From Rhodospirillales bacterium (GTDB lineage: Bacteria; Pseudomonadota; Alphaproteobacteria; Rhodospirillales; JANQFP01), in assembly GCA_028277795.1 (NCBI GenBank), contig JANQFP010000045.1:1-64000 (forward strand): a DNA stretch of 64,000 nucleotides, read 5' to 3'. Shown here piece after piece: positions 1 to 64,000 of the stretch (positions are counted from its first letter, which is position 1; each line of letters opens with the position of its first letter). The notes under the pieces are model-generated. The model saw only the letters and a program-made list of their open reading frames with translations, was not told the DNA's origin and ran no database searches. A program made the position numbers and the translations under genes.

Positions 1-185
1 CTGTTCAAACGCGGTATCCGCCGACTCCAGGCCATCTTCCAATCCTTCGCCCCACTGCCTCCACTCTGGGGAGCGTGGAGAAACTGAGGGATGGTGAGCA
101 AAACCGGCATGGACTCATACCGCTAAGTCGAGTATACAAGCGACCCTGGCTCCCCTATATATTGTGTTGCCGAGGGAGGCGTCTT

Positions 186-611
186 TTGTCGCCACAGGTC
201 AAGGATGCGGGGCTACAGTTCCATCCGCACCGCGGGACCTTGCTGATGTGCGACTTCCGGGGAAACATCCAACCCGAGATCGTCAAGAAGCGGCCCGTCA
301 TCGTCATCACCCCACGGCTGCCCCATCGCGACCGCTTGTGCATGGTGGTCCCCACCAGCACCACCGCGCCGGACCACCCCCAACCGTACCACGTCCGCCT
401 ATTGAAGAATTACCACCCGAACGAGCCGGATGACCTGCCCGTATGGGCCAAATGCGATTTGATCACGAACGTCAGCACGGCCCGTCTCGACCGCTTCAAG
501 GTGGGCTACCGGAAATACGTCACCCCCAAGATCAGCGCGGCAGACCTCGCGGCCGTTCGGCAGGGAGTGCTTGCGGCCTTGGGATTTCCAACATTGACCA
601 TTCCCGTTTAA
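186..611 (+). CDS. PemK/MazF-family toxin (solitary)
   Basis: About 141 aa, resembling PemK/MazF-type endoribonuclease toxins, which cleave mRNA. The N-terminal strand (RGTLLMCDF), the KKRPVIVI strand and the VVPTSTTAP segment match the conserved fold, and WAKCDLITNVS followed by KYVTPKIS is typical of the C-terminal half. The reading frame is open from an ATG at 75, but I chose the TTG at 186 because a strong GGGAGG sits about 7 nt upstream and it gives the usual family length. No antitoxin gene is visible on either side within the window; an upstream partner could lie left of position 1. It is on the plus strand, opposite to the phage-like genes of the same element, so it is probably cargo. 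Family call is firm; start is moderately sure. Confidence 0.75.
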   Translation: MSPQVKDAGLQFHPHRGTLLMCDFRGNIQPEIVKKRPVIVITPRLPHRDRLCMVVPTSTTAPDHPQPYHVRLLKNYHPNEPDDLPVWAKCDLITNVSTARLDRFKVGYRKYVTPKISAADLAAVRQGVLAALGFPTLTIPV

Positions 612-811
612 AGGGTTATATTCTTAAACGTCACCCGTTTATCGGGCTTGCAAGACCATCTCCGGATGGCAGGCCGCGCAGGGACGATTATCAAGTCCGG
701 CGCGGCCTCATCTTTCTCGGCCCCTTCCTGACACCGTTGGCCTGCCCGCCGCCGGGCAGAACAGATGGCGTCCAGGAAGACCGGACAAGTCGCACAAGGA
801 AGTCGCACCAA
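608..811 (-). pseudogene. Possible remnant of an Fnr/Crp-type regulator N-terminus
   Basis: A 67-codon frame begins with a cysteine pattern (PCATCPVFLDAICSA) that resembles the C-x2-C-x7-C iron-sulfur motif of Fnr-type regulators. It is followed by AGQRCQEGAEKDEA, which loosely recalls the AGQ..FxEGDxA strand of the cyclic-nucleotide-binding domain but far too soon after the cysteines. No HTH follows. The best reading is an internally deleted fragment; a chance reading frame in GC-rich DNA is a real alternative. The rest of 612-1265 carries no gene I can support, only the repeats noted at 998-1257. Confidence 0.25.
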
Positions 812-997
812 CTCTGCGTTCCGTGCTTGTTCATGCCCTTAATGCATTGATTTCCAGGGATTGCCGACCAATCCCTCGCGCGAGCTCGATTAAAATCCTC
901 TAAACGGCGCACCCGGCGACCGCTCGGGCCGCGCAGATCCACCAAGCGGCGGCCGGTGGTTGACCGGCGCGCTGGTTTCAGGAAGGATCGGGACTGG

Positions 998-1257
998 GCG
1001 CTGGAAACGCCCGTGAAAGTCACCTAGGCAGTCCAAGCCGCGGCGTTCGGTGCGGCACATCGTATCACCGCGGAGGACTGATGCCGGCGCGCCTCGCGCG
1101 CGCTGCCCGGCCAGCTTATGCCGGGGGTCGAGCGAATACAAGACTCCGTCATGGGGGAATAAGCTCGGCACGGTACCTAGGTGACGTGTTTCCAGCCCCC
1201 GGTGCCAGCGCCGCCCGCTGGCGACCCGGCGCCTGGAAAGCGCCCCAGACACCTAGG
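998..1257. repeat. Three copies of a CCTAGG-centred repeat
   Basis: Three related segments lie in the leader of the following gene. Copy 1 (998-1028, plus) and copy 2 (1229-1257, plus) both run from GCTGGAAA or GCCTGGAAA through a CGCCC stretch to CACCTAGG. Copy 3 (1176-1196) is inverted, from CCTAGGTGACGTG to TTTCCAGC. The last copy ends 8 nt before the start codon of the gene at 1266. They could be binding sites for a regulator or recombinase, or transcript structure. The similarity is seen directly; any function is guesswork. Confidence 0.5.
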
Positions 1258-1265
1258 AAACCTCA

Positions 1266-2207
1266 ATGACATCACACAAAGATCGTGATCGCGGTGGCGA
1301 AGGCACCGCAGACAGGACCATGGTTGACGACGATCAACACGAGAATGCAACCCCAGAGGAGAAAGCAACCATGGATGGATTTCCGATCACCGAACAGCCG
1401 ATCGAAGACGACCTGCCCGAGCCGGTGGGAGTACGGCCCTTCGGCAAGCTCTACGACGACGCGCCCGAAACCTCCGATGATCCGGCGATCCACGCTCTAC
1501 GAAACGCCGAGCTGGCGGAGTGCGTGTACTACGATCTCGACGCCACCGCCGAAAAGGAACGCCCCGACACGTTCGAGGCTGTCCAGCATAACCTGAACGA
1601 AGCCGAACGGGTGTTCGCCGCCACGCCGGTCCACTCGCTGGCCGGCGCCTTCGTCAAGCTTCGCTACATCATCAACGAGGTATTCGTCATCGGCGCGGGC
1701 GAAGACGACCATGGCGCCGCTGCCAGGACGGTCCTGGCCTACCTGCAACACCCGCCCCCAGTGTCGCCCGTGAGCGCGGACACGCGCTTTCTCGACAGCC
1801 GTCTCGGCACCATCAGCCTCGGTCTCTGGGACGGGCCAACCGACACCCTCGATCCGACGCTGGCAGCGTGGCGCGCCACCGAGGCCGCCGAACTGGCCTT
1901 CGAGGCAGCCCCAGGCGACACACCGGAGGACGACGAACGGCGGCAGCAGATGGGGATCGACGAACAGCTCGACAATACGGAGAAGGCGCTCGCCGCCGCG
2001 CCGGTGACGTCGGCCGTCGGCGCCATCGTCAAACTGCGCTATCTCGCTCGGCGAATATGGGCTGACGAAAACCCGCCGAAAAACATGACCGGCAACACCT
2101 ATCGCGCGTTCGTCGAGGCGGACCCATCGCTCGCCACCCCCTTCATGACAGTCCTGGCCTATCTGGAAGCCGAGGCCGCCCGCTCAAGACCTTCAGACGG
2201 ACTCTGA
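1266..2207 (+). CDS. Hypothetical two-repeat acidic protein
   Basis: 313 aa, family not recognised. After a charged, low-complexity N-terminus (about 50 residues) there are two related helical units: one around residues 90-160 (NLNEAERVFAATPVHSLAGAFVKLRY ... TVLAYL) and one around 225-300 (QLDNTEKALAAAPVTSAVGAIVKLRY ... TVLAYL). No signal peptide, membrane segment or catalytic motif is evident. The ATG at 1266 has AGGAAA about 6 nt upstream. The gene stands alone on the plus strand and is followed by a strong GC hairpin at 2219-2247. The internal duplication suggests an alpha-helical binding or scaffold protein, but no function can be assigned. Confidence 0.7.
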   Translation: MTSHKDRDRGGEGTADRTMVDDDQHENATPEEKATMDGFPITEQPIEDDLPEPVGVRPFGKLYDDAPETSDDPAIHALRNAELAECVYYDLDATAEKERPDTFEAVQHNLNEAERVFAATPVHSLAGAFVKLRYIINEVFVIGAGEDDHGAAARTVLAYLQHPPPVSPVSADTRFLDSRLGTISLGLWDGPTDTLDPTLAAWRATEAAELAFEAAPGDTPEDDERRQQMGIDEQLDNTEKALAAAPVTSAVGAIVKLRYLARRIWADENPPKNMTGNTYRAFVEADPSLATPFMTVLAYLEAEAARSRPSDGL

Positions 2208-2214
2208 GGGGCCG

Positions 2215-2292
2215 CACAGGGGGCAAGGCGGATGACGCCTTGCCCCCCCCCACCCCTGCGCCCGAGATCGGGCCTCAGCGGACTCGACAGGC
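2215..2292 (+). terminator. Terminator-like hairpin, dispersed repeat copy 1
   Basis: A 12-bp stem (GGGGGCAAGGCG at 2219-2230, CGCCTTGCCCCC at 2236-2247, 5-nt loop) lies 11 nt after the stop of the two-repeat protein and fits a terminator without a T tract. The hairpin and the following ~45 nt (including GATCGGGCCTCAGCGG) are closely matched at 16503-16583 after another plus-strand gene, so this is a repeated terminator module. Confidence 0.6.
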
Positions 2293-2364
2293 CCCCACAA
2301 ACGAACGCCGCCGGCGGGGCATGACCGATTCCCGCCGGCGGCGTGGGCGCCCATTGCAGGCGCC

Positions 2365-2799
2365 TCAGGCGGCTGAGCCGGGGTCCGTCTGGGTTTCAAA
2401 GAGCGCCCGGGCGCGGCGCCGCCTGTTCTGTGATAACCGCTTACCTTCCGTCGCCATCCAGGCGGCGAGCATGTCGCCGTGCTGGCGGTACCGTTCGAAC
2501 TCCTCCTCATCGACAGCTTCGGGGCCTTTCTCCACCTTCACCGCCACCGCCTGTCCGTCCACGGCAGCGGCGACCACGCGGAGATCGGCCATGACCCGGC
2601 CGCCCTCGCCATCGCCGGCGAGCACGTTGATCCGGGCTCCGACGCGGAGCGGAGGCCGGAGGCCGTTGGCACCGGAATAGAAACCAGGCGCCAGGACGGT
2701 CTCAAAGGGGCAATCGGTCACGTAGGACCAGACGTCCCAGGTCGAGAACCGGAGCCCGGCGACGCCGAGCCCGGGCGCGACGGGCGGTGCGTCGGTCAT
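2365..2799 (-). CDS. Hypothetical phage-cluster protein
   Basis: 144 aa, no family recognised. The N-terminal half contains a beta-rich stretch (FYSGANGLRPPLRVGARINVLAGD) followed by MADLRVVAAAVDGQAVAVKVEKG, which looks like a small beta domain; the C-terminal 50 residues are helical and charged. Its start codon overlaps the stop of the upstream gene (ATGA at 2796-2799), so it is the last gene of the translationally coupled phage-like cluster running down from 9383. By position it could be an accessory structural protein. Confidence 0.6.
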   Translation of the reverse strand: MTDAPPVAPGLGVAGLRFSTWDVWSYVTDCPFETVLAPGFYSGANGLRPPLRVGARINVLAGDGEGGRVMADLRVVAAAVDGQAVAVKVEKGPEAVDEEEFERYRQHGDMLAAWMATEGKRLSQNRRRRARALFETQTDPGSAA

Positions 2800-3143
2800 G
2801 GTCGCGTCCTTTCTCGATCCCGGGCGGCAGCGATCCAGCCATCAACGATAGCAACCGCGGCCGCCTGGAGCTCCGGGTTGCCATCGGCGTAGCGGAGGAC
2901 ACCGTCACGTAGGGCCGCCAGGTCGAGGGTGCCGAGCTGAACGGCCGACAAGTCGCCATCGGCGCCGACTGTGGCGCCCTGGAGGAGCGCACCCGCCAGG
3001 TGACCGAACGCGAAAATCTCGGTGACGTTGAAGCCGGCCAGGTCGGCGGCGTTGCGGGCGATGGGCTCGATTTCATCCAGCCGGGCGGCCAGGTCGCCGA
3101 GCTGGCGCAGCGCTTCGGCCAAGGTGACGTTGTCGGTCTTCAT
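2796..3143 (-). CDS. Hypothetical small helical protein
   Basis: 115 aa from the ATG at 3143 (MKTDNVTLAEALRQLGDLAARLDEIEPIARNAADL by inspection in two heptad-rich segments); a longer reading from 3176 begins with an arginine-rich stretch typical of non-coding leader. Almost wholly alpha-helical, with a LAEALRQLGDLAARLDEI amphipathic helix near the start and a C-terminal AIVDGWIAAARDRE helix. No family recognised. It overlaps the next gene by four bases, so the two are probably co-translated within the phage-like cluster. Confidence 0.6.
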   Translation of the reverse strand: MKTDNVTLAEALRQLGDLAARLDEIEPIARNAADLAGFNVTEIFAFGHLAGALLQGATVGADGDLSAVQLGTLDLAALRDGVLRYADGNPELQAAAVAIVDGWIAAARDRERTRP

Positions 3144-3212
3144 GACACCATGATGCCGGCCACCACGAGACGGCACTCCCCGGATTTCCCCGTAATCGAT
3201 GACGCGGCCATC

Positions 3213-3926
3213 TCAGCGTGCCCCCTGCGCCTTCTCGAATATTCCCTTGTAGTAGTCCTCGGTCGTTATTTCGCGGTCGGCGGGCGGCCCGGCGTCGGGG
3301 CCGGGCGGCGGCGGGGCGTGCTCGCCGATGGCATCCTTGATGGCCTTGAGTAGCAGGACGCCCTCGGCCGATTGCGTCCACACCTGGGCCTCGCGCAGCA
3401 TGGCCGCGGCGCGGGCCTGGTCCTCGGCTGGGGCCAGCGGATCGGCACGGAGGTGCCGCGCGACCAGGCCACCGAACCACCGACCGAGCTCATCTTTGAT
3501 CTTGGCCGCGTTGTCGCCCAGGGCGGCGTCCAGGGCCTTGGCCTGGTCGGCGGACCACTGATCGTCGGCCGCCGCCTGGTCCACGTCGTGCTGGTAGGCC
3601 AGCGCCAGAATGTCGTTGATGGCATCCTGGCTGAACCCGTGCTTCCGACCGACCTCCTGGAGGGGACCCCAGCGGGGGTCCTCGGGGTCGGGCTGGATCC
3701 TGTCGGCCAGGGCCTCGGGGACGACCAGCTCATAGACCCCGGACGGGGCCGGCGCCGAACCGCCATCGGTGCCATCCGGCGCCGACCCCGCCTCGCCCTC
3801 GAACAGGCCCGCGTAGTAATCCTCCGGAGCCACCCCGCCGGCGCCGGCCGGGTCCGGCGCACGCTCGCCGGTGTCCTGTGCCGCCGCCGCGCCGTCGGGC
3901 GTCGGTGTCGTCGCTGCGTCCGTCAT
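3213..3926 (-). CDS. Scaffold-like phage protein with duplicated terminal motif
   Basis: 237 aa from the ATG at 3926, chosen over 3944 because GGAGG lies about 8 nt upstream. Pro/Ala/Gly-rich and low in complexity at both ends, with a helical centre (about 85-190: VPEALADRIQ, GFSQDAINDILALAYQH, AIKDAIGEH). Near the N-terminus it carries PEDYYAGLFE and at the very C-terminus TEDYYKGIFEKA: the same short linear motif twice, flanking the helical core. The centre resembles scaffold or internal-core proteins that follow portal genes in podovirus-like genomes, but I cannot name a family. It lies between the coiled-coil gene at 3957 and the small gene at 2796. Confidence 0.6.
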   Translation of the reverse strand: MTDAATTPTPDGAAAAQDTGERAPDPAGAGGVAPEDYYAGLFEGEAGSAPDGTDGGSAPAPSGVYELVVPEALADRIQPDPEDPRWGPLQEVGRKHGFSQDAINDILALAYQHDVDQAAADDQWSADQAKALDAALGDNAAKIKDELGRWFGGLVARHLRADPLAPAEDQARAAAMLREAQVWTQSAEGVLLLKAIKDAIGEHAPPPPGPDAGPPADREITTEDYYKGIFEKAQGAR

Positions 3927-3956
3927 GGGGCTCGCCTCCGTCATCCGGCCGTGAAC

Positions 3957-4649
3957 CTACGCCGCCCGGCCGGGCGCGTCCGGCGGCTCCTCCGGCACCC
4001 TTTGGTCGCCCATCCTGCGCCGCTCGCGCTCGATCAGCTCGGTCTTGCCGGTGAAGTCGAAATCGTCAACCTGGCTGAAATCCACCTTCGCCAATTCCGG
4101 AATGCGGAGGCCGCCGAGGGTGCCCCTCAGCAAGGGGATGAACGACCGCTGAATGAACTCGCCGACGGTGTTGCCATCGTCGGGATGCGGCCCGACATTC
4201 CCGCTCAAGCGCACGGCACCGGCAGCGCGGCGCTGTGCCCTGATATCGCCAGCGATGCCTTTCAGGCTTTCCAGGCCCTCCGCCAGCGCCACCACTGCGT
4301 CGGCCACCTTGCCGAGGACCGTCTCGCGGTCGCCCATCAGGCGGTCAATCTCCCCGTTGATGCCGCGGCGGCTGGCCAACACATCCGCCCACACGGCGGC
4401 CCTGAGTTTCTCGGTGGCCGTCTCCAGGGTAACCTCCAGGCCCAAGGCCACCCGCTCAGCTTGGGCCTTGGCGCCGTCGGCCTCCTCCAGGGCCTTGACC
4501 ACGTCGCGGCCTTCGGCGACGGCCGCCCCGGCGACCTGGCGGCGCTCCGCTTCGGCCTGGGCAATCTCGCTGCGGGTCTCGGCGAGGCGGCGGGTCAGGT
4601 CGTCAACCTCGCGGCGCAGGGTGGCGGTGGCGGGTGAGTTTTTGGTCAT
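3957..4649 (-). CDS. Coiled-coil phage-cluster protein
   Basis: 230 aa from the ATG at 4649, which has GAAAGGA just upstream; an upstream extension to 4742 overlaps the neighbouring gene and is unlikely. The first ~150 residues form long heptad-patterned helices (LRREVDDLTRRLAETRSEIAQ, VAEGRDVVKALEEADGAKAQ, VVALAEGLESLKGIAGDI). The C-terminal third contains GEFIQRSFIPLLRGTLGGLRIPELAK and a charged tail. No enzymatic motif. Its place directly downstream of the 1,067-aa gene suggests a structural or assembly role in the phage-like module, inferred only from context. Confidence 0.6.
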   Translation of the reverse strand: MTKNSPATATLRREVDDLTRRLAETRSEIAQAEAERRQVAGAAVAEGRDVVKALEEADGAKAQAERVALGLEVTLETATEKLRAAVWADVLASRRGINGEIDRLMGDRETVLGKVADAVVALAEGLESLKGIAGDIRAQRRAAGAVRLSGNVGPHPDDGNTVGEFIQRSFIPLLRGTLGGLRIPELAKVDFSQVDDFDFTGKTELIERERRRMGDQRVPEEPPDAPGRAA

Positions 4650-4674
4650 GGGTCTTTCCTTTCGGGTGTCGGTG

Positions 4675-7600
4675 TCACTGGATGCCGGCGGCGCGGAGCT
4701 GAATGGCCAGCTCGACCTTGCGGCGCAGTTCGGGGTCTTCATTCAAGAGCCTGGCCCGGGCCGCGGCCAGGTAACCCCTATGCATGGCCCTCAGGGCCTC
4801 GATGCGGTCGAGGTCGCCGAGACGGCGGTAGGTTTCGGAACGGACCGTCAAGAGCATGGCATGGCGCTGGTTGAGCGCCGGCCCGCCGGGTTCCTGGCTG
4901 AGGCGAATGCCCTGGCCCTGGAGCTCGACCAGGCGCCAATACTGGTCGGGCGTCAGATCCACGCCTGAAACCTGGCGCCGGGGCATGGACAGCGGGTAGC
5001 CGAGGCGCACCAGCTCATCGTCCACCGGCGCGTGCTTGCCGCGCGAGACGTAGAAAGGATTGAGGAACTCCCACCATTCGCCGGTGTTGTAGGTGACCCG
5101 GTCGCCCCAGATGTTCCGGCGCATGGGCAGGCCGTCGGACCAGACCGGGATCCGGGCCTGCAGCGCGTTCAGGACGCGGTGGAACTCGCGCAGCGCGAAG
5201 GGGAGGTTGGGGTCCGGCGTGGCGTCCCGGGCCTCGGGGTCCAGGGTGGCCTCGACGTTCGCGACCAACGCGCTGTAGGGCATCATCGACCCGGCGAGGC
5301 GCTGGACGAAGCGGGGGGCGAACTGCCCCGGATCGGCATAGGCCGCCGCCGCCATGCTGAGGCCGTGCAAGAAGGTCTTGGAACCCAGGTTCTCGAGGAC
5401 GGCGCCCAGGGCATGGGCGGCGACCAGGTCGCGGTCCTCGCCGTTGTCGGAGAACCGGTTGAAGTCCACGGCGTCGGCGACGGTGCCGAACAGAATGGCC
5501 AACGGCTCCAGGCGGCCGTACGCGATATACACCAAGCCGCCGCTTTGGCTCACCAGGCCGGCGGCGCGCAGCGGCGCCAGCACGTTGTCCGGGACCTGGC
5601 CCACGTCGAACACGATGCTGTAGGGCTGCCAGCCGGTCTCGCGAAGTTGCGCCCTGAGTTTCGGGTTCCCCGGCCCGCCGCCGGTGATCCGGCCGTCCAT
5701 GGCCAGCGACCCGGCCCAGGCCATGATGGCCGACCCGAAGCCCACCTTGGCCAGGGCCAGGTCGCGACGCGCACCCCCGGCGGCGACCTCCGCCCAGAAC
5801 CCCTTGGGCATGGCCAGCGCGAAGGGACTGCGCTTGCCAAATTCCTTGATGATGTTCCCCGGCGTCCTGACGAACGGCATGAGCACGCGGAACGGCGCCA
5901 CCCCGGCGAGGGCCTGCACCTTCCGGCCCACACTATCGAGCTCTCGCGTGAAGGTGGCCACGTGCGCCGCGTCGGTGGCTGCGGCCCGGGCGCCTTCGTC
6001 GGCGCCGTCCAGCACGGCGGCATACACGCGCGCCGCGTCCGTCTCGGACGCCCCGCCCTGGTGGGCGACCATCGCCTTACGGCGGGCCAGGGCGCGAAGC
6101 TCCATCCTGTAGGCGACGGCCTTGAAGAACTCGTCCTCCGCCAGCAAGGCGCGGCCGGGAAGGCGGACCACGGTGCCCAGGAAGTCGATACCCTGTCCGA
6201 CCCACCCGGACGCACGGAAGGTGTCGGCCGTGATCGCCCGCCGCCTCATGTGCTCAAGCTTGCCGATGGCGTCGGAGGGGGTATCGGTCTGGAAGGACCG
6301 CCAGGCGAGGCGGAGGCCGTCGCCGGTGCCTTCGACCAGGCCATGGAGCATGTCGGCCGCTTCGCGCAAGGCGACCCGCTCCCCGCCATGGAGGAGGCCC
6401 ACGCCGGCCGCCAGCGCCCGCTCCGGCACCTGCCAAAGCGTGAACAGGGCGTTGGACGTGATGTTGACGACGTGCGTTTTCGGGCTGGAGAGGAGCCCGT
6501 TGATCCAAGTTTCGAAGAACACGTCCTTGGTGGTCGCCGCCCACGACTTGCGGACGAATTGATTGCGCGCCGCCGCGGTATCGAGCTCCAGGTACCGGCG
6601 CGCCAGGTCTTTGGTTTCGTCACGGCCGCCGAGCTCCCGGATCAGGGCGTCCACCTGCACGTCCTTGGGCGCGCCGGCGGTGATCCGAAAGGCCGACAGG
6701 GCACGCGCGATGTCGGTCTGCACGCCCTTGAGCGTGTTCTGCAAAGCGGCGTGGCGTGCCAAGTGCTCACGGAACGCCACCATGTCGTCGTCGGTGCCAC
6801 GCTCCGCCACCTGGCGGGCGAGGGTGTCCATCCTTTCCCCCGACTGCACCAGCAGGCGGCGCATGACCAGCGCCCGGGCGTGCAGGCCCTCGGTGGCGCC
6901 ACCAGCGAACTCGCCGACGATCCGGCCCACCGCGCCTTGGTCGGCGCCGAGGAGGTCGGCGAGCTGGGCGGTCACTTCGTGGGGCACCTTGCCGCGCGTC
7001 TTGTAAGCCTTCGCCGCGCTGGCGATTTCCGCCTTGACGGCGGCCGTGGTGTCCAGGCGCTCCAGGTTGAAGCCGGACCCGCCGGCATCTTCGGCGTCGC
7101 GGAGGCCCCGGTACAGGTCGAGGATCTCGTCCGCCGCGGTGGAGACCCCTTTGCCCGGTTCCGCCCGGGTGCCCTTGAGGGCGGCCTCCGCAGCGTCCAG
7201 GCCGGCGTCCAGGCCCTTGCCGGCATGGCGCACCGCGCCACCGAGGGCGAACACGGACAGGGGCACGGCGAGGTAGGTGCCGGCCTTCTCGCCGCCGCCC
7301 ACGTCGTCACCGAACCGCTCCCTGGCAAGTATGTCGCGCACATCCTCCATGGCCAGGCCCACATCCACGCCGGGAACCAGGTCGAGGAGGCCGAAGTCGC
7401 CCAAGTCGGTCTTGACCAGCTTCCCGGCCCGGCGACCCAGGCGGTCGGCCACCAGGTCGCGGAGGCCCGGCGGGGGGCCAGCGCGGAGCTCGGGCTCATT
7501 GGGCGGCAGGCGCTCGCCGGACGGGAGCGGCAGGCCGCCGGGCTCGGGGACCACGCCGGCGCCGGGGTCGAAGGTCGCCCCCGGCGTCCGGGCCGCGCCC

Positions 7601-7878
7601 TCCCGCAGCGGCGCGTTCATGGTCTCCACCGCCTGGCCGAGGCGGTTCATGATGGCGTCGTCAATGGCCGCCAGGGGCACGTCCGACAGCCGGGTCGCGC
7701 GGGCGCCGCCCTGATCGATGCCGTAGCGGACCACCACGCCCCGGTCGGGATCAGGGAATGTCCAGATTTCGTTGTAGGCGCGCTGCGATGCCAGGTCCCG
7801 CTCAAGGTCGGGATCGGCGGCGACGGCCGCCGAGCGCCGGCGGTTGACGAACAGGGGATCGAGGTTGTCAGTCATCAT
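4675..7878 (-). CDS. Giant phage internal-virion/ejection-like protein
   Basis: 1,067 aa. Residues about 455-475 carry WINGLLSSPKTHVVNITSNA, a motif I associate with very large phage virion or polyvalent proteins, followed near 550-570 by an amphipathic RLPGRALLAEDEFFKAVAYR segment. Hydrophobic stretches around 690-720 (VGFGSAIMAWAGSLAM) and 790-820 could insert in membrane. This recalls ejection proteins of podoviruses, which leave the virion to form a channel for DNA. No lysozyme or transglycosylase motif was seen. ATG at 7878 overlaps the stop of the upstream gene, with an AAGAGGGCG ribosome site. It is unusual that no portal, capsid or terminase gene accompanies it here. Exact family uncertain; a polyvalent effector is an alternative. 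Confidence 0.65.
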   Translation of the reverse strand: MMTDNLDPLFVNRRRSAAVAADPDLERDLASQRAYNEIWTFPDPDRGVVVRYGIDQGGARATRLSDVPLAAIDDAIMNRLGQAVETMNAPLREGAARTPGATFDPGAGVVPEPGGLPLPSGERLPPNEPELRAGPPPGLRDLVADRLGRRAGKLVKTDLGDFGLLDLVPGVDVGLAMEDVRDILARERFGDDVGGGEKAGTYLAVPLSVFALGGAVRHAGKGLDAGLDAAEAALKGTRAEPGKGVSTAADEILDLYRGLRDAEDAGGSGFNLERLDTTAAVKAEIASAAKAYKTRGKVPHEVTAQLADLLGADQGAVGRIVGEFAGGATEGLHARALVMRRLLVQSGERMDTLARQVAERGTDDDMVAFREHLARHAALQNTLKGVQTDIARALSAFRITAGAPKDVQVDALIRELGGRDETKDLARRYLELDTAAARNQFVRKSWAATTKDVFFETWINGLLSSPKTHVVNITSNALFTLWQVPERALAAGVGLLHGGERVALREAADMLHGLVEGTGDGLRLAWRSFQTDTPSDAIGKLEHMRRRAITADTFRASGWVGQGIDFLGTVVRLPGRALLAEDEFFKAVAYRMELRALARRKAMVAHQGGASETDAARVYAAVLDGADEGARAAATDAAHVATFTRELDSVGRKVQALAGVAPFRVLMPFVRTPGNIIKEFGKRSPFALAMPKGFWAEVAAGGARRDLALAKVGFGSAIMAWAGSLAMDGRITGGGPGNPKLRAQLRETGWQPYSIVFDVGQVPDNVLAPLRAAGLVSQSGGLVYIAYGRLEPLAILFGTVADAVDFNRFSDNGEDRDLVAAHALGAVLENLGSKTFLHGLSMAAAAYADPGQFAPRFVQRLAGSMMPYSALVANVEATLDPEARDATPDPNLPFALREFHRVLNALQARIPVWSDGLPMRRNIWGDRVTYNTGEWWEFLNPFYVSRGKHAPVDDELVRLGYPLSMPRRQVSGVDLTPDQYWRLVELQGQGIRLSQEPGGPALNQRHAMLLTVRSETYRRLGDLDRIEALRAMHRGYLAAARARLLNEDPELRRKVELAIQLRAAGIQ

Positions 7879-9383
7879 TCGCCCTCTTGAGCCCGGAGCA
7901 CGCGCAACAGCTCGACCAGGTCGGCCGCCGCGCCCTCATCGCCTTTGGCCCGTGCCGCGGCCAGCTCCGCCTCCACGCGACGGATTTCCCGCCGCGTGCC
8001 GACGCGGAGTTTCTCCGCCTGTTGCGCCGCCAGGCGCTCGGCTTCCTTGAACAGATCGGCTTCGGGGTCCTTGCGGCGGAGGCGGAGGAGCGCCGCCTTG
8101 GCCTCTCCGGCCAGCCGCACCCGCGCATCGTTGGGATCCAGCACGCCCTCGCTGGGCAGGCCCAGGGTCGTGTCGATCAACTGGAATGCGGCCCGCTGTT
8201 CGCGGTCCTGGTAGGTCACGATCAGGGGCATGATGTGCTCGCGCCAGGTGCGATGGCCGACGCCGACCCCGGTGCGCTCGCGGGATAGCGCGATGGCGGC
8301 ACGGGCCTGGCCGATGGTGCGCACCTTGCCGAGGCGGATCATTTCCTCCAGGTCGGCAACCAGCTCCGCGTCATCCTCGCCCTCGACGCCACCCGCCCGT
8401 AGGTGCTCCACCATGTCGCGGAGCTCGGACGCCGGGAACAACGGCGTGAGGGCGTCGTAGATGCGGCTCTGGTCCTTGACGGTGTCGGCGAACCAGAAGG
8501 CTTTCCGCAGCGCCTCACGGGTCTCCTCATCGGCGCGTTCCCCGCGGTCGAGCATGGCGTTTTCGAGACGCAGCCGCTGCGTCGTCAGCTTGATCATCTC
8601 GCCGGCGATCACATCTCTTTCGGCGGCGTCCATACCGGGATGGTCGGTGGAGAGGAACCGGTCGATGAAACGGTGGGCGCCGATCAGGCCGCCCTCCGCC
8701 ACGAGCCTGTCGTACTCACGGAAGACGACACCACGCTTCGCCCCGGCGGCGGCCAGTTCGGCCATGGAGACGGCCTTTCCGGCATCGATATGTCCCGCGC
8801 CGAGAAGCACCTCCCGGAGGCCAGCGGCGACAGCGCCTTGGTCGCGGGCGGCCTCGTCCTGGCCCTCGCGCAACAACTCATGCACCCGGCGGACGGCGTG
8901 GTTGTGGGCCACGAGCAGGTCCGCCTTGTTGCTTTCGCGCGTCCGAGCCAGGAAGGTCGCGGTGACCTTTTGGGAGAGATCGAAGACCTTGCGATCGAAC
9001 GAGAGGGCGGCGACTTCCTGTTCGTCGGGCGGGATCGAGCGAAGCCATTCATCGCGAGTGAGCTTGGCGGCCCGCTCGAAGCCCTCCGGGTCGGCGGCGT
9101 GCAGGCCGGCGGTCCGGGAAAGCGTGATGTCGAGGTCGAGCGCCATCCGCGCCAGATGGGCGGCCTTGGCGGAGGCTTCGTCGGCGTCCTGTTGCCGCTT
9201 CGCGCCCCGGGCCAGGCCGAGGCCGAGATCGGCCAGGAAACCGGCGACGGCCGCCTCAGGGCCGTAGCGCGCGCCCAGGGCGACATATGCCGACGGGCGC
9301 GCGACGGTACCTTCCGGGAGCGGCGGCAGGCGAAAGAGGCTCTCGGGCCGATCGTCGCCGAGGGGGTCTTTTGTCGGCGGCAT
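7875..9383 (-). CDS. Phage internal-core-like helical protein
   Basis: 502 aa from the ATG at 9383, preceded by GGAGGCC; the frame stays open upstream to 9785 but that region is arginine/proline-rich, overlaps the next gene and lacks a ribosome site. Predominantly alpha-helical throughout, with repeated charged helices (KADLLVAHNHAVRRVHELLREGQDEAA; RRKDPEADLFKEAERLAAQQAEKLR). Near the N-terminus FLADLGLGLARGAKRQQDAD resembles a small hydrophobic/basic segment. No catalytic motif. First gene of a translationally coupled run 9383-2365. By position and size it could be a second internal virion protein; family not recognised. Confidence 0.6.
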   Translation of the reverse strand: MPPTKDPLGDDRPESLFRLPPLPEGTVARPSAYVALGARYGPEAAVAGFLADLGLGLARGAKRQQDADEASAKAAHLARMALDLDITLSRTAGLHAADPEGFERAAKLTRDEWLRSIPPDEQEVAALSFDRKVFDLSQKVTATFLARTRESNKADLLVAHNHAVRRVHELLREGQDEAARDQGAVAAGLREVLLGAGHIDAGKAVSMAELAAAGAKRGVVFREYDRLVAEGGLIGAHRFIDRFLSTDHPGMDAAERDVIAGEMIKLTTQRLRLENAMLDRGERADEETREALRKAFWFADTVKDQSRIYDALTPLFPASELRDMVEHLRAGGVEGEDDAELVADLEEMIRLGKVRTIGQARAAIALSRERTGVGVGHRTWREHIMPLIVTYQDREQRAAFQLIDTTLGLPSEGVLDPNDARVRLAGEAKAALLRLRRKDPEADLFKEAERLAAQQAEKLRVGTRREIRRVEAELAAARAKGDEGAAADLVELLRVLRAQEGE

Positions 9384-9497
9384 GGTCAGACGGCCTCCGG
9401 GCGGGCAGGGGTTTGGCGGGTTTTTCGCGCGCCCCAGGGATCGCTCAAAAACTCTGAAAATGCAGAGAGGCACCCCCCACTGGAAGCGCTTCGCCGT

Positions 9498-9557
9498 TTG
9501 GGGGGGGTACCCCCCCTCAGCCGGCAATTCGACCCCCAGGGGGGTCCGAGAACCGGC
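9498..9557. promoter_or_regulatory. Two G/C palindromes in leader of phage-like cluster
   Basis: Between the HTH gene at 9580 and the start of the cluster at 9383 are a G-run/C-run palindrome around GGGGTACCCC (9500-9516) and a second inverted repeat, GACCCCC-AGG-GGGGTC (about 9530-9547). Both lie in the transcribed leader of the minus-strand cluster and could act as a terminator of the HTH transcript or as an attenuator. No T tract follows, so the role is undecided. Confidence 0.35.
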
Positions 9558-9579
9558 CGCACCTGGAGCGCCGCGCCGG

Positions 9580-9822
9580 TCACCGGTCGGTCTCCCGCGC
9601 CGTCTCGCGCTCCGCCTTCCAGGCATCCAAGGCCGTGCGCCGGTAGTAGCATTTCCGGCCGACCCGGATGTACGGCGGGCCGAAGCGGCAGGTGGCCCAG
9701 GTCGCCAGGGTCCGCGGCGAGATGCCGAGGTACCGCGCCGCGTTGACGCGATCCATCGTGCCATCCTCCAGGATGACAACCTCAATCGGGCGCAGCGTGA
9801 TGGAGCGTGCGTCGTTGTCCAT
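9580..9822 (-). CDS. Excisionase-like HTH_17 DNA-binding protein 1
   Basis: 80 aa. The core (DRVNAARYLGISPRTLATWATCRFGPPYIRVGRKCYYRRTALDAWKA) is the MerR-like winged helix of helix_turn_helix_17/AlpA-type proteins: recognition helix SPRTLATW, then the wing I-x-V-G-R-K-x-x-Y and the closing helix. Such proteins act as excisionases or small regulators in integrative elements. An internal ATG at 9756 has a stronger GGAGG site, so the 58-aa form may be the real or a second product. The GGTCAG direct repeat at 9867-9887 lies upstream and may be its operator. Unlike its paralogue at 12621 it lies next to the structural cluster. Confidence 0.75.
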   Translation of the reverse strand: MDNDARSITLRPIEVVILEDGTMDRVNAARYLGISPRTLATWATCRFGPPYIRVGRKCYYRRTALDAWKAERETARETDR

Positions 9823-9866
9823 GCGGCGAGCCTACGGCCAGCCGCACTCGCCGCTCAAAGCCACTT

Positions 9867-9887
9867 GGTCAGAAACGGTCAGCAACC
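9867..9887 (-). promoter_or_regulatory. GGTCAG-AAAC-GGTCAG motif, copy 1
   Basis: GGTCAGAAACGGTCAG followed by CAACC sits about 45 nt upstream of the first HTH gene. It is a direct repeat of GGTCAG with a 10-nt period, i.e. one helical turn. The same 16 nt occur upstream of the second HTH gene (12915) and a relative upstream of the integrase (15601). Probable binding site for an element-encoded HTH protein. Confidence 0.55.
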
Positions 9888-10188
9888 TTTCCAACCAGAA
9901 ATCATTCCCGATCAAGGGAACACCACCGGGCGGAGTCGTCGGAACATAACCTATTGAAATTATTAGAATTGTCGGTTGCGCCGCGAGCGTGTATCACCGA
10001 AACTGTTACCGACAAAATCAGCAACACACCTCATCTTATTGAATTTACAGTATTTTAAGTTTCTATCGAAGCGGAGTTGCCGCCGTGACCAGATTGTATT
10101 CACACGAAGTTTTGAAAGTCGGTAGAGGACCACGCCCCCACCAAAGCCCGTCCGGCCGACCCTCTCGACCGCGGAACTGCCACCCACC

Positions 10189-10344
10189 TTGCCGCCGCCG
10201 CCGCCCCGGGCCTACACTGTCGCGCGACCTTGATACCCGTCTCGCTACGGGCGTAAGCCGACCGGGGCGTTCGCGCAGCAGGGGCCGGCGGGGGTGGTCG
10301 CCGGGCCGGGACCCTCACGAACCCTCGCGGGTCCCGGCTTTCGT
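10189..10344 (+). ncRNA. Candidate small RNA in element control region
   Basis: The 756-nt gap between the first HTH gene and the DUF927 gene has no convincing reading frame. On the plus strand it holds a plausible promoter (TTGCCG at 10189, 18-nt spacer, TACACT at 10213), a small hairpin (CCCGT-ctcgct-ACGGG, about 10234-10249) and a strong terminator at 10305-10344, implying a transcript of roughly 120 nt. P4-type satellites use a small RNA in their immunity and replication control region; the resemblance is positional only. No known RNA family was recognised. Confidence 0.3.
10305..10344 (+). terminator. Rho-independent terminator
   Basis: A perfect 10-bp stem, GCCGGGACCC (10305-10314) with GGGTCCCGGC (10329-10338), 14-nt loop, followed by TTTCGTT. 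It terminates something reading rightwards, although no plus-strand gene precedes it, which is the main reason for suspecting a small RNA here. Confidence 0.6.
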
Positions 10345-10430
10345 TCCCGCCGCCGACCCCCCAGCTCTCAGCTCGCCGGCCCGGCCCCCAACTGGCCCAC
10401 TCTCTCTCAATATCAACCCAATTTAAAATA

Positions 10431-10522
10431 GGTAACGCCCAGTTACACTTTATAAATATGAAGGTGTAACCTTAATTCGTTAATGTATTCAAGGTGGTAA
10501 CACCAGTTACCCCGGTCACACC
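10431..10522. repeat. A+T-rich iteron-like GGTGTAAC repeats; candidate origin
   Basis: Within a visibly A+T-rich block just downstream of the DUF927 gene are GGTAAC (10431), AGTTACACT (10441, inverted), AAGGTGTAACCTT (10461), GGTGGTAACACC (10493, with a GGTG/CACC stem), AGTTACC (10505) and GGTCACACC (10514). All are variants of GGTGTAAC in both orientations. Clustered repeats in A+T-rich DNA beside a primase/helicase gene are the classical layout of a satellite or plasmid origin. An operator array is the alternative. Confidence 0.4.
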
Positions 10523-10578
10523 TGTTTGTCATAACTTCGTGGAAACGTGACGCCTTCTCGAATTCCTCATCCCCCCTC

Positions 10579-12570
10579 TCAAACCTCCGCCTCCGACCCC
10601 GGCGCCGCACCGCCGGCGAGAAGCCGGTCCTCGCGAACCACGTAGAAGCGCTTCGTGGTCCCGTCGATCTTGACCGGCACCGTCGCCTTCCCCGCGCCGT
10701 CGCGCCGCAGGATGCCCTGGTCGCAGAGCGCGGCGTTGATGGCCCGCAGGTCGAGGCCGTCGATCACCTCCCGCTTCCAGGCGGTCGGGGAGAACAGCCA
10801 TTCGCGGTGGCCATCGACCAGCCGCTTGTAGCCCAGTCTATCGGCGATGGGCCGTCCGTTTTCCTGCGCGTCGTCGGTCCCCAGGGCGACCAGGTCGCGG
10901 AGCTCCTGGAAACGGTAGGCACCGAAGCGCGACACCAGGTCCTCTATTCGCCTCTTGGCGGTCATGATCTCGCGCGGCCCGGTCCCGCCGCGCTGGTCGA
11001 GCCAGTCGCCGAAACACATCACCGCCGCCCGCTCCGCCTCCATCTCGGGCCAGGGCAGGATGCCAAGGCGGGCGGCCAGCGCCCCGGCCGCGGCGATCAG
11101 CCCGAACCGCCGGGCCACCCTCAACACCTGCCCGTCCGACCCGTCCAGCCCGCGCGCCTCGACCCAACGCCGACGCGTGTCCTCCACCTCGCGCGCCACC
11201 GCCGCCAGGTCGCCGGTGGCGAACAGCGCCTCGACAAAGGCCCTGCCGGCCGTGCCCCTCTGCCGCTCCGCGGCCGTCCGCAGGTGCTCCGCCAATGCGC
11301 CCGGGTGCTTGAACCCGTCCGGGAGCCGGTCGAAAAGCCCGTAGCCTTCCCTCGCATCCGCCGGCAGGTCGAGAATGCGCACGTCCTGGCCCGCCTGGGC
11401 TTCCCCGCCGGCCTTGGCCATCATGTCGCCGAGCGCGGTCTCCCCGGTGGAGAGGAACAGCAGTCGCCACGTCGCCACCGGCCGGGCCGACCCGTCCTGC
11501 GCCGCCCGGCTTTTCCCTTCGCCGTTGGCCAGCATGTAGGCCACATCACCCACCTCTTTCGGGCTCGCCTGGCTGATCTCGTCCAGGCTGGCGAGGCCAT
11601 CGTTCCGGGTCACCGCCACGCCTTCGATGCCGTTGACTGTCGCTCGCCAGGACAACAAGTCCCCACCCCAAACTGTATCCGCCACCCGTAGTGCCGTGGT
11701 CTTGCCAAGGGAGGACCCGCCGCGTAAATGGACGCCCCCGCTTTCGTCGCCGGTCAACCGCAACAGCGACCCCGCGAAGGCGACCAACAGGACCAGGGCC
11801 AAGCGGGAGTTCCCCACCGCCAGCGCCGCGATGTCTCTTTGCCACTCGTCGAGGGTGCCTCGGACGGGAGACGGCCCGCCGGCGCTGACCCCGGTCTCCA
11901 AAAGGACCCGCTGGCCGCCCTCCGCGCCGATCACCTGATCGGGCAGGACGAACACCCGCCGGCCGGTGGGATCCTCGAACCATCCGGTGCGGCGCACCAC
12001 CAGGGAGACGGCCTCGGGCCGGACGCGGGCCAGATAGAGCTTCAATTGGTTGACGGCCGCGCGCTCGGGATTGCCCTCCAAGCCGCCGCTCATAAACAGT
12101 TGCAGCCAACGGTCATCGCGTCGCGCCAGCTCCCCGCGCCGGATCACCACTTCCCGCTTGATGCCGTCGTAATCGATCCAGGACAGGTGAAGGCCGTGCT
12201 CCCCGGTCTCCGGGTAGGTGGTCCGGGCCTCGACCTTCAACGGCCCGCACAGCCACAGGTGCGCCCCCTTCTTCGGTTTATACCAGAGGCCGCTCGGCTC
12301 CAGGCGGTAGTCATCGCCGATACCCCCATCGTCGCCACCGTCGGCGGGTTCCGCCGCCTTGGCCGGGGACGGTGCCGGCACGGCGTTTTCGATGCAGTCG
12401 GCGATGGCCTCCCGCACCCGCGCGCCGTCGTCTTCGGCCGCGGGCTCGGATGGCGGGTCCTCGAAGGCGTCCGAGATCAGCTCCACCGTCACCACGCCCG
12501 TGGGCTTATCGTCGGCAGCGCGGCCGGGATCGGATGGCGGCCCATCGCCCGGCGGTGTCTTCTTCGCCAT
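10579..12570 (-). CDS. DUF927-type primase/helicase ATPase
   Basis: 663 aa. After a disordered acidic N-terminus (to about 90) comes a region starting YRLEPSGLWYKP that precedes the ATPase in DUF927 proteins; the ATPase has a Walker A GGSSLGKTTALR near residue 285 and an acidic motif LASLDEIS near 320. The C-terminal third (from about 560) looks like a winged-helix DNA-binding tail ending in FYVVRED. DUF927 proteins are superfamily-3-like helicases of phages, satellites and integrative elements, thought to act at the element's origin. No TOPRIM or zinc primase domain is present, so a host or separate primase would be needed. The repeats at 10431-10522 lie directly downstream. Start codon lacks a clear Shine-Dalgarno. 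Confidence 0.8.
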   Translation of the reverse strand: MAKKTPPGDGPPSDPGRAADDKPTGVVTVELISDAFEDPPSEPAAEDDGARVREAIADCIENAVPAPSPAKAAEPADGGDDGGIGDDYRLEPSGLWYKPKKGAHLWLCGPLKVEARTTYPETGEHGLHLSWIDYDGIKREVVIRRGELARRDDRWLQLFMSGGLEGNPERAAVNQLKLYLARVRPEAVSLVVRRTGWFEDPTGRRVFVLPDQVIGAEGGQRVLLETGVSAGGPSPVRGTLDEWQRDIAALAVGNSRLALVLLVAFAGSLLRLTGDESGGVHLRGGSSLGKTTALRVADTVWGGDLLSWRATVNGIEGVAVTRNDGLASLDEISQASPKEVGDVAYMLANGEGKSRAAQDGSARPVATWRLLFLSTGETALGDMMAKAGGEAQAGQDVRILDLPADAREGYGLFDRLPDGFKHPGALAEHLRTAAERQRGTAGRAFVEALFATGDLAAVAREVEDTRRRWVEARGLDGSDGQVLRVARRFGLIAAAGALAARLGILPWPEMEAERAAVMCFGDWLDQRGGTGPREIMTAKRRIEDLVSRFGAYRFQELRDLVALGTDDAQENGRPIADRLGYKRLVDGHREWLFSPTAWKREVIDGLDLRAINAALCDQGILRRDGAGKATVPVKIDGTTKRFYVVREDRLLAGGAAPGSEAEV

Positions 12571-12620
12571 GCTGGCGGCCGATCAGGCCGGGGCCGAGTC
12601 CACGGATCGGAGGAGGGCGA

Positions 12621-12836
12621 TCAACTCGTCCTCGCTTCCTCGGCCTCGGCTTCGGCGCGCAGCAACTCCATGTACGCTTCGGCGTCCTTGGCCGTAATGA
12701 TCGTCCGCTTCCCGACGTGGGCGGCTTTCAACCTTCCGGAGCCGATCTCTTCATAGATCTTCGTTCGGCCGATGCCGCTCGACGTGGAGAATTCCGGGAT
12801 CGTGTACGCGAGCTTGGGCAGTTTTGTGGCGTCCAT
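12621..12836 (-). CDS. Excisionase-like HTH_17 DNA-binding protein 2
   Basis: 71 aa: LAYTIPEFSTSSGIGRTKIYEEIGSG, then RLKAAHVGKRTIITAKDAEAYMELL, a typical MerR-like HTH_17 fold with recognition helix GRTKIYEEI and wing V-G-K-R-T-I. The ATG at 12836 has GGAGGA about 8 nt upstream. It ends 51 nt before the DUF927 gene, so the two are probably co-transcribed, as with AlpA-type regulators beside replication genes of satellites. The GGTCAG direct repeat at 12915-12934 is upstream. It could control excision, replication or both. Confidence 0.8.
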   Translation of the reverse strand: MDATKLPKLAYTIPEFSTSSGIGRTKIYEEIGSGRLKAAHVGKRTIITAKDAEAYMELLRAEAEAEEARTS

Positions 12837-12914
12837 GCGCCCGTCCTCCGAACAGTGGTGTGTTCATCTGGACGGGGACGGTAACGCGCACCATCAGGGG
12901 CGTCATATGGGCGT

Positions 12915-12934
12915 GGTCAGAAACGGTCAGGAAC
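12915..12934 (-). promoter_or_regulatory. GGTCAG-AAAC-GGTCAG motif, copy 2
   Basis: GGTCAGAAACGGTCAG followed by GAAC, identical over 16 nt to the copy at 9867, with a further CGGTCA at 12941. It lies about 80 nt upstream of the second HTH gene and just after the stop of the 362-aa gene. Probable regulator or excisionase site. Confidence 0.55.
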
Positions 12935-12936
12935 TG

Positions 12937-14025
12937 CTAACGGTCATCTTTCATTCGCGAGATCGTGTCAAACGTCGGCTCCCGACGCTCACGAGCCATC
13001 CTCGCAGATACCAATAACGCGTCTGTATTAATCTTTGATATATTCATCCCTTGTATTTGGTGTATTTCTAGTGCCTTTGCCACAAGCGCGGATGCCGCAA
13101 GGTCTTCATAGATTGCGCACCCGGCCAAATACACAATAGTCGTTTCTATTTTCTTGAAGTCTCCATCATATTCATTCGTCTCTACAATCCGTTCACAGAA
13201 CTCTTGAGCGTGTGGAAATAATGTTCCATAGCTTGGTTTTGTTTGATCGTGAATTTCGAGCTCGCGTATCGTAGAATTCGTTAATTTTTTGGGAGTCGTT
13301 ATCCCAAATTTTCTTGATGTTACCGAAAGCGCCACTTTCCACTCTTCAATTATTTCCGTCGGATACCCTTTTGCCCCGCCTTTGTTTTTCTTTACGTTTT
13401 TATTATTAGAAGCGGTATCGTCACTTATGTATTCATCAACCACAATCCGGTCCATCAACGCGGGATATTTCAGATTTGCATTCCAATAGTTCACTTCATC
13501 CCTAGGGTGATCAAAGTCATTATCATTAAGAACTCTTTCGTCTTTCTTTAAGTCTGGATGCTCTACACCCTCGTTGACTTGTATTGCATCTAAGTGAAAG
13601 ACAATTCTGGTGCTACCCCGCCATTCCTTCGGGACCTCTTTTTCCGGGCCTGCCCCATCCGAAAACCAAACAGGAACCCCACCGTCGCGGTATGCGTCTC
13701 GCACCCACTCCACGGCCGTCTCCACCGTCATTCCCCTCTTGAAGTGGAGGTATTCGACCATCTCCGATGGCGTCAGCCGGCGAGCAACTCGGTCACCATG
13801 ATCCCCTCTACCGGCCAAGGCCCATCCCCAGCCCCAGTCCTCGCGCGGCGCTTCCTCGACCGAGACCGACTTTATGCCATCGAACTGCGCCAAGGGGTGG
13901 GGGTGCGGCGGCAACGGCTTCCAGCCATAGCGGATCGCCGGGTGATCCGGCGGCAAGTCTACAGCCAGGAGCTCAAGACGCGGCGGGACGCGGCCACGGC
14001 GGGGTTTTCTGGTGTCGTCGGGCAT
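12937..14025 (-). CDS. Unknown protein with abrupt composition change
   Basis: 362 aa from the ATG at 14025, which has GGAAGGGAG upstream. Residues 1-130 are encoded by GC-rich DNA and include RLTPSEMVEYLHFKRGMTVETAVEWVRDAY, a possible small helical domain. The rest (about 13,640 downwards) is markedly A+T-rich, rich in Asn/Lys/Asp, with NNKNVKKNKGG linker, helix-rich ITTPKKLTNSTIREL and TTIVYLAGCAIYEDLAASALVAKAL. No membrane segment or catalytic motif. It lies between the integrase and the HTH/DUF927 pair, a common place for accessory or defence cargo. The split composition suggests fusion of an old N-terminus with a recently acquired C-terminal region. No function assigned. Confidence 0.6.
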   Translation of the reverse strand: MPDDTRKPRRGRVPPRLELLAVDLPPDHPAIRYGWKPLPPHPHPLAQFDGIKSVSVEEAPREDWGWGWALAGRGDHGDRVARRLTPSEMVEYLHFKRGMTVETAVEWVRDAYRDGGVPVWFSDGAGPEKEVPKEWRGSTRIVFHLDAIQVNEGVEHPDLKKDERVLNDNDFDHPRDEVNYWNANLKYPALMDRIVVDEYISDDTASNNKNVKKNKGGAKGYPTEIIEEWKVALSVTSRKFGITTPKKLTNSTIRELEIHDQTKPSYGTLFPHAQEFCERIVETNEYDGDFKKIETTIVYLAGCAIYEDLAASALVAKALEIHQIQGMNISKINTDALLVSARMARERREPTFDTISRMKDDR

Positions 14026-14155
14026 GGTGCACTCCCTTCCAAGGCGCGCTTCCTGGGGAGGAAGCTGCGGCAACCTGGCAGGAAGGAGCCCAGGCTTTCG
14101 GCGGCCGACCTAGCCGCAGCAGCCCCAGGATATAGTTGTTCGCTACAGCCGACAA

Positions 14156-15496
14156 TCAAGATTTAGAGGCCCGGCGACGCAGCCGTGTGACCGTGCCCTT
14201 GCCGCCGATCCCGAGTTTCGGCGCGCCGGCGCGGATGGCGTCCTGCACGTAGGAGGGCGCCAGGTGGGCATAGTGCTTTTCCGTCATCCGCGTATCGGCG
14301 TGGCCCAGGTTCTGCGCGACCACGGGCAGCGGGACCCCATTCATGACCAAGTGGCTCGCATAGGTGTGCCGCAGCACATGGAACGATGCCGTCGGCGAAA
14401 TCTTGGCCCGCTCGCACGCCTCCATGAGGGGCCGTTGTTGATGGGTCCGGCCCCAAGTCTTCCCGTCGGCACGGGGAAACAGGATGGCGTCACCGACAAG
14501 GCCGGCGGTCGCCGTCTCGAAGAACGCCTTGCCGTCGTCATCCAGGTAGACGTGCCGCGCCTTGCCGGCCTTCGATCGGCGAACGTGAACCGTCCCGCCA
14601 TCCGGGTTGAAGTCTTCGGCACGCAGGGCGGCCAGTTCCGAATACCGGCAACCGGTGAGCAGGGCTGCCCGCACCAGGGGCCTCAAGTCGTCCCCGCAGG
14701 CGTTCACCAGCCGCCGACAGTCGTCCTTGGACAGATACCGGACCCGCGCCGCGTCCACTCCCTTGAACGGCGCGACCCGCCGCCAGGCGGCGTCACTGGC
14801 GACCAGGCCTTCTTTCCATGCATGGTTCAACGCCGCCTTCAACGTGGTCAGCACCCGGTTCGCCGTCGCCTGCCGCCGCCGCGCGTCCTCGGGACCCTCG
14901 CCGAGCTCGCGGTACCGCTGTTGCTTGCCCGGCCGGGTGCGCAACCGCGCCGGCGTCTTGGCGAGCCCGGCGTGCCAGTCCCGCAGCCGTCGCGCCGTCA
15001 GGGACGCCACCGGCTTGTCGCCGAGCTCCGGCAGGATCAGGGCGTCGGCCCGGGTCCGCGCGTCCCCCACGGCCTTGCCGCCTCGGCGCTCGTAGTCCTC
15101 AAGGTAGTCCTCGATGGCGTCGCGGACCCGGTACGGCCCGCGCCGGGGTGCGCGATCATCGGCGCGCTGCGCGTCCTCGAACTGCTCCCGCGCACCGTTC
15201 TTAAACCAGGCGAGGGCCTTTTCCTGGGCCTGCTCGAACGACAGGACTCGTTCCCCGTCCGCGTCCTCGATATCGTCGGCCCGCCCGAGCTGTGTCTTGG
15301 CGTACCCTCTCCCTTTCGTGGCTTCGAGATCGCCCGCCGGCCGCCACCGGGCAACCCAGGTTCCACCTCGGGTTCCCTTGTAATAACCGAGGTGAGCTCC
15401 CAGGCCGACCAACCGCCAATAGGGCTCATGCTGCACTGCCAGCCGAGACCTTGCTGTCCGCGTATCGATCTTCACTTCCTGAACCGTCCGCGCCAT
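14156..15496 (-). CDS. int: Tyrosine recombinase/integrase
   Basis: 446 aa from the ATG at 15496, which has GAGGG about 8 nt upstream (a GTG at 15505 would be too close to that site). N-terminal arm-binding region, core-binding SAM-like domain around 120-225, catalytic domain from about 250. Catalytic set present: R284 (TGCRYSEL), K309 (SKAGKAR), H373 and R376 (HVLRHTYAS), H399 (GHADT), nucleophile Y409 (EKHYAHL). It should integrate the element by site-specific recombination; the 3' fragment of tRNA-Glu at 15698-15741, 200 nt upstream, marks the target. Full length with all catalytic residues, so probably active. Confidence 0.92.
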   Translation of the reverse strand: MARTVQEVKIDTRTARSRLAVQHEPYWRLVGLGAHLGYYKGTRGGTWVARWRPAGDLEATKGRGYAKTQLGRADDIEDADGERVLSFEQAQEKALAWFKNGAREQFEDAQRADDRAPRRGPYRVRDAIEDYLEDYERRGGKAVGDARTRADALILPELGDKPVASLTARRLRDWHAGLAKTPARLRTRPGKQQRYRELGEGPEDARRRQATANRVLTTLKAALNHAWKEGLVASDAAWRRVAPFKGVDAARVRYLSKDDCRRLVNACGDDLRPLVRAALLTGCRYSELAALRAEDFNPDGGTVHVRRSKAGKARHVYLDDDGKAFFETATAGLVGDAILFPRADGKTWGRTHQQRPLMEACERAKISPTASFHVLRHTYASHLVMNGVPLPVVAQNLGHADTRMTEKHYAHLAPSYVQDAIRAGAPKLGIGGKGTVTRLRRRASKS

Positions 15497-15600
15497 CGTC
15501 CACACCCTCTAGCCAGGACATGAAATAGGAAACAAAACCTATAACTCATTATTACCGAAGTTGGATTTCTCGGAAATAAGATAAGGTGAACCAGGGCGGA

Positions 15601-15617
15601 CAGTCAAGAACGGTCTA
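15601..15617 (-). promoter_or_regulatory. Divergent GTCAAGAACGGTC motif upstream of integrase
   Basis: CAGTCAAGAACGGTCTA lies about 105 nt upstream of the integrase start, between the gene and the att site. It matches the GGTCAGAAACGGTCAG motif found upstream of both HTH genes at 12 of about 16 positions by eye. It could be an excisionase arm-site or an operator that ties integrase expression to the HTH proteins. Confidence 0.4.
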
Positions 15618-15697
15618 TCTATAACATGTTGATAAAAAGCGAATTCGCAGATGTCCGCCATCGTCCGCGTGCTTGCCGAAATACCCGTGTTGGTTTT

Positions 15698-15741
15698 CTC
15701 TCACGGCGGCAACAGGGGTTCGAATCCCCTAGGGGACGCCA
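15698..15741 (+). other. Attachment site: 3' half of tRNA-Glu(CTC)
   Basis: Starts with the anticodon loop CTCTCAC, then the 3' anticodon strand GGCGG, variable CAACA, T arm GGGG-TTCGAAT-CCCC, acceptor strand AGGGGAC, discriminator G and CCA. This is the 3' part of a tRNA-Glu(CTC). The 5' half is absent: the sequence before the loop (GGTTTT) does not pair with GGCGG and no D arm is present. Such a fragment is the att repeat left by integration into a tRNA gene. On the plus strand the intact gene should lie at the element's left end, outside this window. Confidence 0.85.
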
Positions 15742-15744
15742 CCC

Positions 15745-15870
15745 TTCGCTCTTCGAGCTTCGGGTGGCAGGCCACCCGGAGGTCGTTAGACGAAGGAGTG
15801 TCGTCCGACCTTCAGTCGGCCGAAGCCGACTTTCGGTCGGCCAAGGCCGAAGCCTTGGCGTAGGAGGACT
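15745..15870 (+). repeat. Hairpin-rich repeats after the att site
   Basis: Directly after the tRNA remnant come GGGTGGC-AG-GCCACCC (about 15760-15776) and a run of near-repeats of TCGGCCGAAGCCGAC / TCGGTCGGCCAAGGCCGAAGCC (15808-15865) able to form several alternative hairpins. An open frame across it (15651-15863) is almost certainly not a gene. It may once have been the terminator region of the tRNA transcript. The remainder of the gene-free interval 15506-16171 holds only the other sites listed. Confidence 0.5.
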
Positions 15871-15924
15871 GGTTCGACAGACCTCCGGCCGGTTGCCCCA
15901 TCCCGATCAATTCAACACGCAGAC

Positions 15925-15976
15925 GGGGTCAGTTCTTGAATGTTGCAAGCCATTTCAACATTCCACACCTGACCCC
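15925..15976. repeat. REP-like GGGGTCAG stem-loop
   Basis: GGGGTCAG (15925-15932) pairs with CTGACCCC (15969-15976), and an inner GAATGTTG (15938-15945) pairs with CAACATTC (15956-15963). Elements of the form GGGGTCAG...CTGACCCC are common in proteobacteria next to REP-associated tyrosine transposases. No transposase gene is seen here, so this is a solitary copy, just outside the integrated element. Confidence 0.55.
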
Positions 15977-16171
15977 TTGCCCCCATGACCCCGGTCGGCG
16001 CGCTTCTTGCGCCAGATGGCGCCACAAGCTTACGCGCTCCTGGACGCGGTCATCGCCGATAGGGATGAATTGGCGTAACGGGGCCACCCGGCCAGCGGAC
16101 CCCTGCGCCACCGGCCGGGGACCAACCACTGCGGCGAGACCTGATGTCAAACAACCAAAAGGATCAACTCC

Positions 16172-16459
16172 GTGAGTAAAGGTTCACGTATCCCGTGCCC
16201 TTTCGTCTATGCCAACGGCCGCCAATGCAACGGTCACGTGGAGCGGGTGGAAGCGTACAAAGCCGACGTGGTTTGGTTCCAGCAACCCGATGGCACATGG
16301 GCCGTCCAAATCGGCTTCCCACGCTCCCACTACCACGTCTTCTGCTCGGAAAAGGGCAATCACGCTGGATGGAAGCGGCCGGACAGCGACCAGATGAAGT
16401 TCTATCTGGACACACTGCCTGATGAACTGCGAAAGGCGATGTCCGACGCCGAGAAGTAG
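16172..16459 (+). CDS. Small conserved hypothetical protein with Cys/His pairs
   Basis: 95 aa, GTG start with AAGGA about 9 nt upstream. Sequence features are CPFVYANGRQCNGHVERV at the N-terminus and HYHVFCSEKGNHAGW in the middle: four Cys/His clusters that could bind a metal, and an aromatic strand VVWFQQPDGTWAVQIGF between them. No family name recalled. It is the first gene right of the att site and stands alone on the plus strand, with a terminator-like repeat at 16503 after it. Function unknown. Confidence 0.6.
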   Translation: MSKGSRIPCPFVYANGRQCNGHVERVEAYKADVVWFQQPDGTWAVQIGFPRSHYHVFCSEKGNHAGWKRPDSDQMKFYLDTLPDELRKAMSDAEK

Positions 16460-16502
16460 ATCGCGCCCAGCAGACCACAGCCACACGCGCGTTGAGATGG
16501 CA

Positions 16503-16583
16503 GACAGGGGGCGAGGCGGCAGACGCCTTGCCCCCAACCCGGCCCGCGGGATCGCGCCTCAGCGGCCTTCCTGAACCCCCTTT
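16503..16583 (+). terminator. Terminator-like hairpin, dispersed repeat copy 2
   Basis: GGGGGCGAGGCG (16507-16518) pairs with CGCCTTGCCCCC (16524-16535). The hairpin and downstream GATCGCGCCTCAGCGG match the module at 2215-2292. It follows the 95-aa gene by about 45 nt. The rest of the 16460-16798 interval shows no gene. Confidence 0.6.
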
Positions 16584-16798
16584 ATGCGCAAGCCCCCACG
16601 CCCGCCAAGGGCCGTCCGTCCCTTACCCGGACAGGCTCCCAGGGGACGCCAATCCCCTCGAAAAGCCGGCCAGAACAACGATGCGCCCGGCCTTGAAGGC
16701 ACGCCCACCCGTGTGCTCCATCGCTGCCGGCCGTTGGCTCAGCTTTTTGGGCAAACCGTCCCGCCGGCTCCCCCTTCGATCGCCGTTTGGTCCTCTGC

Positions 16799-17752
16799 TC
16801 AAGGGCCGACAGGTTTGATGGCGACTTGAGGCACGAAGGCTTCGATCGCCGACCGTGGCGGCAGGCGGGGACCGATCTCGCCCACGGCGGCCGATGAAAA
16901 GGCGGTCGCGACACGGGCGAGGTCGGCCGTGGCCAAGCCCTGGAGCGATCCGTGAACGATGCCTGCGACCATGGCGTCGCCGGCCCCCACGGTGCTTTTG
17001 ACGGCGACCGCGGGCGGCGCGGCCAGGACCGCCTCGCGGCCGGTGACGAAGATCGCGCCCTGCGCACCCATCGACACGGCGAGGAGATCGATCGTGTTGC
17101 CCATCAATGCGCGGGCGGCCTCGACGATCTCGCCTTCGGTTGTCGGCATCCTGCCGGTCAGGTCCCTGAATTCGTCGATGTTCGGCTTGACGATATTCGG
17201 CCCGGCCGCGATCGCCGCGGCCAGGGGATTGCCGCTGGTATCGAGGACGACGTGCCTGCCGCGGGCCCGCAGGCCCTCGACCAGGCGGCGGTAGATATCG
17301 AGGGGGACCCCGCCAGGCAGGCTGCCGGAGAGCACGAACCACTCGACGCCCTCGGCGGCGAGGGTGTCGACCACCGAGCAGACCGATTCGACCTGCTGCC
17401 GGTCGGCGCTCAGTCCGGGGAAGTTGATGTCGGTAAAGGCGTTCCGCTCCTCGGCGACGACCTTGACGTTGACGCGGGTCCGTCCGGGAATCCGCACGAA
17501 GCGGTCCGCAATGCCCGTCTCGGCGAACAGCCGATCGAACGGGCCGGCGTTGTCCAGGCCGAGCAGACCGGTGACGGCCACTTGGTGTCCGAAGTGGGCG
17601 AGGAATGAGGCGACGTTGACGCCTTTGCCGCCGGCGTCCGACTGCTCGCGCTCGACCCGGTTCACCTCGCCGGCCGTGAATCCCGGCACCAGGGCCGTCT
17701 GGTCGATGGCCGCGTTCAGGGAGACGGTCGCGATCCGGGGTTCTGCACTCAT
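16799..17752 (-). CDS. fruK: 1-phosphofructokinase family hexose kinase (PfkB fold)
   Basis: 317 aa from the ATG at 17752. PfkB/ribokinase fold: N-terminal TVSLNAAIDQT, the GGKGVNVASFLAHFG signature near residue 45, and the catalytic STVGAGDAMVAG near 250 with the anion-hole GAGD. The N-terminal and GKGxN motifs are those of the 1-phosphofructokinase / tagatose-6-phosphate kinase subgroup, which phosphorylate a sugar phosphate with ATP. No PTS fruA or fruB gene is in the window, so the substrate supply is unknown and a 6-phosphate kinase role (Pfk2-like) is possible. It is transcribed away from the element. Confidence 0.85.
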   Translation of the reverse strand: MSAEPRIATVSLNAAIDQTALVPGFTAGEVNRVEREQSDAGGKGVNVASFLAHFGHQVAVTGLLGLDNAGPFDRLFAETGIADRFVRIPGRTRVNVKVVAEERNAFTDINFPGLSADRQQVESVCSVVDTLAAEGVEWFVLSGSLPGGVPLDIYRRLVEGLRARGRHVVLDTSGNPLAAAIAAGPNIVKPNIDEFRDLTGRMPTTEGEIVEAARALMGNTIDLLAVSMGAQGAIFVTGREAVLAAPPAVAVKSTVGAGDAMVAGIVHGSLQGLATADLARVATAFSSAAVGEIGPRLPPRSAIEAFVPQVAIKPVGP

Positions 17753-17852
17753 GGTCTGCGTGCCTCGTCTCGGAAGGCCCACGTTACCGTTGGGGAGAGG
17801 CTACACGAAACGGCTCTTGAAGCGGGCCCGGCGCATCGGCGGCGGCTCGCCG

Positions 17853-18122
17853 TCACCGAGCCAGCTCGGTTTCGAACAACCGGTAGCGGCTGGCGCGGGC
17901 GGCCGCGGCGGCCCTGGCGATGAGGTGGCCGGCCGGGCTGTCCGCCGCATGGGTGGCCAACAACGGGCCGTAGACCTGTTGGTCGTAGTAGTCGTCGGGG
18001 TGCACCTTGAGCCACAAGCGCACCCGCCCGGCGTCGCCCCATGGAATCTCGAGAATCGCCGTGTCGCCGGGCATCAGGCGGGTGTCGGCGGACTCCATCC
18101 AGCCGCCGTCGGTGTAGGCCAC
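17853..18122 (-). CDS. Conserved hypothetical protein
   Basis: 89 aa from a GTG at 18122. The frame remains open back to the stop of the DUF1178 gene but contains no ATG, GTG or TTG there, although SIQSI just before the GTG looks protein-like. Content: beta-rich MPGDTAILEIPWGD...RVRLWLKVHPDDYYD followed by a helical tail ending LFETELAR. No known family recalled. It lies 75 nt after the DUF1178 gene on the same strand and is probably in its operon. Start uncertain. Confidence 0.5.
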   Translation of the reverse strand: MAYTDGGWMESADTRLMPGDTAILEIPWGDAGRVRLWLKVHPDDYYDQQVYGPLLATHAADSPAGHLIARAAAAARASRYRLFETELAR

Positions 18123-18197
18123 GATACTCTGGATGGAGTGGGCGACGTCAGGAGGTTGCGGCGCGCCATGGCCGCGGTGGCCGTGCCCGCCGCCGGG

Positions 18198-18626
18198 TCA
18201 GTCGTCGCGGCGGGAAAACGGCGGCAGGCGGATGATCTCGATCCCTTCCTCGTCCAGGGCACCGGCCTCGTCCTCGGTGGCCTCGCCGTAGATGTCCCGC
18301 CGCTTGGTCTCGCCGTAGTGGATGCGGCGCGCCTCTTCGGGGAACTGGTCGCCCACGTAGTCGCAATTGTCCTCCACCTGCTGGCGGAGGCGGCCGACGG
18401 CCTTGAGGATATGCTCGGCGAGGGCCTGGGCCCGGGCCTCCGGATCGCGGGCTTCGCCGGACCGGGTGGCCAGGTGCGGCGCCGTCGGCACCTTGCCGAT
18501 CTCGCCATCGCCGCAGTAGGGACAGTCGATGTCGCCGTCGGCCAACTGGCGGTCGAAGGTGGCGCCGTCGCGGAACCAGGCATCGAACCGGTGGTTGTTG
18601 CCGCATTTGAGCCGATAGAGGATCAT
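18198..18626 (-). CDS. DUF1178 family protein
   Basis: 142 aa from the ATG at 18626. Begins MILYRLKCGNNHRFDAWFRDGATFDRQ, with two cysteine positions (CGNNH and CPYCGD near 37) matching the zinc-ribbon-like N-terminus of DUF1178, and ends with the conserved GEARRIHYGE...IYGEATEDEAGALDEEGIEI block. The family is widespread in alphaproteobacteria; its role is not established. It lies divergently from the methyltransferase gene at 18714 with an 87-nt gap likely to contain both promoters. Confidence 0.85.
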   Translation of the reverse strand: MILYRLKCGNNHRFDAWFRDGATFDRQLADGDIDCPYCGDGEIGKVPTAPHLATRSGEARDPEARAQALAEHILKAVGRLRQQVEDNCDYVGDQFPEEARRIHYGETKRRDIYGEATEDEAGALDEEGIEIIRLPPFSRRDD

Positions 18627-18713
18627 GGCGCTTGCCGCTCCTGCTGGCGACGCGAGCCCGTAGCATAGGCTCGCGACCATTCGTAACCAAGGGTATTCGG
18701 GCCGCGTTAACAA

Positions 18714-19325
18714 ATGGTGGAAACAACGTCCCCGGATCTGGCGTCGGACGCCACGCCGCCCCGCCACGTGCGCATCACCGAGCCGTCGCCATGGGTGGTG
18801 CGGTTCGCGCCGCTGGTGCCGGCCGGCGGCCGCGTCCTCGATCTGGCCTGCGGGGCCGGCCGCCACGCGCGCCTGTTCCTGGAGCGCGGATGCCCGGTCG
18901 TCGCCATCGACCGGGACGTGCGGTGGGTGGCCGACTTGGCGGACCGCGCCGACGCAGAGGTCATCGAGGCGGATCTGGAGGGCGGTCCGGACCCCTACGG
19001 CCGAGGGGGCGCGCTGACCGGCCGGCGCTTCGCCTGCGTGCTGGTCTCCAACTACCTGCACCGGCCATTGCTGCCGCACCTGGTCGAAGCGGTCGAGCCG
19101 GGCGGGGTGTTCCTTTACGAGACCTTCGCCCGGGGCAACGAGCAGTTCACCCGCCCCCGCAACCCCGACCATCTCCTGGAAAGCGGCGAGCTGCTGGCGC
19201 TGGTGCGGGACCGCTTCCAGGTGATCGCCTACGAGCACGGCATCATCGAGAAGTACCCTTGCTCGGGTGTCATCCAGCGCCTGTGCGCGGTGCGCGACGA
19301 CGCCATCCGCAACCTGTTCCCGTGA
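18714..19325 (+). CDS. Class I SAM-dependent methyltransferase
   Basis: 203 aa. Rossmann-like motif I RVLDLACGAGRHARLF near residue 40, motif II VVAIDRD near 63, and VLVSNYLHRPLLPHLVEAVEPGGVFLYETFARG, the post-III region of TehB-like methyltransferases. The substrate is not evident. The gene stands alone on the plus strand; its last 56 nt overlap the 3' end of the UDG-like gene on the other strand, so transcripts converge. Confidence 0.8.
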   Translation: MVETTSPDLASDATPPRHVRITEPSPWVVRFAPLVPAGGRVLDLACGAGRHARLFLERGCPVVAIDRDVRWVADLADRADAEVIEADLEGGPDPYGRGGALTGRRFACVLVSNYLHRPLLPHLVEAVEPGGVFLYETFARGNEQFTRPRNPDHLLESGELLALVRDRFQVIAYEHGIIEKYPCSGVIQRLCAVRDDAIRNLFP

Positions 19326-20018
19326 GCGCGGGCCCCGCCCCCGCCACTTGCGAGCGGAGCCATTCGACAGCATCAGGGTAGTTGTCGATCTTGTATCGAG
19401 CCAAATGAGGTGCCGCGACCAAAGCCAAGTCGCGTCCTTGCAGCGTGATCCGTGTCCCATAGCAGGAATACCCGCCATGGCCAGACTGGATGGTCTTGGT
19501 CGGGGCGTCCGGTGCGAACCTGCGGATGAAATCGAAGGCCCCCTTCCCGATTGTGACTATGGCCTTCGGCCGAACGAATCCCAGGATGGCCTCATGCATC
19601 GGCCAACACGCCGCGGCCATAGCATCGTCGTCGCCAAGATCACCTGCGGTCCTGCTTCGCGCAAAAATGAGGTTGGACGCACAAACGGCTCGCGGCTCGA
19701 ATCCCAGATGCCGCAACATGAAGCGGACACGCTTTTGCATCGGCGCCTCACCTGGACGGTACGGCCTGCCGTGCACAAACCATTCGGCGTCAACGTATTC
19801 GTTCCAATCCGGCGGCGTGTCGAGCAGATGCCGTTCGACGGTCTGCGTTTCCCTATTGGGATCGCCGCCGGGATTGAACCCGAGCAGGTACAGTTCACCA
19901 GGTTCGACCGTTTTGACTCCGCTGTAGAGAAGTTTTCCGGCGGCGTTGCCAAGACCCGTGCGCGCCAGAATAGCAAGTAGGTCCGCACGAACCGATGAAT
20001 ACCTGTCGCCGTCTTGCC

Positions 20019-20022
<4 letters not shown>
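19270..20022 (-). CDS. Uracil-DNA-glycosylase-like protein
   Basis: 250 aa from the ATG at 20022. Contains ELYLLGFNPGGDPNRET near residue 45, KRVRFMLRHLGF...CASNLIFARS, and AIVTIGKGAF followed by a GHGGYSCYG ... APHLARYKI block, the spacing of the uracil-DNA glycosylase superfamily. The glycine-asparagine-proline segment replaces the classical GQDPYH, so activity on uracil is uncertain. Its start overlaps the recQ stop by four bases (ATGA), suggesting coupling to a repair helicase. The last ~18 codons overlap the methyltransferase gene and may be poorly conserved. Confidence 0.65.
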
Positions 20023-21830
<1,808 letters not shown>

Positions 21831-22068
21831 GCCCGTTTATACCGTCATGCCGGCCGCTGGCAACGGCCGCTCCCGGTAACCGGGTGCCGGTGCGAAAAAT
21901 CGGTGCGGTGCCGCGATGAAACCGTTGTGAACCGGGCCTTGCATCGGTATCGTGTCGCGCAACGAACAAGCCCGGAGGGGAGGCACCCTTGGCCCGGTCG
22001 GCGACGGCGGCCGGCCGTTTCTATGCGCATTTTCGATCCTGTCGCGCGCCATGACGCGGAGTTTTCGT

Positions 22069-23820
22069 ATGGAAGTCATCAAGACAGACGTGGCCATTGT
22101 CGGTGCCGGAGGCGCGGGGCTCCGCGCCGCCATCGCCGTGGCCGAGGCCGATCCGAGCATCGAGATCGCCCTCATCTCCAAGGTCTATCCCATGCGCAGC
22201 CACACCTGCGCGGCGGAGGGGGGCGCCGCCGGCGTCATCGAGTCCGACGACAGCCTGGAGTACCACTTCAACGACACCGTCCAGGGCGGCGACTGGCTCA
22301 CCGACCAGGACGCGGTGGAGCTGTTCGTCAACACCATCCCCAAGGAACTGACCCAGATGGAGCATTGGGGATGCCCATGGAGCCGGAAGGAAAACGGCGA
22401 CGTGGCAGTGCGGCCGTTCGGCGGCATGAAGATCATGCGCACGTGGTTCGCCGCCGACAAGACCGGCTTCCACATGCTGCACACCCTGTTCCAGACATCG
22501 CTGCAGTTCCCGTCCATCAAGCGCTACGACGAGTTCTTCTCCACCGACCTGATGGTGGACAACGGGCGCTGCACCGGCGTCACCGCCATCGAGATGCGGT
22601 CGGGCCAGATGCGGCTGTTCCAGGCCAAGGCGGTGATCCTGTGCACCGGCGGGGCCGGGCGCATCTACCCGTTCACCACCAACGGCGCCATCAAGACCGG
22701 CGACGGCTGGGGCATGGCCTATCGGGCCGGCGTGCCGCTCAAGGACATGGAGTTCGTCCAGTACCACCCGACCGGCCTGCCGGGCAGCGGCATCCTGCTC
22801 ACCGAGGGCTGCCGCGGCGAGGGCGGCATCCTGGTCAACAAGGACGGCTACCGCTACCTGCAGGACTACGGCATGGGGCCGCCCGACCCGTGGCCGCGCC
22901 TCAAGGCCATGGAGCTGGGTCCCCGCGACCGCCTGAGCCAGGCCTTCTGGCACGAGCAGAAGAAGGGCAACACCATCCCCACCCAGTGGGGCGACGTGGT
23001 GCACCTGGACATGCGCCATCTGGGTGAGGCGAAGATCGACGAGCGCCTGCCGCTGGTGCGCGACCTGGCCAGCTCCTATGTGGGGACCGACCCGGTCACC
23101 AGCCTGGTGCCGGTGCGCCCGGTGGTCCACTACATGATGGGCGGCATCCACACCGACATCGACGCGGCGACGCCGCTCCCCGGGCTCTACGCCGCCGGCG
23201 AATGCGCCTGCGTCAGCATCAACGGCGCCAACCGGCTGGGCTCCAATTCCCTGGGCGAGCTGCTGGTGTTCGGCGCCCGTGCCGGCCGCCATGCCGTCGA
23301 GTACGTGCGCTCGGCGCCCGAGCCCAACGCGGCGGCGCTGGAGAAGCAGGGGGCCGAGGCGCAGAAGCGCATCACCGACCTGTTCACGCGCACCGACGGC
23401 ACCGAGCGCGTGGCCGTCCTGCGCCGCGAGATGAACGACGCCATGGAGGAGGGCTGCGGCATCTACCGCGACGCCAACACCACCAAGATGTCGTGCGACA
23501 AGACCACCGAGCTGCGTCAGCGCTTCAAGAGGATCAACCTGGAAGACAAGAGCAACGTCTACAACACCGACCTGTTCCAGTGTCTGGAACTGGGCAACAT
23601 GCTGGACTGCGCCGAGACCATCGCCCAGTCGGCCTTCCAGCGCCAGGAATCGCGCGGCTCCCACCAGCGCCTGGACTTCGAGGCGCGCGACGACAGCAAG
23701 TACCTCAAGCACTCCATGGCGGCCTACAACGGCGACGATCCGCCCAAGATCGACTACCTCGACGTTGTCATCACCAAATCCCAGCCCGCCGAGCGGGTGT
23801 ACGGGGGAGAGCAGAAATGA
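22069..23820 (+). CDS. frdA: Fumarate reductase flavoprotein subunit
   Basis: 583 aa from the ATG at 22069, preferred over 22051 and 21952 because GCGGAG lies 8 nt upstream and the protein then starts at the family N-terminus ([21 protein letters not shown]). FAD-binding GAGGAG; covalent-FAD histidine at H45 in [10 protein letters not shown]; capping-domain fumarate site motifs [11 protein letters not shown] and [10 protein letters not shown]-terminal [12 protein letters not shown] helical domain. E. coli FrdA is 602 aa. The product of an frdABCD operon; start overlaps FrdB. It reduces fumarate to succinate with quinol, or runs in reverse. Confidence 0.93.
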
Positions 23821-24557
23821 GCACGCGAGAGATCACGCTGAAGGTCCTGCGCTACCGCCCGGAGGTCGACAGCAAGCCCTTCTTCCAGACCTACGAGAAG
23901 GTGCCCTGCGAAGAGGAGTGGGTGGTCCTCGATGCGCTCAACTACATCAAGGACGAGATCGACCGGACACTGAGCTTCCGCTGGTCCTGCCACATGTTCG
24001 TGTGCGGGAGCTGCGGCATGGTCATCAACGGCGAGCCCAAGCTGTCTTGCAAGGCGTTCCTGCGCGACTACGGGAAGAAGATCACCGTCGAGCCTTTGGC
24101 AAACTTCCCCATCGAGCGCGACCTGGTGGTGGTCATCGACGACTTCGTGGAGAAGCTGCTGAGCGTCAAGCCCTGGGTCATCCCCAAGGTCAAGAAGTCG
24201 TTGGACGACGGCGCCTACAATCAGACGCCGGCCCAACTCAAGAGCTTCAAGCAGTACTCCATGTGCATCAACTGCCTGCTGTGCTACTCGGCGTGCCCCC
24301 AGTATGGCCTCGACAACTCTTTCGTCGGGCCGGCGTCCTTGGCTCTGGCGCACCGCTACAACATGGATTCCCGCGACGTGGGCCGCAAAGCCCGGGAGGA
24401 CGTGGTGGCCAGCGCCGAGGGCATCTGGGAATGCAGCTTCGTCGGCGCCTGCTCCCAGGTGTGCCCCAAGGACGTGGATCCCGCCGGCGCCATCCAGCAG
24501 ATCAAGATCACGAGCGCCATCGACTACGTCATGTCCATGGTGCCGGGAGGCAAGTGA
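23817..24557 (+). CDS. frdB: Fumarate reductase iron-sulfur subunit
   Basis: 246 aa; ATG overlaps the frdA stop (ATGA at 23817). Plant-type [2Fe-2S] ligands in [22 protein letters not shown] (about residues 57-78), [4Fe-4S] in [12 protein letters not shown] near 148, and [3Fe-4S]/third cluster in [17 protein letters not shown] near 205. Electron path from membrane quinol to FrdA. Length and cluster order fit E. coli FrdB rather than a Complex II SdhB, which ends differently. Confidence 0.93.
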
Positions 24558-24949
24558 TGAGCCGCAATCCCTATGTCCGCAAGATGTCGAAGACGACCTG
24601 GTTTCTCACCCACGGCCGCTACCGGAGCTACATCCTGCACGAGCTCAGCTCTTTCTTCGTGGCCATCTACACCGGCATCCTGATCATGGGTCTGTTGCGA
24701 CTGGGCAGCGGCCCCGAGGAATGGGCCGGCTGGCTGGAGGGGGTGACCAGCCCGGCCGGCATCGTCTTCCACCTGCTGGCGTTCGCCTTCGCCATCATCC
24801 ACACCGTCTCGTGGTTCAAGGTGGTGCCCCAGGCCATGCGCATCCAAAGGGGCGAGGACTTCGTCCCCGGGCAGCTGCTGGTCCGCGCCCATTACGGGGT
24901 GCTGGCGGGGGTGTCGGTAGTCGTCCTCATTCTGGCAGGGATCGCGTGA
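24557..24949 (+). CDS. frdC: Fumarate reductase membrane anchor subunit C
   Basis: 130 aa, three membrane spans (HELSSFFVAIYTGILIMGLLRL, GIVFHLLAFAFAIIHTVSWF, YGVLAGVSVVVLILAGIA). The start of the protein (NPYVRKMSKTTWFLTHGRYRSYILHELSS) carries the E. coli-type FrdC signature. E. coli FrdC is 131 aa. Together with FrdD it forms the heme-free quinone-binding anchor. ATG shares one base with the frdB stop. Confidence 0.92.
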   Translation: MSRNPYVRKMSKTTWFLTHGRYRSYILHELSSFFVAIYTGILIMGLLRLGSGPEEWAGWLEGVTSPAGIVFHLLAFAFAIIHTVSWFKVVPQAMRIQRGEDFVPGQLLVRAHYGVLAGVSVVVLILAGIA

Positions 24950-24952
24950 ATC

Positions 24953-25297
24953 ATGGCCAAGTCCCCCAAAGCCATCTTCTGGCTCCTGTTCGCCGCCGGC
25001 GGCACGGTGACTGCGTTCGTGCTGCCGGTGATGATCCTGGTCACCGGCCTGGCCCCGGCCGCGGGCCTGTTCTCCGACGCGCTGTCGTACGAGACCATGA
25101 ACGCGTTCGTGGGCAACTGGCTGGTCAAGATCATCCTGTTCGGGATTCTGTCCCTGGCCGCCTGGCACGCGGCGCACAGACTGCGGGTGGTCGCCCACGA
25201 CTTCGGTATCCGGGCCGACACCTTCGTCGCCCAGCTGGCCTACTTCATGGCCGGCATCGCCACCGTGTTGGCCCTGATCGCGTTGCTGGCCGTCTGA
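24953..25297 (+). CDS. frdD: Fumarate reductase membrane anchor subunit D
   Basis: 114 aa with three membrane spans (IFWLLFAAGGTVTAFVLPVMILVTGLA, IILFGILSLAAWHAAHRLR, LAYFMAGIATVLALIALLAV). AAHRLRVVAHDFG is the conserved histidine-bearing loop. E. coli FrdD is 119 aa. Last gene of frdABCD, separated from frdC by 3 nt. A two-anchor heme-free reductase of this kind normally works with menaquinol; if this organism uses rhodoquinone or ubiquinone, that would be notable. Confidence 0.9.
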   Translation: MAKSPKAIFWLLFAAGGTVTAFVLPVMILVTGLAPAAGLFSDALSYETMNAFVGNWLVKIILFGILSLAAWHAAHRLRVVAHDFGIRADTFVAQLAYFMAGIATVLALIALLAV

Positions 25298-25308
25298 TGC
25301 CGCCGCGC

Positions 25309-25420
25309 CAATGACATGACCCGCCGGGCCATGTCATGGGAAAGCGGTGGCGCTCGATCGCCACGCGGGCTTTCCGGCGCGCGGTGACGGCGCTTCGCGA
25401 GCCGGGTCATGGGCGCGCCG
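25309..25420 (+). repeat. Dispersed ~110-bp intergenic repeat, copy 1
   Basis: Begins with the hairpin ATGACATG...CATGTCAT (25311-25337) and continues through GCGGGCTTTCCGGCGCGC to GACGGCGCTTCGC. The reverse complement is closely matched at 51505-51617, downstream of apt. It lies between frdD and the convergent toxin gene and could terminate both. A BIME-like host repeat is the likely class. Confidence 0.6.
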
Positions 25421-25430
25421 GTATTAAGTC

Positions 25431-25715
25431 TCAAGGCGACGCCGGCCATCGGCGGGCGGCGTGGAGGACGCGGAGTACCTCCACACGATCCGTGACGACG
25501 CGGTAGACGACAATATATGGGAGTCCCGGGACCACCAACTCGCGGGTCTTCGCGACCCGACCGGGCCGGCCGCGGCGCGGGAAGTTGTCGAGCGCCGCGA
25601 CCGCATCCAGAAGTCGGGAGACCACATCCCGTGCCGCACCGGGGTTGCGACCCTCGATGTAATCGCGCGCGGCCTCCACATCGCCGACGGCCGCCGCCGT
25701 CCAAACGACGGTCAT
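25431..25715 (-). CDS. RelE/ParE-family toxin
   Basis: 94 aa, MTVVWTAAAVGDVEAARDYIEGRNPGAA then VDAVAALDNFPRRGRPGRV and ELVVPGLPYIVVYRVV, the standard ParE fold: TxxAxxDL-type N-terminal helix, FPxxGRxGR, and the I-Y-R strand. Toxins of this family target DNA gyrase or translation. Start overlaps the antitoxin stop (ATGA), the classical antitoxin-first toxin-second order. The C-terminus ends RVLHAARRWP, matching the family. Confidence 0.85.
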   Translation of the reverse strand: MTVVWTAAAVGDVEAARDYIEGRNPGAARDVVSRLLDAVAALDNFPRRGRPGRVAKTRELVVPGLPYIVVYRVVTDRVEVLRVLHAARRWPASP

Positions 25716-25981
25716 TCGGGATCAGGTTTGGGCGTTTCGGTGTCCGTACCCCAGGAGTGGACCCACGCGGAGACCCGGTCATGGGACACCACTTGACCCG
25801 CGTCCGCCTGGGCCACACCTTCCTCGACGGCGGCCAGAAACTCGGCCTCGTCAGCCACGTAACGCTCTATGGCCTCGGCGGCCAGGAACGACTTGCTTCG
25901 CCGCGTCGCCCGCGCAAGCTTGTCCAGCCTCTGCTTGACGTTGGCCGCCAATCGGACCGTGACCACCGCACTCTCGGCCAT
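25712..25981 (-). CDS. Ribbon-helix-helix antitoxin
   Basis: 89 aa from the ATG at 25981, chosen because TGAGGAA lies about 10 nt upstream; an ATG at 26005 lacks a ribosome site. AVVTVRLAANVKQRLDKLARATRRSKSFLAAEAIERYV is an RHH_1/CopG-type domain, followed by an EFLAAVEEGVAQADAGQVVSHDRVSAWVHSWG tail that would bind the toxin. Pairs with the ParE-type toxin downstream. The TGTACA/TATACA palindrome at 26010 is a likely operator. Confidence 0.85.
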   Translation of the reverse strand: MAESAVVTVRLAANVKQRLDKLARATRRSKSFLAAEAIERYVADEAEFLAAVEEGVAQADAGQVVSHDRVSAWVHSWGTDTETPKPDPE

Positions 25982-26009
25982 ATTCGACAGTTCCTCAGAA
26001 TTCATCGGA

Positions 26010-26027
26010 TGTACACTTTGTATACAC
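26010..26027 (-). promoter_or_regulatory. Likely operator/promoter of the RHH-ParE operon
   Basis: TGTACACTTTGTATACAC lies about 30 nt upstream of the antitoxin start. It contains two TGTA/TACA half sites in inverted arrangement and a TATACA box. RHH antitoxins typically bind such sites and repress their own operon. Confidence 0.4.
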
Positions 26028-26077
26028 TCGCATCGACCGCATCGGTGGTCAACGGATAACGGGGTCGAAACGAGGCC

Positions 26078-26413
26078 ATGCAGCCCAAGCTCAAGGCCGC
26101 CATCTGGGTGCAGGCGCAGGTTCGCCTATGCGATGGAGCCTGTCTCCCGGTCGCCGTGGTGCGCCGTGGCGACCCGGATGCGGGGGCGATCATGCTCAAG
26201 CTCAACCGGTTGGCCGACGGCTGCGAGGTGTTGACCCAGACCCGCACCAAGGACGGCCGCCCCGCGTGGATGCGGGGCACCGGCGACGGGCCGGTGCCCG
26301 AGGACGAGGCCGACGCCTACATCGCCCGGGCTCTGGATCGCGACCCGGACGTCTGGGTGCTCGAAATCGAGGATCCCGAGGATCGCTACGCGGTCGACGG
26401 CGAGGTGATCTGA
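26078..26413 (+). CDS. DUF1491 family protein
   Basis: 111 aa. KAAIWVQAQVRLCDGACLPVAVVRRGDPDAGAIMLKLNRL, the RPAWMRGTG segment and DEADAYIARALDRDPDVWVLEIEDPEDRY are the conserved blocks of DUF1491, a family mostly confined to alphaproteobacteria. Function not known. In many alphaproteobacteria it sits near cell-division or respiratory genes; here it stands between the toxin-antitoxin pair and a PPIase. Confidence 0.85.
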   Translation: MQPKLKAAIWVQAQVRLCDGACLPVAVVRRGDPDAGAIMLKLNRLADGCEVLTQTRTKDGRPAWMRGTGDGPVPEDEADAYIARALDRDPDVWVLEIEDPEDRYAVDGEVI

Positions 26414-26432
26414 AGCGCGGGTGCCGTCGGCC

Positions 26433-26753
26433 TCAGGCGGTGCGCAGGATCAGATGGTAGCCGAACGCCGTCTCGACCACGTCGCTGAGACCGCCCACGT
26501 CGAGGGCGAATGCGGCGTCCTCGAACTCGGGCACCATCTGGCCGCGGCCGAATGAGCCGAGCTCTCCGCCCTGCTTGCCGGACGGGCAGTCCGAGTGCTG
26601 CTGAGCCAGGCCGGCGAAATCGGCCCCGCCGTCCAGCTCGGCCTTGAGGCCCTGGATCTGCTCCGCCGCCTCGTCCTTGGAGCGGGTGGCGCTGGAGCGT
26701 TCCGAACCGGCGTACATGAGCAGGATGTGGGACGCGCTGACGCGATCGGTCAT
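26433..26753 (-). CDS. Parvulin-type peptidyl-prolyl isomerase
   Basis: 106 aa, a single PpiC/rotamase domain: SASHILLMY near the N-terminus, HSDCPSGKQGGELGSFGRGQMVPEFEDAAFAL and the final AFGYHLILRTA, with the expected H-x-L and GYH active-site segments. No signal peptide, so it is cytoplasmic, like E. coli PpiC. Catalyses cis-trans isomerisation of peptidyl-prolyl bonds. Converges on the DUF1491 gene with a 19-nt gap. Confidence 0.88.
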   Translation of the reverse strand: MTDRVSASHILLMYAGSERSSATRSKDEAAEQIQGLKAELDGGADFAGLAQQHSDCPSGKQGGELGSFGRGQMVPEFEDAAFALDVGGLSDVVETAFGYHLILRTA

Positions 26754-26846
26754 GATCGTTCTCCCGATGGCAAGGGACTGCGACGCGGCCCCCTGCCACC
26801 CCGCTTCCCCTCTACTTAGCTCCGCGCCGGCGGCGGCACAACCCGC

Positions 26847-28658
<1,812 letters not shown>

Positions 28659-28695
28659 GGGACGGTCCTGGAGCCGGCGGCGCGGAAGCCGCGCC

Positions 28696-29289
28696 TCAGA
28701 TGTCCTCGTAGCCGGTGATCATGGCCTTGAGGAAGGCGGTGACGGGAGTCCCGGTGAAGGCCAGGTACACGTGGATGATGAAGAACAGCAGCATGGCGAA
28801 GGCGGCGGCCGTATGAACCAGGGCGACCCCCGACAGGGTGAGGACGTCCAGCCCCACCTTCGGCCAGTCGTTGTAGAACATGTAGAGCAGCCCGGTAGCC
28901 CACAGGGTCGGCGTGATGAGCGCGTGGAACAGCATGTAGGCCAGGCGCTGCAAGGGGTTGTGGCGGGCCTGGGCGGTGCGCCGGTAGGGGTGGGGCACGT
29001 CGGCGTGGAAGATGCCGTAGGTGTAGTACCGCACCATGGCCATGAGCTTGCGGGTGGTCGGGAGGTACTGTTTCCAGTCGCCGGTGATCAGGCTCCAGAT
29101 GATGGCCAACGCCCACAGGCCCATCAGCGACCAGGCGAGGACGTCGTGCCACTCCGCGGCGCGCTCGTAGCCCAGCAGGCTGAAGGCCCCGTTGATCTCG
29201 AACCCCGTGACCATCAGCGCGATCACCAACAGGGCCTGGGTCCAGTGGGCGAAGCGGGCGAAGCGGGTGAAGACCAGGATGCGGGCCAT
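28696..29289 (-). CDS. Cytochrome b subunit (b561/thiosulfate-reductase-type) partner of the octaheme protein
   Basis: 197 aa with four membrane spans (WTQALLVIALMVTGFEIN, VLAWSLMGLWALAIIWSLITGD, LAYMLFHALITPTLWATGLLYMFY, AAAFAMLLFFIIHVYLAFTG). Heme-ligating histidines fit a di-heme cytochrome b: H15 in RFAHW, H48 in EWHD, one in LFHAL, and HVYLAF near the C-terminus. It starts 6 nt after the octaheme protein stop, so the two are co-transcribed, and it should pass electrons between membrane quinol and that protein. Confidence 0.85.
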   Translation of the reverse strand: MARILVFTRFARFAHWTQALLVIALMVTGFEINGAFSLLGYERAAEWHDVLAWSLMGLWALAIIWSLITGDWKQYLPTTRKLMAMVRYYTYGIFHADVPHPYRRTAQARHNPLQRLAYMLFHALITPTLWATGLLYMFYNDWPKVGLDVLTLSGVALVHTAAAFAMLLFFIIHVYLAFTGTPVTAFLKAMITGYEDI

Positions 29290-29295
29290 GGACCG

Positions 29296-30960
29296 TCAGC
29301 TCCTCTGGCGCGCCGCGCCGATGCGGGCGGCGATGTGGGCCACGGAGACCACCAGGGTGAGGATGACCAGGGTCCAGCCGGTCCACTGCAGCCCTTCGAA
29401 GGAATCCCGTCCCGGCATGTAGAAGCCGGGCACCCCGGCCAGGCGGCCGTTGCGGGAATGACAGTCGTTGCAGGCGAGGGCGTCCTCCTTCGGTGCCACC
29501 ATGTGGGTGGAGGGCCAGAAATACGCGGTCTCGACGAACCCGATCTCGCCGCTAAAGGGCAGTCCGGCGTGGGCCATCGCCACTTCGATGGCGCTGGTCC
29601 AGTCCATGTTGCGGAAGTAGGAGGCGTAGTCGTCGCCGACAGTGTGCGGCAGCAGCAGGGTCTTGTGAACCTTGTCGTAGGGCTGGCGCCCGCGCATGAC
29701 CTTGAACGGCCAGATGCGCGACCGGGGTTCGTCGTAGCCGCCGCCGAAGGTGTTGATGGGGACGATTTTGCTCTCGTCGATGGCCTCGCCGATGAGGGTG
29801 TAACGGATGCGGCCGTCGAACCAGTGGTACTCGGGGACCAGGTTGCCCTGCCACCGGAACTCGCCGCGGTGGCTGTCGTAGATCACGTAGCCGTCGTCGT
29901 CGGTGCGGGTGAACGGCTGGCCGTCGGTGTCGCGCTGGCCGGCGGCCGACCAGTCCCACCAAGTCAATGTCTTGCGGCTGCCGCGGGCGATCTCGGGGAT
30001 GTGGCACGTCTGGCAGGCCACCTTGTCCGTGTGGTCGTCGAGCTTGTGTCGGGTCGCGTGGGGCGTCGGGCCGTGGCAGGACTCGCAGGACGTGCGGGTG
30101 CGGTCGGTATGACCGGGCACGTCGATTCCCACCGTGTCCACGGCCTTGGTCATGTAACGGCTGCCCGTCACCGCGTGGCCCTGGGTGGTATGGCAGGTCG
30201 AGCAGACGAAGTTGAGGCCGGCCGCGTCCATGTGAACGTCGAGGGAGCGGTCGGGCTTGATCAGGGACGAGTCCAGGTCCCCGTGCTTGGCGCCGTCGGC
30301 CTCGCCGCCGTTGAAATGGCAGGCCCCGCAATTGCGTCGGGTCGGCATGCCGATGTAGCGGGCGACGTCGATCAGGTCGGGCGCCTGGATGATGTTGCCC
30401 GATCCCGGCGGGAACTCGGTGTCGCGGTAGGGCGGGTGGCCGGCCCCCAGGGGGTCCTTGACGTAGGTGCCGGTGTTGTCGTGGCATACCAGGCAGTCGA
30501 CGCTGTCCTCGGATCTGTGGTCGAAGGAATTGTCGGACCAACCGAAGCCGATGTGGCAGCTCGTGCAGCGCGGCCAGTTGGTCTCGATGGAAACGCAAAA
30601 GTTATTGATAATGTTGCGTTTTCCGAGGGTCTGTCCGGTGATCGGGTTGTCGAAAGACCACGTCCAGTGGGTGGTCGCCTGAAGCTGCTTGGCCGCTTCC
30701 GTGTGGCAGCGGAGACAGGCCCGGGTCACCTCCGGTCCCGACGAGAACGGGCCTTCGAGGACGCGGAACTTGGTGTGGTCGGCGGTGGGGGTCCACTCGG
30801 GTCCCCGCCGGACCGGATCCCCGGTGGTGGCCGCCGCGTAGCCGGCCCACAGGACCGCCACCAGCGTGACCGCCCACAAACTGCCGCGGCGGATGAGATT
30901 CAGCCGGAGGCGCATCAACCCCCGGTCGAATTTCGCTGCGCTGCCGCGCTGCCGGCTCAT
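29296..30960 (-). CDS. Octaheme tetrathionate reductase-like cytochrome c
   Basis: 554 aa from the ATG at 30960 (AGGAG about 9 nt upstream). N-terminal membrane/signal segment at 27-45, then eight CxxCH motifs: C82, C132, C156, C211, C253, C292, C316 and one near 500. K225 in GAKHGDLD is a candidate for the lysine heme ligand of the Shewanella OTR family. A C-terminal membrane helix (WTLVILTLVVSVAHIAARIG) anchors it on the periplasmic side. OTR reduces tetrathionate and in vitro nitrite and hydroxylamine. Followed by the cytochrome b gene. The physiological substrate here cannot be told from the sequence. Confidence 0.88.
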   Translation of the reverse strand: MSRQRGSAAKFDRGLMRLRLNLIRRGSLWAVTLVAVLWAGYAAATTGDPVRRGPEWTPTADHTKFRVLEGPFSSGPEVTRACLRCHTEAAKQLQATTHWTWSFDNPITGQTLGKRNIINNFCVSIETNWPRCTSCHIGFGWSDNSFDHRSEDSVDCLVCHDNTGTYVKDPLGAGHPPYRDTEFPPGSGNIIQAPDLIDVARYIGMPTRRNCGACHFNGGEADGAKHGDLDSSLIKPDRSLDVHMDAAGLNFVCSTCHTTQGHAVTGSRYMTKAVDTVGIDVPGHTDRTRTSCESCHGPTPHATRHKLDDHTDKVACQTCHIPEIARGSRKTLTWWDWSAAGQRDTDGQPFTRTDDDGYVIYDSHRGEFRWQGNLVPEYHWFDGRIRYTLIGEAIDESKIVPINTFGGGYDEPRSRIWPFKVMRGRQPYDKVHKTLLLPHTVGDDYASYFRNMDWTSAIEVAMAHAGLPFSGEIGFVETAYFWPSTHMVAPKEDALACNDCHSRNGRLAGVPGFYMPGRDSFEGLQWTGWTLVILTLVVSVAHIAARIGAARQRS

Positions 30961-31218
30961 TCGCTCCGCTCCTGTCGTGGCACGGGCTTCGGGGTAGGCG
31001 GGTGGCCTCCCATGGGCCACGGGCCGCCACGCCGTTGGATCGAGCGCATGCGCCCCGGGCACGGGTGCCTCGTCTCCCGCACCCGCGATACTTAGAAAGG
31101 ATGACCGACGTTGTCCAGCTTGCCAAGGGTCCGGGGCGTCGGGCGTGGCATGGTTGCTCGCCCCGCTCCCTTTGGTACAAAGGACCGGTGGACGACCATG
31201 GGAGGGAAAGGGATCGGC

Positions 31219-32082
31219 ATGAAGACGGACCACCCGATCCGCGCCGTCGCCCGGACGCTCGCGGCGGCGGTGCTGGCCTTGGCGGTGACCGGGTGTGCGT
31301 CCCTTGAGGCGCTTTTCGCGCCGGATGCGCGACCGTGGGGGCGCTGGAACATCCACGACCCCGAATCGCGCGGTGAGGTGGATCACCGCGTCTGGAACCG
31401 GTTCCTGCGCACCTACGTGGCGCCCGACGACGACGGGGTCAACCGGGTCGCCTACCGGCGGATCACGCCCGAGCACCGGCGTGCCCTGAAGGACTACCTG
31501 GCCAGTCTCACCAGGACCCGGGTCAGCCGACTCAGCCGTGCTGAGCAGTTCCCGTACTGGATCAACCTCTACAACGCCCTGACCGTCAATCTGGTGGTGA
31601 CGTTCCGGCCGGCCGACAGCATCCGCGATATCGACCTGTCGCCATGGTACCGCTTCTACGAGGTCGGGCCGTGGGACCGCAAGCTGGTCACCGTCGAAGG
31701 GATTCCGGTCAGCCTCAACGACATCGAGCACCGCATTCTGCGTCCCCTGTGGCGGGACCCGCGCCTGCACTATGCCCTCAACTGCGCCGCGGTGGGATGC
31801 CCCAACCTCCAGTCAACGGCCTTCACCGCCACCAACACCGAAGCCATGCTGGAGGCCGCCGCCCGGGTCTACGTCAACAGCCCCCGCGGCGTGCGCATCG
31901 ATGACGGCGACCTGATCGTGTCCAGCATCTACAACTGGTTCGCCGACGACTTCGGCGGCACCGACCGGGCGGTCATCGGTCATCTCCGGAAGTTCGCCGA
32001 ACCGCGGCTGAAGACCACCCTGGGCCGGTTCCGGGCCATCGACGGCTACGCGTACGACTGGCGGCTCAACGGGGCCCGGTGA
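31219..32082 (+). CDS. DUF547 domain lipoprotein
   Basis: 287 aa from the ATG at 31219 (AAAGGGA just upstream). Signal ends in a lipobox, LALAVTGC near residue 29, so it is probably a lipoprotein. DUF547 domain: FPYWINLYNALTVNLVV, SLNDIEHRILRP, LHYALNCAAVGCPNL and FVSSIYNWFADDF-like segment near 240 (SSIYNWFADDFGG). NCAxxGCP is the conserved family core with possible catalytic Cys/His; function unproven. Its 3' end overlaps that of the glycosyltransferase gene by 17 nt on the other strand. Confidence 0.85.
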   Translation: MKTDHPIRAVARTLAAAVLALAVTGCASLEALFAPDARPWGRWNIHDPESRGEVDHRVWNRFLRTYVAPDDDGVNRVAYRRITPEHRRALKDYLASLTRTRVSRLSRAEQFPYWINLYNALTVNLVVTFRPADSIRDIDLSPWYRFYEVGPWDRKLVTVEGIPVSLNDIEHRILRPLWRDPRLHYALNCAAVGCPNLQSTAFTATNTEAMLEAAARVYVNSPRGVRIDDGDLIVSSIYNWFADDFGGTDRAVIGHLRKFAEPRLKTTLGRFRAIDGYAYDWRLNGAR

Positions 32083-32782
32083 CCGATCCGGCCCGGGCCC
32101 GGCGGCGCTCTGAATCGTACAGGCGGGCCAGGCGCTCGGGCCGCACACCCAGGTGGAACAAGGCGTGGATCTTGAGCCATCCCCAGACGATGGCGGCGGG
32201 GCGCCGGCCGTGGAACCGGCGCGACGACGTGACCAGCGGCGGGTCCTCGATGCAGCACGTGGCCCCCAGCCGTTCCATGCGGCGCACGAAGTCGTAGTCC
32301 TCCATCAGCGCCATGGGACGCACGCCGCCCAGCGTCCGATAGGCCGCCCGGCGGACGAAGACGCCGGAATCGCCGTAGTAGACGCCGTGACGGCGGATGC
32401 GGGCGTAGAAGCCGTCGAGCCAGCGGCTGAACGGATCGTCGCCGTCGAACAGCAGACGGAAGTTGCCGCCCACCGCGGCCGGCGACGCGGCTAGGGCTTC
32501 GGCGATGCCGGGCAAGCCGCCGGCCGGGAAACGGGAGTCGGCGTGCAGGAACAGCAGGATGTCGCCGTGGGCCGCGTCCGCGCCGGCGCACAGTTGGGCG
32601 CCGCGGCCACCCGGCGACAGCACCACCCGCGCTCCCAGGCGCCGCGCCTCGGCGACCGTCCCGTCGCCGCTGCCGCCGTCGGCGACGATTACCTCGCAGG
32701 TCGGGTCGTCGCGGCGCAAAGCCGCCAGCAGTCCGGGCAGCCGCCCTTGCTCGTTGAGGGTCGGGATGACCACCGAGATCAT
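32066..32782 (-). CDS. Glycosyltransferase family 2 (TIGR04283-like)
   Basis: 238 aa. SVVIPTLNEQGRLPGLLAALRRDDP, then EVIVADGGSGDGT and LFLHADSRFP (the DxD-like HAD) are typical of GT2. GVYYGDSGVFVRRAAYRTLGGVRPMALMEDYDFVRRM is characteristic of the rSAM/selenodomain-associated transferase-2 subgroup. Co-transcribed with the upstream di-iron gene (4-nt overlap). The acceptor is unknown; relatives are linked with DUF547 proteins, as here. Confidence 0.8.
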   Translation of the reverse strand: MISVVIPTLNEQGRLPGLLAALRRDDPTCEVIVADGGSGDGTVAEARRLGARVVLSPGGRGAQLCAGADAAHGDILLFLHADSRFPAGGLPGIAEALAASPAAVGGNFRLLFDGDDPFSRWLDGFYARIRRHGVYYGDSGVFVRRAAYRTLGGVRPMALMEDYDFVRRMERLGATCCIEDPPLVTSSRRFHGRRPAAIVWGWLKIHALFHLGVRPERLARLYDSERRRARAGSVTGPR

Positions 32783-33492
32783 GGTCCCGAGCTTTCGCTC
32801 GCGGTCAGGCCGATACGTGCCAGCGCCGCCGAGTGGCAGGTCCAGCGCCGATCCAGCCACGGGTCCACCAGCCGCCTGGGCACCCGCGCCGGCGGGCGCC
32901 CCCGGGCCAAGGTGGCGCGGGCGCAGGCGCGCCACAGCCCCTCCACCCAGGCGGCGATGTCCCGGCGGTGCTCCATCGGTACTGCGGCCAGTTGGCGGCG
33001 CAGGACCGTTTCGCCGAAGGCCACATGCCGCGCCTCGTCGGCGGCGATCAAACGATGGAGGTGCCGGAGCAGCGGGCAGGGAAACCACTGCCCCAGGTCG
33101 TCGAACAGGCGCAGGGCCTCGCCTTCCACGACCACGTGGACGGCGACCATGGGCCCGTGGTGGGAGCCCGGCCACGCCAGGATCGCCTCGAAGGCCGCTG
33201 CCAGGGCGGGGTCCATGGGCGCCAGGTCACCCACGCGGGCCAGGTAGGCCCGGTAGAGTGCGGCGTGTCGGGCCTCGTCCCGGGCCTGGGCGCGCAGGCC
33301 GTCCCGGAGCGCCGGGTCGTCCACCGCATCCATGAGGCGGCGGCAGATCCGGGCGGTGGCCCGTTCGCCGTGATAGAGCTGGCTCACCGCCGCCCCGTAA
33401 GCGGCCGCCGACAGCCACCGGGGCCGCCGGACCGGCGTCGCCCAGTCGATATCCGCGGCCGCGGGCAGGGTTTCCGATGCAGAAGAAGTCAT
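32779..33492 (-). CDS. Ferritin-like di-iron protein
   Basis: 237 aa, all helical. Di-iron carboxylate ligand set visible twice: E43 (YHGERATAR) with E73-x-x-H76 (DEARHAALY), and E123/E125 (VVEGEALRL) with E153-x-x-H156 (DEARHVAFG). This double E...ExxH pattern is that of rubrerythrin/ferritin-like hydroxylases or oxidases. Substrate unknown. It shares a 4-nt overlap with the glycosyltransferase downstream. Relatives with the same arrangement include COQ7-type hydroxylases, but overall length and tail differ, so I leave it unnamed. Confidence 0.75.
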   Translation of the reverse strand: MTSSASETLPAAADIDWATPVRRPRWLSAAAYGAAVSQLYHGERATARICRRLMDAVDDPALRDGLRAQARDEARHAALYRAYLARVGDLAPMDPALAAAFEAILAWPGSHHGPMVAVHVVVEGEALRLFDDLGQWFPCPLLRHLHRLIAADEARHVAFGETVLRRQLAAVPMEHRRDIAAWVEGLWRACARATLARGRPPARVPRRLVDPWLDRRWTCHSAALARIGLTASESSGP

Positions 33493-33729
33493 CCTTCCTC
33501 ATCTGCCGTGCCCGGCGGCGGCTGTAAACCAACAAGTTCGTGACCGCTGCCACGGCGACCATCGCGGCCGCTGCCTTGACGCTCCGGGGCACCTGTCATA
33601 CCCTTCCCCGGCACCCGGGGATTAATTCAAGTCCGCCGCGCTACCGAGCAACGCCGTGGTTGAGAATGGCGAGGCAATGGCGTATTGCGCGATAAGCCCC
33701 GGAGGGGAACAGCAGAGGGGCGGCAAGCC

Positions 33730-35843
33730 ATGAGCGACCAACCGTTGAAATTCGTCGAGGGCTTTACGGCACCGACCTACGATGAATGGGTCGGCGAAGT
33801 AGAGAAGGCGTTGAAGGGCGCGCCGTTCGACAAGAAGATGCTCAACCGGAGCTACGAGGGCATCACCGTTCGCCCCATTTACACCCGCCAGGACTGGCCC
33901 GCCGACGGCGATCCCTCGGGCTTTCCCGGCGCCGCGCCGTTCACCCGCGGCGGCAGCGCCGCGGGCAGCCGGGACGGCGACTGGGACGTGCGCCAGAGCC
34001 ACGCCCACCCGGACGTGGCGACCACCAACGCGGCCGTGCGTCGGGACCTGGAGCGCGGCGTCCGGTCGCTGATCCTGCGGCTCGACCGTGCCGCGCGGAG
34101 CGGCCTCGACGGTGACGCGGCGGGCGATGCCGCCGGCGACGACGGCGTCATGATCTACTCGGCCGACGACCTGGATGCGGCCCTCGAAGGGGTCGACCTG
34201 GAGACCGTGCCCGTGGCCCTGGAAGCCGGCGCCCAGTTCCTGCCGGCGGCCGGACTGCTGGCCGACGTGTGGGAGCGCCGCGGCATCGATGCCGCCAACG
34301 CCCACGGCGCCTTCAACGCCGACCCCATCGGTACCCTGGCGGCCGAAGGCTCCTTGCCGGTGCCGGTGGAGACAGCGCTCGCCCACATGGCGGCGCTGGC
34401 CCACTACACCGCCGACACCTACGCCGGCGTGACCGCCGTCAACGTGGACACCTCGGCCTACCACAACGCCGGCTGCTCGGAGACCCAGGACCTGGCCGCC
34501 TCCATGGCCACGGCGCTGGCCTACCTGCGGGCCATGACCGACGCCGGCATGGACGTGGACTCGGCCTGTCGGCAGATCCTGTTCACCTACTCGGTGGACT
34601 GCGACCAGTTCCTCGCCATCTGCAAGCTGCGCGCGGCGCGCAAGCTGTGGTCGCGGGTGGCCGAGGTCTGCGGAGCCGGCGAGGCGGCGCGCGCCATGCG
34701 GCTGCATGCCCGCACCGCCGAGCGCATGATGACCCGGCGGGACCCCTGGGTGAACATGCTGCGCACGACGGTGTCCTGCTTCGCGTCCGCCGTCGGCGGC
34801 GCCGACAGCGTCACGGTGCAACCCTACAATGCGGCCCTCGGCCTGCCCGACAACCTGGCCCGGCGGGTGGCCCGCAACACCCACGCCATCCTCGCCGAGG
34901 AGTCCAACATCGCCAAGGTCATCGATCCGGGCGGCGGCTCCTGGTACATCGAGACCCGCACCGACGAGCTGGCGCGGGCCGCCTGGACCGAGTTCCAGGG
35001 CATCGAGAAGGCCGGCGGCATGGTCGCGGTGCTGGGCGACGGCAGCTTCGCCGCCGCCATCGCCGAGTCCTACGCGTCGCGGGAGAAGAACCTGGCCAAC
35101 CGCCGCGACCCGCTGACCGGCGTCAGCGAGTTCCCCAACATCTTCGAGCCGTTCGCCGAGGTCGCGGCCCCGGACATGGACGCCGCGCGCGCCGCTGCGA
35201 AGGAGCGCCTGGCGGCGAGCCGGTCCCAGGCCGGGCCCAGTGCCGACGAGCTGGTCGAGGCCATCAGCGAGGCCAAGTCGGGCGAGCTGGCGGCGGCGGT
35301 GCTGGCGGCTGCGGCCGGCGGTGCCACCATCGGCGCCCTGGCGGCCAAGTTGGGCGGCGAGGCGACGACGGTGACGGCCCTGCCGCGCCACCGCCTGGCC
35401 GAGCGTTTCGAGGCCCTGCGCGACGCCGCCGATGCCCACCGCGACAAGACCGGCCAGCGGCCCAGCATCTTCCTTGCCAACCTGGGCCCCATCGCCAAGC
35501 ACACGGCGCGGGCCACCTTCGCCAAGAACTTCTTCGAGGTGGGCGGCATCGAGGCGCTGTCCAACGAAGGCTTTGCCGACGCCGAGGCCTGCGTCGCCGC
35601 CTTCAAGGACAGCGGCGCCCGCATCGCCATCCTGTGCTCGGCCGATCCGGTCTACGAGGAGATGGTGCCGAGCGTCGCCCCGGCGCTGAAGGCGGCCGGG
35701 TGCGAGTACCTTTTCCTGGCCGGCCATCCGGGCGACAAGAAGGACGCCTACACCGGCGCCGGCGTCGACGACTTTATCTTCCTCGGCGGGAACGTGCTGG
35801 AGACCACCCGTTCCGCCCTCGAGCGTCTGGGAGTGATCGACAA

Positions 35844-35847
<4 letters not shown>
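33730..35847 (+). CDS. mutA: Methylmalonyl-CoA mutase small subunit
   Basis: 705 aa. Starts [30 protein letters not shown], then the TIM-barrel region with [27 protein letters not shown] and a C-terminal flavodoxin-like domain ([28 protein letters not shown]...). The cobalamin histidine motif is absent (expected for the small, non-catalytic subunit). Stop overlaps the mutB start (ATGA). Forms the heterodimer that interconverts succinyl-CoA and (R)-methylmalonyl-CoA. The frame extends further upstream, but the ATG at 33730 has GAGGGG just ahead. Confidence 0.93.
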
Positions 35848-38054
<2,207 letters not shown>

Positions 38055-38057
38055 GCA

Positions 38058-39119
<1,062 letters not shown>

Positions 39120-39149
39120 CGGCACCGAAATCGGCAGCGCCACCTGGGT

Positions 39150-40715
39150 TTAGTGGCTGGTGCCGGCGGAGTAGGTGATCTTGTTGTAGACGTTGTACTT
39201 GCCCGACGGCTTCTTCATCGGGATGCGCTTGACCTCGGCCAGGGTGGCGGCGTCGTAGACCACCAGGGCGCCGTCCATGTCCCAGACGCTGACCAGGGCG
39301 TAGCGGCCGTCGCGGGTGAACTCCACGTGGGCCGCCGTCTTGCCGGGCGCCGGGCGCAGGGTCTTCACGATCTCCAGGGTGCGCTTGTCGATGACGTGCA
39401 GGGCGTCCTTGTGGGGGCCGAAGAACACGTCGACCCAGGCATAGGGCGTGTTCTCGTGGCTGCGCATGAAGAAGCCGGGGCCCAGGGTCTCGATGCGCTT
39501 GACCGTGGTCCACGAGGTCATGTCGATGACGCTGACCACCCCGTCCTTGAGGTGGGGCGTGGCCATCACCGGCCGGCCCTGGTAATCCCAGACGATGCCC
39601 GAGCCCAGGTGGGGCATGCCGTCCAGGTCCAGGTCGGCGACCTTGCGGCGGACGTCCAGGTTGTAGACGGCGCCGCCGTGGCCGTCCCGTGACGCCCCCA
39701 TGACCTCGCTGTAGTCCGGGTCGAAGTAGAAGTCGTCCAGGTAGTCCTCCAGGCCGATGCGGCGGCGGGCGAAGGGCTGGGGCTCGGCGACGATCCCTTC
39801 CTCCTGCCCCTTGCGGTAGTTGTGGACGAAGCCGGCGTAGACGGGCGGCGCGTCGGGGTCGTAGGAGAGCTCCCAGACCTCCTTGAAGTCCTTGAGCGCG
39901 GCGATGAAGCTCTGCCGCGGCGGGGCGTTGTAGACGGCACTGACGCGGGAGGTGCGGCCCTTGCCATCGTCGGCGGCGATGATCTTGGCCGGCGTCAGGT
40001 CGGCGGCGTCCAACACCACCAGGGAGTGGGGCAGGAAGTTGCCCACCATCACCCACTTGCCGTCCGACGACACAGCGATGTTGCGGATGTTGATGCCGGC
40101 CCGGATCTCGGCCACCGGGATCAGGCCCCACAGGTCGTACTTGCTCACCCATCCGTCCCGCGAGGCCAGATAGACGAACCGGCCGTCGGGCGAGTATTTG
40201 GCGCCGCCGTGCAGGGCGAACCGCGACGGGAAGCGCCACAGGGGCTCGAAGGCGTCGCCGTCGAGGATGGTCACGTGGTGGTCGCCGGTCTCCACCACCG
40301 TGAACAGGTTGAGGGGATCGGCATCGTGCACGGGCTTTGCGGGGAGGTCCTCGGCCGGCGTGTGGACCACGTGGGTGGCCACCATCTCCTCCAGGTTCCA
40401 CGCGGGCACGGCCGGCAGCGGCGTGTAAATGAGGTCGACCAGGGCGGCGATCTGGGCGTCCGACAGGGTCTTGCCCAGACCCTCCATCTGGGTTGCCGGC
40501 CGCCCCTCGGCGATCACCCGGGCCGCCGCCGGCCTGCGCAGCCGGCGCAGGTTCTCGGGCAGCAGCGCCGGACCGATGGCGCCCAGGCGGTCGGCGCCAT
40601 GACAGGCGGCGCAGTGCTCGGTGTACAGACGCCCGGCATCGATGCCGCCGCCCCCGGCGGCCGCCCCCTGGGCCGCCGCCAGAACCGAGACCATGATCGC
40701 GATCGCCGTCCGCAT
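39150..40715 (-). CDS. NirN-like cytochrome c / d1-type beta-propeller protein
   Basis: 521 aa with a signal peptide, an N-terminal c-type heme domain (CAACH near residue 36, distal Met in TQMEGLGKTL) and an eight-bladed propeller as in cytochrome cd1. The C-terminal third (GPGFFMRSHENTPYAWVDVFFG ... GKTAAHVEFTRDGRYALVSVWD ... SGKYNVYNKITYSAGTSH) is the NirN/NirF/NirS block. Length and heme domain favour NirN over NirF; around VSAVYNAPPRQSF I do not see the histidine expected in a true nitrite reductase. No other nir gene accompanies it. NirN dehydrogenates dihydro-heme d1. A divergent NirS is the alternative. Confidence 0.75.
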   Translation of the reverse strand: MRTAIAIMVSVLAAAQGAAAGGGGIDAGRLYTEHCAACHGADRLGAIGPALLPENLRRLRRPAAARVIAEGRPATQMEGLGKTLSDAQIAALVDLIYTPLPAVPAWNLEEMVATHVVHTPAEDLPAKPVHDADPLNLFTVVETGDHHVTILDGDAFEPLWRFPSRFALHGGAKYSPDGRFVYLASRDGWVSKYDLWGLIPVAEIRAGINIRNIAVSSDGKWVMVGNFLPHSLVVLDAADLTPAKIIAADDGKGRTSRVSAVYNAPPRQSFIAALKDFKEVWELSYDPDAPPVYAGFVHNYRKGQEEGIVAEPQPFARRRIGLEDYLDDFYFDPDYSEVMGASRDGHGGAVYNLDVRRKVADLDLDGMPHLGSGIVWDYQGRPVMATPHLKDGVVSVIDMTSWTTVKRIETLGPGFFMRSHENTPYAWVDVFFGPHKDALHVIDKRTLEIVKTLRPAPGKTAAHVEFTRDGRYALVSVWDMDGALVVYDAATLAEVKRIPMKKPSGKYNVYNKITYSAGTSH

Positions 40716-40855
40716 CCCGATTCACTCCCGTGCCACGGTCCCAGGGTAGTTCAACGGCCGCCGCCTCCCCTTGTCGCCGATCAAGGGGCCGCCGCGCCGC
40801 CGCCATCGTCTTGCCCTGGTGCCGTGGCGGCGGTATAAACGCGGCGCGCGAGGTT

Positions 40856-40932
40856 CGGAGTGTAGCTCAGCCTGGTAGAGCACCGTCTTCGGGAGGCGGG
40901 GGCCGGTGGTTCAAATCCACTCACTCCGACCA
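40856..40932 (+). tRNA. tRNA-Pro (CGG)
   Basis: 77 nt, including an encoded CCA. Acceptor CGGAGTG/CACTCCG, D arm GCTC-AGCCTGGTA-GAGC, anticodon stem CCGTC/GGCGG with loop TTCGGGA (anticodon CGG), variable GGGCC, T arm GGTGG/CCACT. All stems pair, with one G-T in the anticodon stem and one in the T stem. It lies between the divergent nirN-like and dctP-like genes. Confidence 0.95.
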
Positions 40933-41004
40933 TTTCCATCCCGTCACGGGTTTTCCCTCGCTGCCATCCATCGTGCGCCGCAATCGGCAGACCACTGACT
41001 GAGC

Positions 41005-42132
41005 ATGCGCGACGCAATCATCGGCATCATCGTCGGCGTGGTGGTTGGCGTGGTGGTCGGCGCCACGGTCATCGCGCCACGGCTGCAGCCGCGCGGCGAA
41101 GGACCGACTTTGGCCGCGGGCCCGAAGTCGTCGGGCGCGTCGGCGAGCGCGGGTTCGCTGTCCGGGCGGCAGGTGCGTTGGACCATGGGCAGCGCCTACG
41201 CCCCCTCGCTGCCCCTGGCCGGTGCCCTAGCCAAGCGGGTGGAGAGCGGCATCTGGCGGGTCTCCGCCGGCGGCTTGGAGCTCAGGTACCACGAGCCCGG
41301 CGCCCCGGTTCCCCCTGCCGATCTGTTCAACGCCGTGGCCCGCGGGTCCATCGACGCCGCCTTCGCCACGCCGGGCCTGTGGACCGACAAGATCCCGGCG
41401 CTGCAGCTTTTCGCGGCGGTTCCATTCGGCCCGCCCTCCGAGGAATACCTGGCGTGGATGGATTTCGGCGGCGGCAAGCGGCTGTTCGAACGCCTCTACC
41501 ACAGGCACGGCCTGCACAGCGTCGTCTGCGGCATCATGGCGCCCGTGGCCTCGGCGTGGCTGCGCCGCGAGGTGAACACCCTCGACGAGCTCAAGGGCCT
41601 GAGGATGCGCATCGACGGGCTCGGCGCCAAGGTCGTCAGCCGCCTCGGGGTGGAGGCCGTGGCCCTGCCCGACGACCAGGTGTTGATGGCATTGGAAAGC
41701 GGCGACATCGATGCCGCCCAGTACGCCACGCCGGCCATCGACCGGACGGTGGGCCTCCAGCAGTTCGCCAAGCACTACTATTTCCCGGGATGGCACCAGC
41801 CGGCAACGGTCTTCGACCTGATCATCAACCGCGACCGCTGGAACGCCCTTTCGGCGACCCGCAAGGCGCAGATCGAGGCGGTGTGCGGCGACAACGTGCG
41901 CCGCGGCCTAGCCGAGAGCGAGGGCCTCCAGTTCGCTGCCCTCAAGGCCCTCACCGCCGAGGGCGTACAGGTCCACCGCTGGCCGGCCGAGATCCTGGAT
42001 GCCCTGGCCGACGCCTGGCAGCAGGTGGCACGCGAGCAGGCCGCCGCCGACAGCGCTTTTCGCGAGGTGTGGGACTCGCTGAGCGCCTTTCGCCGCGATT
42101 ACGCCGTATGGTCTGACCTGGCCCGACCCTGA
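41005..42132 (+). CDS. TRAP transporter DctP-type substrate-binding protein (orphan)
   Basis: 375 aa. N-terminal hydrophobic Gly/Val-rich anchor (IIGIIVGVVVGVVVGATVI) instead of a cleavable signal, then a DctP fold: WTMGSAYAPSLPLAGALAKRV, LWTDKIPALQLFAAVPFG, ELKGLRMRIDGLGAKVVSRLGV, LPDDQVLMALESGDIDAAQY and ITNRDRWNAL-like helices. Family members bind organic or keto acids. No dctQ or dctM follows, so its permease must be elsewhere; the anchored N-terminus is unusual. Confidence 0.85.
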   Translation: MRDAIIGIIVGVVVGVVVGATVIAPRLQPRGEGPTLAAGPKSSGASASAGSLSGRQVRWTMGSAYAPSLPLAGALAKRVESGIWRVSAGGLELRYHEPGAPVPPADLFNAVARGSIDAAFATPGLWTDKIPALQLFAAVPFGPPSEEYLAWMDFGGGKRLFERLYHRHGLHSVVCGIMAPVASAWLRREVNTLDELKGLRMRIDGLGAKVVSRLGVEAVALPDDQVLMALESGDIDAAQYATPAIDRTVGLQQFAKHYYFPGWHQPATVFDLIINRDRWNALSATRKAQIEAVCGDNVRRGLAESEGLQFAALKALTAEGVQVHRWPAEILDALADAWQQVAREQAAADSAFREVWDSLSAFRRDYAVWSDLARP

Positions 42133-42195
42133 CGGCGGGACACGTCGATGCCTCACTGATGCCGCATTTGGCGGTCATTCATGGATCGGTAACGG

Positions 42196-42224
42196 TTGCA
42201 AGGCTTGGCCCCGTCGTCAATAAT
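42196..42224 (+). promoter_or_regulatory. Sigma70-type promoter of the cytochrome c gene
   Basis: TTGCAA (42196-42201), 17-nt spacer, AATAAT (42219-42224), 50 nt upstream of the cytochrome c start codon. The first half is close to TTGACA and the second close to TATAAT. Confidence 0.5.
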
Positions 42225-42273
42225 GCGCGCCGTTTTGTTGCAAGTGCACACAGCCTGTAGGAGAGACGTCTCG

Positions 42274-42684
42274 ATGAAAAAGGCAACGGTTCTCGCCGTC
42301 GGACTGGCCGTGGCGACGTCGCTGGCAAGCGGCTCGGCACTGGCTGCCGGCGATGCCGGGAAGGGCGAGAAGGTCTTCAAGAAGTGCGTCGCCTGTCACA
42401 CCATCAAGAAGGGCGACAAGAACAAGGTCGGCCCCAACCTGTTTGCCGTCGTCGGCCGCACCGCGGGCACGGTCGATGGCTTCAAGTACTCCAAGGGCTT
42501 CCTGATGGCGGCCGAGAAGATCGGGAGCTGGGAGGAGGGCGAGATCTTCGAGTATCTGGCGGACCCCACCAAGTTCCTGCAGAAGGTCGCCGGGAGCAAG
42601 AAGGCACGCAGCAAGATGACGTTCAAGCTGAAGAAGGAAGATCAGCGCAACGACGTCATCGCCTTCCTCAAGGCCAATCAGTAG
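42274..42684 (+). CDS. Soluble class I cytochrome c
   Basis: 136 aa precursor; signal peptide ends ASGSALA-AGDAGKG, mature ~112 aa. Heme site CVACH near residue 38, and the axial methionine probably in KARSKMTFKLK near the C-terminus. Similar to cytochrome c2/c550 with KKGDKNKVGPNLFAVVGRTAGTV. Periplasmic electron carrier. ATG at 42274 has AGGAGA upstream. Transcribed alone from the promoter at 42196 and ended by the hairpin at 42724. Confidence 0.9.
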   Translation: MKKATVLAVGLAVATSLASGSALAAGDAGKGEKVFKKCVACHTIKKGDKNKVGPNLFAVVGRTAGTVDGFKYSKGFLMAAEKIGSWEEGEIFEYLADPTKFLQKVAGSKKARSKMTFKLKKEDQRNDVIAFLKANQ

Positions 42685-42723
42685 GCTGACCTGCCGGACC
42701 GCCGCCGACGCGGCGGTGAGGCG

Positions 42724-42776
42724 CAGGCCGGGATCGCGCCCCCTCGTTCGAGGGGGCGCCGCGGTTCGGCCTGTTT
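42724..42776. terminator. Bidirectional terminator
   Basis: A perfect 11-bp stem, GCGCCCCCTCG/CGAGGGGGCGC (42736-42759), lies inside an outer CAGGCCG/CGGCCTG stem and is followed by TTTCTAT on the plus strand. It separates the cytochrome c gene from the convergent universal stress gene. Confidence 0.75.
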
Positions 42777-43205
42777 CTATCCCCGGACGACGAGCACCGA
42801 GCACTCGGCGTGGCGGACCACCCGGGCCGCGTTGGGGCCGAGCAGGTAGTCCTTGAGCTCGGGCCGGCCGGCCGACACGACGATCAGGTCGGCCCCCACC
42901 TTGCCGGCGACGCTCAGGATCACTTCATAGACCGTTCCCTCGCCGACCACGTGGCGGACGCGCACCCCCTCAGGCACCTTCTGGTCGACGAAATCGCGCA
43001 GCTTGTGCATGACCTCATCGGCCACCTTCTTCTCATAGCCCCTGGGGAAGTACTGGCCAACGATGCTCATGCCGAAGTCGGGGACGACGGTGAGCACGTG
43101 CAGCCGGGCGTCGAAGGCGCGGCAGTACTCGATGGCCAGGGGCAGGGTGCGGTTCCACGAGGTCTCGTCGTTGAGGTCTACGGCGAGCAGGATGTCGTTA
43201 TACAT
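42777..43205 (-). CDS. Universal stress protein (UspA family)
   Basis: 142 aa. DILLAVDLNDETSWNRTLPLAIEY at the start, VLTVVPDF strand, and a C-terminal nucleotide-binding loop VVSAGRPELKDYLLGPNAARVVRHAECSVLVVRG, in which GPNA replaces the more usual GSVA. It is the last gene of the TAXI-TRAP operon. In some TRAP systems, a Usp protein binds ATP and modulates the transporter. Confidence 0.88.
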   Translation of the reverse strand: MYNDILLAVDLNDETSWNRTLPLAIEYCRAFDARLHVLTVVPDFGMSIVGQYFPRGYEKKVADEVMHKLRDFVDQKVPEGVRVRHVVGEGTVYEVILSVAGKVGADLIVVSAGRPELKDYLLGPNAARVVRHAECSVLVVRG

Positions 43206-43219
43206 GTTGTTGGCCCCCC

Positions 43220-45808
43220 TCAGGCCGCTGTCGCCGATTCGGTGCGCAGCCGCCTTCCCCGCTGCAGCAGGATGATCAGGCCGAGGACGACCACTGCGGG
43301 GATGTACATGAGCTGCTTGGGCGGCCGGTCGGTCTTCACCTGGACGCTGGCCACTTCCCAGTCGAAGTCGATCTTCTGTTTCTCGGCGACACTGCCGAAG
43401 ACCACGTTGTCGACGATCATGCGGCCGTTCTCGCTCCTGAGCTCGAGGCCGGCCTCGGCGAGCCGCGCCTGACCGTCGGCCTTGGCCCCCATGGGCAGCA
43501 TCACCACCTTGTCGACCGCGTTGCCTTCCAGGTCCTCGCCGACCACCTGGATCCGGATCTGGGCGTTGTCGGGCAGGTTGCCGGCGATCTCGTGAATGCC
43601 CGTGGCGGGCACGCTCTCCAGCGGCGGGATGATCATGTCCATCCAGTAGCCGGGGCGGAACAGGGTGAAGGCGACCAGCAGCAGGGCCAGGGTCTCCCAA
43701 ATTCGGCTCTTGACCAGGAAGAACCCCTGGGTGGCGGCGGCGAACACCAGCATGGCCGTCACTGCCGACGCAACGGTGAGCACGAACTCCCACCAATGGT
43801 CGATGCCGATCATCAGGAGCTGGGTATTGAAGATGAACAGGAAGGGCAGGATGGCGGTGCGGATGTCGTAGGCGAATCCCTGCAGGCCGGTGCGGATGGG
43901 GTCGCCGCCGGAGATGGCCGCGGCGGCGAAGGCTGCGAGGCCCACCGGCGGCGTGTCGTCGGCCAGGATGCCGAAGTAGAAGACGAACATGTGCACCGCG
44001 ATCAGCGGCACGATCAGGCCGGCCTCGGCCCCGAGGGTCACCACCACCGGCGCCATCAGCGACGAGACGACGATGTAGTTGGCGGTGGTCGGCAGGCCCA
44101 TGCCCAGGATCAGGCTGATGAGCGCGGTGAACAGCAGCAGCAGCAGCAGATTGCCGCCCGAGATCAGCTCGACGAACTCGGTCATCACCTGGCCGATGCC
44201 GGTCAGGGTCACGGTGCCGACGATGATGCCGGCGGCGGCCGTGGCGACGCCGATGCCGATCATGTTGCGCGACCCGGCCACCAGGCCCTCGAACAGGTCG
44301 GTGACCCCGTGGCGCACCGAATCGCCCCAATGGCCGGTGGCCCGGAAAATGGCCTGGATGGGCCGCTGGGTGAGCACGATGAAGATCATGAACACCGACG
44401 CCCAGAAGGCCGACAGACCGGGCGACAGACGCTCGACGGTCAGGCACCACACCAGCACGACGACGGGCAGCAGGTAGTAGAGGCCCACCTTGACGGTGGG
44501 GCCCGGCTCCGGCAGCTCGACGATCTCGTGGCTGGTGTCGAGCTCCGGGAAGCGGGCCGCGTACTTGAGCAGGCCCACGTAGGCGACGAGCAGCAGCAGC
44601 GATGCGATCCACGGCGTGGCGTCTCCCGCCACGACCTTGATCCAGCCCAGCCCATAATAGACGGCCGCCGACAGCACGATCAGGCCGACGATGACGGTGG
44701 CGAAGGTGAACAGGCTCTGCAGGAAGGTCCGTTTGAAGCGGCGCGGCAGACCCTGCATGTTGGCCTTCATGGCCTCCAGGTGGACGATGTAGACCAGGGC
44801 CACGTAGGAGATGATAGCGGGCAGGAAGGCGTGCTTGATCACCTCCACGTAGCTGATGCCCACGTACTCCACCATCAGGAACGCCGCCGCGCCCATGATC
44901 GGCGGCGTGAGCTGGCCGTTGGTGGACGACGCCACCTCGACGGCGCCCGCTTTTTCGGCGGGAAAGCCGACCCGCTTCATCAGCGGAATGGTGAAGGTGC
45001 CCGTGGTCACCACGTTGGCGATGGACGACCCCGAGACCAGGCCGGTCATGCCGGACGACACCACCGCTGCCTTGGCCGGGCCGCCGCGCATGTGGCCGAG
45101 CAGGGCGAAGGCGACGCGGATGAAGTAGTTGCCGGCGCCGGCCCGCTCCAGCAGCGACCCGAACAGCACGAACAGGAACACCATGTCGGTGGACACCCCG
45201 AGGGCGACGCCGAACACGCCTTCCGTCTGCAGCCAGTAATGGGACATGCCCTTGGCCAGGCTCGCCCCCTTGTGGGCGATGACGTCGGGCATCCAGGGAC
45301 CGCCGAAGGTATAGATGAGGAAGACGATGGCCACCACCATCAGGGGCGGCCCCAACGCCCGCCGGGTGGCCTCGAGGAGCATGACCAGCCCCACCACGCC
45401 GACGACGATGTCCATGGTGGTGGGATCGCCGGGCCGGTCCGCGAGGGCTTCGTAGAACAGATAGAGGTAGCCGGCGGCGAAGGCGCCCACCAAGGCGAAC
45501 ACCCAGTCCTGGATCGGGATGTACCGGCGGGGTGACCGCTTGAGGGCCGGGAAGGCGAGGTAGGCGAGGAAGACGGCGAAGGCCAAATGGATGGAGCGCG
45601 CCTCGCTGCCGTTGAAGACGCCGAAGCGCAGCATGAACGGCAGCGGCGACGCGTACCAGAGCTGGAAGAGGGCCCAGGCGAGCGGTACGTACCACAGGAT
45701 CTTGGCCGGGATCCCGGACGGCGCCCGCGCACCGGTGTCCGCCTCCGCGATCATGTCCTGGAGGTTCTGATCGTTCGCGGCCGGCTCGACGGGTTTCTCT
45801 TCGCTCAT
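43220..45808 (-). CDS. TRAP transporter fused permease (4TM/12TM)
   Basis: 862 aa. DctQ-like N-terminal four-helix part fused to the DctM-like 12-helix part. AVVSSGMTGLVSGSSIANVVTTGTFTIPLMKRVGF and its counterpart ISLILGMGLPTTANYIVVSSLMAPVV are the two family re-entrant motifs. A C-terminal soluble domain (about 765-840) precedes the last helix. Works with a TAXI-type binding protein. Preceded by GGGAGA ribosome site. Confidence 0.93.
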   Translation of the reverse strand: MSEEKPVEPAANDQNLQDMIAEADTGARAPSGIPAKILWYVPLAWALFQLWYASPLPFMLRFGVFNGSEARSIHLAFAVFLAYLAFPALKRSPRRYIPIQDWVFALVGAFAAGYLYLFYEALADRPGDPTTMDIVVGVVGLVMLLEATRRALGPPLMVVAIVFLIYTFGGPWMPDVIAHKGASLAKGMSHYWLQTEGVFGVALGVSTDMVFLFVLFGSLLERAGAGNYFIRVAFALLGHMRGGPAKAAVVSSGMTGLVSGSSIANVVTTGTFTIPLMKRVGFPAEKAGAVEVASSTNGQLTPPIMGAAAFLMVEYVGISYVEVIKHAFLPAIISYVALVYIVHLEAMKANMQGLPRRFKRTFLQSLFTFATVIVGLIVLSAAVYYGLGWIKVVAGDATPWIASLLLLVAYVGLLKYAARFPELDTSHEIVELPEPGPTVKVGLYYLLPVVVLVWCLTVERLSPGLSAFWASVFMIFIVLTQRPIQAIFRATGHWGDSVRHGVTDLFEGLVAGSRNMIGIGVATAAAGIIVGTVTLTGIGQVMTEFVELISGGNLLLLLLFTALISLILGMGLPTTANYIVVSSLMAPVVVTLGAEAGLIVPLIAVHMFVFYFGILADDTPPVGLAAFAAAAISGGDPIRTGLQGFAYDIRTAILPFLFIFNTQLLMIGIDHWWEFVLTVASAVTAMLVFAAATQGFFLVKSRIWETLALLLVAFTLFRPGYWMDMIIPPLESVPATGIHEIAGNLPDNAQIRIQVVGEDLEGNAVDKVVMLPMGAKADGQARLAEAGLELRSENGRMIVDNVVFGSVAEKQKIDFDWEVASVQVKTDRPPKQLMYIPAVVVLGLIILLQRGRRLRTESATAA

Positions 45809-45873
45809 CTCGTCTGTCTCCCTGCGCCCCCCGGCCGCCTCGGACGGGGAGCGTCGCCCTCGCGGGCTTCGGC

Positions 45874-46839
45874 TCAGCGGAGCCCCGCCTCCCGGAAGTA
45901 CCGTTCCGCCCCCTCGTGCAAGGGCGCGGACAGGCCGTCGGTGGCCATGCGCCTGGGGTCTACGCCGGCGATGGCCGGGTGCATCTTGCGGAAGCGGGTC
46001 AGGTTCTGGAACACGGCTTTGACGACGGCGTAGGCGGTCTCGGCGTCCACTTCGGCCGCCGTCACCAACGTGGCCTTGACGCCGAACGTCTCCACCGTGT
46101 CGGGATTGCCCGCGTACATGCCGCCGGGGATGGTGGCATAGGTGTAATAGGGGTTCTCGGTCACCAGCTTGTCGATGGCGTCGCCGACCACCTCGACGAC
46201 GATCGCGTCGCACAGGCCCGCGGCCTTGCTCACCGACGCGTTGGGGTGGCCGACGGTGTAGACCATGGCCTGGATTCGGTCATGGCACAGGGCCAGGGAC
46301 TGCTCACTGGCGGGCAGTTCCTCGGCGAGGGCGAAGTCCCGCCGGGTCCAGCCCTTGGCCCGCATCACCACTTCCATGGTCGCCCGTTGCCCCGATCCCG
46401 GATTGCCGATGTTGACCCGCTTGCCCATCAGGTCGTCGAGGGTGCGCACCCCCGAATCCCGCCGGGCGACCAGGGTGAAGGGCTCGGCATGGACGGAGAA
46501 CAGAGCGCGCAGGTTCCGGTAGGAGGAGTCCATGAACTGGAACGGCCCGGTCCCGTTGACCGCATGGTACTGCCAGTCGGACTGCACCAGGCCCAGGTCG
46601 TAGGCGCCGTTGCGCACGTTCTCCAGGTTGGACAGCGATCCCGGGGTCTCCAGCACCCGGCAGGTCACGCCCTCCACCTGACGGTTGATCAGGTGACAGA
46701 TGGCCCGGCCCACCTGGTAGTAGACGCCCTCCTTACTGCCCGTGCCGATGATGATTTCGAATGCGCTGGCGGCGGAGGGTGCCCAGAACGACGCCAACGC
46801 CACCGCCAGCGCCGCGCCCCATGCCGAGGTCTTCCTCAT
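45874..46839 (-). CDS. TAXI-type TRAP substrate-binding protein 1
   Basis: 321 aa precursor from the ATG at 46839 (earlier starts add an arginine-rich stretch). Signal peptide ends SAASA-FEIIIGTG. TAXI hallmarks: [49 protein letters not shown] and VYTVGHPNASV. Strongly similar throughout to the next gene; two paralogues share one permease. Family members bind small organic acids such as glutamate, 2-oxoglutarate or taurine. Confidence 0.9.
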   Translation of the reverse strand: MRKTSAWGAALAVALASFWAPSAASAFEIIIGTGSKEGVYYQVGRAICHLINRQVEGVTCRVLETPGSLSNLENVRNGAYDLGLVQSDWQYHAVNGTGPFQFMDSSYRNLRALFSVHAEPFTLVARRDSGVRTLDDLMGKRVNIGNPGSGQRATMEVVMRAKGWTRRDFALAEELPASEQSLALCHDRIQAMVYTVGHPNASVSKAAGLCDAIVVEVVGDAIDKLVTENPYYTYATIPGGMYAGNPDTVETFGVKATLVTAAEVDAETAYAVVKAVFQNLTRFRKMHPAIAGVDPRRMATDGLSAPLHEGAERYFREAGLR

Positions 46840-46939
46840 GGGCCTCGTCCCGATTCGGTGATTACGGCCGCGCCTCCTGCGGCCCCGGCCCGCGCCAGGG
46901 AGAGGGGGGAACGGCACCGCCGCCGTTCCCCCACGCCCA

Positions 46940-47920
46940 TTACATCAGGCCTGCTTCCTTGTAGTACTTGGCCGCGCCATCGTGCAGCGGGGCCGATAGG
47001 CCGTCCTTGATCATCTCGTTCTTTTTCAAGACCCTGAAGGCGGGATGGAGCTTCTTGAAGTCGTCGAAGTTCTCGAACACCGCCTTGACCACGTGATACA
47101 CGGTGTCGGCCGACGCCCGGGTCGAGGACACGAACGTGGCGCCGACGCCGAAGGTCATCACGTCGTTGGGATTACCCCTGTACATGCCGCCCGGAATGGT
47201 GGCCGTGCGGTAGTAGGCGTTGTCATTGACCAGCTTGCTGATGACCGGGCCGCTGACTTCGACGATCACGCTGTCGCACGAGGTCGTGGCTTCCTTGATC
47301 GAGCCGCTGGGGTGACCGACGGTGAACACCATGGCGTCGATCTTGTTGTCGCACAGGGCCTTGGACTGCTCGGCCGACTTCAGCTCGGAGGCCAGCTTGA
47401 ACGTGGACTTGGTCCAGCCCAATGCCGCCATCACCACTTCCATGGTGCCGCGCTGGCCGGAGCCGGGGTTGCCGATGTTGACCCGCTTGCCCTTGAGGTC
47501 GTTGAAGTGCTTGATGCCGGAATCGGCACGGGCGACCACGGTGAAGGGCTCCGGATGCACCGAGAACACGGCCCGCAGCTCCGTGAACGGCCCCTTGTCC
47601 TTGAACTTCGAGGTGCCGTTGTAGGCGTGGTACTGCCAGTCGGACTGGGCGACGCCCATGTCCAGCTCGCCGGCGCGGATGGTGTTGATGTTGTAAACCG
47701 AGCCGCCGGTGCTCTCCACCGAGCACCGCACGCCGTGCATCTTGCGGCCCTTGTTGACCAGGCGGCAGATGGCGCCGCCGGTCGGGTAGTACACTCCGGT
47801 GACGCCTCCGGTGCCGATGGTGATGAAGTTCTGCTGGGCCTGCGCCGTACCGGTACCGGTGGCGTAGAAGACCCCCGCGGCCATCACCAGGGCGATTGCC
47901 GTTACGCTGAGTTTTTTCAT
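46940..47920 (-). CDS. TAXI-type TRAP substrate-binding protein 2
   Basis: 326 aa precursor from the ATG at 47920; signal peptide ends [78 protein letters not shown] and [11 protein letters not shown] parallel the neighbour gene position by position. First gene of the operon 47920-42777. The long 414-nt gap upstream (47921-48334) contains no gene but has a perfect A/T-run palindrome and an RpiR-like operator motif. Confidence 0.9.
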
Positions 47921-48195
47921 GACGCTTCGTTCTCCCTTGACTGGGTTGCCAGACAGCAGGACTGGTCCGGTGCCGTTATGACACCGCACCGCTTCGCCAG
48001 CGGCGCGGACGATCGCCCGCAAGCCAATGGCGGATGAACGGTGTCGGTCGTGGCCGAAACCGTGCGGACGTTTGTCCACATGGTCTGAGTGTCGGTGTCC
48101 CGTATCCCGACACGTCCCCCGGTGCCTCCCTGTTTTCTCGCCGCCGCAGAGGCGACGAGTCCTTTAGTTTAAGGACGCTGGCCGTGACCACAACC

Positions 48196-48214
48196 GAAAA
48201 AACGTCGTTTTTTC
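48196..48214. promoter_or_regulatory. Perfect A/T-run palindrome
   Basis: GAAAAAACG-T-CGTTTTTTC. With only one central base it cannot form a normal loop, so an operator fits better than a terminator; a terminator of the aminotransferase transcript, reading leftwards, remains possible because the arm ends in a T run. Confidence 0.45.
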
Positions 48215-48277
48215 CGTCGTCTGGCAACAGCGGTCTGTCCATTGGCCGCGACCGCACCGTTGTACGGCGGTCCGCCC

Positions 48278-48290
48278 ATGCAACAAATGA
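48278..48290. promoter_or_regulatory. RpiR-like operator motif upstream of TAXI operon
   Basis: ATGCAACAAATGA matches ATGCAACAAACGA at 50810 in the rpiR-apt intergenic region at 12 of 13 positions. It lies about 360 nt upstream of the first TAXI gene and 45 nt downstream of the aminotransferase stop, suggesting that the RpiR protein also acts on the transporter operon. Confidence 0.4.
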
Positions 48291-48334
48291 TACTCACTTG
48301 CGGCCGATTGATGCAAATGAATCCCGGGAAGCGG

Positions 48335-49795
48335 TTACCTCGGAACGGCGGAGACGGCGGCATCGACGGCCTCATCCAGGATCTCGACGATCTCGGCGAC
48401 CTGGGCCTCGTCGATGATGTAGGGCGGCGCCAGCAGCACGTGGTCGCCGCGCACGCCGTCCGCGGTGCCGCCGGCGGGATAGCACAGGAGCCCGCGGTCC
48501 ATGGCCTCGGCCTTGATGCGGGCGAACAGCCGCAGCTCGGGGTCGAACGGCGCCTTGGTCTCCCGGTCGGCGACCAGTTCGACGCCCCAGAACAGGCCGC
48601 GCCCGCGCACGTCGCCGACGAACGGATGGTCGTCGAACCGCGCGTGCAAGGCATGGCCCAGCGCCGCGCCCTGGCGGCGGACGTTGGCCAGCAGATCGCG
48701 CCGCTGGATGGCCCGCTGGGTGGCCAGCGCCGCGGCGCACGCCGTCGGGTGGCCCATGTAGGTGTGGCCGTGCTGGAAGCTGCCGGAGCCGGCGTGCATG
48801 GCCTCGTACACGGGCTCGGCGGCCAGCACCGCGCCGATGGGCTGATAGCCGGCGCCCAGGCCCTTGGCCACGGTGACCAGGTCGGGGACCACGCCTTCCT
48901 GCTCGCAGGCGAACAGGGTGCCGGTGCGGCCCATGCCGCACATGACCTCGTCCAGGATCAGCAGCACGCCGTAGCGGTCGCAGATCTCGCGGATGCGGGC
49001 GAAGTAGCCGGGCACCGGCGGCACCACGCCCGCCGTGGCCCCGACCACCGTCTCGGCGACGAACGCAGCTACCGTCTGCGGCCCGAGGGCCAGGATGGCG
49101 GCCTCCAGCTCGTCAGCCACCCGGCGGCCGTACGCCTCCTCGCTCTCGCCCGGCGCCATGCCGCGGTAGGCGTAGCACGGTGCGATATGGGTGGCGGACG
49201 GCAGCATGGGCTCGAACAGGGCGCGGCGGCCGGCATTGTGGCCCACCGAAAGGGCGCCCAGGGTATTGCCGTGATAGCTCTGACGCCGGGCGATGAAGCG
49301 GTGGCGTTCCGGCCGGCCCCGTTCCACGTGCACCTGGCGGGCCATCTTCAGCGCCGTCTCCACCGCTTCCGAGCCGCCGGAGACGAAATAGACCCGGGAC
49401 AGGCCGTCCGGCGCCTGCCCGATCAACAGGTCGGCAAGCTCCTCTGCCGCCTGCGAGGTGAAGAAACCGGTGTGCGCATAGGGCAGAGTCTCGACCTGTT
49501 CGATGATGGCCCGGCGCACGTCCGGATCGCTGTGGCCCAGGCACGACACGGCGGCGCCGCCGCAGGCGTCCAGGTACCGCCGGCCCTCGGTGTCGAAGAT
49601 GTAGACGCCGTCGCCGCCGGCCACCATCGGGACCGGTTGGCGAAGCTGCCGATGGAAGACGCGGCTGGTCTCCCGCGGACGCAGCGTCTGCGGCGTGAAG
49701 GCGATGACTTCGGCGCCGTCGTCGGTCTCCCAGCAGGCGGGCGCGTCGGACAGGGTCGGGTCGGAGGCGAGGGGATTGGGGCTGAGGTGGGTCAT
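48335..49795 (-). CDS. Class III PLP-dependent aminotransferase
   Basis: 486 aa. Family landmarks: GDGVYIFDTEGRRYLDACGGAAVSCLGH near residue 60, FFTSQAAEELADLL, VYFVSGGSEAVETALKMARQ, ILDEVMCGMGRTG with the cofactor aspartate, and DLVTVAKGLGAGYQPIGAV with the PLP lysine (VAKG). C-terminal ends with PPYIIDEAQVAEIVEIL. Converts an amino donor such as beta-alanine, GABA or taurine; exact substrate unknown. It follows the rpiR gene by 42 nt on the same strand and is probably in its operon. Confidence 0.88.
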   Translation of the reverse strand: MTHLSPNPLASDPTLSDAPACWETDDGAEVIAFTPQTLRPRETSRVFHRQLRQPVPMVAGGDGVYIFDTEGRRYLDACGGAAVSCLGHSDPDVRRAIIEQVETLPYAHTGFFTSQAAEELADLLIGQAPDGLSRVYFVSGGSEAVETALKMARQVHVERGRPERHRFIARRQSYHGNTLGALSVGHNAGRRALFEPMLPSATHIAPCYAYRGMAPGESEEAYGRRVADELEAAILALGPQTVAAFVAETVVGATAGVVPPVPGYFARIREICDRYGVLLILDEVMCGMGRTGTLFACEQEGVVPDLVTVAKGLGAGYQPIGAVLAAEPVYEAMHAGSGSFQHGHTYMGHPTACAAALATQRAIQRRDLLANVRRQGAALGHALHARFDDHPFVGDVRGRGLFWGVELVADRETKAPFDPELRLFARIKAEAMDRGLLCYPAGGTADGVRGDHVLLAPPYIIDEAQVAEIVEILDEAVDAAVSAVPR

Positions 49796-49836
49796 GACGA
49801 AGGGCTTTCTCGACGGTGTTTTGGGCTTTGCGGAGT

Positions 49837-50721
49837 TCAGGATTTCTTCCCGTCCGGTTGCCAGTAGGCACGGAAATCGTCCAGGTGACGCTCGCTCTCT
49901 TCGATGGTGGCCAGGGCGTTGTCACCGCCGGCAGCGACCATGAGAACGATCAGGGCCTCCACCGCGGCCATGGCCGCGGCGATGGAATCGAAAAACGACG
50001 GGCTGTGGTTGCTGACCACCAGCACGTGGTCGGCGTTGGCCGCGACCGGCGACACCACGCTGTCGGTGACCGCCACCGCGGTGCCGCCGCGCTTGTGGCA
50101 GTACTCCATGGAGCGGACCGTCTTGTCGCTGTACGGCTCGACGCTGATGACCATCATCACGTCGTCGCGGCTGAATCCACGCAACTCGTCGGCAAAGGTG
50201 CCGCCGCGCCCGTCCAGCAGGATGCCGTTGTCGCGGAACATGCCGTAGGCGTAGTGGAAGAAGAAGGCCACCGGATAGCAGCTCCGGACGCCCAGGATGA
50301 AAACCCGCCGCCCCCGCGACAGCACCGCGGCACAGGCCTCGAAGCGGGCCACGTCGTTGTTGGCGAAGGTATCGCGCAGGTTGGCGATGTCGGTGGAGAG
50401 CACCTCCTGCAGCAGGCCCGTCGCCCGCCCCTCGGCGCCGCGCGCCTGGAGGTCGCGGGCCCGGGCCAGCAGGCCGTTGGGCCGGCGCCGCAGCCGGGTC
50501 TCGAAAGGCTCCCGGAACGCCGTGTAGCTGGTGAAGCCCAGGGAACGGGCCAGACGCACCATGGTCGAGGGCTGCACCCCGGCCTGGGTCGCCACCGTGC
50601 GCATGGACATCAGCGCCACGTCTTCGGGGCGGTCGAGGGTGTAGCGGGCCGCCTGGCGGAGCTGCGGGCTCAGCCGGGTGAACTCGTCGGCCATGCGGCG
50701 GGTGAGGGTATCGAAGTCCAC
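49837..50721 (-). CDS. MurR/RpiR-family transcriptional regulator
   Basis: 294 aa. N-terminal HTH_6 (about 1-75: LSPQLRQAARYTLDRPEDVALMSMRTVATQAGVQPSTMVRLARSLGFTSYTAFRE) and C-terminal SIS sugar/phosphosugar-binding domain (RRVFILGVRSCYPVAFFFHYAY ... DVMMVISVEPYSDKTVRSMEYCHKRGGTAVAVTDS). Expected to bind the TGCAACAAA-type sites upstream of itself (50764-50857) and to regulate the aminotransferase and possibly the TAXI operon. Confidence 0.9.
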   Translation of the reverse strand: MDFDTLTRRMADEFTRLSPQLRQAARYTLDRPEDVALMSMRTVATQAGVQPSTMVRLARSLGFTSYTAFREPFETRLRRRPNGLLARARDLQARGAEGRATGLLQEVLSTDIANLRDTFANNDVARFEACAAVLSRGRRVFILGVRSCYPVAFFFHYAYGMFRDNGILLDGRGGTFADELRGFSRDDVMMVISVEPYSDKTVRSMEYCHKRGGTAVAVTDSVVSPVAANADHVLVVSNHSPSFFDSIAAAMAAVEALIVLMVAAGGDNALATIEESERHLDDFRAYWQPDGKKS

Positions 50722-50763
50722 GGCCGGGCGGTCCTTGGCAACAATCGCTCTAAGCGCGCTGTG

Positions 50764-50857
50764 TGTTGCAACAATTGATCAATCCAGGTATAGGCCGCCG
50801 CGCCGCAGAATGCAACAAACGAATCATCAAAGTTGATGATTGTAACAAACGGTTAAT
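50764..50857. promoter_or_regulatory. Operator cluster between rpiR and apt
   Basis: Contains a perfect TGTTGCAACA palindrome (50764-50773), TGCAACAAAC (50811-50820) and TGTAACAAAC (50841-50850) exactly 30 nt apart, and between the last two a perfect palindrome ATCATCAA-AG-TTGATGAT (50823-50840). The spacing and repeats are typical of a regulator that binds as a dimer of dimers, most likely the divergent RpiR protein. Located between its start and that of apt. Confidence 0.55.
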
Positions 50858-50978
50858 GGAGTGTGAAAAAACGGCGGGATGCCGGGGGTTTGGGAGGTCC
50901 CTGCAATCGATTGCCCGGGTCCGGGCGAGCCATTACCATACGCCGCGACCGGTATCCCCCGTCGACGGCGAGGCGCTC

Positions 50979-51503
50979 ATGGACCTGAAAGACCACATCC
51001 GCTCGGTTCCCGATTTCCCCAAGCCCGGCATCCTGTTCTACGACATCTCGACCCTGCTCTCCCATCCGGACGCCTGGGGGGTGGCCATGGGGCGCATGGC
51101 CAAGGCGATCAGCCGCCATCAGCCCGACATCCTGGCCGGCATCGAATCCCGCGGCTTCCTGGTGGCGGCGCCGCTGGCGCTCAAGCTCGGCTGCGGCTTC
51201 ATCATGGTGCGCAAGCGCGGCAAGCTGCCGGGGGCGACCATTCCCTACGAATACGCGCTGGAGTACGGCACCGACGTCATCGAGATCCAGAACGATGCCG
51301 TCGAGCCGGGTCAGCGGGTGGTCATCCTGGACGACCTGCTGGCCACCGGCGGCACCATGGCCGCGTCGGTCGAACTGTTCCGCAAGGTGGGCGCCGAGGT
51401 GGTGGGCACCGCGTGCATGATCGAACTCACCTTCCTCGACGGCCGCGGCAAGCTGGACGCGCTCGACGTCCCGTTCTCCTGCCTGATGGCGTACGACGAT
51501 TAG
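50979..51503 (+). CDS. apt: Adenine phosphoribosyltransferase
   Basis: 174 aa, typical length; ATG at 50979 with GAGG about 7 nt upstream (longer readings from 50763 run through the operators). [26 protein letters not shown] at the start, [24 protein letters not shown], and the PRPP loop [16 protein letters not shown]. Salvages adenine to AMP. Followed by a dispersed repeat. Confidence 0.95.
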
Positions 51504-51504
51504 G

Positions 51505-51617
51505 TCCGGCGCGCCTTCGAAGCGAGGAGCGAAGCGCCGTCCTGGCGCGCCGGAAAGCCCGCGCGGCGCTGAGCGCTCCCGCCTTCGCATGACATGGCCC
51601 GGAGGGTCATTTCATGG
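51505..51617 (-). repeat. Dispersed ~110-bp intergenic repeat, copy 2 (inverted)
   Basis: On the minus strand this reads ATGAAATGACCCTCCGGGCCATGTCAT (51589-51615), then GCGCGGGCTTTCCGGCGCGCC and GACGGCGCTTCGC, matching copy 1 at 25309-25420. Both copies sit at the 3' ends of operons; here between apt and the convergent NtrC-type gene, where it may terminate both. Confidence 0.6.
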
Positions 51618-51647
51618 GCGGGGCGGTATGACTCCCCGGCGGGGCGG

Positions 51648-53071
<1,424 letters not shown>

Positions 53072-53075
<4 letters not shown>

Positions 53076-53494
53076 GACTCCTCCGAAACGCCGACGATCC
53101 CCTGCTCCACCAGGAACTGCCTGTACGCCATGTCGTCGTGGACCAGGTGGTTGAGAAGCACCGTCTTGACCTCCTTGCAGGCGGCCAGCCAGACCTCTTC
53201 CTCGTCCGCGTCGTCGCAGCGGATCAGCGCCGCGTCGACGGTGCGCAGGATCTCCTGATGGCGCGCCCGGTGCTCCTCGGCGCCCGGGTAGCCGTGGGCC
53301 GCCAGGAGTCTTTCCTCGGCGGAGAAGTGCGCCGCCGTATCGATGGCGAGGGCGACGGCGATGGCCTGCACCGTCGATCTCTCCTCGCCGGCGACGAGCG
53401 CCGTTTCCATGGCGTCGACCAGATCGAAGAACCGCTTGTGGCCGGCATCGATCTCGTCGTGGCCGATAATCCAGTTATCGCTCCACGTGAGCAT
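53072..53494 (-). CDS. Bacteriohemerythrin
   Basis: 140 aa. All di-iron ligands of the family are visible: H19 (DAGHKRFF), H56 and E60 (AAHFSAEE), H75 and H79 (HRARHQE), H116 and D121 (HLVHDD). Binds O2 in the cytoplasm and may act as sensor or store. Translationally coupled (ATGA) to the downstream sigma54 regulator, which suggests an oxygen-related signal for that regulator. Confidence 0.92.
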
Positions 53495-53631
53495 GGCTTC
53501 GGCCGTTCTCCCCCATTCGCCCGACCGGCGCCGCGTTCAGGTCGCGCCGACACGGGGCCGGCACGGCGTTCGGCGGACAGCATTCCCCGAAACCATGGCG
53601 GCGGTCAACCGCCGGTCCACCGTCGGCCCGG

Positions 53632-54687
53632 TCATCGGGAATGATCCAGGGCCAAACGCACCACCTTTTTCATGACCGTCGGCAGGGCTTCGGCCGACAG
53701 GGCGTCGATGGGGCACCACTTGGTGCCGGCCGGGGCACCGCCGCGGGCGCGGCCGGCCACCACCTCCAGTTCCAGGTGGAAGTGGGTGAAGGTGTGTCGA
53801 GCGGCGCCGGGGAGTGGCCGCCACGTGGCCGCCAGCGGAGCGGCGGCGGCGGCCTCAGTCAGGGTCCACGGGCGTTCCCGCCAGTCGGTGGACGGCACCT
53901 CCATCATTCCGCCGAGCAGCCCCCTCTCGGGGCGCCGGCGCAGCAGCACCGTGGCACCGTCGCCCATGGTCCAGAAAGCGACGCCGCGCCGGGTCGGTCG
54001 CGCCTTGCGTGGCGCCCGCACTGGATAGGCCTCGGGACGCCCTTCGCCGCGGGCGGCGCAGTCGGCGGCCCATGGGCAGGCGTCGCACCTGGGGCGGCGG
54101 GCGGTGCAGACGGTGGCGCCCAGGTCCATCATCGCCTGGGCGAAATCGCCCGGCCGGGCCGACGGTGTCAGGCGCCGCGCCAGGGCCTCGATGGCGGCGT
54201 GGCCGCCCGGGAGGGGATCGGCCACCGCGAACAGCCGGGCCACCACCCGGGTCACGTTGCCGTCCACCGGCGTCGCCGGGCGGGCGTAGGCGATGGCGGC
54301 GACCGCCGCCGCCGTATAGGCACCGACCCCGGGCAGCCGGCGCAGGGCGTCCTCGGCGTCGGGAAAGCGGCCGTCGTGGTCGCCCGCCACCACCTTCGCA
54401 CAGGCATGGAGGTTGCGCGCCCGCGCGTAGTAGCCGAGGCCCTGCCAGGCATGGAGCACCGCATCCAGGTCGGCCGCCGCCAGGTCGTGCACCGTCGGCC
54501 AGCGGTCGAGGAAGGCCCGGTAGTACGGCGCGACCGCGGCCACCGTCGTCTGCTGCAGCATGATCTCGCTCAGCCAGACGCCGTAGGGATCGGGCTGCTG
54601 ATCGGGTGCCGCCCGCCACGGCAGGTCGCGCCGGTGGCGGTCGTACCAGGCGAGCAGGCGGCGGCGGAGGGCGGCGGGCGACGACAC
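53632..54687 (-). CDS. mutY: Adenine DNA glycosylase
   Basis: 351 aa from a GTG at 54687. HhH-GPD domain with LPWRAAP, catalytic Glu in LSEIMLQQT, HhH LPGVGAYTAAAVAAIAYARP, catalytic Asp in PVDGNVTRV, [4Fe-4S] C-x6-C-x2-C-x5-C (CTARRPRCDACPWAADC), and a C-terminal NUDIX-like domain with RTFTHFHLEL-type H-F-H motif. Removes adenine opposite 8-oxoguanine. No good ribosome site is visible, so the start is tentative. Divergent from the DUF721 gene, with 48 nt between. Confidence 0.9.
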   Translation of the reverse strand: MSSPAALRRRLLAWYDRHRRDLPWRAAPDQQPDPYGVWLSEIMLQQTTVAAVAPYYRAFLDRWPTVHDLAAADLDAVLHAWQGLGYYARARNLHACAKVVAGDHDGRFPDAEDALRRLPGVGAYTAAAVAAIAYARPATPVDGNVTRVVARLFAVADPLPGGHAAIEALARRLTPSARPGDFAQAMMDLGATVCTARRPRCDACPWAADCAARGEGRPEAYPVRAPRKARPTRRGVAFWTMGDGATVLLRRRPERGLLGGMMEVPSTDWRERPWTLTEAAAAAPLAATWRPLPGAARHTFTHFHLELEVVAGRARGGAPAGTKWCPIDALSAEALPTVMKKVVRLALDHSR

Positions 54688-54735
54688 GATGGCGGCTGCG
54701 GCCGGTTGTTGTGCGCGGGAGGGCCGGATCCTACC

Positions 54736-55263
54736 ATGTCCGCCGTCATGGCCAACCCGGACCAACCACCGGCGCGGCGCGGGGCCGGCCCGCGGGCCCT
54801 CGCCGCCGTGATCGACCGCATCACGCGTCCGCTGTTCGGACGCCGCGGTTTCGCCGACGGCGCCGTGATCGCCGACTGGCCGGCCATCGTCGGCCCCCGG
54901 CTCGCCGCCGACAGCGCGCCCGAACGTATCGACTTCCCCCGCGGACAACGCACCGACGGGACCCTCAGGCTGCGCGTCGCCGGGGGCAGCCTGGCCACCG
55001 AGCTGCAACACCTGGAGCCGGTACTGGTGGAACGGGTCAACGGATACTTCGGCTACCGTGCCGTGGCCCGGGTGCGGCTGGTTCAAGGACCCGTGACGGA
55101 GCGGGCCGAGGCGCCTCCGCGCCGGCCGGAGCCGGAGACCGACCACCCCGACCCCGATCTCGCCGCGCGTCTGGCCGAGGTCGGCGATCCCGAGCTGCGC
55201 GCCGCCCTGGAGGCCCTCGGTCGGTCCCTCGCGGCCCGCCGCGACGGCCGGGGCACCCCCTGA
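54736..55263 (+). CDS. DUF721 / DciA-like protein
   Basis: 175 aa from the ATG at 54736 (54748 also possible). ITRPLFGRRGFADGAVIADWPAIVGPRLAADSAPERIDFPRG is the conserved DUF721 core; then GTLRLRVAGGSLATELQHLEPVLVERVNGYFGYRAVARVRLVQ. DciA proteins help load the replicative helicase in bacteria without DnaC or DnaI. Position between mutY and dsbA/smc matches alphaproteobacterial gene order. Confidence 0.85.
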   Translation: MSAVMANPDQPPARRGAGPRALAAVIDRITRPLFGRRGFADGAVIADWPAIVGPRLAADSAPERIDFPRGQRTDGTLRLRVAGGSLATELQHLEPVLVERVNGYFGYRAVARVRLVQGPVTERAEAPPRRPEPETDHPDPDLAARLAEVGDPELRAALEALGRSLAARRDGRGTP

Positions 55264-55312
55264 CGGGGACACCGAATCGAGCGAGTCGACTCGGTCCCGG
55301 CCGGCGTCTTAA

Positions 55313-55363
55313 CCCGCATTTCTCACATCCGCCACAGACCATGGTGGATGTGAGAAATGCGGG
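55313..55363. repeat. Near-perfect 51-bp palindrome (MITE-like)
   Basis: CCCGCATTTCTCACATCC (55313-55330) and its exact reverse complement (55346-55363) flank a 15-nt loop. This composition resembles the end sequence of insertion sequences (IS1380-type ends are one possibility), so it may be a MITE or IS relic. It lies 69 nt upstream of the dsbA-like start. Confidence 0.55.
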
Positions 55364-55431
55364 CTAATGTGCCTTGTGGAGTCGCGAGGGCGATTCTATA
55401 GTCCATCAATATCTTGCCATGGGAGGCTTGA

Positions 55432-56043
55432 TTGACCCGACATCTAGTGGGCGTCATGGCCCTCGTCGTGTTTCTGGCGGGGCTGCCGGCGAGTGCGGCC
55501 GACGGCGCCGCCGCCGGGGCAATGGGCGAGCGGTTCCTGGGCCGCGCCGATGCCCCGGTCACCATTGAGGAGTTCTCGTCCCTCACCTGTCCCCATTGCG
55601 CCACCTTCCATGCCGAGACCCTGCCCAAGATCAAGAAGGACTACATCGACACGGGCAAGGTACGGCTGGTGTTCACCGACTTCCCGCTGGACCCCCTGGC
55701 GCTGGCGGCGGCCCTGGTCGCCCGGTGCATGCCCGAGAAACGGTACTTCGGATTCCTGGAGGCCCTGTTCAGCACCCAGGGCGGCTGGTCGCGCAGCCCG
55801 CGGCCCCTGGAGGACCTGCGCCGCCTGGCCCGCATGGGCGGGATGAACGACCAGCAGGTGGACGCCTGTCTGGCCGATCAGTCGCTGCTTCAGGCCATCC
55901 AGACCAAACGCACGGAGGCGCATCGGATCCACGACATCCGCTCGACGCCCACCTTCGTCATTGCCGGCGAGAAGGTGTCGGGGGCCATGTCCTACGAGCA
56001 CTTCCGGGCGGTCATCGACAAGGCGCTGGAGGCCGCGCGCTAA
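55432..56043 (+). CDS. DsbA-family thiol:disulfide protein
   Basis: 203 aa; signal peptide near LVVFLAGLPASAA. Thioredoxin-fold with CPHC active site (SSLTCPHCATFH near residue 53), conserved cis-proline region RSTPTFVIAGEKVSGAMSYEHF. TTG start, supported by GGGAGG 6 nt upstream and by the N-terminal signal. Precedes smc, as in many alphaproteobacteria, where it is annotated as a DsbA- or Com1-like outer protein. Confidence 0.88.
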   Translation: MTRHLVGVMALVVFLAGLPASAADGAAAGAMGERFLGRADAPVTIEEFSSLTCPHCATFHAETLPKIKKDYIDTGKVRLVFTDFPLDPLALAAALVARCMPEKRYFGFLEALFSTQGGWSRSPRPLEDLRRLARMGGMNDQQVDACLADQSLLQAIQTKRTEAHRIHDIRSTPTFVIAGEKVSGAMSYEHFRAVIDKALEAAR

Positions 56044-56073
56044 CGGCGGGCGCGGGTCGAGGGGGGCCATCGG

Positions 56074-59000
56074 TTGCTCAGCTTCACCAGATTGCGGCTG
56101 TCGGGCTTCAAGTCGTTCGTCGACCCCACCGAGCTGGCCATTGACGTCGGGCTGACCGGCATCGTCGGTCCCAACGGCTGCGGCAAGTCCAATCTGGTGG
56201 AGGCCCTGCGCTGGGTCATGGGCGAGACCTCGGCCCGCCAGATGCGCGGCGGCGAGATGGACGACGTCATCTTCGGCGGCACCACCGACCGCCCGTCGCG
56301 CAGCGTCGCCGAGGTCATCCTCAGGCTCGACAACAGCACCCGTGTCGCCCCGGCGCTGTTCAACGACCACGACGAGCTGGAGGTGAGCCGCCGCATCGAG
56401 CGGGAGAAGGGCTCCACCTACCGGGTCAACGGCAAGGAGGTGCGTGCCCGCGACGTGCAGCTCCTGTTCGCCGACGCCGCCACCGGCGCCCGGTCGCCGG
56501 CCCTGGTCAGCCAGGGCCGGGTGGGGGCGGTGATCGCCGCCAAGCCGGCGGAGCGGCGGCTGCTGTTGGAGGAGGCGGCGGGAATCATCGGTCTCCACTC
56601 GCGGCGCCATGAGGCGGAGCTCCGTCTGCGCGCCGCCGAGGCCAATCTGGAACGCCTCGACGACATCCTGGTCACCCTCGACGCCCAGCTTCAGGGCCTG
56701 CGCAAGCAGGCGCGCCAGGCGTCGCGGTACCGCAACCTGTCGGGCGACATCCGCCGCACCGAGGCGGCGTTCCTGACCGTGCGCTGGCGCGCCGCCGAGA
56801 CTGCGCTGGAGGCCGGGCGCGAGGCGCTGCACCGGGCCGAGGACGACGTGGCCGCCCTCACCGGACGCGCCGCGGCGGCGGCGCGCAGCCAAGCCGAGCG
56901 CGCCGCCGAGCTGCCGGCCCGCCGCGCCCGCGAGGCGGAAGCGGCGGCCGAGCTGCAACGCCTGCGCCTGGCCCGCGACGGCCTCGACGCCGAGGAGCAG
57001 CGGGTGGCCGACGCCCAGCAGGACTGCCGCACCCGCCTCGACCATGCCGCCGCCGACCTGGAACGGGAGCGGGCCCTGGCCGAGGAGGCCGCCGCCGCCG
57101 TTGCCCGGCTGGCCGACGAACGGGCCGCCATCGAGGCCTTGCGTCGGGACGAGGAGGGGGCCCGCAAACAGGCCGCCGAAGCCCTGGCCGAGGCCACCCG
57201 CCTTGTCGACGAGGCGGACGCCGCGCTGACCGCCGTCACCGAGCAGGTGGCCGCCGACGAAGCGCGGCGCGGTGCCCTGACCCGCACCCTGACCGAGTTG
57301 GAGGAGCGCCGCCGCCGACTCGGTGAACGGGCCGACGACGTGGCGGCGCAGCGGGCCGCCGCCGTCGAGGAGACCCCGGACGGCGCCGCCCTCACCGCTG
57401 CCGAGGCCGCCGTCGAGGCCGCCCAGGCCGTGGCTGCCGACGCCGCGACCCACGCCGAGGCGGCGGAGTCGGAGGCGGCCACGGCCGCCGCAGGGGCGAC
57501 CGCCGCGGTGGCCCGCCGGCACGCCACGGACGCGGCGGCGACCCGTCTGCAGGCGGAGGAGAAGGCATTGAGCGAGGTCCTCGAGCCGGCGGACACGGAC
57601 CTGTGGCCGCCGGTCATCGATGCCCTCACCGTGCAGCCGGGCCTGGAGGCGGCCCTCGGCGCCGCCCTCGGCGACGACCTGACGGCGCCTGCGGACGAGG
57701 CCGCCGGCGTCCATTGGCGGACCGTGCCGCCCGTGGACGGACCGCCGCCCCTGCCTGCCGGCGTGCCGCCCCTGAGCGACTTCGTCGGCGGAGCCGACGT
57801 TCTGGCCAGCCGCCTGGCCCAGGTCGGCGTGGTCGACGACGAGGCCGCCGGCACCGCCCTGCGCGACCAGTTGGCCCAGGGTCAACGCCTGGTCAGCCGC
57901 GACGGGGCCCTGTGGCGCTGGGACGGCTACACGGTTGGTGCCGGCGCCGCCACGGCGGCCACGGCGAGATTGCAGCAGAGGAGCCGCCTGGCCGAGGTGC
58001 GGCGGCTTATCGAGGACGCCGGCGCCGACGCCGCCGCGGCCCGGGCCGAAGCCGACCAGGCGCAGGCCGCCGCCGATGCCGCCGCGGCCGACGACAAGGC
58101 GGCGCGGGCCGCCGTGCGCGAGGCCGATGCCGCCCTCGCCGCCGCCCGCCACGCCCTTGCCGAGGTCCGCCAGCGGACGGCCGCGCAGGCGTCCCGCCTT
58201 GCCGCCCTGGACGAGACCGCCGCCGCCATCGACGCCGACCTGGCGGATGCCCGCAGCCGCGGCGCCGATGCCGAGGCGGCACTGGCGGCGCTGCCCGATC
58301 CCACCGCCGCCCGCGCCGAGGCGGCCCGGTTGCGCGCCGAGCTGGCCGAGCGGCGGGCCGCCCAGGCCGAGCGCCGCAACGCCCACGACACGCTGGTCCG
58401 CGAGGCCGAGGCACGGCAGCGGCGGCACGCCGAGATCGACCGCGAGACCGAGTCCTGGCAGCGTCGCGGCGGCGGCGCGGGGACCCGCATCGAGCAACTG
58501 GAGGACCGGCACCGGGCGGTGACCGCCGAGTTGGCCCGCCTGTCCGAGCGCCCGGCCGAGATCGCCGCGCAGCGCCGCAGCCTGCTCGACGCCGTGGACG
58601 ACGCCGAGGCCAACCGCAAGGCGGCGGCCGACAGCCTGGCCGAAGCGGAAGGCCGCGTCGCCGCCGCCGAGCGCGAGCTCAAGGCGGCCGAGGCCGACCT
58701 GGCCCGCGCCCGTGAGGACCGGGTGCGCGCCGAGGGGGTCGTCGACCAGGGCGAGCGCACCTGCGCCGACCTCACCGAACGCATGGCCGAACGCCTCGGA
58801 GTCGGTCCGGAGCAAGCGGCGGCCGATGCCGGGCTAGCCGGCGAGGGTGCCGTGCTGCCCGAACTGGAGGCGGTGGAGCGGCGCCTGGAGCGGCTGCTCC
58901 GGGAACGGGAGACCATGGGCCCGGTCAACCTGCGGGCCGAGCAGGAGGCGGCGGAGCTCACCGAACGCATCGACGTGCTGCAGACCGAACGGGCCGACCT

Positions 59001-59541
59001 GGTCAAGGCCATCGACAAGCTGCGCCAGGGCATCGCCGAGCTGAACCGCGAGGGACGCCGGCGCCTCGTGGCCTCGTTCGAGGACGTGGACCGCCATTTC
59101 CGCGCCCTGTTCGAGCGGCTGTTCGGTGGCGGCCGCGCCCACCTGACCCTGACCGAGTCCGACGACCCCCTGGAGGCCGGCTTGGAGATCATGGCCAGCC
59201 CGCCGGGCAAGCGCCTGCAGGTGCTGTCACTGCTGTCGGGCGGCGAGCAGGCCCTGACCGCATTGGCCCTGCTGTTCGCCGTCTTCCTCACCAATCCCGC
59301 GCCCATCTGCGTCCTCGACGAGGTGGACGCCCCGCTGGACGACGCCAACGTCGACCGTTTCTGCACCCTCTTGGAGGAGATGGCGCGGGGCGGCGGCACC
59401 CGCTTCCTGGTGATCACCCACCACCGCATGACCATGGCCCGCATGGACCGCCTGTTCGGGGTGACCATGATGGAGCGGGGCGTCTCGGAGCTGGTGTCGG
59501 TGGACCTGCAACGGGCCGAGGAACTGCGGGCCACCGCATGA
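56074..59541 (+). CDS. smc: Chromosome segregation protein SMC
   Basis: 1,155 aa, TTG start. N-terminal Walker A GPNGCGKSNLVEALRWVMGE; SRSVAEV, R-loop; long coiled coils extremely rich in Ala/Glu/Arg; hinge near 505-640 (LEPADTDLWPPVIDALTVQPGLEAALGAALG); C-terminal signature LSGGEQALTALALLFA and Walker B ICVLDEVDAPLDDANVDRF. Condenses and segregates the chromosome. Length is normal. Its start has a purine-rich GAGGGGGG upstream. Confidence 0.95.
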   Translation: MLSFTRLRLSGFKSFVDPTELAIDVGLTGIVGPNGCGKSNLVEALRWVMGETSARQMRGGEMDDVIFGGTTDRPSRSVAEVILRLDNSTRVAPALFNDHDELEVSRRIEREKGSTYRVNGKEVRARDVQLLFADAATGARSPALVSQGRVGAVIAAKPAERRLLLEEAAGIIGLHSRRHEAELRLRAAEANLERLDDILVTLDAQLQGLRKQARQASRYRNLSGDIRRTEAAFLTVRWRAAETALEAGREALHRAEDDVAALTGRAAAAARSQAERAAELPARRAREAEAAAELQRLRLARDGLDAEEQRVADAQQDCRTRLDHAAADLERERALAEEAAAAVARLADERAAIEALRRDEEGARKQAAEALAEATRLVDEADAALTAVTEQVAADEARRGALTRTLTELEERRRRLGERADDVAAQRAAAVEETPDGAALTAAEAAVEAAQAVAADAATHAEAAESEAATAAAGATAAVARRHATDAAATRLQAEEKALSEVLEPADTDLWPPVIDALTVQPGLEAALGAALGDDLTAPADEAAGVHWRTVPPVDGPPPLPAGVPPLSDFVGGADVLASRLAQVGVVDDEAAGTALRDQLAQGQRLVSRDGALWRWDGYTVGAGAATAATARLQQRSRLAEVRRLIEDAGADAAAARAEADQAQAAADAAAADDKAARAAVREADAALAAARHALAEVRQRTAAQASRLAALDETAAAIDADLADARSRGADAEAALAALPDPTAARAEAARLRAELAERRAAQAERRNAHDTLVREAEARQRRHAEIDRETESWQRRGGGAGTRIEQLEDRHRAVTAELARLSERPAEIAAQRRSLLDAVDDAEANRKAAADSLAEAEGRVAAAERELKAAEADLARAREDRVRAEGVVDQGERTCADLTERMAERLGVGPEQAAADAGLAGEGAVLPELEAVERRLERLLRERETMGPVNLRAEQEAAELTERIDVLQTERADLVKAIDKLRQGIAELNREGRRRLVASFEDVDRHFRALFERLFGGGRAHLTLTESDDPLEAGLEIMASPPGKRLQVLSLLSGGEQALTALALLFAVFLTNPAPICVLDEVDAPLDDANVDRFCTLLEEMARGGGTRFLVITHHRMTMARMDRLFGVTMMERGVSELVSVDLQRAEELRATA

Positions 59542-59623
59542 GCCCCCGCCGAGCCCCCTGAGTCGACCCCCGAATCGCCTGTTTTCCTATGCTTTTCAAG
59601 GAGTTGAACCCCGGGTTTTCCCC

Positions 59624-59652
59624 TTGACAGGGTTTGGGGGGACCCGTATGTT
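59624..59652 (+). promoter_or_regulatory. Strong sigma70-type promoter of the F0 operon
   Basis: TTGACA (59624-59629), exactly 17 nt, TATGTT (59647-59652), upstream of atpI start by about 58 nt. Confidence 0.75.
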
Positions 59653-59709
59653 GCAACGCACATATGGCGCGAGTCCGGCTGGAGGGGGGGACGTCTGCGC
59701 GCTTTGTTC

Positions 59710-60087
59710 ATGGGCGACGACAAAACCCCACCATCGCTTGACGATCTCGAGGCCCGATTGCAGCGGGCCAAGGGCGAACACGACGGGTCGGAGCCGCCGT
59801 CGGTGCCGATGGTTTCCGGGCCCATGTCGGGTGTCGGCATGGCCTTGCGCATCGGCACCGAGTTGGTGGCCGCTTTGATCGTGGGCGTGGGCCTTGGCCT
59901 TCTGCTCGATTACTGGCTGGGTACCGCGCCGTGGTTGCTGGTGGTGTTCTTCTTCCTCGGCGCCGCCGCCGGGGTATTGAACGTTTACCGGACGGCCAGC
60001 GGCATCGGCCTCGGTCCGGGCGGCGTCGGCCCGCGCCGGGGGGCGCAGGAGCCCGACGACGCGCAAGACGGAGGCGGGCCGGCGTGA
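59710..60087 (+). CDS. atpI: ATP synthase protein I
   Basis: 125 aa from the ATG at 59710 (a TTG two codons earlier is also in frame). Two membrane spans ([27 protein letters not shown] and [18 protein letters not shown]) preceded by a charged N-terminus. AtpI assists assembly of the c ring and Mg/Ca handling. First gene of the F0 operon. Confidence 0.85.
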
Positions 60088-60118
60088 CCGGTGGACGCGG
60101 GATCAGGCGGGGGACGGC

Positions 60119-60844
60119 GTGGCCAATCCACTGAAGCAGTTCGAGATCAACACCATCGTTCCCATCCATCTGGGTGGTGTCGACGCGTCGTTCACCAATG
60201 CCGCCCTGTTCATGGTGCTGACCGTCGCCGTGGTCACCCTTTTCCTCACCTTGAGCATGCGCGGCCGGGCCCTGATCCCCGGGCGCTGGCAGTCCATGGC
60301 GGAACTGGCCTACGACTTCATTGCCAACATGGTGCGCGACAACGTGGGCAACGAGGGACGGCGGTACTTCCCGTTCATCTTCTCGCTGTTCATGTTCATC
60401 CTGTTCGCCAACCTGATCGGCCTGATCCCCTACGCCTTCACCTTCACCAGCCACATCATCGTCACCTTCGCCATGGCCATCTTCGTGTTCGTCGGGGTCA
60501 CGGTGATCGGCTTCGTCCGCCACGGGCTGCACTTCTTCACCTTCTTCGCGCCGTCGGGGGTGCCGGTGGTCATGGCGCCGCTGCTGATCCCGATCGAGAT
60601 CCTGTCGTACCTGTCGCGGCCGGTGAGCCTGTCCATCCGGCTGTTCGCCAACATGATGGCCGGGCACACCATGCTCAAGGTGTTCGCCGGGTTCGTGGTG
60701 CCGCTCGGTCTGCTCGGCGGCTGGGCGCCGCTGGCGGTGAACGTGGCGCTGACCGGCTTCGAGTTCCTGGTGGCGTTCCTGCAGGCTTACGTGTTCACCG
60801 TTCTCACCTGTCTTTATCTCAACGACGCGATTCATCTCCACTAG
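60119..60844 (+). CDS. atpB: ATP synthase F0 subunit a
   Basis: 241 aa, GTG start. Several membrane helices; proton-path arginine in [14 protein letters not shown] near residue 180, plus [26 protein letters not shown] at the end. Conducts protons to the c ring. Confidence 0.95.
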
Positions 60845-60906
60845 CACGAGGGTTCGGCCGGACGCCGGAAGGACAGAGTCAACCCGACAACTGAGGAAAC
60901 AGGACC

Positions 60907-61131
60907 ATGGAACTTGATGCCGCGAAGATGGTTGGTGCGGGCCTCGCCGTGATCGGTCTGGGAGGTGTCGGCGCCGGTATCGGCAACATCTTTTCGTCCC
61001 TGATCGGCTCCATCGCCCGCAACCCGGCGGCCCGCGCCCAGGTGTTCGGCTTGGCCATGCTCGGGTTCGCCCTGGTCGAGGCGGTGGCCCTCTATGCGCT
61101 GCTGATCTCGTTCCTGATCCTGTTCACCTGA
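60907..61131 (+). CDS. atpE: ATP synthase F0 subunit c
   Basis: 74 aa, two-helix hairpin; [22 protein letters not shown] loop and the proton-carrying Glu in [21 protein letters not shown]. The glycine-rich first helix fits the alphaproteobacterial type. Confidence 0.95.
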
Positions 61132-61152
61132 GGCCGCGGACGGTTCCGGCCG

Positions 61153-61722
61153 GTGCGGACGACCAAGATCCCGGCCCTCCTGGGCCTCGTGGCGGCGACC
61201 GTGGCCGCCGGCGACGCCGTGGCCGCCGGCCTGCCGCAGCTCGACCACACTACGTTTTCGCCGCAGGTCATCTGGCTGGCCATCTCGTTTGCGGTGCTCT
61301 ACGTGCTGATGACCCGGGTCGCCCTGCCCCGCGTCGGCGAGGTCCTGGACGAGCGGGCCCACAGGATCAGCGAGAGCCTGCGCACCGCCGAGACCTTGAA
61401 GGGCGAGGCCGAGGCGGCGGCGGCGGCCTACGAGAAGGCCCTGGCCGAGGCCCGCGCCCAGGCCCACGAAGTGATCCAGGAGGTACGCGAGCGCATGGCC
61501 GAGGAGACGGGGCGCCGCCAGAAGGAGCTGGACGAGCGCCTGAGCGCGGAAGTGGCCGAGGCGGAGGCACGGATCGCCGAGGCCCACAAGCAGGCCATGG
61601 CCGAGGTGCGCACCATGGCGGTGGAGGTGACCCAGGCCGCCTCCGAGCGGCTGATCGGCGAGGCCCTCGACGCCAAGGCGGTCGGGGCGGCGGTCGATGA
61701 CGCCTTGAAGGAGGCCCGCTGA
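61153..61722 (+). CDS. atpG: ATP synthase F0 subunit b'
   Basis: 189 aa, GTG start. N-terminal signal-like/membrane segment (IWLAISFAVLYVLMTRVALPRV) followed by a long charged coiled coil (EAAAAAYEKALAEARAQAHEVIQEVRERMAEE). The divergent b' subunit, as found in alphaproteobacteria and cyanobacteria, forms a heterodimeric stator with b. Confidence 0.88.
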   Translation: MRTTKIPALLGLVAATVAAGDAVAAGLPQLDHTTFSPQVIWLAISFAVLYVLMTRVALPRVGEVLDERAHRISESLRTAETLKGEAEAAAAAYEKALAEARAQAHEVIQEVRERMAEETGRRQKELDERLSAEVAEAEARIAEAHKQAMAEVRTMAVEVTQAASERLIGEALDAKAVGAAVDDALKEAR

Positions 61723-62249
61723 TGGAGGCCCTGGCGGCCGAGGCCGCGGCCGGTCACGGCGAATCCTTTTTCGCGTCGGCCGAGTTCTGGGTGCTGGTTG
61801 CCTTCGTCCTTTTCGTCGGCGGCGTCGCCAAGCCGGTCTATCGCACCATCGTCACCGCCCTCGACGACCGCGCCGAGAAGATCAAGCGGCAGATCGAGGA
61901 TGCCACCCGCCTGCGCGAGGAGGCCCAGGAGTTGCTGGCCTCCTACGAGCGCAAGCAGCGCGACGCGGTGAAGGAGGCCGAGCAGATCGTCGAGCACGCG
62001 CGGCGCGACGCCGAGCGCCTGGGCCGCAAGGCCGCCGACGACCTGGAGCGCGCCCTGAGGCGGCGCGAGCAGTTGGCCATGGACCGCATCGCCCAGGCCG
62101 AGGCGGCGGCCATCGACGAGGTCCGCAGCACCGCCGTCGATGTGGCCGTGGAGGCCACCCGGCGCCTGCTCGCCGACACGGTGACGGGCAAGAGGGCCGA
62201 CGCCCTCATCGACCGCGCGGTCAAGGACCTGCCCGACAAGCTGCACTGA
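61722..62249 (+). CDS. atpF: ATP synthase F0 subunit b
   Basis: 175 aa. Membrane helix FWVLVAFVLFVGGVAKPVYRTIV, then coiled coil (REEAQELLASYERKQRDAVKEAEQIVEHARRDAERL) and C-terminal RRLLADTVTGKRADALIDRAVKDLPDKLH. ATG overlaps the b' stop by one base. F1 genes are not in this window, the usual split arrangement in alphaproteobacteria. Confidence 0.93.
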   Translation: MEALAAEAAAGHGESFFASAEFWVLVAFVLFVGGVAKPVYRTIVTALDDRAEKIKRQIEDATRLREEAQELLASYERKQRDAVKEAEQIVEHARRDAERLGRKAADDLERALRRREQLAMDRIAQAEAAAIDEVRSTAVDVAVEATRRLLADTVTGKRADALIDRAVKDLPDKLH

Positions 62250-62267
62250 CCGGCCGCCGCGCCGCCG

Positions 62268-64000
<1,733 letters not shown>

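Follow-up and report, generated by a model that had tools for sequence, protein, structure and literature searches.

A candidate split replication origin, with iterons behind the DUF927 gene, in an element integrated at a tRNA-Glu gene of a Rhodospirillales bacterium

Short repeats beside a predicted helicase gene raise the question of whether they mark the place where an integrated element would begin to replicate. In the window analysed here, a 64,000-nucleotide stretch (positions 1-64000 of contig C91 in the 253-contig assembly G000), such repeats fall within the left 15.7 kb, which make up most of one integrated element. A sequence-only reading had described six variants of GGTGTAAC in both orientations next to the predicted helicase gene, and both points were borne out: six sites, called array A here, occupy window positions 10432-10522, five on the minus strand and one on the plus strand, 57 to 147 bp 3' of the stop codon of a DUF927 gene. 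Read in the direction of the gene, their spacing is + 9+ 9+ 34- 21+ 10+, and the array is laid out as follows.

10515..10522, minus strand: iteron 1, GGTGTGAC, 57 bp 3' of the DUF927 stop codon
10506..10513, minus strand: iteron 2, GGGGTAAC, 9 bp after iteron 1
10497..10504, minus strand: iteron 3, GGTGTTAC, 9 bp after iteron 2
10471..10496: first A+T-rich gap, 69% A+T, possibly a melting site
10463..10470, plus strand: iteron 4, GGTGTAAC, opposite in orientation to the others
10450..10462: second A+T-rich gap, 12 of 13 positions A or T (92%)
10442..10449, minus strand: iteron 5, AGTGTAAC
10432..10439, minus strand: iteron 6, GGCGTTAC, with 2 mismatches

A matrix scan added a seventh, weak site (GGCGTCAC, 10547-10554, minus strand) 32 bp before the triplet, which was left out of the array A pattern.

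What is unusual about these repeats is their clustering and not their total. Over the whole 64-kb window the 8-mer GGTGTAAC was not enriched (17 copies found versus 21.3 expected), with 5 of the 17 lying within one 92-bp stretch. The 145 bp from 10401 to 10545 contain 5 copies that carry no more than one mismatch, where 0.28 would be expected, and none of 2,000 first-order Markov shuffles reached five. Without reference to a motif, the clustering score of array A was 13.0, lower than the 14.9 that marks the 95th percentile of control blocks in the survey of relatives described below. A chance cluster in A+T-rich DNA would fit the lack of window-wide enrichment and the modest motif-blind score, but the shuffles, the recurrence of the iteron in a second array (array B, below) and a spacing close to that of arrays in the relatives L197, L161 and L157 leave this explanation with almost no probability. 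The weight of array A therefore comes from shared architecture and from the second array, not from the motif-blind score.

Base composition gave mixed results. Array A had been described as the most A+T-rich stretch of the element, which is correct in 100-bp windows (32% GC, the lowest of the element), becomes a tie with position 13381 in 60-bp windows (28% GC each), and fails in windows of 150 to 200 bp, where the 13.1-13.5 kb part of the ORF at 12937-14073 has lower GC. GC skew, proposed as a check on origin function, returned no clear switch at array A. About 70 bp beyond the array lies a very G+C-rich stretch (10286-10361) that contains a perfect 10-bp stem (10305-10314 with 10329-10338) and has no match in Rfam.

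The genes around array A, all on the minus strand, are those of an integrated element.

14156..15505, minus strand: tyrosine integrase (PF00589, 8.4e-26)
14051..14120, minus strand: int-alpA RNA (Rfam RF02996, 43.7 bits versus a gathering score of 35.8)
12937..14073, minus strand: ORF of 378 aa without a match in Pfam or PHROGs; its G+C is low at 13.0-13.6 kb
12621..12836, minus strand: HTH_17-like gene, between the 378-aa ORF and the DUF927 gene
10579..12570, minus strand: DUF927 protein, 663 aa (Pfam PF06048, 1.9e-66)
9580..9822, minus strand: second HTH_17 protein, 3' of array A on the same strand

The int-alpA RNA lies 3' of the integrase gene and overlaps the listed start of the 378-aa ORF. 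To the left of the DUF927 gene are more leftward ORFs, one of them phage-like. This 1067-aa ORF (4675-7878, minus strand), which a 501-aa ORF adjoins, is related to internal virion proteins; its relatives include T7-type protein D as annotated in Roseobacter, Pelagibacter, and other phages, and 29 of 50,697 phage records match. Among the element ORFs scanned with PHROGs there was no match to a terminase, portal, or major capsid protein (an absence that counts as weak evidence) and one weak scaffold or tape-measure match. The element is perhaps a satellite with its own DNA-ejection proteins.

Evidence for an initiator comes from the DUF927 protein. Only two PDB sequences match the family profile at E values up to 0.1: 8tch, the SaPIBov1 initiator (Rep), at 2.8e-25, and 5dgk, the SCCmec protein Cch. 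A structural model of the window protein (mean pLDDT 86) matched 5dgk with a Z score of 29.9 over 481 residues and 8tch with 28.9 over 458 residues, followed by MCM proteins at 14.2. The SaPIBov1 Rep match covers residues 84-653, including the C-terminal winged helix. Taken alone, the C-terminal domain (residues about 533-651) is a winged helix closest to 8tch (Z 11.0), with 5vfx, a relaxosome protein solved with oriT DNA, at 10.2 and 5dgk at 9.0; Foldseek with this domain alone gave no match at E ≤0.001, the best being 8tch at 1.5e-3. The DNA-binding domain of P4 alpha was absent among the matches listed for the C-terminal domain, which proves nothing. Judged by its fold, the protein is predicted to be an MCM-like AAA+ initiator helicase, and by profile it belongs to the DUF927/SaPIBov1 Rep helicase family, as expected of a SaPI/PICI-type Rep-ori module. 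In earlier reports, DUF927 is predicted to be a helicase family (PMC5862659), Cch is described as a DUF927-containing protein related to SaPIBov1 Rep, and SaPI Rep uses its C-terminal domain to read iterons directly 3' of its own gene (PMC7581432). An IncC-mobilised island, according to a further report, did not need a DUF927 gene to excise, to be mobilised, or to integrate (PMC7449626).

The region 3' of the gene was surveyed in 104 DUF927 loci. A single-protein query confirmed no relatives in genome or viral contigs, and the query used was an alignment built from seven DUF927 proteins. From genome contigs the best 80 of at least 453 matches were taken, and from viral contigs the best 80 of 139, giving 160 relatives that are not a random sample. 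Of these, 51 were dropped as redundant (at least 80% identity) and 5 of the remaining 109 for having less than 700 bp 3' of the stop codon, leaving 104 non-redundant loci with at least 700 bp. An in-frame stop lies within the match in 11 of the 160 (6 of the 104, and 3 of the 64 with refined arrays: L148, L152, and L198), so the stop position may be off for those loci. A pilot on 12 regions of 12 genomes had shown clear arrays near the DUF927 gene in most, with none seen near the gene in L034 and L035.

By a motif-blind score for clustered 8-mers, 61 of the 104 loci, compared with 6.8 expected, had their best-scoring block immediately 3' of the DUF927 gene. Scores of at least 17 were reached 3' of the gene in 60 of 104 loci, upstream of it in 0 of 104, and in 2.5% of 1,740 control blocks, which include much coding DNA. 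The 3' array is not universal, because 40 of the 104 relatives lack one scoring at least 15, including some that are roughly as similar to the query as array carriers are. Refined arrays were built for the 64 loci with scores of at least 15; they begin a median of about 42 bp after the stop codon and contain 6 to 14 iterons, and same-sense neighbours 7 to 14 bp apart are spaced by exactly 9 bp in 226 of 309 cases. The iterons differ in sequence among relatives (GGTGTAAC, TGGGGACA, GGAACACC, CGGTAACG, and others), and position, 9-bp period, and orientation patterns recur. The expectation that DUF927 relatives would keep the repeats was thus right for position and period, in about 6 of 10, and wrong for sequence.

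The orientation patterns place array A within this family. A number of arrays are mirror-symmetric, for example that of L161 ('-9-9-34+21-9-22+9+21-34+9+9+'). L197, which likewise has GGTGTAAC as its iteron, carries a 12-iteron array with a left half that reads '+9+9+34-21+9+...', nearly the spacing of array A, '+9+9+34-21+10+'; array A is also close to L161 (34/21/9) and to L157, in a comparison that was seeded with the six known sites for the window and located the relatives' sites automatically. Array A resembles one half, the left, of a mirror-symmetric array, and scans did not find the second half that long arrays have. In 24 of the 64 relatives, as in array A, a tandem pair is followed at 28-38 bp by a copy in the opposite orientation and at 50-58 bp by one in the same sense, versus 2.7% of random layouts, a baseline for six sites only where the relatives' arrays have 6 to 14.

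Iteron sequence was also compared with the C-terminal domain across 62 rows (61 of the 64 array loci plus the window, with L148, L152, and L198 left out). The two covary weakly (Mantel r 0.16, p 0.002; partial, given the core, 0.12, p 0.03), a signal too weak for covariation to be adopted as a guide to recognition specificity. L197 and the window, for example, share the same iteron, yet their C-terminal domains are 21% identical.

The combination of a DUF927 gene and a 3' array extends to three plasmids, namely plasmid III of L. fallonii (typed as rep_cluster_113), pMNOD05, and a P. toruni plasmid that is linear, and to the phage phiAH14b. The iteron of the P. toruni plasmid, GTGTAACC, is nearly that of the window, and the PLSDB table, itself incomplete, lists no other replication initiator for the three plasmids. 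The P. toruni record (Photobacterium toruni plasmid pCECT9189-4, locus L213) is linear, 9.8 kb long, and has a protelomerase gene; DUF927 is the only replication-like gene listed. Nitrosoglobus plasmid pTAO100 was rejected as a further example: its best 3' score was 10.9, with no array, and it carries a RepM gene. Nor did the highest other blocks count as additional arrays, as in pMNOD05 an overlapping block had picked up the 3' array again and in phiAH14b the motif was a different one. Another cluster of repeats in 9-bp steps, with the different motif ACACCTCT, lies at 248-353 of the pMNOD05 locus (L211).

These data bear on a regulatory explanation, in which the repeats are operators of an HTH_17 regulator controlling the genes 3' of array A. 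The array does lie in an intergenic region upstream of the leftward HTH_17 gene at 9580-9822, but a search of 9800-10700 for sigma-70-like promoters, the only type sought, found none, relatives carry their arrays 3' of DUF927 in 60 of 104 loci and upstream in none, and plasmids too have them 3' of DUF927. We regard operators as very improbable. Repeats that look like iterons of the DUF927 initiator are supported instead by their place, their 9-bp period, their orientation pattern, and the match of the protein to SaPIBov1 Rep.

Whether array A is the only such site depends on the rest of the element, which continues on a second contig.

15698..15741, plus strand: attR, a 44-bp copy of the tRNA-Glu 3' end
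G000:C100:23271-23346: intact tRNA-Glu (attL)
1..98, plus strand: right end of an insertion sequence, whose left end is at C100:23639
99..108: 10-bp target duplication CAAAACCGGC of the insertion sequence, with the other copy at C100:23629-23638
C100:23472-23583, outside the window: array B, six copies of the iteron of array A

The end of C100 and the start of C91 both lie inside a multicopy insertion sequence of about 1.2 kb, and the element is split over two contigs because this sequence cuts the assembly between them. It breaks the assembly at many places, and its left and right ends were paired by their 9-10-bp target duplications. Eight left ends were found; the one at the start of C234 has no flank, and the remaining seven were each paired with a right end (C100/C91, C148/C45, C75/C136, C5/C45, C99/C186, C192/C234, and C147/C171), with one right end (C197) unpaired. 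Because C100 pairs only with C91, through CAAAACCGGC, which no other end found has, the element is taken to run from C100:23303 to window position 15741, about 16.0 kb without the insertion and 17.2 kb with it. A PemK/MazF-like toxin gene (75-611, plus strand) adjoins the insertion sequence at the left end of the window part.

Array B lies 126 to 237 bp inside the attL tRNA-Glu, with the spacing + 9+ 8+ 46- 23- 18+. All seven exact copies of GTGTAAC in the element (insertion sequence not counted) sit in the two arrays, five in B and two in A, and the 4.4-Mb assembly has the arrangement GTTACAC-N(4-30)-GGTGTAAC at two places, one in each array, and nowhere backwards. The insertion sequence follows B, beginning 55 bp from its last iteron, and scans found no mirror half. 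The spacing type of B (46, 69, 87) resembles that of a second array in L057 (43, 66, 86) and of the 3' array in L060 (44, 67, 85); it was seen in 7 of the 64 relatives with arrays, in addition to L057's own second array, and in 0.3% of random six-site layouts. An alternative origin elsewhere in the element had been named as a result that would speak against array A, and this has come partly true, in the form of a second array with the same repeat. An excised circle would put array B about 5.3 kb upstream of the DUF927 stop codon.

Second arrays also occur in relatives. When each of the 64 loci was scanned to a distance of about 6 kb, using the matrix of its own 3' array, a second cluster appeared in 8, comprising 7 of 23 short-array loci and 1 of 41 long-array loci (Fisher p 0.002), versus 0 of 64 with reversed matrices; in the other 56, the array 3' of the gene was the only one within that distance. 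Ten of the 23 short-array loci, and none of the long-array loci, were extended by additional flank. Seven of these ten had no second array before; L163 and L192 gained one, and none was found after extension in L058, L054, L158, L120, and L078. This raises the short-array count to 9 of 23, which includes the extra flank, so that 7 of 23 is the like-for-like figure against 1 of 41. For eight of the ten second arrays, the start lies 2-98 bp beyond an ORF, in every case one that matches PF00589 (tyrosine integrases); among the nine short-array relatives with a second array, eight have it directly 3' of an integrase gene. In L138 (4809-4923) and L112 (6371-6462), second arrays lie inside the 5' part of the DUF927 ORF. 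Array B is across attP from the integrase, so that a position at the integrase end holds for it and one 3' of the integrase does not.

A location 126-237 bp inside attL, together with second arrays 2-98 bp 3' of integrase genes in 8 of 10 cases in relatives, would also suit arm-type sites of an integrase or excisionase, unrelated to replication, with the iteron common to both arrays since one protein regulates both. We consider this improbable, as B carries the iteron of its own element's DUF927 array, second arrays in relatives likewise were found with the 3'-array matrix, and the spacing of B is close to that of the L057 second array and of 3' arrays such as that of L060.

Among known systems, the closest layout is that of SaPIBov1-type (PICI) origins. 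One report describes the origins of PICIs as lying 3' of rep, with a pair of iteron sets flanking an A+T-rich region, a layout shared by no other known replicon (PMC6092414). The element has the same kind of DUF927/MCM-like initiator with a predicted C-terminal DNA-binding domain, likewise has iterons immediately 3' of the initiator gene, in groups flanking A+T-rich gaps (69% and 92%), and is likewise integrated, with genes for a tyrosine integrase and an AlpA/excisionase-like protein. It differs in its tRNA-Glu site, in its iteron GGTGTAAC, in having only six iterons at A, and in the second array at the att end; induction and packaging by a helper phage are traits of PICIs. The earlier suggestion that the layout resembles satellite and plasmid origins was well founded, given the SaPI/PICI-like place, the 9-bp period, the pattern in 24 of 64 relatives, and the SaPIBov1 Rep match.

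Two other systems were compared. No structure matched the DUF927 protein better than SCCmec Cch (5dgk), and Cch2 binds direct repeats 3' of its gene (PMC7581432); Cch2, in contrast, belongs to another helicase family with 5-nt iterons, and SCCmec uses serine recombinases. Iteron plasmids with Rep_3-type initiators have tandem iterons beside an A+T-rich stretch, as here, but the initiator of this element is itself helicase-like, and none of the ten ORFs scanned had a Pfam match to a Rep_3-type initiator.

The split form has its nearest parallel in satellite P4, as described in its GenBank record. P4 has two separate sites with common 8-bp repeats, one of them 3' of the initiator gene, with tandem copies 9-11 bp apart in both orientations: crr, 3' of alpha, has repeats at 4314+, 4323+, 4366-, 4384-, and 4398+, with a second copy 180 bp on, and ori has repeats at 9310-, 9320-, 9331-, 9353+, 9396-, and 9406-. 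The commonest P4 repeat is GGTGAACA, compared with GGTGTAAC here, and the P4 site 3' of alpha also adjoins attP, whereas these are two separate places in the element. Filing the element with P4 was rejected: it has two sites, but P4 alpha is a Toprim/D5_N/Pox_D5 protein without a DUF927 match and the window protein matches DUF927 only. The likeness is therefore in the array and not in the helicase family.

P4 also frames the question of which array would be the start. Array A could be a helper site, comparable to crr or acting in handcuffing or copy control, with B as the true start, or the reverse. The two arrays share one iteron, P4 has its crr 3' of alpha and its ori elsewhere, and B has five exact iterons to the two of A. 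However, directly 3' of the gene is the usual place for an array (the sole one within about 6 kb in 56 of 64 relatives), and the gaps of A are richer in A+T (69% and 92%) than the 54% measured in B. A strict division into helper and start is, on balance, unlikely.

We favor a reading, at a probability of roughly 85%, in which array A is the binding array of the element's DUF927 initiator and A and B together form a split origin comparable to P4 ori/crr. The C-terminal winged helix of the DUF927 protein would bind the 8-9-bp iterons, an MCM-like ring would assemble at those of array A, the A+T-rich gaps between iteron groups would melt, and the helicase would load itself and copy the excised circle. 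Array B, with the same iteron at the attL end, would make up the origin together with array A, and the actual start could be either one; the replication start site may thus be split in two. A candidate SaPI/PICI-type rep-ori module, in a split form resembling ori/crr of P4, is largely supported by the arrays, their architecture in relatives, and the predicted fold.

A broader proposal is more speculative, and we would put the odds somewhat against it. DUF927 origins might follow one plan, an array of about 200 bp of 9-bp iterons 3' of the helicase gene, often mirror-symmetric, that also occurs split, with one half array 3' of the helicase gene and another at the integrase or att end. The SaPI origin and P4 ori/crr would then be two states of one array design in unrelated helicases, and a split element would replicate only when its two halves are brought together, which might happen solely in the excised circle.

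The mechanism class is already known from SaPIs, and the element, the split layout, and the family-wide pattern are, as far as seen, new; the literature searched, subscription papers aside, yielded no account of split DUF927 origins or of an array pattern common to the DUF927 family. Although one branch is a known island helicase, DUF927 continues to be classed as a domain of unknown function. The survey turns the family into a predictor, with a candidate origin directly behind the gene in about 6 of 10 relatives surveyed and a reach that takes in islands, phage-like elements, and plasmids. For this element, two short pieces of DNA, arrays A and B, can be named as candidates, and the split form offers a testable link between integration and replication, as well as a common frame for SaPI and P4 origins.
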